NCBI RefSeq assembly: GCF_009762795.1
Contig: NZ_CP046400.1
Span: 2,519,501 to 2,583,500, forward strand
Direction: 5' to 3'
Source of the DNA: Pseudodesulfovibrio cashew
GTDB lineage: Bacteria; Desulfobacterota; Desulfovibrionia; Desulfovibrionales; Desulfovibrionaceae
DNA length: 64,000 bases
Part shown: piece by piece, positions 1 through 64,000 of the stretch
How positions within the stretch are numbered: position 1 is the first letter of the stretch
Layout: every line of letters begins with the position of its first letter
Program-made: the position numbers and the translations under genes
The notes under the pieces: model-generated
Told to the model about the DNA's origin: nothing
The model's database searches: none
Seen by the model: only the letters and a program-made list of their open reading frames with translations

Positions 1-489
1 AAGCACGGCATGCCGCAAACGCCGGGCGACGTCTTGCGACTCATCGCCGAGGGCGAATCCTCCACTCTGGAGTTCAAGCAGACCCTGCGATTCAACCTCA
101 AGTCGGGGAAGAACGGTAAGGAAATCGAGCATGCGAGCCTCAAGACCGTGGCCGGTTTCCTGAACTCCGAGGGCGGCAATTTGCTTATCGGCGTGGCCGA
201 CAGTGGTGAGGTGGCCGGATTCTCGGAAGACAACTTCGCCAACGAAGATAAGGCGCTCCTGCATTTCAACAACCTGGTGAACCAGCAGATCGGCACCGAA
301 TTTTCGAGGTATATCGATACGGCTGTTCTTGAGGTGCAGGGCAGACAGGTGCTCTGCGTCCACTGCATTCCGGCGGGCGCCCCAGCCATTCTGGACAACG
401 GGAAGAGCGAGGAATTCTACGTGCGCAGCGGACCCGCCAGCCGCCAGTTGACCCTGAGTCAGTTTTATGAATGGCTGAAGCGGCACTGA
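1..489 (+). CDS. AlbA_2 / Schlafen-type putative DNA-binding domain protein, 5' end outside window
   Basis: The visible part is one AlbA_2-type domain. It shows the typical ESSTLEFKQTLR start, a middle EGGNLLIGVAD strand-turn and the C-terminal FYVRSG motif. The first ATG is at base 10, but the frame stays open to base 1. The domain begins almost at once, as it does when it sits at the C-terminus of a longer protein, so I treat the gene as truncated by the window edge. AlbA_2 domains occur in nucleic-acid-binding and ATP-binding regulators; the partner domain cannot be seen. The function is therefore unknown beyond the domain call. Confidence 0.7.
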   Translation, partial: KHGMPQTPGDVLRLIAEGESSTLEFKQTLRFNLKSGKNGKEIEHASLKTVAGFLNSEGGNLLIGVADSGEVAGFSEDNFANEDKALLHFNNLVNQQIGTEFSRYIDTAVLEVQGRQVLCVHCIPAGAPAILDNGKSEEFYVRSGPASRQLTLSQFYEWLKRH

Positions 490-569
490 TCGTGGCTGGA
501 AAAGCGGTTGTCTTGGCCGTTGGCCTCATCTAGAATGACTTAACATTACTGATAAAATGGAGTCGGCGA

Positions 570-1727
570 GTGACAGGTGGCGATTTCCGAAGTCTGTGCG
601 TGGTAGGGCGTTTTAGAACCTTTTCGGCCCTGTTCCTAATTTTATTTCTTTTGGCAGTGTCCCCTGCTTCAGCTGCTCCGCCCGTCCGAATCGCCATGAT
701 CACAGCCAAGACGGGCGTGGCCGGAAAAACCAATTCCCTCTCTTTTGACGCCGCCCGGTTCTCCGTGGACAAGATAAACAGCGAGGGCGGCATCCTGGGC
801 CGTTCCGTGGAGTTGTTGGAGTTCGACAACCGGAGTACCCCCGAAGGCAGCGCTCAGGCGGCGCGGCAGGCCATCAAGGACGGCGTCGTTGCCGTGGTGG
901 GCTGCAACTGGAGCTCCCACTCCCTGGCTATGGCCGATGTGCTTCAGAAGGCCGGGGTGCCCATGGTCACTCACATGTCGACCAATCCCGCCGTGACCCG
1001 GGTGGGTGATTACATCTTCCGCATCTGCTACACGGACTCCTTTCAAGGCGCAGGCCTGGCAAGCTTTGCGCGACGGCGGCTCAGGGACAAAACCGCCGTG
1101 GTGCTTGTGGACGAGTCCCGGACCTACAGCATCGGGCTCGCCGATACCTTCATCCGCTCGTTTGAGCGGCTTGGTGGGCAGATCCTGTGGAAGGGCGTTT
1201 ATCATGCCGACTCGGTTCCGTTCGCTGCCATCATCGGCGTCGTCAATAGGTATGAGCCGGACGCGCTTTTCGTTCCCGGAGGGTATGAGGACGTGTCGGG
1301 CTTTTTCCTCGAGGCCAAGCGGACGGGCCATGACTATCACCTGCTCAGTGGAGACGGCGTGGGCATGAAACTCTTCGACTATGTTGGCCGCAACGTCAGC
1401 GGCATCTATTTTTCAAGTCATTGGAGCCGTTGGGTGAATACGGAGTTGTCACGGCGTTTCGTCAAGGAGTACGAGCAGTCCGTGGGCAAGTTGAAGGAAG
1501 ATACCTCGGCCCTGGTCTACGATAGCTTCATGTTGCTCAAGGACGCCATGGAACGGGCAGGGACCGTGGATAAGGCCAAGGTTCGTGACGCACTTGCCGC
1601 CACCAGGGGGTTCAAGGGTATTACAGGGACGATCCGTTTCGACGAAAACGGTGATCCCATCAAGCCCATGGTCATCAACGAACTCAGGTTTGGCGGGATT
1701 ATGTTTCTGGAGCAGATCGACCCCTGA
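570..1727 (+). CDS. Branched-chain amino-acid-type ABC transporter substrate-binding protein (Peripla_BP_6)
   Basis: A 385-residue secreted binding protein of the LivK/Peripla_BP_6 class. It has a hydrophobic signal segment (about residues 17-35, ending SPASAA). The mature part has the two-lobe type I binding-protein pattern: FSVDKINSEGGILGR near the start, VVGCNWSSHS and PMVTHMSTNP in the ligand cleft, then SALVYDSFMLLKDAMERAG and GTIRFDENGDP at the end. The start is GTG at 570 with GGAG about 8 bases upstream; GTG at 600 would give a more compact signal peptide. No permease or ATPase gene lies beside it, so the ligand and the partner transporter or sensor are unknown. Confidence 0.82.
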   Translation: MTGGDFRSLCVVGRFRTFSALFLILFLLAVSPASAAPPVRIAMITAKTGVAGKTNSLSFDAARFSVDKINSEGGILGRSVELLEFDNRSTPEGSAQAARQAIKDGVVAVVGCNWSSHSLAMADVLQKAGVPMVTHMSTNPAVTRVGDYIFRICYTDSFQGAGLASFARRRLRDKTAVVLVDESRTYSIGLADTFIRSFERLGGQILWKGVYHADSVPFAAIIGVVNRYEPDALFVPGGYEDVSGFFLEAKRTGHDYHLLSGDGVGMKLFDYVGRNVSGIYFSSHWSRWVNTELSRRFVKEYEQSVGKLKEDTSALVYDSFMLLKDAMERAGTVDKAKVRDALAATRGFKGITGTIRFDENGDPIKPMVINELRFGGIMFLEQIDP

Positions 1728-1866
1728 CCGGGCGAGAGGTCCTATTCGGGGGATTGGCCGTTGGTCAAGGCAGTCCGGGGCAAAACGCTTTACATTCATA
1801 TAATAATGGGCCAAACTCCACCTCTTTCGTAAGCATATGGCAAATGACAAGTGGAGTAACTACACG

Positions 1867-2766
1867 ATGCCCAAGCATTTCTTGACCATTCTGGACATCC
1901 CCAGGGATGAGGCCCATCAGGTGCTCGCACGCGCCAAGGAGATGAAGGACAACGCTGTCCGTACCGATCTCCTGTCCGGCAAGGTGCTGCTCCTGATTTT
2001 TGACAAGGCTTCCACGCGGACCCGCGTGTCCTTTGAGATCGGCGTCCGCCAGCTCGGCGGCGATCCCGTTTTCATCGCCTCCAAGGATTCTCAGCTCGGC
2101 CGCAGTGAGCCGCTCAAGGACACCGCGCGCGTGCTGTCGCGATATGCGGACGGGCTCATCGTGCGAACCTTCGGCCAGGGCAATCTCGAGACCCTGGTCG
2201 AGTACGGCGACATCCCGGTGGTCAATGCCCTGACCGATGAATACCATCCCTGCCAGATCATGTCCGACATGCTGACAATGTACGAGCGGACTCCCGACCT
2301 GGAGAAACTCAAGGTGGCATGGGTCGGCGACGGCAACAACATGGCCCACTCCTTCATCAATGGCTCGGCGACCTTTGGCTACGAACTGGCCCTGGCCTGC
2401 CCCGAGGGGTATGATCCGGACCCGGCCATCGTGGACAAGGCCGTATCCTTGGGAGCCAAGGTCACTTTGACCCGCGATCCCGCCGAGGCCGTGGCCGGAG
2501 CGCACTACGTCAATACCGACGTCTGGGCGTCCATGGGTCAGGAGGCCGAGCAGAAGAAACGCGAGGCCGCCTTTGCCGGGTACATGGTCGATGAAGCCTT
2601 GATGGCCAAGGGCGCGGACAACGCCAAGTTCATGCACTGCCTGCCCGCCCACCGGGGTGAGGAAGTCAGCGAGTCCGTGTTCGAGAGCCCGGCTTCCATC
2701 GTCTGGGACCAGGCCGAAAACCGGCTGCACATGCAGAAAGCCATTCTTGAATGGATATATAAATAA
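1867..2766 (+). CDS. argF: Ornithine carbamoyltransferase
   Basis: Transfers the carbamoyl group of carbamoyl phosphate to ornithine, giving citrulline in arginine synthesis. The 299-residue protein carries the carbamoyl-phosphate loop STRTR (residues 49-53), the YHPCQ motif and the ornithine-side HCLPAHRGEE motif. An upstream in-frame ATG at 1837 exists. I chose 1867 because GTGGAGT lies about 10 bases before it and because the family normally begins close to this MPKHFLTILD sequence. A TATAAT hexamer at 1799-1804 may be the -10 box of the arg promoter, but I could not find a convincing -35. It is the first gene of argF-argG-argH, 31 bases before argG. Confidence 0.96.
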   Translation: MPKHFLTILDIPRDEAHQVLARAKEMKDNAVRTDLLSGKVLLLIFDKASTRTRVSFEIGVRQLGGDPVFIASKDSQLGRSEPLKDTARVLSRYADGLIVRTFGQGNLETLVEYGDIPVVNALTDEYHPCQIMSDMLTMYERTPDLEKLKVAWVGDGNNMAHSFINGSATFGYELALACPEGYDPDPAIVDKAVSLGAKVTLTRDPAEAVAGAHYVNTDVWASMGQEAEQKKREAAFAGYMVDEALMAKGADNAKFMHCLPAHRGEEVSESVFESPASIVWDQAENRLHMQKAILEWIYK

Positions 2767-2797
2767 TCAAAAGAGATAGAGCTCAAAGGAATCAATC

Positions 2798-4030
<1,233 letters not shown>

Positions 4031-4033
4031 CGT

Positions 4034-5422
4034 ATGGCAGAAAAGAAAATGTGGGGCGGGCGGTTCGCTGAAGGCACCGCCGCCTCCATGGAAGCGTATT
4101 CCGAATCCGTCTCTTTTGACTGGCAGCTTTATGCCGAGGATATCCGCGGCTCTCAGGCTCACGCCCGCGTGCTGGCCAAACAGGGCTTCCTGACCGAAGA
4201 GGAAGCCAAGCGGATTTGCGACGGCCTGGATATGGTCAAGGCGGAGATCGAGGCCGGGGATTTCGTGTGGAAGACCGAAATGGAAGACGTCCACATGAAC
4301 ATCGAGTCCCGGCTGACCGACATTATCGGCCCCCTGGGCGGCAAGCTGCACACCGCGCGTTCGCGCAACGACCAGGTGGCGCTGGATTTCCGGCTCCATG
4401 TGGCCGCGCGGCTTGAGGCCTGGCGGGAGTATCTACTTTCGCTGATCAAGGTCTATCTGGCTCGTGCCGAAGAGCATCGCGATACCCTGCTGCCGGGTTG
4501 CACTCATTTCCAGCCCGCCCAGCCGGTAAGCCTGGCTCACCACCTGCTGGCTTATTGCCAGATGTTCAAGCGCGACTTCGAGCGCGTGACCGACTGCCTG
4601 AAGCGGGTACGCGTTATGCCGCTGGGCGCGGCCGCCCTGGCCGGGACCACCCATCCGGTGAACCCCCGCGCCGTGGCCGACGACCTGGGAGTGGACGAAA
4701 TCTTCGCCAATTCCATGGACGCTGTCTCCGACCGTGACTTCGTGCTGGAGGCGGTCTTTGCCGGGAGCCTCGTCATGACCCACCTCTCGCGTATGTGCGA
4801 GGAGGTCATCATCTGGGCCAACCCCAATTTCGGCTACGTCAAGCTGCCCGACCAGTATTCCACCGGGTCCTCCATCATGCCTCAGAAAAAGAACCCGGAC
4901 TCCTGCGAGATCATGCGAGGCAAGACCGGTCGCGTGGTAGGCTCGCTGATGAGCCTGCTGGTGGTCCTCAAGGGGTTGCCCATGACCTACAACCGGGACC
5001 TCCAGGAGGACAAGGAGCCGTTCTTCGACGTGGACAAGACCGTGTCCGCCTCCCTGGGGATCATGGCCGGTCTGCTTGAACAGCTCGAATTTGTGCCGGA
5101 AAAGATGCTGGCCACCGTGGAGAAAGGGTTCCTCAACGCCACCGAGCTGGCCGACTATCTTGCCGCCAAGGGCATTCCCTTCCGCGAGGCGCACCACATC
5201 ACCGGCGCGGCCGTTGCCCATGCCGAGACCAAGGGCGTCGGTCTGGAAGGTCTTGCCCTGGAAGAATTGCAGAAGTTCTCCGCCGACATCGGGGAAGACG
5301 TTTTCAATGTGCTGGATTACCGGGCCTGCGTCCGGCGGCGGACCTCTCCCGGTTCCACTGGACCCGAGTCAGTGGAAGGGCAGATTAGCGCCCTGAATCA
5401 ATGGCTCGAAGCGGTCAACTAA
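4034..5422 (+). CDS. argH: Argininosuccinate lyase
   Basis: Splits argininosuccinate into arginine and fumarate, the last step of the pathway. The 462-residue protein of the fumarase/aspartase superfamily begins with the typical KKMWGGRF. It contains [12 protein letters not shown], the [13 protein letters not shown] segment and the superfamily signature [12 protein letters not shown]. It follows argG after only 3 bases and is followed by an intrinsic terminator, so it closes the arginine operon. Confidence 0.97.
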
Positions 5423-5441
5423 TCCCTTGGTGACAAATAAC

Positions 5442-5482
5442 GGGATACGGGGTATTTTTCACCTCGTATCCCTTGATTTTTT
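5442..5482 (+). terminator. Rho-independent terminator after argH
   Basis: A 12-base stem (5442-5453 with 5461-5472, one G-T pair) around a T-rich 7-base loop is followed by a T-rich run at 5473-5482. It lies 20 bases after the argH stop codon. Confidence 0.85.
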
Positions 5483-5602
5483 GCCGGAGGGCATTACTCT
5501 TACAATCGCACATCGCACGTTAACCATGGCCGCAATCCCCGTCAGGCGGTCCACCCAAGAGGGCAAAGGGACGAGACGTCCCAAGCTTCGGAGGAAGTTC
5601 AT

Positions 5603-7624
5603 TTGAACAACCATATGAAAAATTTGGTTATTTGGGCCATCATCTTTATCCTGATGGTTGTCCTTTTCAACCTTTTCAACCAACCGCCCGTGCCGCAGGA
5701 CAATCCGTCCTACAGCGAATTCCTCGCCATGGTCGATTCGGGCAACGTGGCCGACGTCAAGATTCAGGGCCCGAAAATCACCGGTACCAAAAGTTCCGGG
5801 GAGAAATTTCAGGTCTACACCCCCGATGATCCCAAGCTTATCGACACGCTGATCAAGAAGGGAGTCGAGGTCAAGGCGGAGCCGCAGGACGACTCCCCCT
5901 GGTATATGACCCTCCTGCTTTCCTGGTTCCCCATGCTGTTGCTCATCGGCGTCTGGATCTTCTTCATGCGCCAGATGCAGGGCGGCGGCAGCGGCGGCAG
6001 AGGGGCCATGTCCTTCGGCCGATCCAAGGCGCGGCTGATCAACGAGGAGACCGCAAAGGTCACCTTTGATGACGTGGCTGGCGTGGACGAGGCCAAGGAG
6101 GAGCTCTCCGAGGTCGTTGATTTCCTTCGCGAACCCCGCAAGTTCACCCGTCTTGGCGGGCGCATCCCCAAGGGCGTGCTCCTGGTGGGTTCTCCCGGTA
6201 CCGGTAAGACGCTGCTTGCGCGCGCCGTTGCGGGCGAGGCGGGCGTTCCTTTCTACACCATTTCCGGCTCGGACTTCGTGGAGATGTTCGTGGGCGTGGG
6301 CGCATCCCGCGTGCGCGATCTCTTTGCCCAGGGCAAGAAGAACGCTCCCTGCCTGATCTTCATCGACGAAATTGATGCTGTCGGACGTCAGCGCGGCGCC
6401 GGTCTCGGCGGCGGGCACGACGAGCGCGAGCAGACCCTCAACCAGTTGCTGGTTGAGATGGACGGCTTCGAGTCCAACGAAGGCGTCATCCTGGTCGCGG
6501 CCACCAACCGGCCCGACGTGCTCGATCCGGCCCTGCTCCGGCCCGGCCGTTTTGACCGACAGGTGGTGGTGCCCAGCCCGGACCTGCGTGGCCGCGAACG
6601 CATTCTCCAGGTCCACAGCCGCAAGACGCCGCTGGCTCCGGAAGTGGATCTGGCGACCATCGCGCGCGGAACCCCAGGGTTCTCCGGCGCAGATCTGGAG
6701 AACCTCGTCAACGAGGCCGCCCTCCAGGCCGCCAAAATGGGCAAGGACCAGGTCTCCATGAGTGATTTCGAGGAGGCCAAGGACAAGCTGATGATGGGCG
6801 GCCGCGAGCGCCGATCGATGATCCTCTCGGATGACGAGAAAAAGACCACGGCCTATCACGAGGCGGGACACGCCCTGGTGGCCAAGCTGCTGCCCGGCAC
6901 CGACCCCGTGCACAAGGTCTCCATCATTCCGCGCGGCCGAGCCCTCGGCGTGACCATGCAGTTGCCCGGCGAGGACCGCCACAATTATTCCAAGAACTAT
7001 CTGTTGAACAATATGGCCGTGCTCATGGGCGGACGCTGTGCCGAGGAAGTCGTCCTCAATCAGCTCACCACAGGCGCGTCCAACGATATTGAGCGCGCCA
7101 CCAAGACCGCCCACTCCATGGTCTGCATGTGGGGCATGTCCGACAAGCTTGGTCCCCTGAGCTTCGGTGACAACCAGGAGCAGGTCTTCCTCGGCAAGGA
7201 ACTCATCCACGACAAGAACTATGGCGAGGAAACCGCCAAGATGATCGACTCCGAGGTTCGTCGTTTCGTGGAGGGCGCATACGAAAAGGCCACTCAGTTG
7301 CTCCGGGACAACCTGGACGCGCTGGAAGCCATTGCCCAGGCCCTGCTGGAACGTGAGACCATCACCGGCGCAGACATTGATCTGCTCATGGAAGGCAAGG
7401 CTTTGCCGCCTATGGAAAAGAACGGCAACGGTTCCGCTTCCGGCGGGACTCCCTCCGGCTCTGCTCCGGGTGGCACCGCATCCGGTTACGATGCCGAAGG
7501 GCGGTCGGTTTCCTCCCCCGGCTACAAGCCGGTCAGCGAGTCCGGTTCCGAGGAGGACGAGTTCCTTATCGAGGACGAGGACAAGCCGGAGACCGACGGC
7601 GACGGCGGTTCCAAGCTCCACTAA
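5603..7624 (+). CDS. ftsH: ATP-dependent zinc metalloprotease FtsH
   Basis: Membrane-anchored AAA+ protease that degrades membrane and some soluble regulatory proteins. The 673-residue protein has two membrane helices (about 8-24 and 100-120) around a small periplasmic domain. The AAA domain has Walker A GSPGTGKT (196-203) and Walker B LIFIDEID. The zinc site is HEAGH (419-423). The C-terminal 60 residues are a low-complexity Gly/Ser/Asp/Glu tail. The start is TTG at 5603, well placed after GGAGG at 5590-5594; ATG at 5615 would be poorly spaced. It is the first gene of the block ftsH-folP-cdaA-ybbR-glmM. Confidence 0.96.
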
Positions 7625-7650
7625 TCGCAGTAACGCATCGGCAACGGCAG

Positions 7651-8490
7651 ATGAAAGACATAACCTGGACACTCAAGGGGGGGGCGGTTCTCGGACCGGC
7701 CCCCTTCATTATTGCCGGGATCGTCAATGTGACCCCGGATTCCTTTTATGACGGCGGCAGGCACGAGGGTGCAGAAGCGGGCATTGCGCACGGCCTTGAA
7801 CTGGCCCGGCAGGGAGCGCACATCCTCGATGTGGGCGGCGAATCCACCCGGCCTTACGCCGACCCTGTGTCCGCTGCCGAAGAGACGGCCCGCGTGGTTC
7901 CTGTCATCAGGGAGCTGGCTGCTGCGGACACCGGCTGCGTGCTCTCGGTGGACACCTTCAAGGCCGAGGTGGCTGCGGCGGCCCTGGACGCGGGCGCGCT
8001 GATCCTCAACGACGTATCAGCCTTCGCCTTCGATCCCGGCCTGCTCGACGTCATTGCCCAGTACCGGCCCGGCTATGTGCTCATGCACAGCCTAGGCAGG
8101 CCCGAGACCATGCAGGACGCCCCGAAGTACGGTGACGTGGTCGAGGATATCCTGGCATTTTTCGAGGAAAAATTGGAGATCCTGGACAAGGCCGGACTGC
8201 CTCGCGACCGGATAACCCTTGATCCCGGCATCGGTTTCGGCAAGCGGCTGGAGCATAATCTGGAGATACTCCGCCATATTGACCGGTTCATGGCCCTGGG
8301 GCTGCCGGTTTATATGGGGCTCTCCAACAAGCGGCTATGGCAGGACCTGCTCGGCTTGGATGTGGGCGAACGTCAGAACGCCACGCAGGCGGCCACCTCA
8401 GTGCTGGCGGCAAAGGGTGTTCCCATCCATCGCGTGCATGAAGTGAAACTTGCACGCCAAACATTGACCATTGTTCACGAATTGGCATAG
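7651..8490 (+). CDS. folP: Dihydropteroate synthase
   Basis: Condenses p-aminobenzoate with the pterin pyrophosphate in folate synthesis. The 279-residue TIM-barrel protein shows both family signatures: GIVNVTPDSFYDGG near the N-terminus (pterin pyrophosphate loop) and HILDVGGESTRP. LILNDVSAF, ITLDPGIGFGK and the C-terminal HRVHEV follow. It lies 26 bases after ftsH and 8 bases before cdaA, matching the common ftsH-folP-cdaA order in related bacteria. Confidence 0.96.
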   Translation: MKDITWTLKGGAVLGPAPFIIAGIVNVTPDSFYDGGRHEGAEAGIAHGLELARQGAHILDVGGESTRPYADPVSAAEETARVVPVIRELAAADTGCVLSVDTFKAEVAAAALDAGALILNDVSAFAFDPGLLDVIAQYRPGYVLMHSLGRPETMQDAPKYGDVVEDILAFFEEKLEILDKAGLPRDRITLDPGIGFGKRLEHNLEILRHIDRFMALGLPVYMGLSNKRLWQDLLGLDVGERQNATQAATSVLAAKGVPIHRVHEVKLARQTLTIVHELA

Positions 8491-8498
8491 TCTAAAAT

Positions 8499-9248
8499 AT
8501 GTTTGAACTTTTCGGGATACAGATCACTTGGCGCGTGGTGCTCGACATCGGCCTCGTCGCCTTCCTCTACTACAATATCATTTTGCTGGTCCGTGGGACC
8601 CGCGCTGCCGCCGTGCTCTATGGCCTGGTGGTGGTGCTGGTCATCTATTACATGTCGGACCTGTTCAATCTCTATACGCTCAACGCGTTGCTGGGCGAGT
8701 TCCTTGCTTCCATCTTCCTGGTGGTGGTCATCCTGTTCAAGAACGACATCCGCAAGGCCCTGGCATCGGTCGGTACCAAACGGTTCTGGTCCAAGGCCGA
8801 GGTGCGGGACGACACCCTTGACCAGTTGACTCAGTCGGTCATGACCATGTCGTACAGCCACACCGGGGCCATCATTGTCATCGAAAAGAATATGCCCCTC
8901 GGCGATATCATCGAACGCGGCATAGAATTGGACGCCAAGGTCAACAAGGAACTCCTGGAAACCATTTTCTTCACCGATACCCCGCTGCATGACGGGGCCG
9001 TGATCGTCCGTCGCAACCGCATCGTGGCCGCCGCCTGCATCCTGCCCCTGTCCAGCAAGCTTCGAGGACAGCCCAAGTACGGCACCCGGCACAGGGCGGC
9101 GCTCGGCATCAGCGAAGGCTCGGACGCCATCACCGTGGTCGTGTCCGAGGAGCGTGGCGAGGTCTCGGTGGCCATGAACGGCAGGCTGACGACCAGCCTG
9201 GACGAAACACGCTTACGCCGCGTTCTGAGGAACGCCCTGGGACGCTGA
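8499..9248 (+). CDS. cdaA: Diadenylate cyclase CdaA (DAC domain membrane protein)
   Basis: Makes cyclic di-AMP from two ATP. The 249-residue protein has three predicted N-terminal membrane helices (about residues 12-75) and a cytoplasmic DAC domain. The catalytic motifs are visible: DGA at 165-167 (in TPLHDGAVIV) and RHR at 197-199 (in GTRHRAALG). It is followed after 1 base by a YbbR-repeat protein and then by glmM, the conserved cdaA-cdaR-glmM arrangement in which the partners modulate cyclase activity in Firmicutes. Regulation in this organism is inferred from gene order only. Confidence 0.93.
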   Translation: MFELFGIQITWRVVLDIGLVAFLYYNIILLVRGTRAAAVLYGLVVVLVIYYMSDLFNLYTLNALLGEFLASIFLVVVILFKNDIRKALASVGTKRFWSKAEVRDDTLDQLTQSVMTMSYSHTGAIIVIEKNMPLGDIIERGIELDAKVNKELLETIFFTDTPLHDGAVIVRRNRIVAAACILPLSSKLRGQPKYGTRHRAALGISEGSDAITVVVSEERGEVSVAMNGRLTTSLDETRLRRVLRNALGR

Positions 9249-9249
9249 C

Positions 9250-10155
9250 ATGTTCAAGAATTGGTCAACCATGGTCCTGGCCCTGGCTCTCGCCATTTTT
9301 ACCTGGTTTCTGGTCACCGGACGAGAGGTGGTGGAGACGTGGCTGGAGATGCCCGTCGTCATGACCAACCCGCCCGAGGGCATGATCATCGAGGAAGGGC
9401 TGGTGGACAAGATTCAGGTCCGGCTGCGAGGCCCTCGAGGACTCGTGGACTCCCTGGCGTCCCAGCATCTGACCTATCCGCTGAATGTTTCCTCGCTCAA
9501 GATCGGGCAGCAGGTTCTGGAGATCGACCCGGACAAGCTGCCCCTTACCTCGTCTTACGAAGTAATCGAGATCAAGCCCAACCGTCTCAAGTTGATGGTG
9601 GACAAGCGCATTACCAAAAAGATTCAGATGGAACCGGCATGGGCGGGGAAGCTCAACGCTGACTATGACCTGCTCGAAGTAAAGGCCGAACCGCCCCTGG
9701 TGGAGATCAGGGGGCCGGCCACCAAGCTCAGAAAAATAGAAAACGCAAAGGTCGTGCTGGAAGAGGATTTCCTGGAGAAGGTGCCTGACCAGTGGGCCGA
9801 GGACGTGGCCGTGGAGCTCGACGAGGAAATAGAGGCCTCGCCCGCACAGGTACGGGTTGTGGCCCGATTCGCTCCCAAGATGCGCGACATCTGGGTCAAG
9901 CTCCCCCTCAAGGTCCTGGAGCCGGAAGGCTTCTCCGCCTCGGTGGCGCAGGACTATGTGCGGGTGCACATTGAGGGGCCCGTCTTTCTGTTCCGCAATA
10001 ACGAATACCGCAAGGAAATGGACGCGTCCCTCCTGTTCGGCGGCAGGCCCGCCTCCGGGACCTTCGACCTTGCGTATGACCTTGTCCTGCCGGAGGGATG
10101 CCAATTGCTGAAGCGGAATCCCGAAACCATCAGGACGACCATCAAGAAGAAATAG
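9250..10155 (+). CDS. YbbR-like domain protein (CdaR family)
   Basis: A 301-residue protein with one N-terminal membrane helix (about residues 5-23) followed by an extracytoplasmic part made of YbbR-type beta repeats. The repeat pattern is seen in [31 protein letters not shown] and [16 protein letters not shown]. In Firmicutes the YbbR protein CdaR binds CdaA and tunes cyclic di-AMP synthesis. Here it sits between cdaA (1 base upstream) and glmM (23 bases downstream). The same role is likely but unproven. Confidence 0.85.
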
Positions 10156-10178
10156 GCGACAAGCCTTTCGGAGGAGAT

Positions 10179-11531
10179 ATGAAGCAGAGGCTTTTCGGAA
10201 CCGACGGATTGCGCGGCCAGGGGAATATCTATCCCATGACCCCGGAGATCGCGCTCAAGCTGGGGCTGGCCGCAGGCCAGTATTTCCGCAACGGCTCCAA
10301 GCATTCCCGCGTGGTCATTGGCAAGGACACCCGTCTTTCCGGATACGTGTTCGAGACCGCTCTGACTTCGGGGCTGTGCGCCAACGGCATGGACGTATTC
10401 CTGGTCGGACCAATGCCCACACCGGCCATTTCCTTTCTGACGCGGTCCATGCGTGCCGATCTCGGCGTGGTCATCTCCGCCTCGCACAACCCGTTCATGG
10501 ATAACGGCATCAAGTTCTTCGACCGGGACGGATTCAAGCTGCCCGACGAGGTGGAGGACGAGATAAGCGATCTGGTCCTGGCCGAAAAACCGGCCTGGGA
10601 CTACCCGCCTCACGAGGACATCGGGCGCGCTCACCGCATTGAGGACGCGCGAGGCCGGTACATTGTCTATCTCAAGAACAGTTTTTCCCCGAACCTGACC
10701 CTGGACGGGTTCAAGATCGTGCTCGACTGCGCCCACGGCGCGGCCTACGGCGTGGCTCCTTACGTGCTTGAGGAGCTCGGCGCCGAAGTCATCAAGGTCG
10801 GCATGAGTCCCAATGGCGTCAACATCAACGAGAAGTGCGGTTCCCTGTACCCGGAGGTCATCTCCAACATCGTGGTCGACGAGGGCGCGCACATGGGCAT
10901 TGCCCTGGACGGCGACGCGGATCGGCTTATCGTCTGTGATGAGAACGGCCGCATCCTGGATGGTGACCAGATCATGGCCCTTTCGGCCCTGGAGTTGATG
11001 GAAAAGGGCAAGCTCCCCAAGAACATGCTCGTGGCGACGGTTATGTCCAACATGGCGCTCGAATTGTTTATGAATGAGAAGGGCGGCCAACTGCTGCGTA
11101 CGGCAGTGGGCGACCGCTACGTTGTCGAGGCCATGCGCCGAGAGGGCGCCATGCTCGGCGGCGAGCAGTCAGGACACCTCATCTTCATGGAGCATTCGAC
11201 CACGGGAGACGGCCTGCTGGCCGCGCTGCAACTCCTGCGCATCATGTGCGAAAAGGAGAAGCCGCTTTCCGAGCTGGCCGGTTTGCTGGAGCCGTTCCCC
11301 CAGATGCTCAAGAACGTGCACGTCAAGCGCAAGATTCCCTTTGACAGCGCCCCCGAGGTTCAGGAGGCGGTGCGCAAGGTGGAAGCCGCGCTTACGGGCA
11401 GAGGCCGTGTCCTGCTCCGCTACTCGGGTACGGAATCGGTCTGCCGGGTCATGGTCGAGGGGCCGGACATCGAACGAGTGGAAATGTATACCGACGACAT
11501 CGTGGAAGCCTGCGAAAAACATCTGAAATAG
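10179..11531 (+). CDS. glmM: Phosphoglucosamine mutase
   Basis: Converts glucosamine-6-phosphate to glucosamine-1-phosphate for peptidoglycan and lipopolysaccharide precursors. The 450-residue protein begins [13 protein letters not shown]. It has the phosphoserine loop ISASHNPF with Ser102, the metal loop DGDADR, and the C-terminal phosphate-binding [12 protein letters not shown]. The start at 10179 follows a GGAGGAGAT site. A longer in-frame extension to 10098 would overlap the ybbR gene and lacks family similarity. Confidence 0.97.
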
Positions 11532-11549
11532 TGTCTAGGAGACAGATTC

Positions 11550-12422
11550 ATGGATATCAAGAAGGTAGTGATTCCCGTAGCTGGCTGGGGCACCCGTTCT
11601 CTTCCCGCAACCAAGAACGTGCCCAAGGAGATGCTCCCCATCTTCCGCAAGCCCATCGTCCAGTATATTGTTGAGGAAGGCATCGAGGCCGGCCTTTCGG
11701 ACGTGGTTTTCATCACCAACCAGAACAAGACCATCATCGAAGATCATTTCGACCGCAACTTCCTGCTGGAACAGCTTCTCGAGCGGGCGGGCAAGGACGC
11801 CATGCTCAAGGAAGTCCGCCGCGTGGCCAGTCTGGTCAACGTCATCGGCGTGCGCCAGAAGGAGCAGCTCGGCTTGGGCCATGCAGTGCTCACGGCCCGT
11901 GAAATATGCAAGAACGAACCCTTTGCGGTCATGCTCGGCGACGACCTCATGTTCGGAGTGAACACCGGTATCGGCGAACTGATCAAGGCGTCCCGTGAAA
12001 CGGGCAAGGCCGTGGTCGGCGTCATCGAGGTCCCCGAGGAGAAAGTCAGCAAGTACGGTGTGATCAAGGGTGAGGAACTGGAAAACGGGACCTACCGTGT
12101 TACCAATCTGGTGGAAAAACCCAAGGCCGAGGACGCTCCTTCCAACCTGGCCATCATCGGTCGTTACGTCCTGCTGCCCGAGATCTTCGACATCCTCGAG
12201 GGCCAGAAGGCTGGCGTGGGCGGCGAGATTCAGCTTACCGACGCCCTGCAGGGGTTGGCCGACCAGGACAAGCTCCTGGCCGTGAAACTCGGTGGCCAAC
12301 GGTTTGACGCCGGCGACTGGGTGGAATACCTTACCGCCAATATCTATTTTGCCCTGCATGACGAGGAACTCCGCGACGACCTCGTCAAGCGTCTCCAAGA
12401 CCTGTTATCCTGCTCAAGTTAA
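11550..12422 (+). CDS. galU: UTP-glucose-1-phosphate uridylyltransferase
   Basis: Makes UDP-glucose from glucose-1-phosphate and UTP for surface polysaccharides. The 290-residue nucleotidyltransferase has the N-terminal substrate loop AGWGTRSLPATK with KNVPKEMLPI. Further on are GLGHAVL, the metal-site FAVMLGDDL and the late GGEIQLTDAL. It lies 18 bases after glmM, and its stop codon shares one base with the next start (TAATG), so translation of the two is probably linked. Confidence 0.95.
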   Translation: MDIKKVVIPVAGWGTRSLPATKNVPKEMLPIFRKPIVQYIVEEGIEAGLSDVVFITNQNKTIIEDHFDRNFLLEQLLERAGKDAMLKEVRRVASLVNVIGVRQKEQLGLGHAVLTAREICKNEPFAVMLGDDLMFGVNTGIGELIKASRETGKAVVGVIEVPEEKVSKYGVIKGEELENGTYRVTNLVEKPKAEDAPSNLAIIGRYVLLPEIFDILEGQKAGVGGEIQLTDALQGLADQDKLLAVKLGGQRFDAGDWVEYLTANIYFALHDEELRDDLVKRLQDLLSCSS

Positions 12423-13150
12423 TGAAAATCCTGACCGCCTTATTGTTTGTCTGCCTCTTTGCGCTCCCTGCCGCCGCATTCGTTCCGGATGACGGTGAAC
12501 TTGCCGCGCAGGTGCGAAAAATCTACGGCCCGCTTTCGTCCTGGGAAGCGGAGATGACCTTCCCCGAATATCCCGGCGTGGCGGTGCATCTCTGGTACGC
12601 CAGGGGCAAGTGGCGGCAGGAGTGGCGCGCCGGGACTTCTGCCGTGGCCGTGGGCAGGAATGGTAATGTGGTGGCCGAGTGCACCCCGGACGGATTTCCT
12701 CTCTCCCCCATGTTCGTGTGGATGACGCCGGACCCTGTGGGGACGTGGAAGTCCTGGGGGGTGGACAACGCCACCCGGAACTTCGGTTTTTGTGACGAAC
12801 AGCCCTGTTATCTGCTTGGAGCCGAGCCTGGCGACGAGACCCTGCCCACTGTGCGACTGAACAATGAGGACATGGCGGTCCTCCTGGTTCGTTACGCCTC
12901 GGGCGGCGGCATGATCTCGGTCGGTTACGGCGACTACCGGACGCTGGGAGGGTTCCGCGTGCCCCAAACCGTGACCACTACTTTTGCCGACGGTCAGGTG
13001 CTTGAGGCCAAGGTCAAGTGGATCGCGGTCAACCGGGCCGACGGAGAGGAACTCTACGACCGGGACTCCGTGGGAGGCACGCCCTGTCTTGCGCCGCCAG
13101 CGCCGTTCGACCTGTTGCGCGACGCGTTTCGCTATCCCCAACCCCGCTGA
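12422..13150 (+). CDS. Secreted periplasmic protein of unknown function, possibly LolA-like
   Basis: A 242-residue protein with a clear Sec signal peptide (about residues 1-19, ending LPAAAF). The mature part looks beta-rich: SSWEAEMTFPEYPGVAVHLWY, then GKWRQEWRAG and GGFRVPQTVTTTFADGQVLEAKV. These alternating strands recall outer-membrane lipoprotein carrier (LolA/LolB-fold) proteins, but I see no diagnostic motif. Two cysteines in FCDEQPCY could form a disulfide. It starts inside the galU stop codon and ends 5 bases before priA, so it is probably co-expressed with both. Confidence 0.6.
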   Translation: MKILTALLFVCLFALPAAAFVPDDGELAAQVRKIYGPLSSWEAEMTFPEYPGVAVHLWYARGKWRQEWRAGTSAVAVGRNGNVVAECTPDGFPLSPMFVWMTPDPVGTWKSWGVDNATRNFGFCDEQPCYLLGAEPGDETLPTVRLNNEDMAVLLVRYASGGGMISVGYGDYRTLGGFRVPQTVTTTFADGQVLEAKVKWIAVNRADGEELYDRDSVGGTPCLAPPAPFDLLRDAFRYPQPR

Positions 13151-13155
13151 CCCGC

Positions 13156-15519
13156 ATGGGTGATCTCTGGCAGGTAACGCTCGTCAGTCCGCCATACACG
13201 GTGCTGACCTACGAGCGTCCGTCACATTTCCCGGCGATGACGCCCGGACTGCGCGTCATAGTGCCGCTGGGCCGCTCCCATCGCATGGGCGTGGTCGTGG
13301 GCCCGGCCAGGGAAGCGCCGTCCGGCGTGGAGATCAAGCCCCTTATCTGGCCCCTTGAGCTTACTCCCATTCTGGACGAGGACTACCTCGACGTGGCGGA
13401 CAATCTCGCATCCCGCCAGATGGCCAGCGTGGGGCGCATCCTGGAGATTCTGCTGCCCCGCGGCCTGCGCACGGCGGCGGTGACCTTTCGGGTGGACCGG
13501 CACGTCGCGGGGCGGGACCTGCCCGGCATGGTCCGTCCCTCGGAGTTGTCCCGGTTTTCCCCAAAGGATTTGAGCGCGCTCATGGAGTTGTGGCTGGCCG
13601 GTCGCATGCGGGTGCGTGTCAACGCCAAGCGCGAAGCCGAGGAGCGGTTCGTCTCTCTTGTCTCCGATCCACCCTGGGCGGTCCGGCCCAACGCCAAGCG
13701 GCAGCTCCGCATACTCGAACATCTGTTGGATAATGGGCCCCAATCCCTGTTCGCCTTGAAGCACTCCCTTGGCGAGTGGGCCCCTGATACCGCCGCCAAG
13801 ATGGAGGGACGCGGCCTGGTCGCACTGGGCGAGCTGACCGCCGACAGGCTGGCCGAGGTGGACGAAGGCCCGGGCCGGTGCGGCGAGGCCGAACCGCCGA
13901 CCTATGACCTTACGCCGGAACAGCGGCAGACACTGGCTGAGCTTTCCGCGACCATGGACAACGGCGGGGGCGCGCACCTTGTGCACGGCGTAACCGGCAG
14001 CGGCAAGACCGTCCTCTACCTGGAGATGATTCGCGCCAGCCTGGAGCGGGGAAGGTCCGTGATCCTCCTTGCGCCGGAGGTGGCCCTGGCCTGCAAGCTC
14101 TACCGCAACGTCCTCACGCATTTCCCCGGACAACGGACGATTTTTTATCACGGCTACCAGAGTCCCAAGAAGCGGGAGCGGACCTTCATCGGCGTAGCCC
14201 GCGAGCAGGGGCCGGTCATCGTGGTCGGCACTCGTTCCGCCCTGTTCCTGCCCGTGCGTGAACTCGGCATGGTCGTCATGGATGAGGAGCACGATGAGTC
14301 CTTCAAGCAGGAGGATCGGCTGGCCTATCACGCCAAGGAGGTGGCCTGGTACCGTGTGGAGCGGTCCGGCGGCCTGCTGGTGCTGGGTTCGGCCACGCCG
14401 GACGTGAAGACTTTTCACGCGGCCCGGAATGGGGCCATCCCCCTCTCGACCCTGCGGGAGAGGGTGGGGGACGCCGTGCTTCCCGAGGTGAAGCTGGTGG
14501 ATATCGGCTCCCTTTCCAGCGGCCAGGCCTTTGCTCCGGAGACCGTCAAGGCCCTCCGCGAGACGGTGAAGGCGGGCGGCCAGGCCATCGTCATGCTCAA
14601 CCGGAGGGGGTATGCACCCCTCATGTACTGCCTGGACTGCGGCGAGACCGTGCGCTGCCCGGAGTGCGAGGTGGGCATGACCTACCACAAGGGGCGAGAG
14701 CGGGTGGTCTGTCATTACTGCGGCCTTTCCTACGCCTATCCGCTTCTGTGCCCCAAGTGCGGTGGCTCCAACTACGTACCCATGGGTGAGGGCACCGAGC
14801 GGCTGGAGGAGCGGCTGGTCGAGGCGTTGCCCGAAGGGACCGGCATTCTCCGCCTGGACAGCGACGCAACCCGCCGTCAGGAACGGATGGAGGAGATCCT
14901 CTCCGCCTTTGGGCGCGGCGAGGCCCAGGTGCTGGTGGGCACGCAGATGATCTCCAAGGGGCACCATTTCCCCGGCGTGACGTTGGTGATCGTGGCCGAC
15001 GGCGATCTCGGGCTGAACCTGCCGGACTACCGCTCGGCCGAGCGTACTTTTCAGTTGCTGGTTCAGGTGGCGGGCCGGGCCGGGCGGGGCGATAGGCCTG
15101 GCCGGGTGCTCATCCAGACCCGTAACCCGGGACATCCCATCTGGAACGATGTCCTGAGCGGCGATTACCCTGCGTTTTTCGAAAGGGAGATCGGGCGGCG
15201 CAAGCTATTCGGCTACCCGCCGTTTTCCCGGTTGGCATTGATCCGCATATCCTATCCGGCGGACTGCAAGAACGGTCCTGCGGCCCTGTCCGCCTTCAAG
15301 AGGGTCCTTGAGCAGTACAAGGGCGGGCTCGGCGTTACCGTGCTCGGCCCGGCACCGGCACCGCTCTCCATGCTCAGGGGCAGGCGGCGGTTCAATTGTC
15401 TGCTCAAGGGCGGTGATTGGGGCGCGCTTCGGACTTTGTTCGCTCATGCGGCCCAGGCCAATTCCGACCCGAAGCAGGTCCGTATTTCTCTGGATCTGGA
15501 TCCGCTGACAACCCTGTAG
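13156..15519 (+). CDS. priA: Primosomal protein N' (replication restart helicase PriA)
   Basis: A 3'-to-5' helicase that recognises stalled forks and reloads the replisome. The 787-residue protein has an N-terminal DNA-binding part, Walker A GVTGSGKT (278-285), DEEH box (376-379) and LVLGSATPDV. Two zinc clusters follow in CLDCG, CPEC, CHYCG and CPKCG. The C-terminal helicase motifs are GTQMISKGHHFP and QVAGRAGRG. The start at 13156 gives the usual family N-terminus; an in-frame extension to 13018 would overlap the upstream gene by more than 130 bases. Confidence 0.95.
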   Translation: MGDLWQVTLVSPPYTVLTYERPSHFPAMTPGLRVIVPLGRSHRMGVVVGPAREAPSGVEIKPLIWPLELTPILDEDYLDVADNLASRQMASVGRILEILLPRGLRTAAVTFRVDRHVAGRDLPGMVRPSELSRFSPKDLSALMELWLAGRMRVRVNAKREAEERFVSLVSDPPWAVRPNAKRQLRILEHLLDNGPQSLFALKHSLGEWAPDTAAKMEGRGLVALGELTADRLAEVDEGPGRCGEAEPPTYDLTPEQRQTLAELSATMDNGGGAHLVHGVTGSGKTVLYLEMIRASLERGRSVILLAPEVALACKLYRNVLTHFPGQRTIFYHGYQSPKKRERTFIGVAREQGPVIVVGTRSALFLPVRELGMVVMDEEHDESFKQEDRLAYHAKEVAWYRVERSGGLLVLGSATPDVKTFHAARNGAIPLSTLRERVGDAVLPEVKLVDIGSLSSGQAFAPETVKALRETVKAGGQAIVMLNRRGYAPLMYCLDCGETVRCPECEVGMTYHKGRERVVCHYCGLSYAYPLLCPKCGGSNYVPMGEGTERLEERLVEALPEGTGILRLDSDATRRQERMEEILSAFGRGEAQVLVGTQMISKGHHFPGVTLVIVADGDLGLNLPDYRSAERTFQLLVQVAGRAGRGDRPGRVLIQTRNPGHPIWNDVLSGDYPAFFEREIGRRKLFGYPPFSRLALIRISYPADCKNGPAALSAFKRVLEQYKGGLGVTVLGPAPAPLSMLRGRRRFNCLLKGGDWGALRTLFAHAAQANSDPKQVRISLDLDPLTTL

Positions 15520-15591
15520 CCCGGCTCGACAATGCACGCCATTTGCGGCTATGTTGGGTAATTGAATACCACTCATGAGAAGGTTATTTAT

Positions 15592-16101
15592 ATGAAATTA
15601 TTGAAGATATATGTTGCTCTGCTCGCCTTGATATTGGCCTGTCCCGTATGGGCGTCGGCCAAGGATTCCAAGGTCGGCTATGTCAATCCGCAGCGGATAG
15701 TCAGCGAATCCCGCATCGGGCTCATCGCCCAGGAGGATCTGGCGCGACTGGGCAAGGAAAAGGACCGGCGGGTGCGCGAATCCCTGCGCGAGGTGGAGAC
15801 TCTCAAGCAGAAGCTGGAAAAGAGTACCCTCTCGGTGACGGAGCAACAGAGTGTGGAGCAGGCCCTGCGATTGGCCGCTCGCCGTTACGAGGATTTGGTC
15901 CAGGCCAGCAACCAGGACATCCAGAACGAAGAGCGCCGCCTGATCCAGTTCGTCATGCGCAGGGCGGACTCCATTCTCAGGCGAATTGCCAGGGACCAGG
16001 GTTTCACCATGATTCTCACCGACCCTGCGATCATCGGGTACGTGGACGCGTCCATGGACATCACCGATCAGGTCATCAGTCAACTCAACTCCATGCTCTA
16101 G
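15592..16101 (+). CDS. OmpH/Skp-like periplasmic chaperone
   Basis: A 169-residue protein with a signal peptide (residues 1-23, ending VWASA) and a long charged helical region rich in Glu, Lys, Arg and Gln (about 50-130), as in Skp/OmpH chaperones that hold unfolded outer-membrane proteins. KVGYVNPQRIVSES near the mature N-terminus is the usual family opening, and ILTDPAIIGYVDASMDITDQVI is the usual ending. The ATG at 15592 has GAGAAGG upstream; the in-frame TTG at 15562 would spoil the signal peptide. The next gene, also secreted, starts 12 bases later. Confidence 0.82.
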   Translation: MKLLKIYVALLALILACPVWASAKDSKVGYVNPQRIVSESRIGLIAQEDLARLGKEKDRRVRESLREVETLKQKLEKSTLSVTEQQSVEQALRLAARRYEDLVQASNQDIQNEERRLIQFVMRRADSILRRIARDQGFTMILTDPAIIGYVDASMDITDQVISQLNSML

Positions 16102-16113
16102 GGGCGGTCCTTC

Positions 16114-17463
16114 ATGCAAAAAGTACTTTCCATCCTGTTTGCTGCGCTGGTCGCAGTACTCGTTACTGCCCCTTCAGCCCTGGCCTTCGGTGAAATTCGT
16201 TATCCCGACCGGCCTCTGAACCTGCGCAAGTCCCGTTCGCCACGGTCGGAGTGGGTCGGTGCGCTTCATCCCGGCCAGAAGGTCCGGGTGGCCTTTCTGC
16301 GGGACGGCTGGGTCGCCGTGTTCGAGCCGGACGAAACCCGCGCCACCGAGGCTGCTGCGGTGGGATTCTCCAATATCAAGTACCTCAAGAAGTCGCGGAC
16401 CCGGGTGGAACCCAAACCCTGGGGTGAGACGATGGTTACTACCCGGAAGCTTAATGTTCGTTCCCAGCCGTCGACCAGGGGGCGTAAGCTCATGACGCTG
16501 GACGCGGGCGTGCGGGTGGTCGTGGATTTTCCTGAAGACGATTGGTTCAGGCTTTTTCCGCCCGATGCGACTATTCGTTCCCGCATGGGTGGCTACGGCT
16601 TCTCCAGCTCCAAGTATCTGGAACCGGCCCCGGCCGAACCCGTCGCCGCTCCTGCACTCAAACCGGTAGCTCAGGTTGAACCCGAGCCCGCGCCTGAACC
16701 TGTATCGAAGCCCGTTGCTGAGCCTGTGCGCCCGGCTCCTGCGGCGAAAGCCGATGTTTCCAAGCCTTTTTCCGCTTCCTGGGGCAAGGTGCTTACCCTC
16801 AAGCGGAAGGTCAACCTGATGAGTGGAAGAACCACAAGCTCTCGTCTGGTGCGTGTGCTGGAACCGGGCGAGACAGTTCGCGCGGATTTCCCGGAAAACG
16901 GCTGGTACGCGGTGTTTCAGGAAAACGAACCCCTGCGTCGTAAAGAGAGGGCCTTGGGCTACGCCCTGCAAAGCCTGCTGGAGGGTGGCCCTGACGTCGA
17001 GGAACCGGCTCCTGCGCCGACGCGGAGTACCGCACCGTCGGCAAAGCCGGTTGACCCGGCCGTAGACCGCACCCCTTCACCCGACAGGGGACAGACCACC
17101 CTGGTTATTGACCGGTCCAAGTTCAAGCAGGGCAAGCGCCCGGATCCCACGCCCAACAAGACGGCGCATGGATACCAGTACCGCCTGCTCGAGAAGAGTG
17201 AGACCCGCCAGTACGGTGAAACGTGGATAACGCTGAAGGTATTTCTGGCCACCAAGAAGTTGCCGGGTATCGAAGGTCTCGAAGATTTCGCCGCGACCTT
17301 GTGGCGAGAACACAAGCGGCCCGCCAAGAACCTGGCGGTGCTCATCTACCTGCCCGGCATGGACACGGATGACCTTTCCTACGGGGTCATCAAGTTCGAT
17401 GAACAGAAACGGATTGAGTCCTGGGTGCGCAAGACCACCCTGATCGGGACGGATTTCCTGTAA
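16114..17463 (+). CDS. Secreted protein with three SH3b-like repeats and a proline-rich linker
   Basis: A 449-residue protein with a signal peptide (about 1-24, ending PSALAF). Three similar bacterial SH3 units follow, each with an LNLRKS/LNVRSQ/VNLMSG motif, a VRV/VVVDF/VRADF strand and a W(V/F/Y)AVF-type end (about 30-95, 105-170 and 225-290). A Pro/Ala/Glu/Val-rich linker (about 171-215) separates repeats two and three. The C-terminal 110 residues form a separate domain that I do not recognise. SH3b repeats usually bind cell-wall peptides. The gene follows the Skp-like gene by 12 bases and ends at a terminator. Confidence 0.75.
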   Translation: MQKVLSILFAALVAVLVTAPSALAFGEIRYPDRPLNLRKSRSPRSEWVGALHPGQKVRVAFLRDGWVAVFEPDETRATEAAAVGFSNIKYLKKSRTRVEPKPWGETMVTTRKLNVRSQPSTRGRKLMTLDAGVRVVVDFPEDDWFRLFPPDATIRSRMGGYGFSSSKYLEPAPAEPVAAPALKPVAQVEPEPAPEPVSKPVAEPVRPAPAAKADVSKPFSASWGKVLTLKRKVNLMSGRTTSSRLVRVLEPGETVRADFPENGWYAVFQENEPLRRKERALGYALQSLLEGGPDVEEPAPAPTRSTAPSAKPVDPAVDRTPSPDRGQTTLVIDRSKFKQGKRPDPTPNKTAHGYQYRLLEKSETRQYGETWITLKVFLATKKLPGIEGLEDFAATLWREHKRPAKNLAVLIYLPGMDTDDLSYGVIKFDEQKRIESWVRKTTLIGTDFL

Positions 17464-17481
17464 GAGCCGATAAATCGTAAC

Positions 17482-17515
17482 AAAAAAACGCGGTCCGCAT
17501 GGACCGCGTTTTTTT
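17482..17515. terminator. Bidirectional Rho-independent terminator
   Basis: An 8-base perfect stem CGCGGTCC/GGACCGCG (17489-17496 and 17501-17508) with a GCAT loop. A run of A precedes it and a run of seven T follows it, so it can stop transcription from the SH3b gene and, on the other strand, from the zinc-ribbon gene. Confidence 0.9.
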
Positions 17516-17529
17516 ATGCGTATTTTCGG

Positions 17530-17970
17530 CTATCCCATTTCCCTTTCAAGGAAGAGGGGGATGGTCTTTTTCAGCGTGGTGCGCATGAATTCTTTTTTCT
17601 GGGTAGGAAGCTTTTCATTGCGGGGGATCATGAAAAGGCTCCGGCAGGACTGGCACTCCCAATGCTTGTCATGCCGCTGGAGATGGACCAGCAGGCCGTC
17701 GCGGTCATAGCAGACCTGGCAGAATGGCCCTTTTCGCTCGTCTTCGTCCAGGAGCCAGTATTTCTGGCCGTCGAACTGGACCTTGTCGGCCAGATCAAGG
17801 ACGTCGGCCACTTCGGAAAGCTGTAGTTTGAGAGCCTCATTTTCTTCGCAAATGGCCAGGAATTCCTCCTGGAGGCTTTTCAGCAGCGCTTCGGCTTCTT
17901 CCAGCTTGCCTTCCTGGCAGAGAATCAATGCCCGTTTGAATCCCGTGGCTTGGTACATCGTCGAGAACAT
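17530..17970 (-). CDS. Coiled-coil protein with CxxC...CxxC zinc ribbon, function unknown
   Basis: A 146-residue protein. Residues about 10-62 form an amphipathic, Leu/Glu-rich helix typical of a coiled coil. Residues 84-109 hold a zinc ribbon of the form C84-x2-C87-x18-C106-x2-C109, with VQFDGQKYWLLDE just before it. Short proteins with this ribbon are found in many bacteria without a known role; I cannot assign one. It converges on the SH3b gene and shares its terminator. A GGGGGG stretch about 12 bases before the ATG may serve as the ribosome-binding site. ATG at residue 5 is an alternative start. Confidence 0.72.
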   Translation of the reverse strand: MFSTMYQATGFKRALILCQEGKLEEAEALLKSLQEEFLAICEENEALKLQLSEVADVLDLADKVQFDGQKYWLLDEDERKGPFCQVCYDRDGLLVHLQRHDKHWECQSCRSLFMIPRNEKLPTQKKEFMRTTLKKTIPLFLEREMG

Positions 17971-18169
17971 GAGCGGTTTCCCCCCGTTATAATTCAGTCA
18001 CGGCTTCTGTATCGTCCGGTTTCCCCTGCAACTTTAGGGTGTGCGCCTTTTTGCCTGGGAAAAGTGCAGGATTTGTCTTGTCGGGCGAGCCGGACGGTGT
18101 CTCATGCGGAGAGAGGAACCTGGATAAGATGTCGTGATCAAACGGGAATACATAAAAGTTCGATGGCTC

Positions 18170-18198
18170 TTTACACGGCGCTGCTATTGGCATAGGGT
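18170..18198 (+). promoter_or_regulatory. Possible sigma-70 promoter of the thi operon
   Basis: TTTACA at 18170-18175 and a weak -10, TAGGGT, at 18193-18198 with 17-base spacing would start transcription within a few bases of the first riboswitch stem. The rest of 17971-18169 shows no other feature that I can support. The -10 match is poor, so this is tentative. Confidence 0.35.
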
Positions 18199-18202
18199 TT
18201 TC

Positions 18203-18289
18203 GCAGCTAGGGGTGCCCCTTGGGGCTGAGATGACGTCCAGTCTGACCCTTTGAACCTGATGCGGGTAATACCGTCGTAGGGAAGCTGC
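18203..18289 (+). promoter_or_regulatory. TPP riboswitch (THI element)
   Basis: The conserved THI-box parts are all present in order: GGGGTGCCC and GGCTGAGA, then ACCCTTTGAACCTGAT and GGGTAATACCG, then the closing AGGGAAGCT. The outer stem P1 pairs GCAGCT (18203-18208) with AGCTGC (18284-18289). It senses thiamine pyrophosphate and lies 84 bases before thiS. The downstream hairpin suggests control by premature termination. Confidence 0.96.
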
Positions 18290-18311
18290 AACACCTTCGA
18301 ATTTTTCGTGT

Positions 18312-18345
18312 ATGCGCTTGTCCTCTGCGACAAGCGCATTTTTTT
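18312..18345 (+). terminator. Riboswitch-controlled terminator before thiS
   Basis: An 11-base perfect stem (18312-18322 with 18329-18339) with a CTCTGC loop and a run of seven T. It lies between the TPP aptamer and thiS, the layout expected when TPP binding causes early termination. I did not identify the antiterminator pairing. Confidence 0.88.
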
Positions 18346-18373
18346 ATGCACGCGAAACGGGCAAGGAGCGCAC

Positions 18374-18574
18374 ATGCAAATCGTACTCAATGGCAGCGAG
18401 ACCGAGTTGGCGGACGGCATCACCGTCCTCGGCCTGCTCGAATCAAGAGATATTTCGGCGGAAGCCGTGGTGGTGGAACTGAACCGGGAAATCGTTCCGG
18501 CCGACGCGTTTGGCGAAACCACTCTCAATGACGGCGACCATCTGGAAGTGCTCCGTTTTGTCGGCGGCGGATAA
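18374..18574 (+). CDS. thiS: Thiamine biosynthesis sulfur carrier protein ThiS
   Basis: A 66-residue ubiquitin-like carrier whose C-terminal glycine is adenylated and then thiocarboxylated to give sulfur for the thiazole ring. It ends VLRFVGGG, as required, and begins [15 protein letters not shown] at 18374 has AAGGAG 6 bases upstream; the longer in-frame GTG start at 18308 lies before the riboswitch terminator stem and is rejected. First gene of thiS-G-H-F-E-C. Confidence 0.94.
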
Positions 18575-18587
18575 AAGGACAGAAAAC

Positions 18588-19364
18588 ATGAGTGAAGACA
18601 GTTTGGAAATCGGCGGCCTGAAACTGGCCAGCCGTCTGTTTACAGGTACGGGAAAATACGCGGACGACGCGGTCATTCCCGCTGTGTGCGAGGCCTCGGG
18701 CTCCGAGGTGATTACCGTGGCCCTGCGGCGTGTGGACCTGGAGTCCACCACCGGCAACGTCATGGATTGCATCCCCAAGCACATGCGGCTGCTGCCCAAC
18801 ACCTCGGGCGCGAGAAACGCCGACGAGGCCGTGCGCATCGCCCGGCTGGCCAAGGCCATGGGCTGCGGCGACTGGATCAAGATCGAGGTCATCTCGGACA
18901 ACAGGTACCTGCTGCCCGACGGCTACGAGACGGCGAAGGCCACGGAAATCCTGGCAAAGGAGGGCTTCACGGTCCTGCCTTACGTCAACGCCGACCTTTA
19001 CATTGCCCGTTCCCTGGTGGACGCCGGGGCCGCTGCGGTCATGCCGCTTGGCGCGCCCATCGGCACCAACCGGGGGCTGAAGACCAAGGAGATGGTCCGC
19101 ATTCTTATCGAGGAAATCGACCTGCCCATCGTCGTGGACGCTGGTATCGGGCGGCCTTCCGAGGCGTGCGAGGCCATGGAGATGGGCGCGGACGCCGTGC
19201 TGGTCAATACGGCCATCGCCACGGCCTCCGATCCGGTCATGATGGCGCGGGCCTTCGGGCGTGCGGTCAAGGCCGGACGCGAAGCCTATCTGTCCGGTCC
19301 CGGAGCGAGAAGGACGCAGGCATCCGCCTCCTCTCCCCTGACCGGATTCCTGGCGGAGGGCTGA
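18588..19364 (+). CDS. thiG: Thiazole synthase ThiG
   Basis: Builds the thiazole phosphate ring from deoxyxylulose phosphate, dehydroglycine and ThiS thiocarboxylate. The 258-residue barrel begins [20 protein letters not shown]. The Schiff-base lysine is K98 in WIKIEV, and [11 protein letters not shown] and VLVNTAIA form the phosphate-binding end. The start at 18588 gives a normal family length; a longer frame to 18510 would overlap thiS. Confidence 0.95.
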
Positions 19365-19365
19365 C

Positions 19366-20490
19366 ATGAGCTTCTATCCCATTTGTGAGGAGTTGAGCCG
19401 GGCTCCGCTGGATGAACGGTTCGACGCCGTCACCGGCGAGGACGTGCGCCGCGCTCTGGGCAAGTCCTCCTGTTCGCCCGAGGATTTCCTGACGCTCATG
19501 AGCCCGGCGGCCAAGCCTTTTCTGGAGGAGATGGCACGCCAGGCGAGCGAGATCACGCTCCGTCAGTTCGGCCGGACCATCCAGATGTTCACGCCCCTCT
19601 ATCTCTCCAACTACTGCACCAATCACTGTGTTTATTGCGGTTTCAACTGCAAGAACCAGATCAATCGCAGCCAGCTCTCCCTGGAGCAGGTGGAAGTGGA
19701 GGGCAAGGCCATTGCGGCTACCGGTATGAAGCAGTTGCTGATTCTCACCGGTGACGCCCGCGCCAAGGCATCCCCGGAGTACCTGGAGGACTGCGTCAAG
19801 GTGCTGCGCCGCCACTTCCCGTCCGTTTCCATCGAGATCTACGCCATGGATCAGGATGAGTACGACAGGCTGGTGAAGGTCGGCGTGGACGGCATGACCA
19901 TGTTCCAGGAGACCTACGACGAGGAACTTTACGCCACCCTGCATCCGCGCGGCCCCAAGAGGGATTTCCGCAACCGGCTGGACGCGCCCGAGCGCGGCTG
20001 TCGGGCGGGCATGCGCGTGGTCAACATCGGCGCGCTGCTCGGGCTGGGGGACTGGCGCAGGGACGCGTTCATCACCGCCATGCACGCCTCCTACCTGATG
20101 CGCAAGTACCCGGAGACGGACATCGCGGTTTCCCTGCCGCGCATGCGTCCGCACGTGGGCGAGTACCAGCCCGCCACCATCGTGTCGGACAGCGACATGG
20201 TCCAGTTTCTCATGGCCCTGCGCATTTTCATGCCCCGGCTGGGCGTGACCATCTCAACCCGCGAGGCCCCGGAATTCCGCGAGAACATCATGCCCCTGGG
20301 CGTGACCCGGATGTCTGCGGGCGTGTCCACTGCCGTTGGCGGCTACTCGGACGAGGCCGAGACCTCCGGTCAGTTCGACATCGCGGACGAGCGCTCCGTG
20401 GACGAAGTCTGCTCCATGATCAAGGCTCACGGGTTCCAGCCCGTGTTCAAGGACTGGGAGCCGATCATCCCGGTGGAGGGCGCGGCATGA
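19366..20490 (+). CDS. thiH: 2-iminoacetate synthase ThiH (radical SAM tyrosine lyase)
   Basis: Cleaves tyrosine to dehydroglycine and p-cresol for the thiazole ring; this is the anaerobic alternative to ThiO. The 374-residue radical SAM protein has the cluster motif C84-x3-C88-x2-C91 in CTNHCVYC and the C-terminal tail of the ThiH/HydG family. It starts 1 base after thiG and overlaps thiF by 4 bases (ATGA), which fits translational coupling. Confidence 0.95.
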   Translation: MSFYPICEELSRAPLDERFDAVTGEDVRRALGKSSCSPEDFLTLMSPAAKPFLEEMARQASEITLRQFGRTIQMFTPLYLSNYCTNHCVYCGFNCKNQINRSQLSLEQVEVEGKAIAATGMKQLLILTGDARAKASPEYLEDCVKVLRRHFPSVSIEIYAMDQDEYDRLVKVGVDGMTMFQETYDEELYATLHPRGPKRDFRNRLDAPERGCRAGMRVVNIGALLGLGDWRRDAFITAMHASYLMRKYPETDIAVSLPRMRPHVGEYQPATIVSDSDMVQFLMALRIFMPRLGVTISTREAPEFRENIMPLGVTRMSAGVSTAVGGYSDEAETSGQFDIADERSVDEVCSMIKAHGFQPVFKDWEPIIPVEGAA

Positions 20491-21116
20491 ACGCGGCCGA
20501 ACGCGGCATGGCGACCTACCTGGGCGAGGACCGGCTCCGGTTCCTCCAACAGGTGGTCGTGGGCATAGCTGGCGCGGGCGGCCTCGGGTCCAACTGCGCC
20601 ATGCATCTGGTGCGCAGCGGCTTCAAGCGGTTCCTGTTGGTGGATTTCGACGAGGTGGACGCGTCCAACCTCAACCGGCAGTGCTTTTGCCTGGATCAGG
20701 TGGGGCAGCCCAAGGTCGAGGCCCTGGCCAGGAACATGCGCGCCGTGAATCCGGATCTGGAACTGGAGTTGCGCAACGAGCGCCTGGCCGAGGATACCAT
20801 GCTCGCAACCTTTGCCCGCTGCGACGTCGTGGTGGAGGCCATGGACGCGCCGCGTTTCAAGAAGGCGCTGGTGGAGGCGTTCCTGCCCACGTCCCGGCTG
20901 GTGGTCACCGCCTCGGGTATCGGTGGGGCAGGGGACGCCGACGCCATCGTCACCCGGCGGGTGAGGGATAATCTGTACATGGTCGGTGACATGGAGACCG
21001 AATGTTCCGATGCAACCCCGCCCTTTGCCCCCAAGGTCACCGTGGCCGCCGCCAAGCAGGCGGACGTGGTGCTCGGCCATTTCCTGCGTGTGTTTGAACA
21101 AGAAGGAGGCAGATAG
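20487..21116 (+). CDS. thiF: ThiS adenylyltransferase ThiF, short form
   Basis: E1-like enzyme that adenylates the ThiS C-terminus. The 209-residue protein has the nucleotide-binding loop GAGGLGS (29-35), DEVDASNLNRQ and DVVVEAMDAPRFK. It is shorter than the E. coli enzyme (about 250 residues) and lacks the paired CxxC zinc sites of that form, so it belongs to the short ThiF subfamily found in anaerobes. The sulfur donor that acts on ThiS-AMP is not in the window. Confidence 0.9.
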   Translation: MNAAERGMATYLGEDRLRFLQQVVVGIAGAGGLGSNCAMHLVRSGFKRFLLVDFDEVDASNLNRQCFCLDQVGQPKVEALARNMRAVNPDLELELRNERLAEDTMLATFARCDVVVEAMDAPRFKKALVEAFLPTSRLVVTASGIGGAGDADAIVTRRVRDNLYMVGDMETECSDATPPFAPKVTVAAAKQADVVLGHFLRVFEQEGGR

Positions 21117-21779
21117 ATGCGCACCCGCGCCATTACCCGGCAGACCATACTGGACACGGACCTGTATTGTCTGACCGCCGAAAAATTCTCCCTGGGTCGC
21201 TCCAATCTGGAGGTGGTTCAGGCCATGCTGGACGCGGGCGTCAAGCTGGTCCAGTACAGGGAAAAGGAAAAGAAGACCGGCGTCATGTACGAGGAGTGCA
21301 TGGCCATCCGCCGGATGACTCGCGAGGCGGGAGCCGCGTTCATCATCAATGACTACATCGACCTGGCCCTCATGGTCGGGGCGGACGGCGTACACATCGG
21401 CCAGGAGGATTTCCCTGTCTCGGCAGTGCGCCGGATCGTGGGCGAGGACATGGCCATCGGGCTGTCCACCCATGCCCCCGAGGAGGCGCGAGCCGCAGTG
21501 GAGCAGGGGACGGACTATATTGGCGTGGGGCCGATCTACCGCACCTTTACCAAGGACGACGTGGTCGATCCCGTGGGACTGGAATATCTGGAATACGTCG
21601 TGGCCAACCTGGACATCCCGTTCGTGGCTATCGGCGGCATCAAGGAACACAATGTGGCCGATGTGGTCAAACGCGGCGCGCGCTGCGTTTCCCTGGTCAC
21701 GGAGATAGTCGGTGCCGAGGATATCGGCGGGACAATCAACGCCCTGCGCAAGGAAATGCAGGCCGCGAAGGAGAAATAA
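21117..21779 (+). CDS. thiE: Thiamine-phosphate synthase ThiE
   Basis: Couples the pyrimidine pyrophosphate with thiazole phosphate to give thiamine phosphate. The 220-residue barrel shows [46 protein letters not shown] and AIGGI. It starts directly after the thiF stop codon with GGAGG upstream, and its stop shares one base with the thiC start. Confidence 0.94.
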
Positions 21780-23083
21780 TGGATTATACGACACAGATGG
21801 ACGCCGCCCGCAAGGGTATCGTCACCCCCCAGATTGAGGCCGTGGCCCGCAAGGAAAATATCCGTATCGAAGACCTCATGGCCCGCATGGCCAAGGGGAC
21901 GGTCATCATTCCCGCCAACAAGAACCACAAGAATCTCGACGCCGAGGCAGTGGGCGAGGGCATGCGCACCAAGCTCAACGTCAACCTCGGCATCTCCAAG
22001 GATTGCTGCGCCATCGAGCCGGAGCTCGAAAAGGTGCGCGGCGCCATTGAACTGGGTGCCGAAGCGATCATGGACCTCTCCTGCTACGGCAAGACCCAGG
22101 AGTTCCGCCGCCGCCTGGTGGAGATGTCTCCGGCAATGATCGGCACTGTGCCCATCTACGACGCCGTGGGGTTCTACGACAAGAACCTTCAGGATATCAC
22201 CGTGGATGAGTTCTTCGACGTGGTGAAGAAGCACGTGGAGGACGGCGTGGACTTCCTGACCATCCACGCGGGGCTGAACAAGCACACCGCCGAGAAGGTC
22301 AAGTCCGCCAAGCGGCTGACCAACATCGTCTCCCGCGGCGGCTCCCTGCTCTTCACCTGGATGGAGATCAACAACGCCGAGAATCCGTTCTACGAGCACT
22401 TCGATCGCCTGCTGGACATTTGCGAGGAATACGACGTGACCCTGAGCCTGGGCGACGGTTGCAGGCCTGGCTGCCTGAACGACGCCACCGACGCCTGCCA
22501 GGTGGAGGAGCTCATTACCCTGGGCGAGCTGACCAAGCGTGCCTGGGAACGCAATGTCCAGGTCATGATCGAAGGCCCCGGCCACATGGCCATGAACGAG
22601 ATCGCGGGCAACATGATGATGGAGAAACGGCTCTGCCACGGCGCGCCGTTCTACGTCCTCGGCCCCATCGTCACGGACGTGGCTCCCGGATACGACCACA
22701 TCACCTCCGCCATCGGCGGAGCCATCGCGGCCATGTCCGGTGCGGATTTTCTCTGCTACGTCACCCCGGCCGAGCACCTTCGTCTGCCCACCCTTGAGGA
22801 CATGAAGGACGGTATCATCGCCACCCGCATCGCGGCCCACGCCGCCGATATCGCCAAGGGATACCCCGGCGCTGCCGACTGGGACAACGAGATGTCCAAG
22901 GCCCGTGCCGCCCTGGATTGGGAGGCCATGTTCAAGCTGGCCATGGACCCGGTCAAGCCCCGCGAGTACCGCGAGTCCTCCAAGCCCGAGCACGAGGATT
23001 CCTGCTCCATGTGCGGCAAGATGTGCGCCGTGCGCAACATGAACCGCGTGCTCGAAGGCAAGGACATCCAACTGGACGACTAG
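21779..23083 (+). CDS. thiC: Phosphomethylpyrimidine synthase ThiC
   Basis: Radical SAM enzyme that rearranges aminoimidazole ribotide into the thiamine pyrimidine. The 434-residue protein is the shorter ThiC form, without the N-terminal extension of the E. coli protein. The noncanonical Fe-S cysteines near the C-terminus read CSMCGKMC, that is Cx2Cx3C, one residue tighter than the E. coli Cx2Cx4C spacing. [11 protein letters not shown] and [14 protein letters not shown] are the conserved active-site stretches. It is the last gene of the thi operon, followed by a strong terminator. Confidence 0.96.
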
Positions 23084-23106
23084 CCTCTGCGTAATGACAA
23101 AACAAA

Positions 23107-23139
23107 GCCCCGGCGGACAGTGTCCGCCGGGGCTTTTTT
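23107..23139. terminator. Terminator after thiC, probably bidirectional
   Basis: An 11- to 13-base perfect GC-rich stem, GCCCCGGCGGA (from 23107) with TCCGCCGGGGC (to 23133), followed by six T. The opposite strand has TTTGTTTT after the stem, so it may also serve the convergent methyltransferase gene. Confidence 0.9.
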
Positions 23140-23188
23140 GGCTTTAGGACCCACGTTGGCCGGGAGAAGGGGAAGAGGTCTATGACTT

Positions 23189-24262
23189 CTATCGCTTGCG
23201 TCCGCAGACCATGTAGATGGAATCGCTGACGCCCTTGGTTTCCAGGAAGCGAGGATCGTCCTGATCGCGCCAGTCGTTGCGGCGGGAAAAGGTTCGGGCG
23301 TCTCCGTCCAGCCCGGCTCGGCGCAGGTATTCTAGGATCAGGCCCATGCGTTCGAACTCGTGCAGTTCCGTCCAGCCCTGGATGACGCGGTCCTTGTCGT
23401 AGGCGTTGCCGAATCCGGCAAGCACCATTCCGCCCGGTGCCAGGTGTGCGGCTATGCTGCGCAGTACCCCCACCGGATCGGCGAGGTATTCGAAAACCTG
23501 GGTAAAGATGACTGCGTCGTAGCGTCCGGCCATGTGCGGAGACGTGGCTGCGTCCATGGCGAGCACGCGCATGTCAGGGGTGAGGACGCGATCCTGGAGG
23601 GCCTGGAGGTTGCGTTCAGCGGCGTTGTCCATGCAGGGCGCATTCGGGGCAATATTCTCGTTCCGAATTTGGAAGAACGCATCGTGAAAGAAGTCGGTGG
23701 GTTCGCCATTGTGGCGGGTCTGCATGCCCGGCCCCCAGTCGCAGGTGGCTTCGCGCCAGTGGGTCAGTGAGCCGTACGTGCCGGCGTCGCGCGGCTGAAG
23801 ATATTGGATTGCGGCTTCGATGGTCACCGGGATAGTGGCCAACGGGTGGTTGCAGTCGGCGGTGAAGCTCTTGTCCGTGAGCCCTGTCAGGCGGAAGGGT
23901 GTCAACGTGTCCGGATAGACGTCCAGCAGTCCGTCTATGTGTCCCTGCGGGTAGAAGCGGCCCAGCCTCGGCAGGATCGGTTGGCCAAAACGGGTTTTCT
24001 TGCGCAGCCGGTCCAGGGGCAGGATACGCACCAGGGATTCCTTGAAACGGGGGATGCACATCCTCGGTTCGTAGGTGAAGGCTACGGACTCGCCCTCGCC
24101 CTTGCCCTCCAGCGCCTCGCGCATGCCGCGTGGAAAGATGTCGTTGACCGGGTTCACCTTCCGGCCCAGGAACCACTCCTCGTGGCGGATGCCATCCATC
24201 TCCCAGGATACGGTGAATTCCAGTGCTCCCGTGACGTTGTCGTTGAAAAGCGTTCTGTTCAT
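23189..24262 (-). CDS. Two-domain protein: SlyD/FKBP-like N-terminus with SAM-methyltransferase-like C-terminus
   Basis: A 357-residue protein. Residues about 8-150 follow the SlyD-type FKBP pattern: TGALEFTVSWEMDG, then FPRGMREALEGKGEGESVAF, then FTADCNHPLATIPVTIEA (SlyD has the matching LISGLETALEGHEVGD and VDGNHMLAG). Residues about 205-315 look like a class I methyltransferase: RVLAMDAATSPHM in place of motif I, GRYDAVIFTQVFEYLADPVGVLRSI and LAPGGMVLAGFG. The glycine-rich SAM loop is degenerate, so activity is uncertain. It may couple prolyl isomerisation or chaperone binding to methylation. It converges on thiC. Confidence 0.72.
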   Translation of the reverse strand: MNRTLFNDNVTGALEFTVSWEMDGIRHEEWFLGRKVNPVNDIFPRGMREALEGKGEGESVAFTYEPRMCIPRFKESLVRILPLDRLRKKTRFGQPILPRLGRFYPQGHIDGLLDVYPDTLTPFRLTGLTDKSFTADCNHPLATIPVTIEAAIQYLQPRDAGTYGSLTHWREATCDWGPGMQTRHNGEPTDFFHDAFFQIRNENIAPNAPCMDNAAERNLQALQDRVLTPDMRVLAMDAATSPHMAGRYDAVIFTQVFEYLADPVGVLRSIAAHLAPGGMVLAGFGNAYDKDRVIQGWTELHEFERMGLILEYLRRAGLDGDARTFSRRNDWRDQDDPRFLETKGVSDSIYMVCGRKR

Positions 24263-24310
24263 GTAAGGGCGGGCCGACGTTTGTTCATTCTGTGAAGGGA
24301 GGCGTGGCGT

Positions 24311-25054
24311 CTAGTAGCTGTCGAAGTCAGGATATTGAAAGTCCCACTTGTCGTAAATGGGTTTGAGCTTTCCTTGTCGGTGCAACCGAACTATTCCTTC
24401 CTCATACATTCTTTTGATGTGCTTTCCCCGTTCCGTAACGTTGAAGAGGGGGAAATAGGCGCGCCTGCCCGCTTTTTGGACATCAAAGTCCTGTCTGCGA
24501 AAGGGAATGGTGTTTCTGCGCATGGACTGCCTAATCAGGTTGAGGTCGTCCACATAGAAATCGGAACGGTCCAGGATGATCATGGACAGGGCCTGTTCAC
24601 CCGTGAGCACGTCCTTTATCCTGACCGGCACGTTGAAGTTGGCCTGGGAATAGAAAGTCGGCTGGCTCAGGATTTCCATCCCCCGCAAGGTCTCCTCGCC
24701 GCGCCATGGGCCGATGCGGCTTTTCTTGAAAAAGACATAGTAGTCGTTTTCATACATGGGATACCGGGCCAGGACCAGGGGCGGAGTCGCCTTGTCGTCG
24801 CAGGTCATCATGTCGGCCAGACTAAGCAGGACGAGCTCTTCGGAGCGGTTGGATTTGGAATAGGTGTGCCTGACGGGGATTCCGTAGAGGCTGAAAACCG
24901 CTCGCAGTACTTCATGGTACAACCCGGTGCCGTCCTTGTTGGTAAAGGAGTCCCAGGATGGGCTGGCGGAAATGACTTCGTCTATTTCCGACGCCGGGCA
25001 CGGCGATGCGATAAGGGTCATCACCATGAATATGCCGAGAGCGATTTTCTTCAT
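24311..25054 (-). CDS. Orphan periplasmic binding protein, amino-acid type (SBP_bac_3-like)
   Basis: A 247-residue secreted protein with a signal peptide (1-22, ending PCPAS). The mature part is arranged like family 3 solute-binding proteins: GLYHEVLRAVFSLYGIPV near the start, SLADMMTCDD and RYPMYENDYYVFFKK in the middle, and GIVRLHRQGKLKPIYDKW at the end. No transporter gene is next to it. Such orphans often serve as ligand sensors, but the ligand and the role are unknown. The ATG at 25054 has AAAAGGA some 16 bases upstream, which is far for a ribosome-binding site. Confidence 0.72.
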   Translation of the reverse strand: MKKIALGIFMVMTLIASPCPASEIDEVISASPSWDSFTNKDGTGLYHEVLRAVFSLYGIPVRHTYSKSNRSEELVLLSLADMMTCDDKATPPLVLARYPMYENDYYVFFKKSRIGPWRGEETLRGMEILSQPTFYSQANFNVPVRIKDVLTGEQALSMIILDRSDFYVDDLNLIRQSMRRNTIPFRRQDFDVQKAGRRAYFPLFNVTERGKHIKRMYEEGIVRLHRQGKLKPIYDKWDFQYPDFDSY

Positions 25055-25224
25055 CGTTTGCGTTATTTTTCCTTTTGAGAAAATTTGTCGTTTAAGATGC
25101 CTTTCGATATGAATTGCGTCAATATCTGTTTTTAGAATTTAAAAAGCGGTAAAGCCGCAACAAATATTATATCTGAATAACGATTCATGCGTTCTGCTCT
25201 AGGTTGTTCGCATGGTTTTCAAGA

Positions 25225-25259
25225 CGGCAAGGGGCTCGGGCGGTCGCAACCCCTTGCTG
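25225..25259. other. Perfect 8-base inverted repeat downstream of the peptidase gene
   Basis: GCAAGGGG (25227-25234) pairs with CCCCTTGC (25250-25257), with flanking bases extending the stem. It lies 13 bases after the C69 peptidase stop (minus strand) but is not followed by a T run, so it is at best a weak terminator. The rest of 25055-25271 is AT-rich upstream sequence of the binding-protein gene. Confidence 0.4.
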
Positions 25260-25271
25260 CCAGGCTGTGCG

Positions 25272-27011
25272 TTACTTCATGTCGTACGTTGTAGGGCCAT
25301 TGCCATATCCTGTCCGGTTCAGCCATTGCGCAGGATAGCCCACGGCCCTGGCTTCGGTCCCGGGCAGGTTGATGTAGCCGTCGGAGTATTTGGCGAGCAG
25401 ATCGAAGGTGAGATCCCGCCAGGTGTTGAGGACATCACCGGCCTGGTTGAAGCTGAACTCGGTGATGCGCTGCCTGGCTTCGGCTTCGGACAGTCCGGCC
25501 ACCGCGCGGTCCATGGCCAGCACTCCTGCCAAGCCCTTGCGTTCCAGTTCGCGCTGGGCGGGCTTGATGTCCACTTCGGTCATCCGCTTGAAGTTGAGCC
25601 GCGCCCAGTTGCCGAGCAGGTCGAAGTGCCACCAGGCGGACTTGAAGCTGAAGTGCTGCGGGCTGCCGGTCTGATAGGGCTTGGGCAACTGGAGCATCTT
25701 TGAGAAGAAGGGCGTGAACACCGTGGTGTAGGAGACGTCCGGGCCGAACCAGAGGAGTCCCTTGGTGGCCTCCGGGGCCTTTGGCCGGGTCTGGCAGACG
25801 AAGGTATAGCCCTGGTAGAAGACCGAGATGGCCCGTTCCCATGCGCCGTAGAATTTTTTTTCCTTATCCACGTTGTTCTGGTTGCCGTCATAGGGGCCGA
25901 CAAAACGGTGCGGATCGCCGTAAGGACCGGCCGCCGTGCCCTTGGTCAGGTCGAACTCGGTCCCTTCGTAGTGGTCGCGGTAGAGGGCAAAGACGTCCAG
26001 GGGGGAGAGATTGCCCCGAGGTGCAATGGAGAAGGGGTAGTCGCGGGTATAGGTGTCCTTGACCCAGGGGGAGAGGCCCAGATCAGGGTTGACCCGGTCC
26101 AGACAGCGCCAGACGCGCCGGAGCGAATAATAGGGATGGTTGTATTCGCCGGGACTGACCGCGCGCAGCCAGTCGATGGTTCCCTGCTTGGCCTCATCCC
26201 ACCAGCCGACCTTCTTCAGGCCGGGCACCAGGTGCCTGGAGTAAAGGAAATGGTCCGGGTCGTCCTTGATGACGTCACGGATGCGGAAGGTGTTGGCTGC
26301 CACGAAATAATCGCCGTCGGGTACGCGCTTGGCCACCCAGGCCGAGTGGTGCCGGGTGTCGGGCAGGGCGCACATCTCGAAGACCCACGCTTCATTCTCA
26401 TCGCCCACCAGCAGGGTCTCGCCGGTGGAGAAGTAGCCGTATTCGTCGATGAGCGCACCCATGAGTTTGACCGCCTCGCGGGCGGTGGCGCAGTTTTCAA
26501 GGGCGATGCGGGAGAGTCCCGAGCTGTAGAAGATCCGTTGCGGTATGCCACGGCCAGCCTTGGGGTTGGGATCGGGTTCGTAGTTCGCTCCGTTGGTGCA
26601 CTCGCCCATCATCAGGTTCTTCTCATTCATGATTCCGTAGTTGCCGTCGAAATAGGCGAAGGAGGTCTCCTGCCTGCGGCCCAACAGCTTCCAGATGGCT
26701 TCATAGGAGAGTTGCGCCAGAGGCTTTGTCGGCTCGCCGGGCGTGTTGTAGGCCGGGCCCCGGTCGTCGGTGACGATGCGGGGGTAGGCCATGGCGTCCG
26801 AATAGATATTTCGCATGCCCTCCTGCTTTTTTGCAGGGACAAAGACCAGGCGCTGGTCTCCCAATTCGTCGTCGTCCGAGTGGGCGACCATCATGGAGCC
26901 GTCCTTGCTGGCACCGGGCGTGACGATCATCGTCGTGCAGGCGAGGGCGGCGGAAACGAGGAAAAACGCGCCCAGGATGAGGGCGGCAAGCAGTGTGGAG
27001 AGTTGTCTCAT
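25272..27011 (-). CDS. Secreted C69-family peptidase (dipeptidase)
   Basis: A 579-residue Ntn-hydrolase of peptidase family C69. The signal peptide (1-24) ends right before C25, which would become the N-terminal nucleophile (ALACTTMIVTPGASKDG). HSDDDELGDQR is the family motif that follows. The long C-terminal part, with RVNPDLGLSPW and KGLLWFGPDVSYTTVF, matches the same family. The start at 27011 has AAGGAGCC upstream; the longer frame to 27062 adds residues before the signal peptide and is rejected. It probably cleaves small peptides in the periplasm. Divergent from mnmA. Confidence 0.88.
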   Translation of the reverse strand: MRQLSTLLAALILGAFFLVSAALACTTMIVTPGASKDGSMMVAHSDDDELGDQRLVFVPAKKQEGMRNIYSDAMAYPRIVTDDRGPAYNTPGEPTKPLAQLSYEAIWKLLGRRQETSFAYFDGNYGIMNEKNLMMGECTNGANYEPDPNPKAGRGIPQRIFYSSGLSRIALENCATAREAVKLMGALIDEYGYFSTGETLLVGDENEAWVFEMCALPDTRHHSAWVAKRVPDGDYFVAANTFRIRDVIKDDPDHFLYSRHLVPGLKKVGWWDEAKQGTIDWLRAVSPGEYNHPYYSLRRVWRCLDRVNPDLGLSPWVKDTYTRDYPFSIAPRGNLSPLDVFALYRDHYEGTEFDLTKGTAAGPYGDPHRFVGPYDGNQNNVDKEKKFYGAWERAISVFYQGYTFVCQTRPKAPEATKGLLWFGPDVSYTTVFTPFFSKMLQLPKPYQTGSPQHFSFKSAWWHFDLLGNWARLNFKRMTEVDIKPAQRELERKGLAGVLAMDRAVAGLSEAEARQRITEFSFNQAGDVLNTWRDLTFDLLAKYSDGYINLPGTEARAVGYPAQWLNRTGYGNGPTTYDMK

Positions 27012-27147
27012 GGTTGGCTCCTTTGGCCTGGCAATGGAAAGAACGTGAGCTACGTAACACATTCCTCTCTAGAAGTGGTTTATAAATTCCTTGCCATCCG
27101 CAGTTCCTTGCTTAGGATGGCCCCATGACTTGGACGGAGCGTATTTC

Positions 27148-28191
27148 ATGGTGGTAGCGGTGGCCGTCAGCGGCGGCATGGATTCCCTGCTTTCTCTGGT
27201 CCTGATGAAGGAGATGGGGCACGACGTCATGGCCGTGCACGGCCACTTTTTGCCACCCGGACCCGGCTGGGCAAGGGTGGCGGAGGGGCTGGGCCAGGCC
27301 TGCGAGGCTCTGGATGTCCCCTTTCATGCCCTTGACCTGCACCGGGAATTCGACAGTCGGGTGATCGCGCCTTTCGTGGAGGAATACCGGGTGGGGCGCA
27401 CTCCCAATCCGTGCGCCCTGTGCAACCCGCGCATGAAGTTCGGCGCACTCTTCGACGCAGCCCGCGAGTTGGGTGCGGACCGGATCGCCACCGGACACTA
27501 CGTGCGCATGGAGGAGCGCGAGGGGCTGGGCCGGATGCTTGTGCGCGGCGCGGACCGCTCCAAGGACCAAAGCTATTTTCTTTCTCTGGTGCCGATTGAG
27601 GCCCTGCGCAAGGCCTTCTTCCCTCTGGCCGAGACCTACAAGAAGGACGTTCTCCCGCTACTGGGAAAATATGGCCTGAAGCCGCCCCTGCCCGGGGAGA
27701 GCCAGGAGATATGCTTTGTGCCGGGTGACGACTACCAGGCGTTTCTGCTTACGCGCGGAGTCATGCCGGGCGGTGGCGATGCCGTGCTCTCGGATGGCAC
27801 CGTGGTGGGTAAGCATCACGGATTGTGGCGGCATACCCAGGGACAGCGGCGCGGTCTGGGCATCGCCTGGCGGGAGCCGCTCTACGTCCTGGACAAGGAC
27901 GTGCCCGCCAATCGGCTGGTCGTGGGAACCCGGGATGAACTGCCGGTTCGGGGTTGCGTGGCCGGGCAGATCAACCTGATGGTCGATCCCGCCCTGTGGC
28001 CGGAAGAGGTCATGGTTCAGACGCGCTACCGCCAGCAGGCCAAGCCGGGCAGGGCGCGGGTGGAAGACGGCAGACTCGTGCTCGATTTCATCGAGTCTCA
28101 CGTCCGCCCCACGCCGGGGCAGGTGGCGGCTGTTTATACCGCAGACGGGGCCGTGCTCGCCGGGGGCATCATCGAGTCTTCCCTCAGTTGA
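27148..28191 (+). CDS. mnmA: tRNA-specific 2-thiouridylase MnmA
   Basis: Adds sulfur to U34 of Lys, Glu and Gln tRNAs. The 347-residue protein has the PP-loop SGGMDS (8-13), the GHYVRME and DQSYFLSLV stretches, GESQEICFV with Cys189 and the C-terminal HTQGQRRGLGIAW. The first catalytic segment reads NPCALCN (Cys89, Cys92), whereas E. coli has Asp at the Cys89 position; this gives a CxxC + C set (see findings). ATG at 27148 follows ACGGAG; the longer frame to 27091 was rejected. Its 3' end overlaps the convergent lipoprotein gene by 8 bases. Confidence 0.9.
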   Translation: MVVAVAVSGGMDSLLSLVLMKEMGHDVMAVHGHFLPPGPGWARVAEGLGQACEALDVPFHALDLHREFDSRVIAPFVEEYRVGRTPNPCALCNPRMKFGALFDAARELGADRIATGHYVRMEEREGLGRMLVRGADRSKDQSYFLSLVPIEALRKAFFPLAETYKKDVLPLLGKYGLKPPLPGESQEICFVPGDDYQAFLLTRGVMPGGGDAVLSDGTVVGKHHGLWRHTQGQRRGLGIAWREPLYVLDKDVPANRLVVGTRDELPVRGCVAGQINLMVDPALWPEEVMVQTRYRQQAKPGRARVEDGRLVLDFIESHVRPTPGQVAAVYTADGAVLAGGIIESSLS

Positions 28192-28690
28192 AGAGGAAAT
28201 CGCGCCTTCGATTCCAGTATTCGTCCTGATCGCGCATGAAGCCTTCGGCCCGGGCATTGACCATGGCCCGCTTCACGTCGTCGGGCGTCATCTCCGGTTT
28301 TTTCCTGCAGTATCCGGCCCACCAGCGCACTTCGTCCTGAACCCGGAATTTAGGGTCCTGGTATTTGTCGAGCAAAGCCAGCCCGGCATCGCGCTGTCCC
28401 AGATAGACGCGGGTCAGGCCGAGGTAGAAGGTGGCGTCCGGGTCGATGGGCGAGGCCTTCAGCGCCGTGGTAAACGTTGCGTTGGCCTCCTCGAATTTCC
28501 GGGCCAGGAACAGGTTCAATCCTTTTCTGTTGTCGGCGTAGACCCTGCTGCCTGGATAAAGGTAGTCATTGCGGCTGGAAACGAGGATGCCACCGCTGCC
28601 GGTGCCCACCCCGGCGCCAACGCCCACGGTGGTGCAGCCGGTACTCAGGCCGGAGAAAATCAGGAGCAAAATAGGAATCAGGTATCGCAT
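28184..28690 (-). CDS. TPR-containing lipoprotein, function unknown
   Basis: A 168-residue protein with a lipoprotein signal peptide; the lipid-modified residue would be C19 in the slightly atypical lipobox LSTGC. A Gly/Val-rich stretch follows, then helical repeats resembling one or two TPR units (RKGLNLFLARKFEEANATF, DATFYLGLTRVYLGQRDAGL). The C-terminal end is charged. The open frame continues upstream to 29650, but that part is antisense to mtaB; the ATG at 28690 is right at the signal peptide. I cannot name a function. Confidence 0.75.
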   Translation of the reverse strand: MRYLIPILLLIFSGLSTGCTTVGVGAGVGTGSGGILVSSRNDYLYPGSRVYADNRKGLNLFLARKFEEANATFTTALKASPIDPDATFYLGLTRVYLGQRDAGLALLDKYQDPKFRVQDEVRWWAGYCRKKPEMTPDDVKRAMVNARAEGFMRDQDEYWNRRRDFLFN

Positions 28691-28825
28691 GTGTTGACCC
28701 TTGTTCACGTTTGCATTAGGCCGCTGAGGCGGCCGCCGGGTAGAAAGCGTCTGAACGGTTTTGTCAGCAACGGTATTTTGCCGTATATTGCCGCATCGCA
28801 TAGCCTGAAGTGAACCCGAGGATAC

Positions 28826-30136
28826 ATGATTCGATTCTTTACCGCCACCCTGGGATGCAAGATCAACCAGTATGAAACCCGCGCCATTGCGGAGGCCTGG
28901 GCCGGTGACACGGGGTTGGCCCTGGAGGCGGCCTCGGCTGCGGAGGCAGACCTGATCCTGGTCAACTCCTGCGCCGTGACCGCTAATGCCGTGGCCGACC
29001 TGCGCCAGACCGTGCGCCGTTTCCATCGGGACAACCCCGGCGCGGAGATCGTCATCACCGGGTGTGCGGCTCAGGTCATGCCCGAGGAGCTCGAAAAGCT
29101 GCCCGGTGTGGTCCGGGTTGTTCCCCAGGAAGACAAATCCATGCTTCTGGCCGGACCGTCGCCGGATGCCGCTCCCGCACCATCTCCGGAAGCGAAATCG
29201 GTCTTCGCACCGTTCGCCATCTCCGGCTATGACCGGGCTCGGGCCGTGGTCAAGGTTCAGGACGGTTGTTCCCATCATTGCACCTACTGCATCGTGCCGC
29301 TGACGCGCGGCAGGTCCGTCTCCCGGCCCATGGAAGAGGTAGTGGCCGAAGTAGGTCGCCTGCTGGACAACGGTTTTCGCGAGTTGATCCTGAGCGGCAT
29401 CAACCTGCGTCATTACGGCCGTGGGCTGGACGGCAAGGCCGATTTCTGGGATCTGGTGGCGCGGCTTGAGGCGGAGTTTGGATCGGAGTGGGCGGGGCGG
29501 GCACGCTTCCGCATCTCCTCGGTGGAGCCCGGGCAGCTCGGCGATAAGGCTTTTGGCGTGCTGGCCGGATCGAAGATGGTATGCCCGCAACTGCATCTGT
29601 CCCTGCAAAGCGGCGATCCGGACGTGCTCAAGGCCATGGGGCGCGGACATTATTCACCAGAGACAGCCGTTGAATTTCTGGACCGGCTTCGCGAGGCCTG
29701 GCCTGTCTTTGGACTGGGCGCTGACCTCATTGCCGGCTTCCCCGGCGAGAGCGAGGAGCAGTTTGCAAACACCTTGGAATTGTGCCGCCGCCTGCCCCTG
29801 ACCTACGCCCATGTTTTTCCCTATTCCGAGCGTCCCGGCACCCGTGCCGTGGAATTGCCGGGAAGCGTGGAGGTGCCGGTGCGCAAGGAGCGAGCCGCCC
29901 GGCTCAGGAAGCTGATCGCCGGGAAGAAGCGGGCGTTTCTGGACAGGCTGCTCGCCCTGGAGCATCTGGACGTGCTGGTGCAGGACGCCGAGGGTCGGGG
30001 CGTGAGCGAATTTTACGCGGCCTGCCGCTTCCTTTCCCTGCCCGAAGGAGCGAACCCGCGCAGCCTGGTTCGGGCCAGGCCAGTGCGTAAGGAAAAGGGC
30101 GTGATTCTGGTCGAGCCTTTGGAGGTGCTCTCGTGA
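28826..30136 (+). CDS. mtaB: tRNA threonylcarbamoyladenosine methylthiotransferase MtaB
   Basis: Radical SAM enzyme that adds a methylthio group to t6A37 of tRNA. The 436-residue protein has the N-terminal auxiliary cluster cysteines C11, C49 and C80 (TLGCKINQYE, VNSCAVT, TGCAAQ) and the radical SAM motif C148-x3-C152-x2-C155 in GCSHHCTYC. GINLRHYG and ADLIAGFPGE follow, and a short TRAM-like region ends the protein. A YrdC-type gene for the t6A precursor step lies at 51.3 kb. It overlaps the next gene by 4 bases (GTGA). Confidence 0.9.
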   Translation: MIRFFTATLGCKINQYETRAIAEAWAGDTGLALEAASAAEADLILVNSCAVTANAVADLRQTVRRFHRDNPGAEIVITGCAAQVMPEELEKLPGVVRVVPQEDKSMLLAGPSPDAAPAPSPEAKSVFAPFAISGYDRARAVVKVQDGCSHHCTYCIVPLTRGRSVSRPMEEVVAEVGRLLDNGFRELILSGINLRHYGRGLDGKADFWDLVARLEAEFGSEWAGRARFRISSVEPGQLGDKAFGVLAGSKMVCPQLHLSLQSGDPDVLKAMGRGHYSPETAVEFLDRLREAWPVFGLGADLIAGFPGESEEQFANTLELCRRLPLTYAHVFPYSERPGTRAVELPGSVEVPVRKERAARLRKLIAGKKRAFLDRLLALEHLDVLVQDAEGRGVSEFYAACRFLSLPEGANPRSLVRARPVRKEKGVILVEPLEVLS

Positions 30137-30693
30137 GCGTTCCCAAAACGCCTGATCCGGGGCTGTTGCTCATCTCCATCCTGTGCGCCGACTGGGACGC
30201 CTGCTGGCCGGAACTGCTTGAGGAATTGGAGGAGCGCTTCGGCACGGCGGATCATGTGTCCGAGCCCTTCGCCTTTGACGAAACAAACTATTACGACCGG
30301 GAGCTGGGCACGCCCATAACCCGGCGGCTTGTGGCCTTCGAGGATTTGCGCCCGCTGGATGAACTGGCGGACATCAAGCTGTTCACCAACTCGTTGGAAG
30401 CCCGGCGGGCCCGGTCCGGCAACAGGCTCTTCAATCTCGATCCCGGGTTCCTGACCGTGGAGCGGCTGGTCCTGGCCACGGGCAAGAATTTTTCCCATCG
30501 CATCTATCTGAAGGACGGCATCTGGGCCGATCTGACCCTGGTGTGGCAGAAGAAGCAGTGGACCGTTTTTCCCTGGACTTTCCCGGACTACGCCGGGGAG
30601 GACATGAAATCGCGGCTGACAAAGTTGCGCCTGTCGTATAAAACCAAGCTCAACAATCCGCATACGCAGAATCGTCATGCAACACGCGGATAG
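30133..30693 (+). CDS. DUF4416 family protein
   Basis: A 186-residue soluble protein recognised as DUF4416 from LLLISILCADWDACWPELL, EPFAFDETNYYDRELG and NLDPGFLTVERLVLATGKN. The conserved acidic and Tyr residues suggest an enzyme, but no activity is known. It uses a GTG start that overlaps the mtaB stop codon, and it precedes the YicC gene by 19 bases, so it is probably co-expressed with RNA-modifying genes. Confidence 0.82.
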   Translation: MSVPKTPDPGLLLISILCADWDACWPELLEELEERFGTADHVSEPFAFDETNYYDRELGTPITRRLVAFEDLRPLDELADIKLFTNSLEARRARSGNRLFNLDPGFLTVERLVLATGKNFSHRIYLKDGIWADLTLVWQKKQWTVFPWTFPDYAGEDMKSRLTKLRLSYKTKLNNPHTQNRHATRG

Positions 30694-30712
30694 ACTATAA
30701 GGATTATCTACC

Positions 30713-31594
30713 ATGCCTGTCAGTATGACCGGTTTCGGCCGGTTTGAGACCAATGAGGACGCCTGGACCCACGTCTGGGAGATTCGGAGCGTCAACGGAC
30801 GTTTTCTGGATGTTAAATGGCGTATGCCTTCCAACCTTCGCAGCCTGGAAAACGGCTGGGAAAAAGTTGTCCGCACTTACGCTTCGCGCGGCCGGGTGGA
30901 CATCTCGCTGAACCTCGAGGTGCTGGATTCCGGCGTCCTCGGCGTGTCGTTCAACGAGACCCTGGCCAAGGCCATGTTCGCCGAGTTGACCAAGGTGGCA
31001 GAAAGCCGGGGCGAACTGTTCACGCCCGACTATAACCGGGTGCTTGGCATGTCCTCCCTTTGGCGGGACGCAGGCAGCGAGCCGGACCCCGGTCTGTCCG
31101 AATCCCTGACCGCCGGGCTGGAAGAAGCGCTCAAGGACTGGGTACGCTCCCGCTCCGTGGAGGGCGACGCCATGGTCGAGGACCTGCTTTCCCGTCTGGT
31201 GACCCTGCGGGAGATCGCCGGTAAGATCGCCGAGCGCATCCCGGACATCCTGGAGGAAAAGAAGAGCGGTCTGCGTCAGCGCATCCTCGACATGCTGGAG
31301 TCCGTGGGCGCTGAGTTTTCCGAGGACCGGATGCTTCAGGAGGTGGCCCACCTCACCGACAAGCTTGACGTCTCCGAGGAACTGACCCGGCTGGACGCAC
31401 ATCTGGAGCGCCTGGGCGAGGTCCTGACCGACAGCCAGGACGTGGGCAAGAAGCTCGACTTCCTGCTTCAGGAGACCTTCCGCGAGATCAACACCTGCGG
31501 CAACAAGGCGCAGGACACCGCGGTCAGCAGGCTGGTGGTGGATTTCAAGGCCGAACTGGAGCGCTGCCGGGAGCAGGTGCAGAACATCGAATAG
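30713..31594 (+). CDS. YicC/YloC family endoribonuclease
   Basis: A 293-residue protein of the YicC family. It begins MTGFGR-type (SMTGFGRFETNEDAWTHVWEIRSVNGRFLDV) and ends with the family C-terminal part GKKLDFLLQETFREINTCGNKAQD. YicC proteins are RNases linked to small-RNA and mRNA decay. As in many bacteria it is followed by a DUF370/RemA gene and gmk, an order seen in Firmicutes as well. Confidence 0.9.
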   Translation: MPVSMTGFGRFETNEDAWTHVWEIRSVNGRFLDVKWRMPSNLRSLENGWEKVVRTYASRGRVDISLNLEVLDSGVLGVSFNETLAKAMFAELTKVAESRGELFTPDYNRVLGMSSLWRDAGSEPDPGLSESLTAGLEEALKDWVRSRSVEGDAMVEDLLSRLVTLREIAGKIAERIPDILEEKKSGLRQRILDMLESVGAEFSEDRMLQEVAHLTDKLDVSEELTRLDAHLERLGEVLTDSQDVGKKLDFLLQETFREINTCGNKAQDTAVSRLVVDFKAELERCREQVQNIE

Positions 31595-31636
31595 CGAACC
31601 GGTTCGAAGAGCGGATCACAGCGAGGGGAAAAGAGT

Positions 31637-31891
31637 ATGCAGAAACAGGGGTTGCTCAACGTCGGCTTCGGTAATTTCGTGGTGCTCAACAGGGTGGTCT
31701 CCATCGCCCTGCCGTCCAGCGCGCCCATGCGCCGCCTCCGCGAGGACGCGCGCGCCGAGGGACGCCTTATCGACGCCACTCAGGGGCGCAAGACGCGCGC
31801 CATCATCGTAACGGATTCAAATCACGTCATTCTGTCCGCCATTCAGGCCGAGACCATCGGCCAGCGGTTCAGCGCGGAGGAGGGAGAATAA
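31637..31891 (+). CDS. DUF370 / RemA-like small DNA-binding protein
   Basis: An 84-residue protein with the RemA/DUF370 pattern: [17 protein letters not shown], then [16 protein letters not shown], then [23 protein letters not shown]. In Bacillus subtilis RemA activates matrix genes. Here it lies between yicC and gmk with GGGGA upstream and ends right where gmk begins. The arrangement is conserved, but the role in this organism is unknown. Confidence 0.85.
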
Positions 31892-32527
31892 ATGGCCGGG
31901 ACCGTTTCCCGATTGGGCCAGGTCCTGGTGGTTTGCGCCCCCAGCGGCACGGGCAAGAGCACGCTCATCGCCAAGTTGCGGGAGGAATTCCCCAACTTCG
32001 GTTTTTCCGTTTCCTATACCACCCGCGCCCCGCGCGGTGAAGAGCGGGACGGGCAGGAGTATCACTTCGTCTCCCGCGACCACTTCGTGGCCATGCGCAG
32101 CCGGGGCGAGTTCTGCGAGTGGGCCGAGGTGCACGGCAACCTCTACGGCACGGCCACTGCTCCGGTCACTGAGATGCTCGGCAAGGGCATGGACGTGCTC
32201 TTCGACATCGACGTGCAGGGCGCCAAGCAGCTCAAGAAGACCTTTTACAAGGGCACGTTCATCTTTCTGCTGCCGCCCTCAAGGGAGGAGCTGACCCGCA
32301 GGCTCACCGGACGCGGCACCGACTCCGAGGAGTCCATCGCCAAGCGACTGGCCAACGCCAAGGGTGAGATTGGCGAGGCTCGCTTCTTCGACTACTGGAT
32401 CGTCAACGACAACCTGGAGCGGGCTTATCAGGAATTCCGCGCCGTCTACATGGCCGGGGCCTGCAAGCCCGAGTTGCGGACGGACGTGGAGGAAACCATC
32501 CTCAAGGAGTGGGAAGACGATGAGTGA
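31892..32527 (+). CDS. gmk: Guanylate kinase
   Basis: Phosphorylates GMP to GDP. The 211-residue protein has the P-loop SGTGKS, the family signature [20 protein letters not shown], and [18 protein letters not shown] stands right before the ATG, and its stop codon overlaps the pyrF start by 8 bases (ATGAGTGA). Confidence 0.96.
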
Positions 32528-33221
32528 GCTTGTGGTGGCGCTTGATTTCAAGGACGCCCGGTCCGCTTTGGCCATGGCCAAGTCCCTGAAGGGGACCGCC
32601 GCCTGGATGAAGGTCGGCCTGGAGCTGTTCACCGCCGAGGGCCCTGCCGTGGTCTCCGGCCTCAAGGAGATGGGTTTCAAGGTCTTTCTGGACATGAAGT
32701 TCTTCGACATCCCCAATACCGTGCAGGGCGCGGTGCGCTCCGCGACGCGGCTGGGCGTTGACATGGTCAACATCCACGCCCTGGGCGGACGGCGCATGGC
32801 CGAGGCCGCCATGGCAGGGTGCCTGGAAGGCGCGCCGGAAGGCAAGGATCGCCCCCTGGTCCTGGCTGTGACCATGCTGACCAGCATGGCTGCCGGAGAC
32901 CTGCCCGTGGAGGGAGCGCCGGAGCCGTCCGAGATGGCTTTGGACCTGGCCCGTCGGGTCAGGGACTACGGCCTGGACGGCGTGGTCTGCTCCGGGCTTG
33001 AGGTGGAGCGCATCAAGGCCGCCTGCGGCGATGACTTTCTCTGCCTGACGCCGGGCATCCGTCCCGCGGGCACCGCCGGGGACGATCAGCGCCGGGTGGT
33101 TACTCCGGCGGGCGCGGTGCGCAGCGGCTCGGACTTTTTGGTGGTGGGAAGGCCCGTCACCGGAGCGGATTCGCCTGCGGAAGCGGCCCGGGCCATTCTT
33201 GACGAGATGGCGGGCGCATAG
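32520..33221 (+). CDS. pyrF: Orotidine 5'-phosphate decarboxylase
   Basis: Decarboxylates OMP to UMP in pyrimidine synthesis. The 233-residue barrel shows [12 protein letters not shown] at the start, the active-site [13 protein letters not shown] (Asp-x-Lys-x2-Asp pattern), VTMLTSM, and LTPGIRPAG. The start at 32520 gives the normal family N-terminus; the longer frame into gmk is a reading-frame artefact. It overlaps gmk by 8 bases. Confidence 0.95.
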
Positions 33222-33233
33222 CGGGAGGCCTGG

Positions 33234-34028
33234 ATGAGCACGCGGGACGATATCGACAAGGCCGGTTTCACGGTGGTTCGGGACGGCGCGGAAGCCATTC
33301 ACGGCGTCTTTTCCACCCAGTCCATGGATAGAGTCGGTTCGCCGACCGCACAGCGTATCAGTATCCGTAAGGTCTATTGGAGTGCACGAGAGTTGTCCGG
33401 CGGAGACGTCGAGGTTCAGCCCATCAACCGGAATTGTGTTCCTTCCGGTCCGAAACAGAACGTAGGACGGGAGGAGTTCCTCGCCAAATACAGCCCTGAG
33501 CCGGAGTATTACATGAACCGGGTGCTCCCGGCTCTTCGCCGAAAGGAGGAAGGTGCCGGGGAGCAGGCAGTGTCCTCTGCGGATACGATGGAACCGGGAA
33601 TAGAGGGCGCGCCGGATGTGGATGAAGGCAGCGTCCGCGCCAGCTTCGGGCTGGGACTGACCTACCTGGGCCGGGGCGAATCCAACCGGGCCAACGACAT
33701 TTTTGAACGTATTCTGGGGCTGAAGGGCGCCTTCCGGGCCGAGCACAAGCACCTGTTCAATGATTTCGGCATAAATTTGCGCAAAAACAGGTTGTTCGAT
33801 CAGGCCCTCAAGTATTACTTTCGTGCAGGGGAACTGGTCGAGGACGACGATCACCTCTGGCACAACATTGCCCGTTGCTACTACGAAAAGGGCGATGTAC
33901 AACAATGCAAAAACTTCCTTCGTAAGAGTTTGAGCATCAATCCGGAGCTTCGGGAAAGCCGGATGTTCTGGAGGTTTCTCAGGAACAGGGGAATGGTGGG
34001 GGCCACGGAGGCCCTGGACGGAATCTAA
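33234..34028 (+). CDS. TPR-repeat protein, function unknown
   Basis: A 264-residue soluble protein. The N-terminal 120 residues resemble no domain I recognise (FTVVRDGAEAIHGVFST, then RISIRKVYWSARELSGG). The C-terminal half has three to four tetratricopeptide-like helical pairs: ASFGLGLTYLGRGESNRANDIF, LRKNRLFDQALKYYFRAGEL, and HNIARCYYEKGDVQQCKNFL. Such repeats mediate protein contacts. GGGAGG precedes the ATG. It lies 12 bases after pyrF and 17 bases before the HDOD gene, so all three may be co-transcribed. Confidence 0.72.
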   Translation: MSTRDDIDKAGFTVVRDGAEAIHGVFSTQSMDRVGSPTAQRISIRKVYWSARELSGGDVEVQPINRNCVPSGPKQNVGREEFLAKYSPEPEYYMNRVLPALRRKEEGAGEQAVSSADTMEPGIEGAPDVDEGSVRASFGLGLTYLGRGESNRANDIFERILGLKGAFRAEHKHLFNDFGINLRKNRLFDQALKYYFRAGELVEDDDHLWHNIARCYYEKGDVQQCKNFLRKSLSINPELRESRMFWRFLRNRGMVGATEALDGI

Positions 34029-34045
34029 GCAGGACAGGCACAAGC

Positions 34046-34906
34046 ATGGGCCAGGAAAAAATACAGGATTTTCTCAACGAACTCCCACGCATGCGAGAGG
34101 ATCTGCCGTTTTCACCCCGGTTGTTGAAGCGGCTGTTCATCCAGACCGGCTCCAACTCCACCGCCTCGCTGGAGGAAGTGGGAGAGACGCTGAGCAAGGA
34201 CCAGGGGTTGACCACGCGCATACTCAGCCTGGCCAACTCCGCCTACTACGGTCTGCAGTCCGAGGTGCAGTCCGTGCCCCGCGCCGCTGCCGTTCTCGGC
34301 ATGGGCGAAATCAGGAACATTGTGCTCGCTCTGGGCGTGCAGAGTCTGACCAAGCAGTGCGACCTTCCTGAGGATTTCAGCCTGGGAGAGTACTGGCAGC
34401 ATCAGTTGCTGGTGGGTATGGCCGCCCGGGAATTCTCCCGTATGACCGACCTCGGCAATCCGGGCAATCTGTTTACCGTGGGGCTGCTCCACGACGTGGG
34501 CAAGCTGATCACCGCCATGCGTCGCCCGGAGGACTGGCAGATCATTCATGATCTGGCCGATGACGAAAGCCTCCTCGATGCCGAGGCCGAGGACCGGCAT
34601 TGGGGTTCGGACCACGCCCTGGTCGGTTCTCTTGTGCTCAGTTCCTGGGAACTGCCTGATGAACTGACCGAGCCCGTGAAGTGGCATCATGACCCAGCCC
34701 TTTCCCCCGCGCACTCCAATGAATCCATGATTATCTGTTTGGCCAACTATGCGATTCACGCAGCTGACGATCCGGAAGGACCATACGTGGAACTGACGGA
34801 GGAATTCTGCCCTGAGCTGGAAATGGATTTCGAGGAGGTCATGGAGACCACCGCAGAGTTGGCCGAGTCCGAGGAAGTCGAACAGTTCGCCCGGCTGCTG
34901 GCCTGA
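34046..34906 (+). CDS. HDOD-domain signalling protein
   Basis: A 286-residue protein with one HDOD domain. It shows SLEEVGETLSKDQGLTTRILSLANSAYYG, VPRAAAVLGMGEIRNIVLALGV and the relaxed HD-type segment LLHDVGKLI. HDOD proteins lack phosphodiesterase activity as a rule and act in regulation and signalling, often beside two-component genes. The partner here is not clear; a TPR protein lies just upstream. Confidence 0.85.
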   Translation: MGQEKIQDFLNELPRMREDLPFSPRLLKRLFIQTGSNSTASLEEVGETLSKDQGLTTRILSLANSAYYGLQSEVQSVPRAAAVLGMGEIRNIVLALGVQSLTKQCDLPEDFSLGEYWQHQLLVGMAAREFSRMTDLGNPGNLFTVGLLHDVGKLITAMRRPEDWQIIHDLADDESLLDAEAEDRHWGSDHALVGSLVLSSWELPDELTEPVKWHHDPALSPAHSNESMIICLANYAIHAADDPEGPYVELTEEFCPELEMDFEEVMETTAELAESEEVEQFARLLA

Positions 34907-35056
34907 CGGCTGCCGTCACATCAACACCAATACGGGCTGTTCCGCAACTTGCGAAGGCAGGGCGCCGAATGAAACCGGGACCGGCATTTTGTTTTGATCC
35001 AGCGGTTTCCCGGTGACAATGCGGTTTGGACGGCCCGGCAGGGAGCGTTATTCGTT

Positions 35057-36760
35057 TTGCCGTGTAAATGGACCGCCCGTGGCGATTCCAGGCCGCCCTC
35101 CGGAGAGCGCCTGGCCGAAGAGTTGAGTGTTTCTCCGCTCATCGTCGATATCCTCTGGAACCGTGGATTGACCTCGCTGGAGGAGATGGACCGGTTTCTC
35201 AGCCCCGGGTTGCGCCACCTGGCCGACCCATCCGAAATTCCCGGCCTGTCCGAGGCTGTCGGCATACTGGCCCGTGAAGTGAACGCCGGACGCAAGCTCG
35301 CCGTCTGGGGCGACTACGATGTGGACGGCATCACCTCCACCACCCTGGTTACCGAATTTTTTCGGGGCCACGGCATCGAAATTCTGCACCACCTGCCCAA
35401 TCGCATGGAGGAAGGCTACGGCCTGAACCCGGCCGGCGTGGAGGCCCTTGCCGAGCAGGGCGCTGAGGTGCTGCTCACCGTGGACTGCGGCATCACCGAT
35501 TACGCTGGCGTGTCCCGCGCCCGTGAGTTGGGTCTGACCGTGGTCGTCTCCGACCACCACCTGCCGGGTGAGACCCTGCCCGAGGCGCACGCCGTGTGCG
35601 ATCCGCGCCTGCGCGAGGGCGGCCCCTACGACGATCTGGCCGGGGTGGGCGTGGCCTGGATGCTCATGGCTTCATTGAACAAATCTCTGCCGGGGAGGCC
35701 CGTGGACATGCGCGGGTTGCTTGACCTGGTGGCTCTGGGCACCATCGCGGATGTAGTGCGGCTTACAGGCATGAACCGGATTCTGGTCAAGAACGGTCTG
35801 TTGGTCATCAAGGAGGCCGCCCGGCCCGGTATGGCCGCTCTGAAGGTTGTCAGCGACTATGAGCGCGGCGCGGACCTCGGGGCCGGACAGATCGGGTTCA
35901 ACCTGGCCCCGCGCATCAACGCCGCCGGGCGCATGGGCGACCCGGGCAAGGCGCTCAAGCTGCTGCTCTCACCTGATTTCGATTCGGCCATGCCCATTGC
36001 CGAGGAACTCAACTCCATCAACATGGAGCGCCGCCGTCAGGAGACCGAGATCGCGGAGCAGGCCTTTGCCCAGGCCGAGACCATGAAGGACCGCGCCGGG
36101 CTGGTGCTCTTTGCCGAGCACTGGCACCCGGGCATCATCGGCATCGTGGCCTCGCGGGTGGTGGAAAAGTACTATCGTCCGACCCTGATGCTCTGCGCCG
36201 CTGAAGACGGCGGGCTGCTCAAGGGCTCGGGCCGTTCCATCTCCGAGTTCGACCTGCACGAGGCCCTGAAGGGGATCGCACCGATTCTCAATGGGTTCGG
36301 CGGCCACAAGCAGGCGGCGGGGCTTTCCATTCTGCCGGAAAATCTTGAAGCGTTGCGTGAAGGTTTCAACGAGCAGGTGATTGAGGCTTTGGGGCCGGAC
36401 CCGCTCATGCCGACCCTCAAGCTCGACCGCGAGCTGCCGTTTGCCTCCATCACCACAACGCTGCTGGCCGAGTTGGAGATGCTCCAGCCTTACGGTATGG
36501 GCAACCCTGAACCGGTCTTCGGGTCATCGCCGGTGACCGTGGCCGAGCACTCCGTCTTCGGGCGCGAGCGCGAGCATGTGAAGCTGGTTCTGGCCGACGC
36601 CGAGACCGGTGCGCGCCTGCCCGGCAAGGCCTGGCGCATGGCCGACAAGCTGACCCGCGATATTCAGGGCCGCCAGATGCGCTTCGCCTTCACTCCAAAG
36701 ATCGACCGCTACCGGGGCATTCCCAAGATCGACCTGCGGATTCGGGACTGGAATTTCTGA
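35057..36760 (+). CDS. recJ: Single-stranded-DNA-specific exonuclease RecJ
   Basis: A 5'-to-3' exonuclease for single strands in recombination and mismatch repair. The 567-residue DHH-family protein carries DYDVDGITS, LTVDCGITD, VSDHHLPGETLP, DLVALGTIADV and the DHHA1 segment GFGGHKQAAGLS. I chose TTG at 35057 because it has GGGAGCG 9 bases upstream and lies close to the family N-terminus (LPCKWTARG). The frame stays open to TTG at 34994, which is an alternative start. It follows the HDOD gene and converges on lipA. Confidence 0.9.
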   Translation: MPCKWTARGDSRPPSGERLAEELSVSPLIVDILWNRGLTSLEEMDRFLSPGLRHLADPSEIPGLSEAVGILAREVNAGRKLAVWGDYDVDGITSTTLVTEFFRGHGIEILHHLPNRMEEGYGLNPAGVEALAEQGAEVLLTVDCGITDYAGVSRARELGLTVVVSDHHLPGETLPEAHAVCDPRLREGGPYDDLAGVGVAWMLMASLNKSLPGRPVDMRGLLDLVALGTIADVVRLTGMNRILVKNGLLVIKEAARPGMAALKVVSDYERGADLGAGQIGFNLAPRINAAGRMGDPGKALKLLLSPDFDSAMPIAEELNSINMERRRQETEIAEQAFAQAETMKDRAGLVLFAEHWHPGIIGIVASRVVEKYYRPTLMLCAAEDGGLLKGSGRSISEFDLHEALKGIAPILNGFGGHKQAAGLSILPENLEALREGFNEQVIEALGPDPLMPTLKLDRELPFASITTTLLAELEMLQPYGMGNPEPVFGSSPVTVAEHSVFGREREHVKLVLADAETGARLPGKAWRMADKLTRDIQGRQMRFAFTPKIDRYRGIPKIDLRIRDWNF

Positions 36761-36829
36761 TAGGCGGAATCCTTAAAAGAAATGGGGGGTATTCCTCTAA
36801 CTCCCTATGATACAAAATCAGGATTTGAA

Positions 36830-36990
36830 GCCGCCTATGGCGGCGAGGTCAGGAGATTTCGCCTCCGGCGGGCAAGGACTCGCGCCCTTGCATCCCCTTT
36901 TTGCGCCTTCGGCGCGGGTAAATGTAAATTTAAGCGGGTAAGCCTCAAAGAAATGCCCCGTGTCAGGCCCTGAGGGACACAGACACGGGG
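36830..36990. repeat. Cluster of five short palindromes in the recJ-lipA convergent gap
   Basis: The gap holds five inverted repeats in a row: GCCGCC/GGCGGC (36830-36844), CGCC/GGCG (36860-36870), GCAAGG/CCTTGC (36872-36891), GCGCC/GGCGC (36903-36915) and CCCCGTGTC/GACACGGGG (36956-36990). The last lies 28 bases past the lipA stop and may act as its terminator (weak T run). The whole set resembles a repetitive extragenic palindrome region; only one copy is visible here. Confidence 0.55.
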
Positions 36991-37018
36991 ACATTTGTTT
37001 TCTTGGAATGCCCGTTTG

Positions 37019-37900
37019 TTATTTGCCGGAGCGGACGAATTTGGCTGCGTTGTAGCTGGAGCGGACCAGCGGGGCGCAGAACATGTTCTCAATGCCGCGC
37101 TTTCTGCCTTCCTCGGCGTATTCCTCGAATCGTTCGGGCTCCACGTAGCGCGTTACCCTGGGGTGGTGGCGGGTGGGCTGCATGTACTGGCCGATGGTCA
37201 CGATATCGCAGCCGATGGCGGCCAGGTCGTCGAGTACGGGCATGATCTGTTCGTCGGTCTCGCCCAGGCCGACCATGATGCCGGACTTGGTGGGGATGGA
37301 CGGGGCCTTTCGCTTGGAGCGGGCGAGCAGTTCCAGGGACTGGTGGTAGTCTGCCTGGGGCCGGATGGTGTCATAGAGGTCGGGCACGGTCTCCAGATTG
37401 TGGTTCAGGATGTCCGGTCCGGCGTCGAGCACGGTCTCGAGGGCTGCCTCGTCACCCTGGAAGTCCGGGATGAGGACCTCCACGGTGCACTCGGGCATGG
37501 CCTCGCGCACGGCCTTGATGGTGGCCGCGAAGTGGGCAGCGCCGCCGTCGGGCAGGTCGTCGCGGGTGACCGAGGTGATGACCACGTGCTTGAGCTCCAG
37601 CCGTTTGGCGGCCTCGGCCACGCGGGCGGGTTCGTCGGATTCCAGCGGGGAGAGATCGCCTGACTCGATGTTGCAGAACGCACAGTTGCGGGTGCACAGC
37701 CGGCCCATAATCAGGAAGGTAGCCACGTTCCGTGAGAAACACTCCCATTTGTTGGGGCACTTGGCGGACTGGCAGACCGTGTTCAGGTTCAGGTCGCTGA
37801 TCAGCTCGGCGGTTCCGGAAAAGTTTTTAGTCTCCGGGAGCTTGACCCTAAGCCAGGGCGGTATCCGCAAAGGCTTTTCCAAATTCTCGAGTGAAGACAT
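37019..37900 (-). CDS. lipA: Lipoyl synthase
   Basis: Inserts two sulfur atoms into octanoyl groups on lipoyl domains. The 293-residue radical SAM protein has the auxiliary cluster cysteines C43, C48 and C54 ([13 protein letters not shown]) and the radical SAM motif C69-x3-C73-x2-C76 (CTRNCAFC), then [11 protein letters not shown] and [10 protein letters not shown]. Its start lies inside lipB: the two genes overlap by 53 bases. Without that overlap the protein would lack the normal N-terminus ([14 protein letters not shown]). Confidence 0.95.
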
Positions 37901-38489
37901 CCTTGGCCTCCTTTATGGTAATGTCGCGTCCTGCCTCTTTGCTGATGGAGGTGGGGACGGCTCCCTGTATGCCGCACAGGGTGATGAGTTCGAAGAGACT
38001 GACGTCGGGGCCTACGTTCAGGGCCAGGCCGTGGTAGGTGACCCAACGTTTCACGCCGATGCCCATGGAGCATATTTTCCTTGATTCGTCCACCCATACG
38101 CCGGGATGGCCCTCCCTGCGCCGAGTGTCCACGCCGAAATGCGCGCAGGTCCTGATAACCGCTTCCTCCATGTCGTGGAAGAACTTCCTCATGCCACCGG
38201 GACGTTTCTCTACGCGCCAGATGGGGTAGGCCACCAGTTGGCCGGGGAAGTGGCAGGTGATGTTGCCCCCGCGCGCGGTCTGGGCCAGGGTGATGCCCTG
38301 CGAGGCCAGGAAGGCCTCGTCCACATGCAGGTTTTCCGCTCCTCCCTGGCGGCCCAGGGTGATCACCTTGGGGTGTTCCAGCAGAAAGAGCGTATTCTCC
38401 TCCTTCCCCTCCGTGACTGCCCTGAGAGTCTCCAGTTGGAGCTCCACGGCCTCGTCATAGGGGATGGTCCCCAGATCAATGACGCGCAT
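37848..38489 (-). CDS. lipB: Octanoyltransferase LipB
   Basis: Moves octanoyl groups from acyl carrier protein to lipoyl domains, giving the substrate of LipA. The 213-residue protein shows [34 protein letters not shown], the acceptor Lys in SRKICSMGI and the active-site Cys in ITLCGI. It is downstream of the Rsm22-like gene, sharing one base with its stop codon. Confidence 0.94.
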
Positions 38490-39613
38490 CAGCGTTTCTC
38501 CTTTGTATTCGGCAGGATCAGCGCCCCGGATTTGAGATCTGTTTTGGGGTTGGCGGGCCAATTGGGGACCAGGCTCTGACCGGGGAAGAGGGGGCGCTGC
38601 TTCTCTCCGTGGTCCACCAGGGTCAGCCCCTTGTGGGAGCAGGCGTACTGGGCCCGACCGCCATGAAATTTGAACGGTTCCGAGATGATCCTGACCGCGC
38701 CCCAGTCCTTGCCGCCCTTGCGGGAGAGGTAGAGGAAGTTCATGGAGACGCCCTCTTTTTCGAGACGTGCCTCGGCGGACAGGGTCTGCAGCCAGGTCGG
38801 CGCGTCCTTTACCGAGAAATTGAAGTGGCACCAGGGCGCTCCCTGGCCGGTTGCGGGCATGGGGCACTCTTCCACGTGCGGGCAGGGCGCGATGGGCTTG
38901 AACCCTGTCTGCATCAGCTGGGTGCGCATCTCGGCGATGATTCGGCCTGTCAGCCTGACCCCTGTTTCGATGAGCAGGATGCGGCCCGTCTCCGTGGTGG
39001 CGCCCGCCATGTGCTGGGCGAGTTTTTCGGCCTGGGGCCGAGCCACCCGGCCCGACCAGTCCAGCTCGTTGAAGGCGTTGGCGGCAATGACCAGGTCGGC
39101 CTTGCGCTTGATGTGGTCGGTGAAGTTGGCCTTCACGGTCCTGACGCGCCAGGGGGAATTCTCGCCCGCCACGGCGTTGAAGAGCTTGAGTCCGGCCTGG
39201 AGCGACTTGGGCGCGCGGTCCATGCAGGTGAAGTTGATCCGTCGCTCCCGCAGGTGGGGGCGGGACATCCACAGGGCCATGACCGTTGTCAGCGGGCCGG
39301 ACCCCAGGTCCGCCACTTCGCTGCCGTCCGGGATGTCCAGTTCCAGGCCTGTGAAGAGCCGGGACATGCGGTACAGGTTCCAGGGCAGGAAATAGGTCAG
39401 GTAGGGCGACAGAAACCTGGCCTCGGACAAATAGTCGATCTTGCGCTCGGACCGTTCCGTGGTCAGGCCGCGGGACATGTCCCTAATGTCGTACTTGAGC
39501 TTTTCGCGGTGCTTGGCCTTGAGCGGCCAGACACGCTTCAGGATGTCTCCGAAACGTTCGAGTTCAGCCTGGTTGTCCTCGGTGAGGTTGGGAAAGAGTC
39601 GGTCAATCGACAT
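38489..39613 (-). CDS. Small ribosomal subunit Rsm22-like methyltransferase family protein
   Basis: A 374-residue protein of the Rsm22/METTL17 family, which binds the small ribosomal subunit during assembly. A class I SAM-binding region is visible ([27 protein letters not shown]). Cysteines in [13 protein letters not shown] and a later CSHKG match the four cysteines that hold an Fe-S cluster in this family. Catalytic methyltransferase activity is unproven for the family. The start at 39613 overlaps the end of the upstream RACo-like gene by 11 bases; a longer frame to 39673 was rejected. Confidence 0.82.
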
Positions 39614-41150
39614 AGGTGAATCGCATCCTTTGGAGATATTGTTCGCCGAAGCTTTCGTCTCCGGCCAGTTCAAGGGCAGTCAGGGTGGCGGGAAGGCCTT
39701 CGGCGAAGGCGCGCGCGCCCGGGTCGGTGACAAACAGCTCCGTGCCCTTGAGCGAGGTGTTGCCCGCCTTGACGGTCTTGGCACGGGTGCCCGGCGGCAG
39801 GAAACCGAGAGTTTCCAGGTCGGCCAGGTTGACGTGTTCGCCAAGGGCTCCGGCGATGTGGATCGCCTTGAGTGCGGACGGACCGATCCCGGCGGCCTTG
39901 AGCAGGGCGGACATAGCCAGGTTGAAGGCCGCCTTGACCTTGAGAATTTCCTCCACGTCCGAGGCCGGGAGATAGAGGTCATCGCCCAGGACGTAGACGG
40001 GTTCGCCGTCCTTCTGGTCCAGGTTCTCGGCCAGGCGGGCGGCCAGCGGGGTCGCACCCTTGCCGAAAAGGCCTGTTTCGTCAATGACGCCCTGTTGGCG
40101 CAGAATGGCTGCCAGGGAGAGGTAGCCGGTGCCGGTCATGCCGTCGGGCTGGCTGGCGGAATCGTCAAACAGGACGGCGGCCAGCCCCCGGGGGGTGAGT
40201 TGGAAGCCGGTGATGGCGCCTGGTGAGGCGGTCCGTCCGAAGGAGAGCCCCACGCCCTCCAGAGCCGGGCCCATGGGGACGCTGGCGCAGAGCCGCTCTT
40301 CAGGTGACATGGCCAGGACGAATTCTCCGTTGGTGCCAAGGTCTGCCAGCAGGAAGGGATATTCCGGTTCGCCTCCGTATTCGATGGCGGCCAGGCCAGC
40401 CGAGATGTCCGCCCCCACGAAGGGAGCGAGCAGGGGCGGGATATAGGCCAGAGGCAGGCTCGCGCCGAGCTTCTTCTCGTCGCCGCCCGTGTAGGAGAGG
40501 GTATAGGGTGCGCTGGCCAGGTCGTCCGGTTTCTTGCCGAGCAGGATGTATGTCATGGCCGAGTTGCCGGACACGGCGAGCGTGGTGCATACGCCGCCCA
40601 TGTTGTTCATGGCGATCTGCATCAGCTCTGTCAGCCGGTCCGTGATCAGCGCGCGGAGCACGAATCGTCCCTCGGCGGTGGTCGCAGTGGCCAGGCGGGA
40701 CATGACCTCGCTGCCCAGCCCTGTCTGCGGGTTCAGCTCATGGCCCGAGGCCACCCGCTCGCCGTCCACGAGAACGGACCAGTGGATGGACGTGGTGCCC
40801 AGGTCCACGGCCATGGCGAAGTCGCCGGTGGTGGCCGAGTGCCCCATGATGGCTCGCTGGCTGCGGCGCGGTGCGGGGATCATGATCTCGCACGGTTCGG
40901 ACGGGTGCAGGCAGGACAGCCGCCATCCCTCTTCCACGGCTTCCTTGCCGAGCTTGCGCATTTCGTCGTGATTGGCTTCGGGAGCGTCGGAGAGATAACG
41001 GACCCGGCATAGACCGCACTTGCCCAGGCCGGAGCAGAGCGGCACGCCGTGCCACAGTCTGCTGAGAAAGATGGTCCGGGCCAGGGTCGCGCCCGGAGTG
41101 GGCTCCAGGGCGAGCCTGGTCCCGTCATGGGTGGTGATGAATATGCTCAA
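39603..41150 (-). CDS. RACo-like ferredoxin/ASKHA corrinoid-protein activator
   Basis: A 515-residue protein with a plant-type [2Fe-2S] ferredoxin domain at the N-terminus (C39-x5-C45-x2-C48 and C80). A large ASKHA ATPase domain follows: phosphate loop AVDLGTTSIHW, second loop LLADLGTNGEF, and HIAGALGEHVNL. This is the layout of RACo and RamA-type proteins that use ATP to reduce inactive Co(II) corrinoid methyltransferases. No corrinoid protein or methyltransferase is in the window, so the target must lie elsewhere. It is the first gene of a minus-strand set leading into rsm22, lipB and lipA. Confidence 0.82.
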   Translation of the reverse strand: MSIFITTHDGTRLALEPTPGATLARTIFLSRLWHGVPLCSGLGKCGLCRVRYLSDAPEANHDEMRKLGKEAVEEGWRLSCLHPSEPCEIMIPAPRRSQRAIMGHSATTGDFAMAVDLGTTSIHWSVLVDGERVASGHELNPQTGLGSEVMSRLATATTAEGRFVLRALITDRLTELMQIAMNNMGGVCTTLAVSGNSAMTYILLGKKPDDLASAPYTLSYTGGDEKKLGASLPLAYIPPLLAPFVGADISAGLAAIEYGGEPEYPFLLADLGTNGEFVLAMSPEERLCASVPMGPALEGVGLSFGRTASPGAITGFQLTPRGLAAVLFDDSASQPDGMTGTGYLSLAAILRQQGVIDETGLFGKGATPLAARLAENLDQKDGEPVYVLGDDLYLPASDVEEILKVKAAFNLAMSALLKAAGIGPSALKAIHIAGALGEHVNLADLETLGFLPPGTRAKTVKAGNTSLKGTELFVTDPGARAFAEGLPATLTALELAGDESFGEQYLQRMRFTYVD

Positions 41151-41389
41151 AAGATTACTCCATCGGGTGGATGCGCCCTTCTTCCGGGTGGAATGGAAAA
41201 AGTGTCGGGGCTGGCTTTCTGTTTCGTGTCGTTGGCGGGTCTATTCTGTTGTTCGAAGCTTCGATCCCGGCTTTGCCCCGCGTCGTCAAGGGCATAAAGA
41301 TTAGCTCATGGCGCTGAGCGTGTAAATGGTTCATCTAACGGTTGGCAAGGTGGCCTCCGCTTGGTATTAAAGCCATTCGGAGTATCGTT

Positions 41390-41773
41390 ATGCGTGAGAA
41401 ATCATACACAGTTCAGATAGAAAGCCGGTCGGGCAATCGCGAAGCCTATCGAGCCGGTTTTTCCGATCTTCAGCTGCGGATCGACGACCGGTCCGCTCCT
41501 GTTGCGGTCATCAACCTCAGCCCGGTGGGTGTTGGCCTGCGCCGTAATGTCGGCATGACCCAGGGACAGGAGGCCGTGGTGCATCTGTACCGCAAGGGCG
41601 TGTTGGTCATTCCCGACCTGGCTGTTCGAGTTGCCCGGGTTTCGGCATCGGCCACGGGGTTGGCATTCCTGGGCCTGACCAGGAAGCAGACCGATGAGAT
41701 TCACAGCGTGGTGCTCGAGGAGCAGAAGCGTCAGCTCTCCGGTCGAAACAGGGTGCGTCTCGACTCCTTCTGA
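41390..41773 (+). CDS. PilZ-domain protein
   Basis: A 127-residue single-domain protein. The PilZ pattern, with an Arg-rich N-terminal part (SGNREAYRAGF) and VINLSPVGVGL (the N/DxSxxG-type motif), suggests binding of cyclic di-GMP. ATG at 41390 has CGGAG 6 bases upstream. It is a lone gene between two minus-strand operons, with no partner or terminator that I can see in the 116-base gap that follows. Confidence 0.78.
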   Translation: MREKSYTVQIESRSGNREAYRAGFSDLQLRIDDRSAPVAVINLSPVGVGLRRNVGMTQGQEAVVHLYRKGVLVIPDLAVRVARVSASATGLAFLGLTRKQTDEIHSVVLEEQKRQLSGRNRVRLDSF

Positions 41774-41889
41774 TCAGAGGGGATGAGTCGTATAGCTACG
41801 ACAGGGATCGCTTCCGGTTTGAAAGCGGCGACCCTTCACACAGAAGTCCTCTCCTTCATGTCGTTCGCGGGCATCTTTACGTTTTTAAT

Positions 41890-42684
41890 CTAGCAGCGGG
41901 ACAGCCTGCGTAGAGCATCGTCGAGGTGCGCCAGCCAGATGTCCACCAGCCGGTCATATTCGCCTGCGCCCTTGAGCACGGCCTGACATTGGATGCCCGC
42001 ATTTTCCAGGCGGCTCTTCCAACTGGTCTCGGCGTCGCCGACCATGTCGCGCGCCGCGTGCCAGCCCGCCCCGAACAGGAAGGGAAGCAGGTAGGCCTTG
42101 CGCACTCCGTCCTCATGGAACCGCTGGATGATGGCGTCGATGCCCGGCTCCGCTTCCATGGCTCCCATGTGGACCGTCGTGTCCCGCTTCTGGAAGGCCC
42201 GGTGCAGGGCTTCGTAATAGATGTTTCCGTCGTGCTTCGTGCCGTGGCCCATAAACAGGACCGCGTCGTGGTCGCCTTTGCCTTCCAGCCCTATGGAGAG
42301 GATGGCCTCGGCCACGGCTTCAACGCCCGCCTCGCCCGCCACCAGAGGGAAGCCAACCTCAACGCGGCTGAACCCGCCGTCCTTGAGCATCAGCTCGTTG
42401 GCCAGCCCGAGCAGCTCGTGGAACTCGGTGCCGGGGATGAGGTGCAGGGACTGCACGGCTACATGGGTCACGCCGTCCGCGAGCAGCTTGTCCAGGGCCT
42501 GGGGCACGGAGTCCACGGCTTCGCCCGCTTTTTCCATGTGTCCACGGATGGTCTTGGAGGTGTAGGCAACGCGCACGGGAAGGTCGGGATAGGTCCGGCG
42601 GACCCGCTCCACGATGTGGTCCAGGGAGGCCCGGGCATTTTCGTGCCGGGAGCCGAACGCGGCGAGGACTATGGCAGTTTTCAT
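41890..42684 (-). CDS. cbiK: Sirohydrochlorin cobaltochelatase CbiK, cytoplasmic form
   Basis: Inserts cobalt into sirohydrochlorin in the anaerobic cobalamin route. The 264-residue protein has no signal peptide. It has the CbiK pattern: IVLAAFGSRHENA at the start, AVQSLHLIPGTEFHE, LFMGHGTKHDGNIYYEAL and LLPFLFGAGWHAARDMVGD, with the likely metal-binding His residues in these segments. It is the last gene of the riboswitch-controlled operon and overlaps cobI by 4 bases. Confidence 0.9.
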   Translation of the reverse strand: MKTAIVLAAFGSRHENARASLDHIVERVRRTYPDLPVRVAYTSKTIRGHMEKAGEAVDSVPQALDKLLADGVTHVAVQSLHLIPGTEFHELLGLANELMLKDGGFSRVEVGFPLVAGEAGVEAVAEAILSIGLEGKGDHDAVLFMGHGTKHDGNIYYEALHRAFQKRDTTVHMGAMEAEPGIDAIIQRFHEDGVRKAYLLPFLFGAGWHAARDMVGDAETSWKSRLENAGIQCQAVLKGAGEYDRLVDIWLAHLDDALRRLSRC

Positions 42685-43397
42685 TCGATCTCGTTTTTTC
42701 TGACCAGGGCCAGGGAAAAGTAGTGAGGCGTCTTGGGGGCATCCTTGATATCCATGAGAATGGATTCTCCGTCCATGCCAAGACGGGAGACGAGTACGGT
42801 CTTGTCGTCCAATCTGAGCCGCTCCAGGGTTGCCCTGATCTCCTCGAAGTTTTTGTACGCCTTGAGGATAACGGCGTTGTCGGCCACGTCAAGCTGCGCT
42901 TCGAGCCGGTCGGGATCGGTGACCCCGGAGGTGATCAGCAGGGATTCCTTTGATTCGGCCAGGACGAATCCGATCCTGGCGGCGGCCGCATGAAAGGACG
43001 TGATGCCCGGGATGGCCTGAACGCGGATTGAAGGATTCAGGCGCAGGAGGGTGCGCTGGAGGTAGCCGTAGGTGGAGTAGGTCAGCGGATCGCCAAGGGT
43101 CAGGAACGCGGCGTTTTCGCCTCGGTCCAGGACTTCGGCCACGATTTCCGCGTTGCGTTGCCAGGCTGTCTCCAACTCTGTCTTGTCCTTGGTCATGGGG
43201 AAGCCGAGCTGAATGACCTGGACCTCTTTCTTAAGATGCGGCCGGGCAATGGCGTAGGCCGTGGAGTAGTCGTTCTTGGTGGAGGCGGCGGCAAAGACGA
43301 CGTCCACCTCGCCCAGGGCGCGGACCGCCTTGATGGTCAAAAGTTCCGGGTCGCCGGGGCCGACGCCGATGCCGTAGAGAGTGCCATGTTTCGTCAC
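42681..43397 (-). CDS. cobI: Precorrin-2/cobalt-factor-2 C20-methyltransferase
   Basis: Methylates C20 of the corrin precursor with S-adenosylmethionine, right after cobalt insertion. The 238-residue protein has GTLYGIGVGPGDPELLTIKA, FLTLGDPLTYSTYGYL and IPGITSFHAAAARIG. I chose GTG at 43397, which has GAGGA 8 bases upstream; ATG at 43427 is an alternative that would overlap the upstream gene by 4 bases but has no clear ribosome-binding site. It overlaps cbiK by 4 bases. Confidence 0.9.
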   Translation of the reverse strand: MTKHGTLYGIGVGPGDPELLTIKAVRALGEVDVVFAAASTKNDYSTAYAIARPHLKKEVQVIQLGFPMTKDKTELETAWQRNAEIVAEVLDRGENAAFLTLGDPLTYSTYGYLQRTLLRLNPSIRVQAIPGITSFHAAAARIGFVLAESKESLLITSGVTDPDRLEAQLDVADNAVILKAYKNFEEIRATLERLRLDDKTVLVSRLGMDGESILMDIKDAPKTPHYFSLALVRKNEIE

Positions 43398-43423
43398 GTT
43401 GTGGTTCCTCTGTTCGTGAGCCG

Positions 43424-44332
43424 TCATTGGTTGACCGGCACGGGATGCAGCAGCCGGTATACGGTTTCTATGCCGCTGAGCAGCCGCATGGTCGGGCGTG
43501 AGACCAGATGTTCGTCCACCAGGAATACGTTCCGGTCGCGCACCGCCTTGATCCGCGAAGCAGCCGGGACGGTCATGATGCTCTTGACGTCCACCTGGTT
43601 CATTTTGCCGTATTGGGCGAGATATACGTCGATGCGTGCTCCCTTGGCCAGCACGCGCTCCAGACCGTAGTTGGCGATGTTGGTGCCGTGGTGGGGGGTG
43701 GCATCGGCCGCGGCGTTGCGGCCTCCGGCCATCTGCAGCACGAACAGGGGCATGGAGCCTGGGGAGAAGGTCGCATACTTGCGGTGGATGGCCTCGAAAA
43801 ACACGTTGGGGCGGCGATTTTCCGTGATGCGGTCCAACCTTTGGAGAGCTGCCTCCAGCCCTTCCTTGAAGTCGCCGACCATCCGCTCGGCCTCCAACTC
43901 CCTGCCGGTCAGGCGGCCCAGAGTCCGCCAGTAGGCGTACATTTCCTCCACCGTGTTCGGCTGCAACGCCGCCACCTGGATGTGGTGATTCCTCAGGGCA
44001 CGCCACAGGCCGGGGTAGGCCCTGTATTGCATGGGGCGGATGAGAACCAGGTCGGGCTTGGCCGCCAGAAATCTCTCCACGCCGTCATGGGGAGAAAAGG
44101 CTGGTTTGGCCAAGGCCTGGAACGGGTAGTCCTCGGTTGCGCTCACGCCTATGATTCGGTCGTCCAGCCCCAGGTTGAAAAGGTTCTCGGTGTGCGCCGC
44201 GTACAGGGATATGATGCGCTCGAAGGGCTTGTCGAAAAAGAGGGTGGTCCCGGTGTCGTCCTTCAGCGTGGCCGCGCGGGCCGGGGTAGCGAGCAGGAGA
44301 ATGAACAGAAGAGTGAAGAAGAGGCGTTTCAC
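43424..44332 (-). CDS. ABC transporter substrate-binding protein, cobalamin/iron-complex type
   Basis: A 302-residue periplasmic binding protein of the FecB/BtuF class. Signal peptide 1-20 (ending TPARA), then the usual ERIISLYAAHTENLFNLGL, VGVSATEDYPFQAL and KPDLVLIRP. The C-terminal part has VDVYLAQYGKMNQVDVKS-like sequence and RDRNVFLVDEHL. It lies between the ATPase gene (4-base overlap) and cobI. The shared B12 riboswitch suggests a corrinoid, cobalt or related ligand, but the sequence does not show which. Confidence 0.85.
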   Translation of the reverse strand: MKRLFFTLLFILLLATPARAATLKDDTGTTLFFDKPFERIISLYAAHTENLFNLGLDDRIIGVSATEDYPFQALAKPAFSPHDGVERFLAAKPDLVLIRPMQYRAYPGLWRALRNHHIQVAALQPNTVEEMYAYWRTLGRLTGRELEAERMVGDFKEGLEAALQRLDRITENRRPNVFFEAIHRKYATFSPGSMPLFVLQMAGGRNAAADATPHHGTNIANYGLERVLAKGARIDVYLAQYGKMNQVDVKSIMTVPAASRIKAVRDRNVFLVDEHLVSRPTMRLLSGIETVYRLLHPVPVNQ

Positions 44333-45114
44333 GATGATTCCTTGGACTGATAAACGAGAGTAATGGCTTGGCCGCAGGTGAGCACGCGGGCGTCTACGTC
44401 GAAGACCCGGCTGATGTTCTTCGGGGTCAGGACCTGGGTCGGAGCGCCGCTGGCATGGACGCGTCCCTTGTCGAGGACGGTTACGCGGTCGCAGTGGGCC
44501 GCCGCCAGGTTGAGGTCGTGGAGTACGGCGACAATGGTTCGCCCGGACTCGGCCAGCCGCCGCAGAACGGCCATGACCGCGAGCGCGTGCCGGATGTCCA
44601 TACTCGAAGTCGGCTCGTCAAGCAACAGGCAGGGCGTGTCCTGAGCCAGGGCACGGGCGAACACGGTCCGTTGCCTCTCGCCTCCCGAGAGTTCCGTGAG
44701 GGGACGATCGGCAAGACCGGTCAGGTCCATTGCCGTCAAGGCATCGCGCACGGCGTTTCTATCTTGCTCGTCCGGTGGAGAAAATCGTTCCATGTGGGGG
44801 TGACGGCCCATGAGCACTGTATCGGCCACGGTAAAGGGGAAGGCCGCCCGTGGGGTCTGCTCTACCAGGGCGGTGAGCATGGCCAGTTCTTTCGGGGAGT
44901 ATGCGGTGACAGGTTGCCCATTGAGTTCAACCATGCCTTGGGAGGGAGATCGGTATCCGGCCAGGAGATCAAGCAGGGTGGATTTGCCGGAGCCGTTGGG
45001 GCCGACAATGCCGTGCAATTCGCCTGGTTTCAGATCGAGATCCACGCCGTGGAGCACTGGTTCTCGCCCGTAGCCGAAAGTCAGGTCCCGGAGGACGTAG
45101 GTGGTCCTATCCAT
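44329..45114 (-). CDS. ABC transporter ATP-binding protein, BtuD/FecE type
   Basis: A 261-residue ATPase with Walker A GPNGSGKS, the signature LSGGERQR, Walker B CLLLDEP and the H-loop VLHDLNLAAAHC. It drives uptake together with the FecCD-type permease upstream and the binding protein downstream. The start at 45114 has GGGAGG 5 bases upstream. It overlaps the permease gene by 8 bases and the binding-protein gene by 4. Confidence 0.92.
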   Translation of the reverse strand: MDRTTYVLRDLTFGYGREPVLHGVDLDLKPGELHGIVGPNGSGKSTLLDLLAGYRSPSQGMVELNGQPVTAYSPKELAMLTALVEQTPRAAFPFTVADTVLMGRHPHMERFSPPDEQDRNAVRDALTAMDLTGLADRPLTELSGGERQRTVFARALAQDTPCLLLDEPTSSMDIRHALAVMAVLRRLAESGRTIVAVLHDLNLAAAHCDRVTVLDKGRVHASGAPTQVLTPKNISRVFDVDARVLTCGQAITLVYQSKESS

Positions 45115-46144
45115 GGAACCTCCCGCTGCGGGCCCGGCTGAACAGCCAGCAGAACACCGGGCCACCGAGGAGCGCGGTGAGCACGCCGATGGGTACCTCG
45201 TTGGGCAGCACGGCGCGGGTCAGGGTGTCCGCCGCCAGGAGCAGCATGCCGCCGCCCAGGGCCGAGGCCGGGAGCAGCAGCCGATTGTCTGGGCCGACCA
45301 CGAAGCGCATCAGGTGCGGAACGATGAGCCCCACGAAGCCGATGATGCCCGAGACCGAGACGCAGACGGCGCTGACCAGCGAGGCGGTGAGCAGGAGGAC
45401 CAGACGGACCCGGCCCGTGTTTACGCCAAGCCCCTTGGCCGTGCGGTTGCCCAGGGAGAGAATGTTCAGATCGCGGGCGTAAAAGGCGCACAGGGCATAC
45501 CCGGCCACTGCCACGGCCCCGGTCAGTGCGGCGTCGGTCCAGGTGCGGGAGACAAAGCTGCCCATGAGCCAGAAGACGATGGCGGCCACGCGTTCGTCAG
45601 CCATGTATTTTATGAAGGAGATTGCTGCGGACAGGATGGCCGAAACGATGACACCCGAGAGAATCAGGTTGGTGGGGGCCAGCTCGCCGTCCCGTCCGGC
45701 CATGGCGATGACCGCGAAGAGGGTGACCGCCGCTCCCAGGAAGGCCGTCAGGCACAGGGTGGCCGGGCCGAGAAAGGCCAGTCCGAGGTAAAGGGCCAGG
45801 GCCGCTCCGAAGGCCGCGCCCGAAGACACGCCCAGGGTGAAGGGGTCGGCCAGGGGATTGAGCAGCAGCCCCTGGAAGACGGTTCCGGCCACGGCCAGCC
45901 CCACGCCCACGGAGATGGAGGTCAGGATGCGCGGCAGCCGGACTTCGAGGATTACACTTTGAAAAAGCGGGTCGGCATGGTTTGCCGCTCCCCGCAACCC
46001 GTCCCACAGGGCGGCGATAACGTCGCCCGGCGGGATGGAGATGAAGCCCATACCCATGGCCAGGATCGCCAGCACGCCCAGACAGAGGGCGAGCAGGGCG
46101 ATCAGCAGACCGGCGCGGGCGGGATTGCGGGGAGCGTTTTGCAT
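45107..46144 (-). CDS. FecCD-family ABC permease
   Basis: A 345-residue membrane protein with about ten hydrophobic helices, matching BtuC/FecD permeases. It has GVGLAVAGTVFQGLLLNPLADPFTLGVSSGAAFGA, the loop PNEVPIGVLTALLGGPVF at the end and LGVNTGRVRLV. It is 4 bases after the periplasmic CbiK and before the ATPase gene, so these form one importer unit. Confidence 0.93.
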   Translation of the reverse strand: MQNAPRNPARAGLLIALLALCLGVLAILAMGMGFISIPPGDVIAALWDGLRGAANHADPLFQSVILEVRLPRILTSISVGVGLAVAGTVFQGLLLNPLADPFTLGVSSGAAFGAALALYLGLAFLGPATLCLTAFLGAAVTLFAVIAMAGRDGELAPTNLILSGVIVSAILSAAISFIKYMADERVAAIVFWLMGSFVSRTWTDAALTGAVAVAGYALCAFYARDLNILSLGNRTAKGLGVNTGRVRLVLLLTASLVSAVCVSVSGIIGFVGLIVPHLMRFVVGPDNRLLLPASALGGGMLLLAADTLTRAVLPNEVPIGVLTALLGGPVFCWLFSRARSGRFHG

Positions 46145-46148
46145 TCGT

Positions 46149-47138
46149 TTACCTGGGGAGCATATGGCTCTGTGCCATGGCGTCCTTCAGATGGTTCACG
46201 TACAGGTCGGCCCAGGCGTCAACCGAGCCGAGACCCCGCAACTGGGTGGTTACGGAGAAGCCTGCCCTGGTCAGCATGACCTTCCAGGAGTCGTCTTCAT
46301 CGCCGGCCATGTCGTTGGAGGCGTGATCACCGGCAACGACCATGAAGGGCTTGAGCAGGATTTTTTTCTTCCCTGTGGCCTTGAGTTCGGCCACGAGTTC
46401 ATCGAACCCGGGGAAGCCTTCCACGCAGCCCACAAAGACGGGGTAGTCGTGGGAGGTCTGCATGACGTGCTGGAATTCGGAATAGATGCCGGTGGAATAG
46501 AAGTCGTTGCCGTGACCCATGTAGACCAGGGTGGCACCCATCTTCTTGGCCTCGTCCACGTCGCCCTTGAGAGCAGCAGCCGCAGCGGCGATGTCGTCGG
46601 TGTAGGGGTAAGCGTCACCGGGCATGCCCAGGGCCGGGCGGCCGAGACGCAGCTTGTTGAAGGGAATGGACTTGGCCTTGACCGTGCGGATGGAGCGAAG
46701 GCCGATCATCATATTGGTAAGATCGGAGAATTCCTCACCCGCGAAGACGTGCAGGGTCTGGACCGCGAGATCCTTGTATCCCTCGTCCTGGAGGTCGGCC
46801 ACGGTGGCCAGCGGGCTTTTCACAAACAGGACCTCTCGCGGAACGTCTTGGTTGGCCTTCTGCCACTCGGGGTCATGGCGACGTTTGCTCCAGATTTTGC
46901 GGATGATCGAGGAGGTGAAGGCCAGCCTGACCGGCACGCCGGGGTAGGCCTTTTCAACGCGGGTTTTGATGTTGAGGATGGAGTCGAGGCCCGTGGGGTA
47001 GGACGTGCCGAAAGCAGCCAGAACGATGGCTTGTTTGGCGGCGCCATCGGCCTTGTGCCCGGCCAAGGCCGGGGCGGCGGTCAGGACGAGACAAAGGGTC
47101 AGCGCCACGCAGAGCGGGCGGAACGGAAAACGGAACAT
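46149..47138 (-). CDS. Periplasmic CbiK-type cobaltochelatase (CbiKp)
   Basis: A 329-residue CbiK homologue with a clear Sec signal peptide (about 1-26, ending APALA). The mature part has the same landmarks as the cytoplasmic copy at 41.9 kb: IVLAAFGTSYPTGLDS, AVQTLHVFAGEEF, LVYMGHGNDFYSTG and VVAGDHASNDMAGD. Such a secreted form is known from Desulfovibrio vulgaris, where it can chelate metal in vitro and is linked to a heme or metal transport role. It is the first gene after a B12 riboswitch. Confidence 0.9.
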   Translation of the reverse strand: MFRFPFRPLCVALTLCLVLTAAPALAGHKADGAAKQAIVLAAFGTSYPTGLDSILNIKTRVEKAYPGVPVRLAFTSSIIRKIWSKRRHDPEWQKANQDVPREVLFVKSPLATVADLQDEGYKDLAVQTLHVFAGEEFSDLTNMMIGLRSIRTVKAKSIPFNKLRLGRPALGMPGDAYPYTDDIAAAAAALKGDVDEAKKMGATLVYMGHGNDFYSTGIYSEFQHVMQTSHDYPVFVGCVEGFPGFDELVAELKATGKKKILLKPFMVVAGDHASNDMAGDEDDSWKVMLTRAGFSVTTQLRGLGSVDAWADLYVNHLKDAMAQSHMLPR

Positions 47139-47170
47139 GGAACCTCCCTGGGAGGAGGGGCTTGATTGGG

Positions 47171-47209
47171 GAAAAGAAAATCCCCTTCCTCACGCATACG
47201 AGGAAGGGG
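47171..47209 (-). terminator. Terminator in the cobalamin operon leader
   Basis: On the minus strand a 10-base perfect stem (CCCCTTCCTC with GAGGAAGGGG, 47182-47191 and 47200-47209, loop 8 bases) is followed by ATTTTCTTTT. It stands between the riboswitch and the first gene, where coenzyme B12 binding could cause early termination. Confidence 0.85.
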
Positions 47210-47277
47210 AACCGTTTTTTCCCTTCGTGTCACCTTGGCGGCAAGCCCACGTACCACCGAGGCAAACCGGTATCGTT

Positions 47278-47428
47278 TTCAGGCAGGTCTTCCGGCTGGT
47301 CCCTCCCGTCTTCGCCTTCCCGGGATTCTCCCAGTGGCATATGTGAAGACGGTTCATAAGGACGTCACGGCGGCGGGTCCGCTCCCGATTCGCACGGGAT
47401 TCCCTATCAAGTCGCAATAACACCTGAA
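47278..47428 (-). promoter_or_regulatory. Cobalamin (AdoCbl) riboswitch
   Basis: Read on the minus strand, the B12 box parts are present: GGGAATCCCGTGCGAATCGGGAGCGGACCCGCCGC in order, then GCCACTGGGAGAATCCCGGGAAGGC and the closing GCCGGAAGACCTGCC. The end stem P1 pairs TTCAGG (47423-47428) with CCTGAA (47278-47283). It lies about 140 bases before the periplasmic cbiK gene and just after a promoter. It should repress the operon when cobalamin is plentiful. Confidence 0.93.
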
Positions 47429-47437
47429 GTGCGCTGT

Positions 47438-47465
47438 ATTATGCTCTTCCGCCTGGTGAAGTCAA
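47438..47465 (-). promoter_or_regulatory. Sigma-70 promoter of the cobalamin operon
   Basis: On the minus strand TTGACT (47460-47465) and CATAAT (47438-47443) with 16-base spacing match the consensus at 5 of 6 positions each. Transcription would begin near 47431, just before the riboswitch. It sits 10 bases after the cheA stop codon. Confidence 0.7.
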
Positions 47466-47474
47466 GAAGCGGGG

Positions 47475-49145
47475 CTACTCGGTTGCGTCCTTGCGTTTGC
47501 CCTGGTGGACTCGATTCTGAAAGTGCTGGAGCATTTCCTCGGTGTCGATGACCAGTGCATCCGATTCGCCCATCATGCCGTAGCCGAGGATGGGGATATG
47601 GAAAATCTCCTCCACGGGCACGGTGAAACCGGTGATGACCACCTGCTGCTGTCGGAGCACTTCGTCCACAAGGATGGCGGCCTTGTAATCGCCCACACGG
47701 ACCACAATGGCCTGGGCCATGCGGATGTCCTTTACTTCGGGCTCCAGGTCGAGCAGGTCGGCCAGACGGAGCAGGGAGTGGACCTCGCCCCGTACGTCCA
47801 CGGTCTCGCGTCCGTCGGGCAGCTCCACCACCTCGTGCAGCTTGGGCATGTAGATTTCGACCACGTCGCGGCTGGGTACGATGTAGGTTTCGCCGCCGAC
47901 CCTGGCAACCAGGGCATCCACGATGCCTTCGTTGGCCGAGCGGTCAAGCGGAATGGAAATGGTGAAGGCCGCGCCCTTGCCCAGTTCGCTCTCGATGGTC
48001 ACGTCGCCGTCGAGGGTGTTGCGGATGGAGTTGACCACGGCGTCCATGCCCACGCCTCGTCCCGAGACGTCGGTAATCTTTTCGGCGGTGGAGAAGCCGG
48101 ACTGGAGCACGAAGTTGAGGATTTCGTCCTTTTCGTATTCCTTGTCTTCTTCTGCCAACCCTTTTTCAATGGCCTTGTTCAGGATGCGATCCGGGTCGAG
48201 GCCCTTGCCGTCATCCTTGACCTGGATGAAGGCGCTGTCGCCCTTGCGCCAGGCGGCCAGGGTGACGTTGCCGGTGTCGTTCTTGCCCGCCTGCTTGCGG
48301 CCTTCCGCGTCCTCGAGGCCGTGGTCAACAGCGTTCCTGAGCAGGTGAACCAGAGGTTCGTTGAGGGATTCGACGATGGTCTTGTCCAGAGCGAGTTCGT
48401 CTCCGCGAACAACAAAGTCGAGCTTCTTGCCGATCTTTTGGCTCAGTGATTTGACCAGGCGGTGCATGGGCATGAAAATCTGCTTGAGGGGTACCAGCCG
48501 GATGGCGTCCACTTCCTGTTGAAGCTGGCTTATGACGTTGTCCAGTTCGCGCAGGGAGGCGGTTACCTGGGCCAGGTTGGAGGTTCCGCCCTGGGCGATG
48601 ACCGCATAGGTAACCATAAGCTTGCCCACCAGTTCGATGACTCGGTCCAGGGAGTCAGTGGGTACGCGGATGGAGGAGATGGCCTGGGACGCAGTCTGCT
48701 TCTCCTGCTTGGGCTTGGCGGCCTTGGGTTCTTTCTGCTTGGCCTCGGGTTCATCGGTCTGTTCGGGGACTTCCGCCTCGGTGCTCTCCTCGGGTGCTTC
48801 AAAGGCCTTGGCGGCTTCTTCCTCGTTTTCTTCCATCGGAGCAGTGGCCGAGCTTCCGGTCTCCATCATGCCCATGGACGCCGTGTTATCGAGCTGGCCG
48901 CTCAGGGCGAACAAAAATCTTTTCTGGGCCTCGCACACGCCAAGCATGGCCGTGACGATGTCGTCGTTCAGCGGGGTGATTCCTTCCGTCAGCATGTCAA
49001 GGATAGCGATGACGCCCGCGCTGGACAGCTTCATGTGTGTCAGGCCGAGCGCTTCCACGGCGTCACCGACGCTCTGGCCGGTATCCGCCACGTCGAGAAT
49101 CTGTTTCTCGATGTCTTCGATGCACTGTATAATGCTTTCCTGCAT
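47475..49145 (-). CDS. cheA: CheA-type histidine kinase without a usable Hpt histidine
   Basis: A 556-residue CheA homologue: dimerisation helix pair (about 158-220, SSIRVPTDSLDRVIELVGKL), ATPase with LVHLLRNAVDHGLED, VKDDGKGLD and DVSGRGVGMDAV, and a C-terminal CheW-like domain (HSLLRLADLLDL, VVITGFTVPVEEI). The N-terminal 90 residues look like an eroded P1 domain: the phosphotransfer AHxxKG motif is absent, and only THMKLSSAG remains. A low-complexity Glu/Ala/Lys linker follows. The Hpt histidine is in the preceding gene. There is no CheR, CheB or receptor gene here. Confidence 0.85.
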   Translation of the reverse strand: MQESIIQCIEDIEKQILDVADTGQSVGDAVEALGLTHMKLSSAGVIAILDMLTEGITPLNDDIVTAMLGVCEAQKRFLFALSGQLDNTASMGMMETGSSATAPMEENEEEAAKAFEAPEESTEAEVPEQTDEPEAKQKEPKAAKPKQEKQTASQAISSIRVPTDSLDRVIELVGKLMVTYAVIAQGGTSNLAQVTASLRELDNVISQLQQEVDAIRLVPLKQIFMPMHRLVKSLSQKIGKKLDFVVRGDELALDKTIVESLNEPLVHLLRNAVDHGLEDAEGRKQAGKNDTGNVTLAAWRKGDSAFIQVKDDGKGLDPDRILNKAIEKGLAEEDKEYEKDEILNFVLQSGFSTAEKITDVSGRGVGMDAVVNSIRNTLDGDVTIESELGKGAAFTISIPLDRSANEGIVDALVARVGGETYIVPSRDVVEIYMPKLHEVVELPDGRETVDVRGEVHSLLRLADLLDLEPEVKDIRMAQAIVVRVGDYKAAILVDEVLRQQQVVITGFTVPVEEIFHIPILGYGMMGESDALVIDTEEMLQHFQNRVHQGKRKDATE

Positions 49146-49160
49146 TTACTTTCCTTGCTG

Positions 49161-49886
49161 TTACTGCGTCGTGAAGTAGGTGTCTTCGTCAGGGTAGATG
49201 GCGATGGTGTTATCGAATCCCCAGCCGTAGAGCATCTGTTTCGCATCCGGCGAAAGGTGGCAGGCCGCAATCTTGAAAGTGGTTCCCATGCTGGCCACGG
49301 CGGCCCAGGCTGTGGAGCCGAAGGTCAGGACGTCCGAAAGATCGAGGAGAATGCGGTCTCCCGGTTCCACGCACATGATGGCCGACATGATCGGCTTGTA
49401 CTGTGACTCCAGGTGGACGCGGGGGTCCTTGACCCGGAGGATGGTCACCTGGTCGCGGGTCTCCACTTCCACGCCCGCACCGGCGGGGCCGACGTCGGAT
49501 TGACCTGTGCTGGACGCCTCCATGATGAGGGCGAGGACTTCTTCCTGCTCCTCTTCGTCAACGTCGTTGTCGCGAAGTTGCTCCAGAACCTGGAAGATCA
49601 TGTTTACGCCGCGCGCGAGAAGGGTGAGGTTCTCGGGGGAGGATTCGACCTCGCCGGCCTGGACCTTCTTGAGAAAGTCTTCGATCTTGTGCGTGAAATG
49701 GGACGCCGGTTCGAAACCGGCCATGAATCCCGTCACGCCCTTGATGGTGTGTAGCGGGCGGGCGAGTATCTCGATACCCGAGCCGACGTCGTCACCCTCC
49801 AGCATCTCAAGGCCTTCCATGACCTGCGGGTAGTACTTGTCGTTTACCTCGGAAAAGAATTCCTCGATCATCGGATCGTCGTTCAT
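49161..49886 (-). CDS. Hpt-STAS two-domain phosphotransfer protein
   Basis: A 241-residue protein. Residues about 10-110 form an Hpt domain with the phosphotransfer motif LHTIKGVTGF, His46. Residues about 140-235 form a STAS domain: VTILRVKDPRVHLES, ILLDLSDVLTFGSTAWAAV with Ser/Thr at the usual phosphorylation position, and a C-terminal helix. It sits between the receiver gene and cheA (15 bases apart), and probably supplies the histidine that the CheA lacks. The STAS half suggests cross-talk with partner-switching proteins. Confidence 0.8.
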   Translation of the reverse strand: MNDDPMIEEFFSEVNDKYYPQVMEGLEMLEGDDVGSGIEILARPLHTIKGVTGFMAGFEPASHFTHKIEDFLKKVQAGEVESSPENLTLLARGVNMIFQVLEQLRDNDVDEEEQEEVLALIMEASSTGQSDVGPAGAGVEVETRDQVTILRVKDPRVHLESQYKPIMSAIMCVEPGDRILLDLSDVLTFGSTAWAAVASMGTTFKIAACHLSPDAKQMLYGWGFDNTIAIYPDEDTYFTTQ

Positions 49887-49899
49887 GGCACGTCCTGTC

Positions 49900-50295
49900 T
49901 CAGCTGTGCAGCAGTCCGAGTTTTTGCAGTTCTTCGTAGAGCTTGTCCTTGACCACCGGTTTGACAATGTAGGCGGAGGCCTCTCCGTCATAGAAGGTCT
50001 TGATGACCGTCTGCGGATCGTCCAGGGCCGTGGTCATGATTACCTTGGCCCTTGGACGGAGATTCTCTTCGAGCTCCATCTTCCGGATTCTGGCCAGGGC
50101 TTCCATGCCGTCCACTTCCGGCATCATGATGTCCATGAGGATGAGGTCATAGGGTTTGTTTTCAGCATGCGCCAGCTTGAAGGCCTCCACGGCCTCGCGC
50201 CCGTTGACCACGACTTCAATTTCGAACAGGGGAAGAAGAAACGACCTGAGAATCTTGCGGCTCAGGAATTCATCTTCGACAATGAGGGCTCTCAT
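49900..50295 (-). CDS. Single-domain response regulator (CheY-like receiver)
   Basis: A 131-residue receiver domain with the acid pair ED (residues 7-8), phosphorylated D55 in LILMDIMMPEVDG, the TTALDD switch position and KPVVKD with the conserved Lys. No output domain is present, so it acts through protein contacts. GGAGG stands before the ATG at 50295; the longer frame to 50316 is rejected. It starts the minus-strand trio. The upstream gap (50296-50579) holds a TTGACA hexamer (minus strand, 50361-50366) but no clear -10. Confidence 0.9.
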   Translation of the reverse strand: MRALIVEDEFLSRKILRSFLLPLFEIEVVVNGREAVEAFKLAHAENKPYDLILMDIMMPEVDGMEALARIRKMELEENLRPRAKVIMTTALDDPQTVIKTFYDGEASAYIVKPVVKDKLYEELQKLGLLHS

Positions 50296-50579
50296 GCAAT
50301 TCCTCCGTTGGATCAATAAAAGAGGCTTCGATTAATCTTTTCCTATGTAATCGAAAAATTTGTCAATAAGTTGATGAAAAATATAACGGTATCATGTTGT
50401 TGCGGGTGCCGGGTTCGTTCATGCCGTCCGCCGTGGGTATGGCCTCAGTTTTGCCCGTGTTTACGTCGGGTTGAAGCGTCTTGGTAGATACTTTCCCCGT
50501 CCGGACAACGGCTTGTGTCCAGAACGGTTGCCCGGCAGGGACTTGCTAAAATAGGGGACAATCGGCTACCAAGCCGACC

Positions 50580-51170
50580 ATGCGACGTCAAATAACACAA
50601 GCGAGAAAAGAACGTATCGACGCGGTCCTGGCCAAGCGCCAGAAGAATCTGACTCTGGTCATGGACAATATCTGGGACCCGCACAACGTCTCCGCCGTGC
50701 TGCGCAGTTGCGATGCGTTCGGTGTAGCCGACGTGCATCTCTACTACACCACCTCCAAGTGGCCCGAGTTGGGCAAGAAAAGCTCCGCGTCGGCAAAGAA
50801 GTGGGTGCGTCGAACCAGGCACCTCGATGCCGGAGAAATGATCGCCGGGCTCAGAAAGGAAGGCAAGCAGGTTCTTCGGACCGGATTCTCCGCCTCGGCC
50901 AGACCGGTGATGGAATTCAACCTGACCGAACCCACGGCGGTCATCCTGAGCAACGAGCACAACGGTACCGCCCCTGAGATCGCCGAGCTGGTCCCGGATG
51001 AAATCTACATACCCATGTTTGGCATGGTTCAGAGCTTCAATGTATCCGTGGCCGCCGCCATTATACTCTACGAGGCCTCCACCCAGAGGCAGCGGGCCGG
51101 GATGTACGACCAGCCGTCGTTCAACGAGGACGAACTCGCCGAGCTCAGGGCCGAGTGGTACGAAAGATAA
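50580..51170 (+). CDS. trmH: tRNA (guanosine-18-2'-O)-methyltransferase TrmH (SpoU family)
   Basis: Methylates G18 of tRNA. The 196-residue knotted methyltransferase has all three SpoU motifs: MDNIWDPHNVSAVLRSCDAFG, AVILSNEHNGTAPE and YIPMFGMVQSFNVSVAAAI. The size and motif spacing fit the short TrmH form. It is divergent from the chemotaxis trio and is followed by a YrdC-type gene 114 bases on, so it may share a transcript with it. Confidence 0.92.
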   Translation: MRRQITQARKERIDAVLAKRQKNLTLVMDNIWDPHNVSAVLRSCDAFGVADVHLYYTTSKWPELGKKSSASAKKWVRRTRHLDAGEMIAGLRKEGKQVLRTGFSASARPVMEFNLTEPTAVILSNEHNGTAPEIAELVPDEIYIPMFGMVQSFNVSVAAAIILYEASTQRQRAGMYDQPSFNEDELAELRAEWYER

Positions 51171-51284
51171 TGCTTCCCGGTACTTTTTCTGTTGATCGGG
51201 ACGGGTTTCGGGGATACAAAGTCGGCCAGATCACAATCGGACGTGTCCCTCCCGGACACGCATGATGGGAAATCGGAGGAAGCC

Positions 51285-51899
51285 TTGCAGAGCCTGATCA
51301 AAGCCCTGAACAACGGAGAGACCGTTGTCTACCCCACTGAGACCCTCTACGCGCTGGGTTGCGACGGAACCAATGCCGAAGCCTGCGACAAGGTCATCAG
51401 CATCAAGGCCCGAGCAGCCGACAAACCCCTTCCCCTGATCATCGGCGGAGTGGACATGCTCGGTCTGGTCACCAACGACCGTCCCGCCGTGCTGCAGCAG
51501 TTGGCCAGTTCCTTCTGGCCCGGACCTCTTTCCATTCTGGTCAAGGCGTTGCCCTCGCTTCCCTCGGCCCTTTCCGACGAGCAGGGCTACACCTCGGTGC
51601 GCTGGAGCGGTCATCCGTTTGCCTCGGAGCTTTCCAAACGCATGCGAAAGCCCGTGGTCGCCACGTCTGCCAACATGAGCGGCAGGCCTCCGGCAGCTCT
51701 GCCCGAGGATCTGGATCCGGAGCTTCTGGCCCTGGCAGGGGCCGCCTACCTTGATCCGCCGTGGCCCAAGGGCGGCAAGGCCTCCACGGTCATCCGCGTT
51801 TTGGAGTTCAATCGACTGGAAGTGATCCGAGAGGGCGCCGTATCGGTCAAGATGCTGTGCGACAAAGGGTTCTCCGTTTCCATCGCTCGAGTTGAATAA
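51285..51899 (+). CDS. L-threonylcarbamoyladenylate synthase (Sua5/YrdC family)
   Basis: Makes the activated threonylcarbamoyl unit for t6A37 of tRNA. The 204-residue protein begins LIKALNNGETVVYPTETLYALGCD and has ARAADKPLPLIIGG, FWPGPLSILVK, and ATSANMSGRPP, the conserved YrdC segments. I chose TTG at 51285, which has GGAGGA 5 bases upstream and gives the family N-terminus. The frame is open to 51192, but that extension has no ribosome-binding site or similarity. The matching t6A methylthiolation enzyme gene mtaB is at 28.8 kb. Confidence 0.9.
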   Translation: MQSLIKALNNGETVVYPTETLYALGCDGTNAEACDKVISIKARAADKPLPLIIGGVDMLGLVTNDRPAVLQQLASSFWPGPLSILVKALPSLPSALSDEQGYTSVRWSGHPFASELSKRMRKPVVATSANMSGRPPAALPEDLDPELLALAGAAYLDPPWPKGGKASTVIRVLEFNRLEVIREGAVSVKMLCDKGFSVSIARVE

Positions 51900-51956
51900 G
51901 AACCTTTCCGTACTGGTGCTGCTGTGCTAAGGCATGGTTTGAAGGGAGAATTACGA

Positions 51957-53450
51957 GTGAAGCACGCAGCCGTATCCCAAACCCCGCCTATCCTGCTTAT
52001 CGTCGAGGACAGCAAGCTCGTCCGCGGGGAACTCAAGCGCGCCATCGGGAGCGCCTTCGCCTTCCAGATAGAAATGGTCGCCTCCTATGAGGAAGCAAGG
52101 GAATATCTGGATTGGCATTCCAGAGATATCTTTCTCGCCATTCTCGATCTCAATCTTCCCGGTTCCCCTTCCGGGGAGATCGTGGACCTCTTCTGCTCCA
52201 TGCGGGTGCCGAGCCTCGTCCTGACTTCGGATTTCACGGAGACCACCCGTGAACGCATGCAGTCCAAGGAAATCATCGATTATCTGGTCAAGGACGCCCA
52301 TGCGGTCGAAAACGTTCTGGCCTACATCGACCGGCTGTACCGCAACCGAAGCACCAAAGTCATGGTGGTCGAGGATTCCGAGCTGTCCCGCCTGTACGTG
52401 AGCAGCCTGCTCCATCGCCAGATGTTCAAGGTTATCGATGTGCCTGATGCCGAGTCCGGCCTGCGTATCCTGGAGCAGCAGGACGATGTGGGCCTGGTCA
52501 TCATCGATTACGCTCTCCCCGGCATGGACGGCATCGAACTCACCCAGCGGATCAGGGAGAAGTTTTCCAAGGAGACCATGGCCGTCATCGGTCTCTCCTC
52601 GGTCTCGGACACCATGCTCACGGCCCGGTTTCTCAAAAACGGCGCCAACGATTTCATCACCAAGCCTTTCGAGGTGGAAGGGTTTTTCTGCCGCATCAAC
52701 CACAACGTGGAGATGCTGGATTCCATGCGCGCCCTGCGGGACGCCAACATGGTCAAGAACCAGTTCCTGGGCATGGCCGTGCACGATCTTCGCAGTCCCA
52801 TCAACGGGATCAACGGGCTGGCCGAGATGCTGCTCAGCGACATGTGCGGTCCGATAAACGAGGAGCAGCGTGAGATCATCGGGTACATCAGGACCGCCAA
52901 CAGGCAGATGAATGCCCTGGTCAGCGATCTGCTGGACATTTCGGTCATCGAGTCGGGCAAGCTCGAGCTCGTGCTGGATCAGCGTAACCTGCGGGAGGTC
53001 GTGGAGCAGCGGTTGCGAATCCAGGGGTTTGCCGCAAAGCGGAAGAACATCCTGCTTAAACGGACGCTTGAAGACGTGCGCGAGTTTCGTTTCGACCGCA
53101 ACAGGGTGGGGCAGGTTCTCGACAACCTGTTGTCCAACGCCATCAAGTTCTCCCCGGTCAGCGAGGTCATCGAGATCAGCATGGGGGAAGAGGATGGCCA
53201 TGCCGTTATCTGCGTGACAGACCACGGGCAGGGCATCCCGCCAGACGAGGCCGATCTGCTGTTCCAGACCTTCAGGAAAACCAGCGTCCAGCCCACGGCC
53301 GGGGAATCCGGGGCCGGACTTGGACTGGCTATCGTGCACAAGATCGTTCTGGCCCACCGGGGACGGGTCTGGGTCGAGTCCGAATACGGGAAGGGCGCTA
53401 CCTTCTGTTTCTCCCTACCTCTCGATACCTCATCGGATTCCGGCGATTGA
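51957..53450 (+). CDS. Histidine kinase with two N-terminal receiver domains
   Basis: A 497-residue soluble protein. Receiver 1 (about 13-130) has the acceptor Asp in LAILDLNLPG; receiver 2 (about 135-255) has it in LVIIDYALPGMDG and ends with KPFEVEG. Then come a HisKA domain with the phosphorylated His in AVHDLRSPINGI and a HATPase domain with NLLSNAIKFSP and GAGLGLAIVHKI. It has no membrane segment or input domain, so it probably receives phosphate or contacts from other kinases. GTG at 51957 has GGGAGA upstream. No response regulator gene is beside it. Confidence 0.9.
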   Translation: MKHAAVSQTPPILLIVEDSKLVRGELKRAIGSAFAFQIEMVASYEEAREYLDWHSRDIFLAILDLNLPGSPSGEIVDLFCSMRVPSLVLTSDFTETTRERMQSKEIIDYLVKDAHAVENVLAYIDRLYRNRSTKVMVVEDSELSRLYVSSLLHRQMFKVIDVPDAESGLRILEQQDDVGLVIIDYALPGMDGIELTQRIREKFSKETMAVIGLSSVSDTMLTARFLKNGANDFITKPFEVEGFFCRINHNVEMLDSMRALRDANMVKNQFLGMAVHDLRSPINGINGLAEMLLSDMCGPINEEQREIIGYIRTANRQMNALVSDLLDISVIESGKLELVLDQRNLREVVEQRLRIQGFAAKRKNILLKRTLEDVREFRFDRNRVGQVLDNLLSNAIKFSPVSEVIEISMGEEDGHAVICVTDHGQGIPPDEADLLFQTFRKTSVQPTAGESGAGLGLAIVHKIVLAHRGRVWVESEYGKGATFCFSLPLDTSSDSGD

Positions 53451-53547
53451 TGCCGGTTGGTGTTTTCTCCGGCCTCTGGTACAACGGTGCGGCCCGGTGA
53501 GCCAGGAGGCGCGCCGTACGCAGTTACCAGAACAGGAGCGGACAGCC

Positions 53548-54021
53548 ATGGAAGTGAGAAAGCCGTGCCCCCACTGCGGGGAGGATATCGTTTTATTTGC
53601 CAATCCAACGCCCACGGTGGACGTGGTCATCCTCGTGCCCGGCGGCGCTGACGGGGTGGACGGGGTCGTTCTCATCGAACGCATGAACGAGCCTTATGGC
53701 TGGGCTCTGCCCGGCGGTTTCGTGGACGAAGGCGAGACCTGCGAACACGCCGCCGTCAGGGAGATGAAGGAGGAGACCGGGCTGGACGTTATCCTGACCG
53801 GACTTCTTGGCGTGTATTCCGATCCCAAACGTGATCCCAGGAAGCACACCATGAGCGTGGTCTACACCGGCGTGGCGCGGAATCCCGATGCGCTGGCGGC
53901 GGGAGACGACGCGGGCAAGGCAAGAATCTTTCCCTTGGGCGGATGGCCCGAGCCGGTTTTTGACCACGGTAAAATCCTGGCCGACTTTCTGGCGCGCCAC
54001 GACCGCTTCAATCTTCGCTGA
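53548..54021 (+). CDS. NUDIX hydrolase with N-terminal CPHCG motif
   Basis: A 157-residue NUDIX protein: the box reads GGFVDEGETCEHAAVREMKEETGL, with the two glutamates that bind metal. The short N-terminal CPHCG motif with ANPTPTVDVVI could be half of a zinc ribbon, as seen in some NUDIX proteins; a second Cys pair is not visible. It removes nucleoside phosphate groups from some small molecule, substrate unknown. ATG at 53548 has AGGAG upstream; the longer frame to 53320 runs into the kinase gene. Confidence 0.88.
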   Translation: MEVRKPCPHCGEDIVLFANPTPTVDVVILVPGGADGVDGVVLIERMNEPYGWALPGGFVDEGETCEHAAVREMKEETGLDVILTGLLGVYSDPKRDPRKHTMSVVYTGVARNPDALAAGDDAGKARIFPLGGWPEPVFDHGKILADFLARHDRFNLR

Positions 54022-54087
54022 TATGGCGCCGCCCGTTCTAGTAGCGGGGCTACGGCGGCAATGATAAGAAATCAAAGGTACATATAT

Positions 54088-55104
54088 ATGCGGACAATAT
54101 GCATTACCCTGGGCGACCCCTGCGGCCTTGGCCCGGAACTGGTGGCCCGGCACTTCAAGGAGACAGGCGTTCGTGAAGATGAGCGGGTCCTGCTCATCGG
54201 CCCTGAAGCTCCCTTGCTTCGCGAAGATGAGCGCTGTGGCGTTGTTCCCTTTCATGAGCGTCTGGAGCGGCCCGACGACGTCGTCACCCGGGACGCGGGC
54301 GTCTATTTATACGAACCGCCGCAGCTGGCCGGGCTCGAGTTTCCCCTGGGCGAGCAGCGGGTGGAGGGCGGCAAGGCCGCCGGAGAAAGCATGGAAGTCG
54401 CCGTGGCCCTGCTGCGCTCCGGGACGGTGCAGGGGTTGCTGACCTGCCCGCTGAACAAGGCCATGCTCCAGTTGGCGGGGTTCGATTTTCCCGGTCATAC
54501 GGAATTTTTGGCGGAACGGCTCGGCGTGGGGGCGGACAAGGTCTGCATGCATCTTTGCGGACATGATCCAGAGAATCTTTCCGCGCCCAAGCTGCGGGTC
54601 AGCCTTGTGACCACTCACCCGGCCCTTCGGGACGTACCCGGGTTGGTCACTCGCGAGCGCATCCTGCACTGCCTGCGGCTGACGGACGCTTTCGTACGGG
54701 CCATGGGATTTGCCGGTCCGGTGGCGGTCTGCGGTTTGAATCCCCATGCCGGGGAGTCCGGCCGGATCGGAGACGAGGAGGCCCTGACCGTGGAGCCCGC
54801 CATTGAAGAAGCCCGCAGGGAAGGCCTGGATGTGGCCGGCCCCATCCCCGCGGACACGCTTTTTCATTTCGCGGCCAAGGGAGATTATCCCGCCGTGTTG
54901 GCCATGTATCACGACCAGGGGTTGGGTCCCCTCAAGCTGTTGCATTTCAGCGAGGCGGTGAACGTTACCCTGGGGCTGCCCTGTCCGCGTACTTCGCCTG
55001 ACCACGGCACCGGCTACGACATCGCGGGAACGGGCAAGGCGTCCATCAAGAGTTTTCAGGCCGCCTACGACATGCTCAGGCGGCTGGTGGCAGCAGGGAG
55101 TTAG
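54088..55104 (+). CDS. pdxA: 4-hydroxythreonine-4-phosphate dehydrogenase PdxA
   Basis: NAD-dependent step of vitamin B6 synthesis. The 338-residue protein begins ITLGDPCGLGPELV. It has the substrate loop GLLTCPLNKAML with the histidine-rich FPGHTEFLAERL, then GLNPHAGESGRIGDEE and MYHDQGLGPLKLL with the metal-binding His, and TSPDHGTGYDIAG. I chose ATG at 54088, with AAAGG 9 bases upstream; ATG at 54061 is in frame but has no ribosome-binding site. gmhB starts 4 bases later. Confidence 0.93.
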   Translation: MRTICITLGDPCGLGPELVARHFKETGVREDERVLLIGPEAPLLREDERCGVVPFHERLERPDDVVTRDAGVYLYEPPQLAGLEFPLGEQRVEGGKAAGESMEVAVALLRSGTVQGLLTCPLNKAMLQLAGFDFPGHTEFLAERLGVGADKVCMHLCGHDPENLSAPKLRVSLVTTHPALRDVPGLVTRERILHCLRLTDAFVRAMGFAGPVAVCGLNPHAGESGRIGDEEALTVEPAIEEARREGLDVAGPIPADTLFHFAAKGDYPAVLAMYHDQGLGPLKLLHFSEAVNVTLGLPCPRTSPDHGTGYDIAGTGKASIKSFQAAYDMLRRLVAAGS

Positions 55105-55108
55105 CCGC

Positions 55109-55660
55109 ATGGCAAAGCGATATATTCTGCTCGACCGTGACGGCACCATCATCGCGGACAAGCACTACCTGCACGACCCGGATGGCGTGGAGTTGCTGCC
55201 CGGCGCGGTCGAGGGGTTGCGCCGGATGCGTGACCTTGGCTTCGGGCTGGCAGTGCTCACCAACCAAAGTGGCGTGGGGCGCGGCTATTACGACGACGCC
55301 TCGGTGCATGCCTGTAATGATCGGATGCGCGAACTGCTTGCAGAGGAGGGCGTGCGCATAGACGGCGTCTATTATTGTCCTCACTCACCGGAAGAGGCTT
55401 GCGAATGTCGGAAACCGGCACCCGGCCTGATGGAGATTGCTGCGCTCGAACTCGGATTCGATCCAGCCGAGAGCTATATGATCGGCGACAAGACAGCGGA
55501 TATGGGCGTGGGGCGAAGCGTGGGCGCGACCACCATCATGGTGCTCACCGGCAAGGGCGCCGACCACGCGCGACGCTGCCCTGAAATGATCGACCATGTG
55601 GCGGAGGACCTGACCACTGCCGCCTCAATCATCGAAGGTCTTGAGAGAAAGGAACGCTAG
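55109..55660 (+). CDS. gmhB: D-glycero-D-manno-heptose-1,7-bisphosphate 7-phosphatase GmhB
   Basis: HAD-family phosphatase in ADP-heptose synthesis for lipopolysaccharide. The 183-residue protein has the nucleophile motif LLDRDGTI, TNQSGVGRG, the zinc-loop CPHSPEEACECRKPAPG and the Mg-binding IGDKTADMGVG. It fits the Kdo and lipid A genes found on the other strand downstream. It follows pdxA by 4 bases and is followed by a terminator. Confidence 0.92.
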   Translation: MAKRYILLDRDGTIIADKHYLHDPDGVELLPGAVEGLRRMRDLGFGLAVLTNQSGVGRGYYDDASVHACNDRMRELLAEEGVRIDGVYYCPHSPEEACECRKPAPGLMEIAALELGFDPAESYMIGDKTADMGVGRSVGATTIMVLTGKGADHARRCPEMIDHVAEDLTTAASIIEGLERKER

Positions 55661-55714
55661 ACCGTTTCCGAGGGGAAAGGGGATAGCGGGACTTGTGGAT
55701 TTGTCCGTACAAAA

Positions 55715-55743
55715 GTCGGAAACCGCCAGGTTCCGGCTTTTTT
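55715..55743. terminator. Terminator after gmhB, probably bidirectional
   Basis: A 9-base stem (GTCGGA-A-ACC at 55715-55724 with GGTTCCGGC at 55729-55737, one bulged A and one G-T pair) with a GCCA loop and six T. A run of A before it allows use on the minus strand after the small membrane protein gene. Confidence 0.8.
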
Positions 55744-55759
55744 GCGAATAAGGTCTGCT

Positions 55760-55876
55760 TTACCGGTTTGTTTTGCCGGAGGTTTTTTGAGAGAGCCAGG
55801 CCATCACTGCGGCAAAAAGAATTTCGGCGGCGATCATGGGCAAGATCACCCAGCCAATTTCCGTCCAGTAGTTCAT
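55760..55876 (-). CDS. 38-residue single-pass membrane protein
   Basis: A short frame of 38 codons: MNYWTE, then a hydrophobic helix (residues 8-28, GWVILPMIAAEILFAAVMAWL), then a basic tail ending GKTNR. It is supported by a GGGGGGATAAT ribosome-binding site before the ATG and by a consensus-like promoter just upstream (55893-55920). It has no family similarity that I recognise. Small proteins like this often regulate a membrane partner. It is the shortest gene here and is easy to miss; its frame continues into a long antisense frame of the TPR gene. Confidence 0.62.
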   Translation of the reverse strand: MNYWTEIGWVILPMIAAEILFAAVMAWLSQKTSGKTNR

Positions 55877-55892
55877 ATTATCCCCCCTGATC

Positions 55893-55920
55893 AGTATAGA
55901 ATAAGGGAGGGCGATACCAA
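55893..55920 (-). promoter_or_regulatory. Sigma-70 promoter of the small membrane protein
   Basis: On the minus strand TTGGTA (55915-55920) and TATACT (55893-55898) lie 16 bases apart. The start site would be near 55886, so the leader is only about 10 bases and the ribosome-binding site is almost at the 5' end. Confidence 0.6.
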
Positions 55921-55974
55921 CCGCAAAAGTCTTGGTAAAGTATTTTTTATCTACTTCGGAAATTTCGTCGGCGG

Positions 55975-56763
55975 TTACGAAAGCTTCTTTTGCGCGAAGC
56001 GAAGCATCTTCACTGCCTCGGCGAATTCGGGGTTGAGGTTGACGGCGCGTTGCGCAGCCAGGGCCATCTTGTCCCACTTCTTCCAGTCGTAGTAGAGACG
56101 ACCGATGTTGTAGTGAAGGTACTCGTCCTCGCTGGTCAGGCTCAGGGCCTTGAGGTAGTACTTTTCCGCCGTTTCGTAGTCTTCCATCTTCCGCAGGACC
56201 ATGCCGATGCGGTTGTAGAGATGGATGGCGTTGGGGTCGTCCTTGAGCGCGCCGTCCAGCATGTGGAAGGCTTCCTTGTACCTTCCGGCGTGGAGATAGC
56301 GGTCCGCGATGTCCGCCTTGAGGTCCGCGTCGCCGCCGAAGTCTAGGACCAGTTGGTCGAAGATCTTCTTGGCATCGTCCCACTGCTCGTTATCAAGGTG
56401 CTCCTGACCCTTTTCGATGGCGGCCTTCTTTTGGGCCATGATCGCCTGAACCGAGTCGTTGATGTCCTTTTGCAGTTCCTGGAGCAGTTCGCGCATGGCA
56501 TCGAGCAGGGCGCGTTCCTTGCCCGGCTCGTAGTTGATGATCAACGGATAGACTTCCCTGATCTTCTTGTCATTGTTCAGGGTCTGCGTGGCTTTGGTCA
56601 GGATGTCCTCGAACTCGACGCGTTCATTTTTCATGACCGGGTTCTTAAGGAACAGAATCAACCCGTCATGGAGCGCCTGGACAGCGGGCATGTACTTGCC
56701 CTTCTTGAGCAGGGTGGAAACGGAGTTAAGCCGTTTGCGGGACTGGATGAGCTGATTGGACAT
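55975..56763 (-). CDS. TPR-repeat protein, function unknown
   Basis: A 262-residue soluble protein with an N-terminal helical part (about 1-110), a charged coiled stretch (ELLQELQKDINDSVQAIMAQKKAAIEKG), then four TPR-like pairs: GQEHLDNEQWDDAKKIFDQL, DIADRYLHAGRYKEAFHML, NRIGMVLRKMEDYETAEKYY and YNIGRLYYDWKKWDKMALAA. It lies 36 bases after carA and is the last gene of the minus-strand operon HD-ddl-waaA-kdsB-carA. The role is unknown; a link to cell-envelope assembly is only inferred from neighbours. Confidence 0.75.
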   Translation of the reverse strand: MSNQLIQSRKRLNSVSTLLKKGKYMPAVQALHDGLILFLKNPVMKNERVEFEDILTKATQTLNNDKKIREVYPLIINYEPGKERALLDAMRELLQELQKDINDSVQAIMAQKKAAIEKGQEHLDNEQWDDAKKIFDQLVLDFGGDADLKADIADRYLHAGRYKEAFHMLDGALKDDPNAIHLYNRIGMVLRKMEDYETAEKYYLKALSLTSEDEYLHYNIGRLYYDWKKWDKMALAAQRAVNLNPEFAEAVKMLRFAQKKLS

Positions 56764-56799
56764 GGGTGCGCGCCTCTTGTTCGGTTGTGTACGGCAGTG

Positions 56800-57924
56800 T
56801 TATTTCCCAGTGCTTTCCTTGACCATATCACGAAAGCGCTTGAAGAAATAGCGGCTATCGTGAGGACCGGGCCCTGCCTCGGGGTGGTGTTGGATAGCCA
56901 GCAGGGGACGTTCCTTGTGCCGGAAGCCCTCCAGGGTCTGGTCATTGAGGTTGATATGGGTGGTTTCCAGAAAGTCCAGCCCGGCGATGTCTACACAGAA
57001 GCCGTGGTTCTGAGAGGAAATCTCGATTTTTTCGGTTTCCATATCCATGACCGGGTGGTTGCAGCCGTGGTGGCCGAACTTCAACTTGTAGGTCTTGCCG
57101 CCCATGGCCAGGCCTAGGATCTGGTGCCCCAGGCAGATGCCCGCGACAGGGTAGTCCTTGTACAGGTCCTTGGTGGCCTCGACTGCCGTGGTTACCGCCG
57201 CCGGGTCGCCGGGGCCGTTGGACAGGAATATGGCGTCCGGACCCAGTTCCCGGATTTCCGCCGCGGTGGCGCAGGAGGGGAGCACGAGCATGTCGAAACC
57301 CTCGGCCTCCATGAGCCTGAGAATGTTCCACTTGATACCGAAGTCGTAGACGGCCAGTTTGGGACCGGTGCCTTTCCAGGAAAAGTCCTTGAGGTCGTCG
57401 ATGTACACCGGCTTCTTGCCGTCCCAGGTGTATGGCTTGCTGCAGGTCACCCGGTCAGCCAGGTTGAGGCCTTCCATGTTTTCAATGGAGCGGGCCTTTT
57501 CCACCAGTTCTGCCGGGTCCACATCGCCTGTGGCCATGAAGCCGCGTTGGGCGCCGTGCAGGCGCAGATGGCGTGTCAGGGCGCGGGTGTCGATGCCTTC
57601 GATGCCCATGACTCCGACTTCGGTCAGGTACTCGGGCAGGGACATGGCGGAACGCCAGTTGCTCGGCTTCTTGCAGCACTCCTTGACGATGAAGCCGCCG
57701 ACCTGGACCTTGTGGGATTCCACGTCCTCCGGGTTGACGCCGTAGTTGCCGATGAGCGGGTAGGTCATGGTGACCATCTGCCCGGTGTAGGAGGGGTCGG
57801 TGAGGATCTCCTGGTAGCCGGTCATGCCGGTGTTGAAGATGACCTCGCCGCTCGCCTCGCCGTCGCCGGTGAAGCTCTTTCCCTTGAAAATGGTGCCGTC
57901 TTCGAGGGCCAGGATTGCTTTCAT
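56800..57924 (-). CDS. carA: Carbamoyl-phosphate synthase small subunit
   Basis: Glutaminase subunit that supplies ammonia for carbamoyl phosphate, used by argF and by pyrimidine synthesis. The 374-residue protein has the catalytic [11 protein letters not shown] (nucleophile Cys) and [12 protein letters not shown] with the catalytic His and Glu. It begins [18 protein letters not shown]. Its start (ATG) overlaps the kdsB stop by 3 to 4 bases. carB is not in the window. It lies in a run of lipopolysaccharide genes, away from the arg operon. Confidence 0.95.
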
Positions 57925-58664
57925 CAAGTGTTCTCCAGAATTTGCTTCGCTTTTTCGAGATCCTCCGGCCGGTCGACGCCATGGCAGGTGTGGGTGGTCT
58001 CGGTCACGTAAATATCGATGCCGTCCTCAAGCAGACGGAGTTGCTCCAGTTTTTCGCGTTGCTCCAGCGGGCTCGGGTCAAGTTCGCCGAAGCGCTGCAA
58101 CGCTTCCATGCGGAACGCGTACAGTCCGATGTGCAGCAGAAATCCGTGCACTTTTTCGTCCCGGTCGTGGGGAACCAGGGCCCGGGAGAAGTACAGCGCC
58201 CGCCCGTTGGCGGCCCGCACCACCTTGACTCTGTCCGGGGACTGGGCGTCCTCGTATCCCATGGCCGTGGCCAGGGTCGCCACGCGCACCCTGGGGGAGG
58301 CGAAGGGCGTGAGCAGGTCGGTGAGCATGGCCGGTTCCAGGCATGGTTCGTCACCTTGGATATTAACCACTACCGCGTCGTTGTCCAGACCGAGCGTTCT
58401 CGCCGCCTCAAGGACCCGGTCCGTGCCGGATCTGTGCACGGCGGAGGTCATGACCACGGGCACGCCATGGGCCTCGGCGGCCTCCCGGATGCGCACGTCG
58501 TCTGTGGCCAGGGTCACGCTCTTCAGGTGCGGACAGCGGCTCGCCCGATCATGGACGTGCCAGAACATGGGCTTGCCCATGATCTCCGCCAGGGGTTTGC
58601 CCGGAAAACGGGAGGATTCGTACCTCGCCGGAATGATGCCGTGACACTCGGGAAAATTGCTCAT
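57924..58664 (-). CDS. kdsB: 3-deoxy-manno-octulosonate cytidylyltransferase
   Basis: Activates Kdo as CMP-Kdo for lipid A core assembly. The 246-residue protein has [17 protein letters not shown], the HRSGTDRV loop, and [11 protein letters not shown] with metal-binding Asp, and ends with [12 protein letters not shown]. It follows waaA by 19 bases, and its stop overlaps the carA start. Confidence 0.95.
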
Positions 58665-58683
58665 CGTTTTGCGTTGACGCTAA

Positions 58684-59970
58684 TTAAACCTTATTGAGAA
58701 AATCGGCAACCTGTTTGGCCGTAGCTTTCGCGCCGCCCTGGCGGTCGCGGATGTAGGCCTTTGCCCGGCTCGCAACCTCGCTTCGGGGCGGCGTTTTTTC
58801 CAGTACTTCAATGAGCAGATTCAGGGCGTGCTCGGCGTCCTCGGCTTCCAGAGCGAGCCCGGACTCGACGATTTCCCGCCCAACCCAGGCAAAGTTCTTC
58901 CAGTGGGGGCCGATGACCGGAGTGACCCCGCAGGTCAGGGGCTCCAGAAAGTTCTGCCCGCCCAGCCTGGCCAGGCTGCCGCCCACAAAGGCGGTTTTGG
59001 CCAGGCCGTATGCCGGGACCAGTTCGCCGAAGGTGTCCCACAGGACCACTGTGCCGGGGCTGGCCGCGCCCTTGAGGGCGGAGCGCAGGGTCCAGGTCAC
59101 TCCCACTTCGTTCATGGCTTTCTCCCATAGCGGCATGTGGTGCATGTGGCGTGGGAACAGACCAATGACGGTGCCGGTCTTGTAGCGCATGAGCGCGGCG
59201 GCGATTTTGGCCACCTCGATTTTCTCCTGTTTTCGCACCGAGCCGAAGACCACGAAATTGGTGCGATCAGGGATGATTTCTCTGAGGGGGTTGTCCTTGC
59301 GCGCAAGCGGGCCGGCTCCGGCCATGCGGTCGAATTTGATGTTGGGCATGACCCATACCCGTTCGCGTCCGAACAGGGTGCCGAAGCGGCGGGCGTCGGT
59401 CTCTGATACGGCCATGATGCGCTCCGGGCCCAGGGCGCGGAACAGGCCGGGCCAGGCCAGATAGCCGCCCAGGCTCTTGCTTGTCATTCGCCCGTTGGCC
59501 AGCAGCACGTGCACGCCTGATTCCCGGCAGGCCGACAGGAAGCCGGGCCAGATTTCCGTTTCCAGAATCAGGGCTGCACTTGGGCGCACGTGGCGGACTG
59601 TCCGGCGCATGAGCCCCGGGGAGTCAAAGGGAAAATACCACGGCTGTACGGCAATCCCCTTTCTTGTGGAGTGGATTTCCCTGGCCGCATTGGTCAGAAT
59701 TTCGTGCCCCTGGCGGGTGTTGGTGGTGACCAGCACGCGCAGTGTTTCGTTGGGAAGGGGAACGAGTTCCTTGAGCACGGCCCAGGCGAGATAAGCCTCG
59801 CCGCCGCTGGCCGCCTGAATCCAGAGGTGGGCCGGGGCGGGCAGGCCGCCGGACAGGGTGCGCTGTTCCCAGCCATCCTTGAGGCGGTGATTGAACCTCA
59901 GCAGGGGGAGGGCGGCCTTCCACCCGAGATCGTAGACCGAGAGGGCTGCGTTCAGCAGCGTCCGGTTCAT
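58684..59970 (-). CDS. waaA: Kdo transferase WaaA (3-deoxy-D-manno-octulosonic acid transferase)
   Basis: Adds Kdo to lipid A at the inner membrane. The 428-residue GT30 protein has IQAASGGEAYLAWAVLKEL (acceptor-binding site), VLILETEIWPGFL-type sequence at ALILETEIWPGF, and the donor side VGGSLARLGGQNFLEPL. It is directly after ddl (stop and start adjacent) and before kdsB, so the three envelope genes are linked. Confidence 0.93.
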   Translation of the reverse strand: MNRTLLNAALSVYDLGWKAALPLLRFNHRLKDGWEQRTLSGGLPAPAHLWIQAASGGEAYLAWAVLKELVPLPNETLRVLVTTNTRQGHEILTNAAREIHSTRKGIAVQPWYFPFDSPGLMRRTVRHVRPSAALILETEIWPGFLSACRESGVHVLLANGRMTSKSLGGYLAWPGLFRALGPERIMAVSETDARRFGTLFGRERVWVMPNIKFDRMAGAGPLARKDNPLREIIPDRTNFVVFGSVRKQEKIEVAKIAAALMRYKTGTVIGLFPRHMHHMPLWEKAMNEVGVTWTLRSALKGAASPGTVVLWDTFGELVPAYGLAKTAFVGGSLARLGGQNFLEPLTCGVTPVIGPHWKNFAWVGREIVESGLALEAEDAEHALNLLIEVLEKTPPRSEVASRAKAYIRDRQGGAKATAKQVADFLNKV

Positions 59971-60882
59971 CTAGCCCCGCTCCCCGATGCCCAGTTCCAT
60001 GAGGCGCGCGATGAGGTCGTTGAAGGACAGCCCCACGGCGTCGGCGGCTCGGGGGAGCAGGGAGGTGGGGGTCATGCCGGGCAGGGTGTTGACTTCCAGC
60101 AGATAGGTCTCCCCGGTCTCGGTCAGGATGAAGTCGCCCCGGCTGTAGCCGGACAGGCCTAGGGCCTCGTGGGCCACCTTCATTTGCGCCTGGACCGTCC
60201 TGGTCACGGCCTCGTCCACCGGGGCAGGGCAGATTTCTTCGGCCCCGTCGGCAGCGTACTTGTTCTCGTAGTCGAAGAAATCCGCGCCGCTTTTGGGCGT
60301 GATCATGACCAGGGGAAGCGCTTCATCTCCAAGGATGCCGCTGGTCAGCTCCACGCCGGGAATGAACCGTTCCACCAGAGCGGACTGGCACATGGCGAAG
60401 ACCTTGTCCAAGGCTGCCGGAAAGTCTTCGGCCCGCTTGACCAGGGACATGCCCAGGCTTGAGCCGCCCTTGTTGGGCTTGACAAAGACCGGCAACTCCA
60501 GTTCCAGTTCGGTGTCCCTGCCCTGGACCGGCGTGACGAACTGCCAGTCCGGGGTGTTGATGCCCCTGTCCTGGAAGACCTCCTTGGAAGCCGCCTTGTT
60601 CAGGGCGAGATAGGAGGCGGCGGCTCCGGCCCCCTGGTAGGGGCAGCCCGCCTTGTCCAGCACCGCCTGGATCAGCCCGTCCTCGCCGGGAGCGCCGTGC
60701 AGGTTGATGAAGGCGAAGTCCGCCTCCCGTGCAAGGGAGAGCAGGTTCTTGAAGTCCTCGGCAGGGTCGAAGAGGGTGACGTCGTGGCCCAGTTCGTTCA
60801 GGGCCTCATGGATCTTCCGGGCGCCGACCAGGGAGACTTCCCGTTCGTCAGACCAACCGCCCGCTATCAAAATCACATTCAT
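59971..60882 (-). CDS. ddl: D-alanine-D-alanine ligase
   Basis: Makes the D-Ala-D-Ala dipeptide of peptidoglycan. The 303-residue ATP-grasp protein has GGWSDEREVSLVGARKI near the start, the HGAPGEDGLIQ loop, PVFVKPNKGGSSLGMSLV with the ATP-binding Lys, and GYSRGDFILTETGETYLLEVNTLPG. The start overlaps the end of the HD gene by 35 bases; GAGG stands upstream of the ATG. Confidence 0.94.
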   Translation of the reverse strand: MNVILIAGGWSDEREVSLVGARKIHEALNELGHDVTLFDPAEDFKNLLSLAREADFAFINLHGAPGEDGLIQAVLDKAGCPYQGAGAAASYLALNKAASKEVFQDRGINTPDWQFVTPVQGRDTELELELPVFVKPNKGGSSLGMSLVKRAEDFPAALDKVFAMCQSALVERFIPGVELTSGILGDEALPLVMITPKSGADFFDYENKYAADGAEEICPAPVDEAVTRTVQAQMKVAHEALGLSGYSRGDFILTETGETYLLEVNTLPGMTPTSLLPRAADAVGLSFNDLIARLMELGIGERG

Positions 60883-61489
60883 TCAAGTTTACCTCGAGGG
60901 TGTCGCTCAGCAGATTTTCCAGATCCACGGACTGGGTACGCGTGATCTCGATACGCCGGCGTATGTAGTCGTTGATGCCGTAGCGCGAAGTCAGGTCCTT
61001 GAAGCGTGTCTCAATGGACACGAGTCTGTTGTGGCGGACGCGTTTGTCCGCGTAAATGACCGCGAGCGGCGTGAAATACTTATCGATATCCATGGCGAAG
61101 TGCCAGTAGACGTGGTGGGTGATGCCCACGGCAATGGCCGGGTTGCCGGTAATGTCCATGGTCCACGCCCCGCCGAGCTGGCTGTGGTTGCCGCCGTGCC
61201 GGATGGTGTAGGTTTTAGCGATGTCATGCAGCAGCGCGGAGGCGCGGACCGTGGCGACATCCACGTTCAACCCCAGGGCCTTGCCTCGTTCGGCCACGAA
61301 GGTGGCGACCCTGGCCACCTCCCGGCTATGCTCGGCCACGTTGTCCAGCATCTTGTAGCGCTCCCAATACGTAGCGCACTCCCGGTCGTCCGGCACGGGG
61401 AGCGTCGGGTCGATGATCACCGGGGGTGGGGCCGGGAGCGGGCAGACGGGGATTTCCCCGACGATTTCCGGTTTGACGTTGCTGTTCAT
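60848..61489 (-). CDS. HD-domain phosphohydrolase
   Basis: A 213-residue metal-dependent HD protein: HSREVARVATFVAERGK, then LLHDIAKTYTIRHGGNHSQLGG with the HD pair, and a late FTPLAVIYADKRVRH with the final Asp. The N-terminal 40 residues are Pro-rich. The substrate is unknown; such proteins act on nucleotides or cyclic nucleotides. It is the first gene of the operon that leads into ddl, waaA and kdsB. Confidence 0.8.
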   Translation of the reverse strand: MNSNVKPEIVGEIPVCPLPAPPPVIIDPTLPVPDDRECATYWERYKMLDNVAEHSREVARVATFVAERGKALGLNVDVATVRASALLHDIAKTYTIRHGGNHSQLGGAWTMDITGNPAIAVGITHHVYWHFAMDIDKYFTPLAVIYADKRVRHNRLVSIETRFKDLTSRYGINDYIRRRIEITRTQSVDLENLLSDTLEVNLNECDFDSGRLV

Positions 61490-61748
61490 TCTGGCTGGCT
61501 GGCGGGAGTGTTTGGGCGGACCGCCTTATTGCGGCCCAACGGCTCAAGCATACCAGCAGACAGGGGAAAAATAAAGACACGTGCGGGCGGGAATCGTGTT
61601 GTTTTTCGGGCAGGTTTCCTGTGAAAAGCGTTTATCGGCAGGAAAGCCCTTGCTGCTCCGGGTTTTATTTGCCCACTTGGGTAAAGAGGTATATGGAAGG
61701 TTCTGACCCTGTAGGACGGGACCTGAAACCAAGTGTGAGGATGTTGAT

Positions 61749-62843
61749 TTGAGCTTCGAATTGTTGGAGAAATTTCGAGACCCGGCCCTGTGCCGGAAGA
61801 TACTGGACAAGATGCGGGCCGAACTGGACGGCGGGTTGCGCTTCATGGAGGTTTGCGGCACCCACACCGTGGCCATTTTCCAGAGCGGACTGCGCTCCCT
61901 GCTGCCCGAGGAGATCGTTCACCTGAGCGGCCCGGGGTGTCCCGTGTGCGTCACCCACGAGTCCGAGGTGAATGCCTTTCTGGACCTGGCTGGCCGGGAC
62001 AACGTGATCATGGCCACCTTCGGGGACCTGATGCGTGTGCCGGGGCACGGCGGGCGCAACCTGAAGAAGGCCCAGGCCGACGGTGCGCGGGTCAAAGTCG
62101 TGTATTCGCCTTTCGATACCCTCAAGCTCGCCAAGGAGAATCCCGGCGATCTGGTGGTCTTTATCGGCGTCGGCTTCGAGACCACGGCTCCGACCATCGC
62201 GGGCACTATGAAGATGGCCAAGGCCCAGGGCATAACGAACCTGCGCGTGCTCTGCTTCCACAAGACCGTGCCTACGGCCCTGGAGGCACTGCTGACTGAC
62301 GCCATGACCAGCATTGACGGTTTTATCCTGCCCGGCCATGTTTCTGCCATCATCGGGCTGGAGCCATATAAGTTCATAGCCGAGAAGTATGGCAAATCCG
62401 CCGTGGTCACCGGGTTCGAGCCGCTGGATATCCTTCAGTCCCTGGACCAGATGATCGGCTGGCGCAACGCGGGCGAAGCGCACGTGACCAATAACTACAC
62501 CCGCATCGTCAGTGATGAAGGCAACCTCAAGGCCAGCGAGATCATGTACGAGGTCTTTGAACCGGTGGACGCCCTGTGGAGGGGCATCGGTCTCATTCCC
62601 GGCTCCGGTCTGGAGATTCGCGAGGAGTGGGAAGGCTTCGACGCCAAGAAGGAATTCGGCATCACCATAGAGGAAGGACCCGCGCTGCCCGGCTGCAAAT
62701 GCGGCGAGATCCTCAAGGGCATCAAGCAGCCCGACGAATGTCCCCTGTTCAAGAAGGCCTGCACCCCGGCCAACCCGGTCGGCCCGTGCATGGTATCCAC
62801 CGAAGGCAGCTGTGCCGCCTATTACAAATATAAATTGGATTAG
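61749..62843 (+). CDS. hypD: [NiFe]-hydrogenase maturation protein HypD
   Basis: Scaffold with HypC on which the Fe(CN)2(CO) group of [NiFe] hydrogenases is built. The 364-residue protein has MEVCGTHTVAIFQSGLRSLLP, SGPGCPVCVT and, near the end, the Fe-S cysteines in GCKCGEILKG, DECPLFKKACTPA and GPCMVS. The start is TTG at 61749 with GAGGA about 8 bases upstream; no ATG or GTG suits the family N-terminus. The upstream gap (61490-61748) holds no gene, and I could not identify its promoter. Confidence 0.94.
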   Translation: MSFELLEKFRDPALCRKILDKMRAELDGGLRFMEVCGTHTVAIFQSGLRSLLPEEIVHLSGPGCPVCVTHESEVNAFLDLAGRDNVIMATFGDLMRVPGHGGRNLKKAQADGARVKVVYSPFDTLKLAKENPGDLVVFIGVGFETTAPTIAGTMKMAKAQGITNLRVLCFHKTVPTALEALLTDAMTSIDGFILPGHVSAIIGLEPYKFIAEKYGKSAVVTGFEPLDILQSLDQMIGWRNAGEAHVTNNYTRIVSDEGNLKASEIMYEVFEPVDALWRGIGLIPGSGLEIREEWEGFDAKKEFGITIEEGPALPGCKCGEILKGIKQPDECPLFKKACTPANPVGPCMVSTEGSCAAYYKYKLD

Positions 62844-62846
62844 TTC

Positions 62847-63851
62847 ATGAGCGATAAGGTTCTTCTCGATTACGGCAGCGGCGGACGCGCTTCCCAGCGC
62901 CTCATCTCGGAACTCTTTCTCAAGTACCTCGGCAACGATGAACTCAACCGGCTCAATGACGCGGCGGAACTATCCCTGTCCGGTCGGCTGGCCATGTCCA
63001 CGGACTCCTTCACCGTCGATCCCATTTTTTTCCCCGGCGGCAATATCGGTTCCCTGGCCGTGCACGGCACTGTCAATGACGTGGCCATGATGGGCGCGGT
63101 GCCGCGCTATCTCACCTGCGGATACATCATTGAGGAGGGGCTCCCCATGGACGACCTGGAGACCATTGTGGCCTCCATGGGGGAGGCCGCTGAACACGCC
63201 GGGGTCCAGATCGTCACAGGCGATACCAAGGTCGTGCCCAAGGGCGCGGTGGACAAGATTTTCATCAACACCACGGGCATCGGTGAGATCATCGTTGATC
63301 CGTCCCCCGGCGGTGACAGAGCCCGGCCCGGTGATGCTGTGCTCGTTTCGGGCACCATCGGAGATCATGGGCTGACCATCCTCGGTACTCGCGAGGGGCT
63401 GGACTTCGAGGCCAAGGTCGAGTCCGATTCCGCCTCTCTGAACCACCTGCTGGTCAGGCTGGTGCGGGAACTGCCCGATGTGCACGTGCTACGCGATCCC
63501 ACCCGTGGTGGCCTGGCCACCACACTCAACGAGATCACCGCCAGTTCCGGCGTGTGCTGCGAGCTGGTGGAAAACGATCTGCCCGTTCGGCCCGAGGTCC
63601 GGGGCGGCTGCTCCATCCTCGGCCTGGACCCGCTCTATCTGGCCAATGAGGGCAAGTTCCTCTGCATCGTGCCTCAGGAGGACGCGGACAAGGCACTGGA
63701 GATCATGCGCGCCGACCCGTTGGGTCGCGACGCCTGCCGTATCGGGACCATGACCGACGCCAACCCCGGCAAGGTCGTGCTGGTCACCCAACTGGGCGGC
63801 AAGCGGCTGCTGAACATGCTGGAGGGCGAACAGCTGCCGCGTATCTGTTAA
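62847..63851 (+). CDS. hypE: [NiFe]-hydrogenase maturation protein HypE
   Basis: Dehydrates the carbamoyl group on its C-terminal cysteine to cyanide for the iron ligands. The 334-residue protein has the ATP-binding DYGSGGRASQRLI, FTVDPIFFPGGNIGSLAVHGTVNDVAM and RDPTRGGLATTLNE. It ends PRIC, the required C-terminal Cys334. It starts 3 bases after hypD and closes the pair, followed by a terminator. Confidence 0.96.
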   Translation: MSDKVLLDYGSGGRASQRLISELFLKYLGNDELNRLNDAAELSLSGRLAMSTDSFTVDPIFFPGGNIGSLAVHGTVNDVAMMGAVPRYLTCGYIIEEGLPMDDLETIVASMGEAAEHAGVQIVTGDTKVVPKGAVDKIFINTTGIGEIIVDPSPGGDRARPGDAVLVSGTIGDHGLTILGTREGLDFEAKVESDSASLNHLLVRLVRELPDVHVLRDPTRGGLATTLNEITASSGVCCELVENDLPVRPEVRGGCSILGLDPLYLANEGKFLCIVPQEDADKALEIMRADPLGRDACRIGTMTDANPGKVVLVTQLGGKRLLNMLEGEQLPRIC

Positions 63852-63874
63852 CTGTCCATCCTTTTGAACAAAAA

Positions 63875-63905
63875 GAGGCCCCCGGTTTTCCGGGGGCCTC
63901 TTTTT
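63875..63905. terminator. Bidirectional terminator after hypE
   Basis: An 11-base perfect stem GAGGCCCCCGG/CCGGGGGCCTC (63875-63885 and 63890-63900) with a TTTT loop, flanked by five A on one side and five T on the other. It can serve hypE and the minus-strand gene that ends at 63928. Confidence 0.92.
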
Positions 63906-63927
63906 GTTTTCTTCTTGCCGATCAGGA

Positions 63928-64000
63928 TCAGAAGTCTTCGTTCGCCGCCTTGCGGATGAGCGCAGCGGCACGCATGGCCAGCTGGGTTATCTCCGGCTTG
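63928..64000 (-). CDS. C-terminal end of an unidentified gene
   Basis: The last 73 bases hold the 3' end of a minus-strand frame whose final 23 residues run from KPEITQL through AMRAAALIRKA to NEDF and a TGA stop. The rest lies outside the window. The hypE terminator 23 bases downstream supports a real gene end. The fragment is too short for any family call. Confidence 0.4.
   Translation of the reverse strand, partial: KPEITQLAMRAAALIRKAANEDF

Follow-up and report, generated by a model that had tools for sequence, protein, structure and literature searches.

To our knowledge, the biochemistry of split CheAs, in which the kinase and its P1 domain reside on two different proteins, comes essentially from one organism. 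Such systems are rare, with 11 split as against 470 complete CheAs in a 2010 survey as given by PMC3591291. In the CheA3/CheA4 pair of R. sphaeroides, trans-phosphorylation between the CheA halves has been proven; the P1 protein also carries P5, by which it is array-bound, together with a CheY6 phosphatase region, and CheA4 is described as having no P1 at all (PMC3591291). An Hpt step tied to a STAS-based partner switch is found in the HptB-HsbR-HsbA system of Pseudomonas aeruginosa (PMC6482189, PMC5085249). Our search of the open-licence literature returned no prior description of an Hpt-STAS protein with CheA, of partner switching with CheA or of a Desulfovibrio CheA with Hpt.

The window, i.e., the whole 64-kb stretch of DNA that was analyzed, carries three co-directional genes on the minus strand in the order receiver, Hpt-STAS and CheA-like kinase, separated by gaps of 13 and 15 bp. 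The first-pass annotation had read these as a lone receiver, an intact Hpt (His46) fused to STAS, and a CheA with dimerization, ATPase and CheW domains whose N-terminus is devoid of the AHxxKG motif, with no receptor, CheR or CheB nearby; that reading was borne out, with the dimerization domain being recovered weakly (see below). The receiver is a stand-alone CheY-like protein of 131 aa (49900..50295, minus strand; Response_reg, 2.8e-20) with its Asp55 codon at 50131-50133; it consists of the receiver domain only, and the PP2C output of the HptB-HsbR-HsbA type is absent. The Hpt-STAS protein of 241 aa (49161..49886, minus strand) likely starts at the ATG at 49886, a longer ORF from 49991 being disfavored. 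The CheA-like kinase of 556 aa (47475..49145, minus strand) lacks the phospho-histidine and matches the P3-P4-P5 structures of CheA with an E-value of 1e-107. No MCP domain was found anywhere in the 64-kb window, and no CheR or CheB was seen in its ORF lists. Apart from cheA, the one gene with a CheW domain that reaches into the window is a CheV gene at the right edge (last ~70 bp); the end of this gene (CheW-like and receiver) occupies 63928-64000, about 14 kb from the operon, and continues in L177.

Immediately downstream of cheA, a cobalamin riboswitch (47265-47442, minus strand, 96.9 bits) lies ahead of a CbiK-like gene (46149-47138); an association of the operon with this riboswitch, which sits 3' of the operon and before the CbiK gene, was rejected. 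A CbiK relative is found 3' of this CheA in many genera, indicating that the conserved neighborhood extends past the trio. On the plus strand, two genes or about 1.6 kb from the operon, is a gene for a hybrid-type REC-REC-HisKA-HATPase protein (51924-53450). Elsewhere, the same genome encodes 26 MCPs, 10 CheW-domain proteins and two further CheAs, both with intact Hpt domains; a CheA of 991 aa (L173, 6141-9113) has two Hpt stretches and is near genes for a HEAT-repeat protein and a CheY-like protein.

Three domains are assigned to the kinase core. The P3 dimerization domain (residues 156-220; 48486..48680, minus strand) gives a weak Pfam match to H-kinase_dim (residues 157-212, 19.4 bits vs a cut-off of 23), but is aligned in CheA structures and shows a mean consensus of 0.78. 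The P4 ATP-binding kinase domain (residues 221-405; 47931..48485, minus strand; HATPase_c, 7e-15) has intact N, G1, F and G2 boxes, with conserved motifs RNA.DHG, DDG.G, GFSTA and SGRGVGMD, and the nucleotide boxes are invariant. The P5 CheW-like coupling domain (residues 406-541; 47523..47930, minus strand) matches PF01584 with 1.1e-16 and 61 bits (cut-off 23.5); its conservation of 0.61 is below the 0.79 of P4.

Pfam detects no Hpt in the kinase, and an alignment of family members reveals no conserved phosphorylatable His in its N-terminus, so that the first-pass observation on this region stands. The N-terminal 85 residues are nevertheless conserved, with D50, G55 and P58 invariant. When compared with a conventional CheA P1 profile using hhalign, this region was matched with a probability of 93.4% (E 2.5e-7, 77 columns), and a ten-residue gap in it lies precisely over the RALHTIKGSG segment of conventional P1. 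The observed score was 42.9. None of 150 column permutations exceeded 18.3, the reversed alignment scored 10.3 and other CheA segments stayed below 19; circular shifts were unsuitable as a control because the local alignment retains most of the match. In the predicted model, the second helix of the region is reduced to 7 residues (27-33) vs about 21. A direct profile comparison with the Hpt of Hpt-STAS produced no match (E 0.065), and Pfam gave no hit. The idea that the N-terminus is an unrelated helical domain was dropped after the match to the conventional P1 profile with the His segment missing. Given this gapped match and the negative controls, we identify residues 1-84 (48894..49145, minus strand) as a degenerate P1, or pseudo-P1, with the phosphorylation site removed: on sequence evidence, the P1-like domain is kept and not absent, and what has been excised is the phospho-histidine site.

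An intact P1 is instead found in the preceding gene. Residues 1-127 of the Hpt-STAS protein (49506..49886, minus strand; His46 codon 49749-49751) form a CheA-type P1 (Hpt) domain, which scores 28.4 bits vs a Pfam cut-off of 24.6 and is matched in 29/29 aligned family members. The active-site set of CheA P1 comprises His, Lys, His and Glu; His46 is kept in all intact Hpt-STAS copies, and Lys49, Gly50, His66 and Glu69 vary little or not at all. This domain matches the conventional CheA P1 profile with an E-value of 3.8e-22 and is CheA P1-like also by PDB sequence match and by fold: the predicted structure (mean pLDDT 87) consists of a CheA P1-like five-helix bundle followed by a STAS fold, and Foldseek retrieves the CheA P1 of E. 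coli, Salmonella and R. sphaeroides for the N-terminal half. P3 and P4 are absent from the protein, and the C-terminus is STAS, with no CheW domain (P5). In one complete genome (G215; L041, 4001-4725), Hpt-STAS is broken by a frameshift, through either sequencing error or real loss, with receiver and CheA intact.

The STAS domain (residues 138-236; 49179..49475, minus strand) is weak by Pfam and clear by predicted fold, with SpoIIAA, RsfB and RsbS as Foldseek matches. A gap-free alignment, read by eye, pairs its Ser191 (codon 49314-49316) with the serine in a canonical STAS protein encoded by the same genome, which places it at the SpoIIAA phospho-serine position. Position 191 is S/T in 57/59 sequences and ranks third in conservation among the 99 STAS columns, with the serine being lost only in the genus g36. 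Thus, by alignment, the phospho-acceptor position of STAS partner switches is predicted to be occupied in Hpt-STAS. Overall, the STAS domain is less conserved than the Hpt (0.56 vs 0.73). In the receiver, E7, D8, D55 and K112 are invariant across 58 family loci.

To assess co-conservation, we used 247 genomes of Desulfovibrionaceae, a drawn subset, and read 60 loci for gene order. Full-length Hpt-STAS is present in 82/247 genomes, and the P1-deficient CheA was found at E <= 1e-80 in 81; all 82 Hpt-STAS genomes encode such a CheA (81 by search and the 82nd, G031, by adjacency), although this count reflects common descent as well as function. G031 is the only disagreement between the two genome sets, and its diverged CheA adjoins Hpt-STAS. 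These genomes are spread over 12/44 sampled genera, with named relatives including Pseudodesulfovibrio, Salidesulfovibrio, Humidesulfovibrio, Desulfocurvus and Halodesulfovibrio. Receiver, Hpt-STAS and CheA occur in this order on one strand in 58/60 loci; the remaining two lack the neighboring receiver. The three-gene order proposed in the first-pass annotation as a check is therefore widely kept in the family, and this co-occurrence led us to reject a chance association of the three genes. As the flanking genes vary from genus to genus, the trio emerges as a conserved unit and, judged by its conservation, is under selection. Beyond the family, the profile gives one full-length Hpt-STAS, in another family of the same order (G633); a phylum sample from beyond Desulfovibrionaceae gave ordinary CheA P1 domains only. 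A tree of the kinase core places all P1-deficient CheAs, including those of G031 and G633, both of which are long branches, in one clade (support 99/98).

These two most divergent members also differ in gene content: Hpt-STAS is preceded by a gene for an RsbW-like HATPase_c_2 protein that ends in a STAS-like part, in place of the receiver. In G633 the same-strand order is SpoIIE/PP2C phosphatase, RsbW-like HATPase_c_2-STAS, Hpt-STAS and P1-deficient CheA; among the operons read, RsbW linkage is confined to G633 and G031, and PP2C linkage to G633. G637 keeps RsbW-STAS and PP2C genes, with no Hpt-STAS at that locus. These arrangements support a partner-switching link for the divergent relatives of the lineage.

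The operon probably codes for a split CheA, in which the kinase would phosphorylate His46 in trans and the phosphate would then pass to Asp55. Loss of the phospho-histidine from the kinase along with a co-encoded Hpt-STAS suggests a rewired relay with a movable carrier, which may feed a second regulatory switch. The first-pass annotation had likewise proposed a relay from CheA to a separate Hpt-STAS protein; co-conservation and the missing His in CheA support it at the sequence level; the trans-phosphorylation, the transfer to Asp55, the array membership and the role of STAS are inferences. In such a system, receptors and CheW would control the kinase, which most likely sits in receptor/CheW arrays via P5, the one feature pointing to array membership, with receptor, CheW, CheR and CheB all unlinked. 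P4 would phosphorylate His46 in trans, for which CheA3/CheA4 is a precedent (PMC3591291), with no self-phosphorylation, making Hpt-STAS the true P1; His46-P would then donate to Asp55 of the co-encoded receiver, which, being without an output domain, would act by binding a partner. Placing P1 on a separate STAS protein would free the phospho-carrier from the array, and a second input onto this carrier could come through STAS binding or STAS serine phosphorylation; accordingly conceived, STAS would be either a tether for the free P1 or a coupling to a serine kinase, and the pseudo-P1 would probably be used for docking or restraint. The MCPs and CheW-domain proteins of the genome offer possible coupling partners for a split CheA. 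Counting against it, the two CheAs with intact Hpt in the same genome might phosphorylate Hpt-STAS, linked receptor, CheW, CheR and CheB genes are missing, Hpt-STAS has no P5 of its own, unlike the P1 protein of R. sphaeroides, the P5 of the kinase is less conserved than P4, P3 falls below the Pfam cut-off and the receiver is absent from 2/60 loci.

What the STAS domain contributes can be read in more than one way. It could be a mere docking or dimerizing module without signaling input, which brings P1 to CheA and replaces the covalent tether, perhaps via the pseudo-P1; we regard this reading as possible but less likely than not. It draws on the Hpt-STAS P1 having no P5 to hold it in the array, from which we reason that another tether is needed, on the retention of the pseudo-P1 with its three invariant residues though it cannot be phosphorylated, and on the faster sequence change of STAS relative to Hpt; a domain devoid of input is at odds with the conserved Ser191 and with the RsbW context of the divergent relatives.

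The same two observations lend themselves to the reading that Hpt-STAS is mainly a partner-switching component, with His46-P altering the binding of STAS to an RsbW-like serine kinase, such that an array-type kinase would control an anti-sigma or other switch and the receiver would act as a phosphate sink or reset. The G633 and G031 gene orders, Ser191 at the SpoIIAA phospho-serine position and the recurrence in Desulfovibrionales of a wider cluster of RR-PP2C, RsbW-STAS, Hpt-P2-STAS and CheA (see below) are in its favor. However, RsbW and PP2C genes are missing from the window operon and from nearly all family operons, the RsbW linkage comes from two long-branched genomes, and STAS is the less conserved half, with g36 having lost the serine. 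Moreover, the sole good RsbW-type domain of the window genome is fused to dCache-HAMP-SpoIIE (PP2C) and has its own adjacent STAS gene. We accordingly rate this reading as rather unlikely for the window system. The early suggestion that Hpt-STAS might also take part in partner switching thus gains ground from the two divergent relatives and from Ser191, but not from the window operon: with no adjacent RsbW or PP2C and an RsbW-type domain provided with its own STAS, the link is conjectural in this genome. A more elaborate proposal, which we offer as speculative and of low probability, would make Hpt-STAS a two-way node: His phosphorylation by an array CheA would gate STAS-RsbW-type binding and serine phosphorylation would gate phosphotransfer, so that the array would drive a partner switch, with the pseudo-P1 as a decoy or dock for the mobile P1. 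Finally, it is very improbable that the CheA is a non-kinase here (a scaffold or phosphatase cofactor) and that Hpt-STAS serves as a general Hpt for hybrid kinases, among them the REC-REC-HK at 51924-53450, as the absence of the phospho-histidine from CheA and the presence of the hybrid-type gene about 1.6 kb off in several members of the genus might suggest, given that all the P4 nucleotide boxes, needless for a scaffold, are invariant, that the hybrid-type gene is missing beside the operon in most other genera and that Hpt-STAS co-occurs with the P1-deficient CheA.

Several other systems combine some of the same parts. In other Desulfobacterota, certain loci (L148-L154) have genes for STAS, STAS, a stand-alone CheY and CheA in succession, which suggests that CheA is commonly partnered by STAS proteins across this phylum; there, however, the STAS proteins are single-domain and the CheA has an intact P1. 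Another case is a recurrent Desulfovibrionales cluster (L200, L199, L202-L209, L211, L213, L218, L219, L221, L223-L225) of RR-PP2C, RsbW-like HATPase_c_2-STAS, Hpt-P2like-STAS (about 370-550 aa) and an intact CheA, linking a chemosensory kinase to partner switching. Like the window operon, it has Hpt and STAS in one protein whose gene is directly 5' of CheA, but it differs in that its CheA has a functional P1 and falls elsewhere in the CheA tree, its Hpt-STAS protein has an extra P2-like middle, and RsbW and PP2C are linked. Direct descent of the P1-deficient CheAs from the intact CheAs of these clusters is unsupported by the tree, in which the divergent members lie on long branches. In the families f108 and f110, the Hpt-P2 part is continuous with CheA in a single long reading frame of about 1050-1100 aa, and STAS comes before it. 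With respect to HptB-HsbR-HsbA, relatives of the window system include RR-PP2C, RsbW-type and STAS parts; the window operon itself is without an RR-PP2C protein. In the Pseudomonas pathway, hybrid kinases feed HptB, which is an Hpt on its own; CheA plays no part, and Hpt and STAS are on separate proteins.

Among the closest counterparts is CheA3/CheA4, which likewise comprises a kinase protein without a functional P1 that keeps P3-P4-P5, a P1 on a second protein without P3 and P4, and a cognate receiver (CheY6). In the present system, P1 has STAS as its fusion partner and lacks a P5, the kinase retains a deleted pseudo-P1, and linked receptors, CheW, CheR and CheB are absent. Across 12/44 sampled genera, this would constitute a separate split-CheA lineage of sulfate-reducing bacteria, in which a precise deletion accounts for the loss of P1 activity and a STAS-fused P1 has taken over. 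It provides a natural setting for testing why a kinase should give up its own phosphorylation site. Its divergent relatives further place CheA signaling beside serine-phosphorylation partner switching, two types of pathway usually kept apart. Thus, sharing two architectural features with CheA3/CheA4 but missing the P5 on the P1 protein, the combination of STAS fusion and excised P1 appears to be a new variant of split CheA, distinct from the CheA3/CheA4 type.
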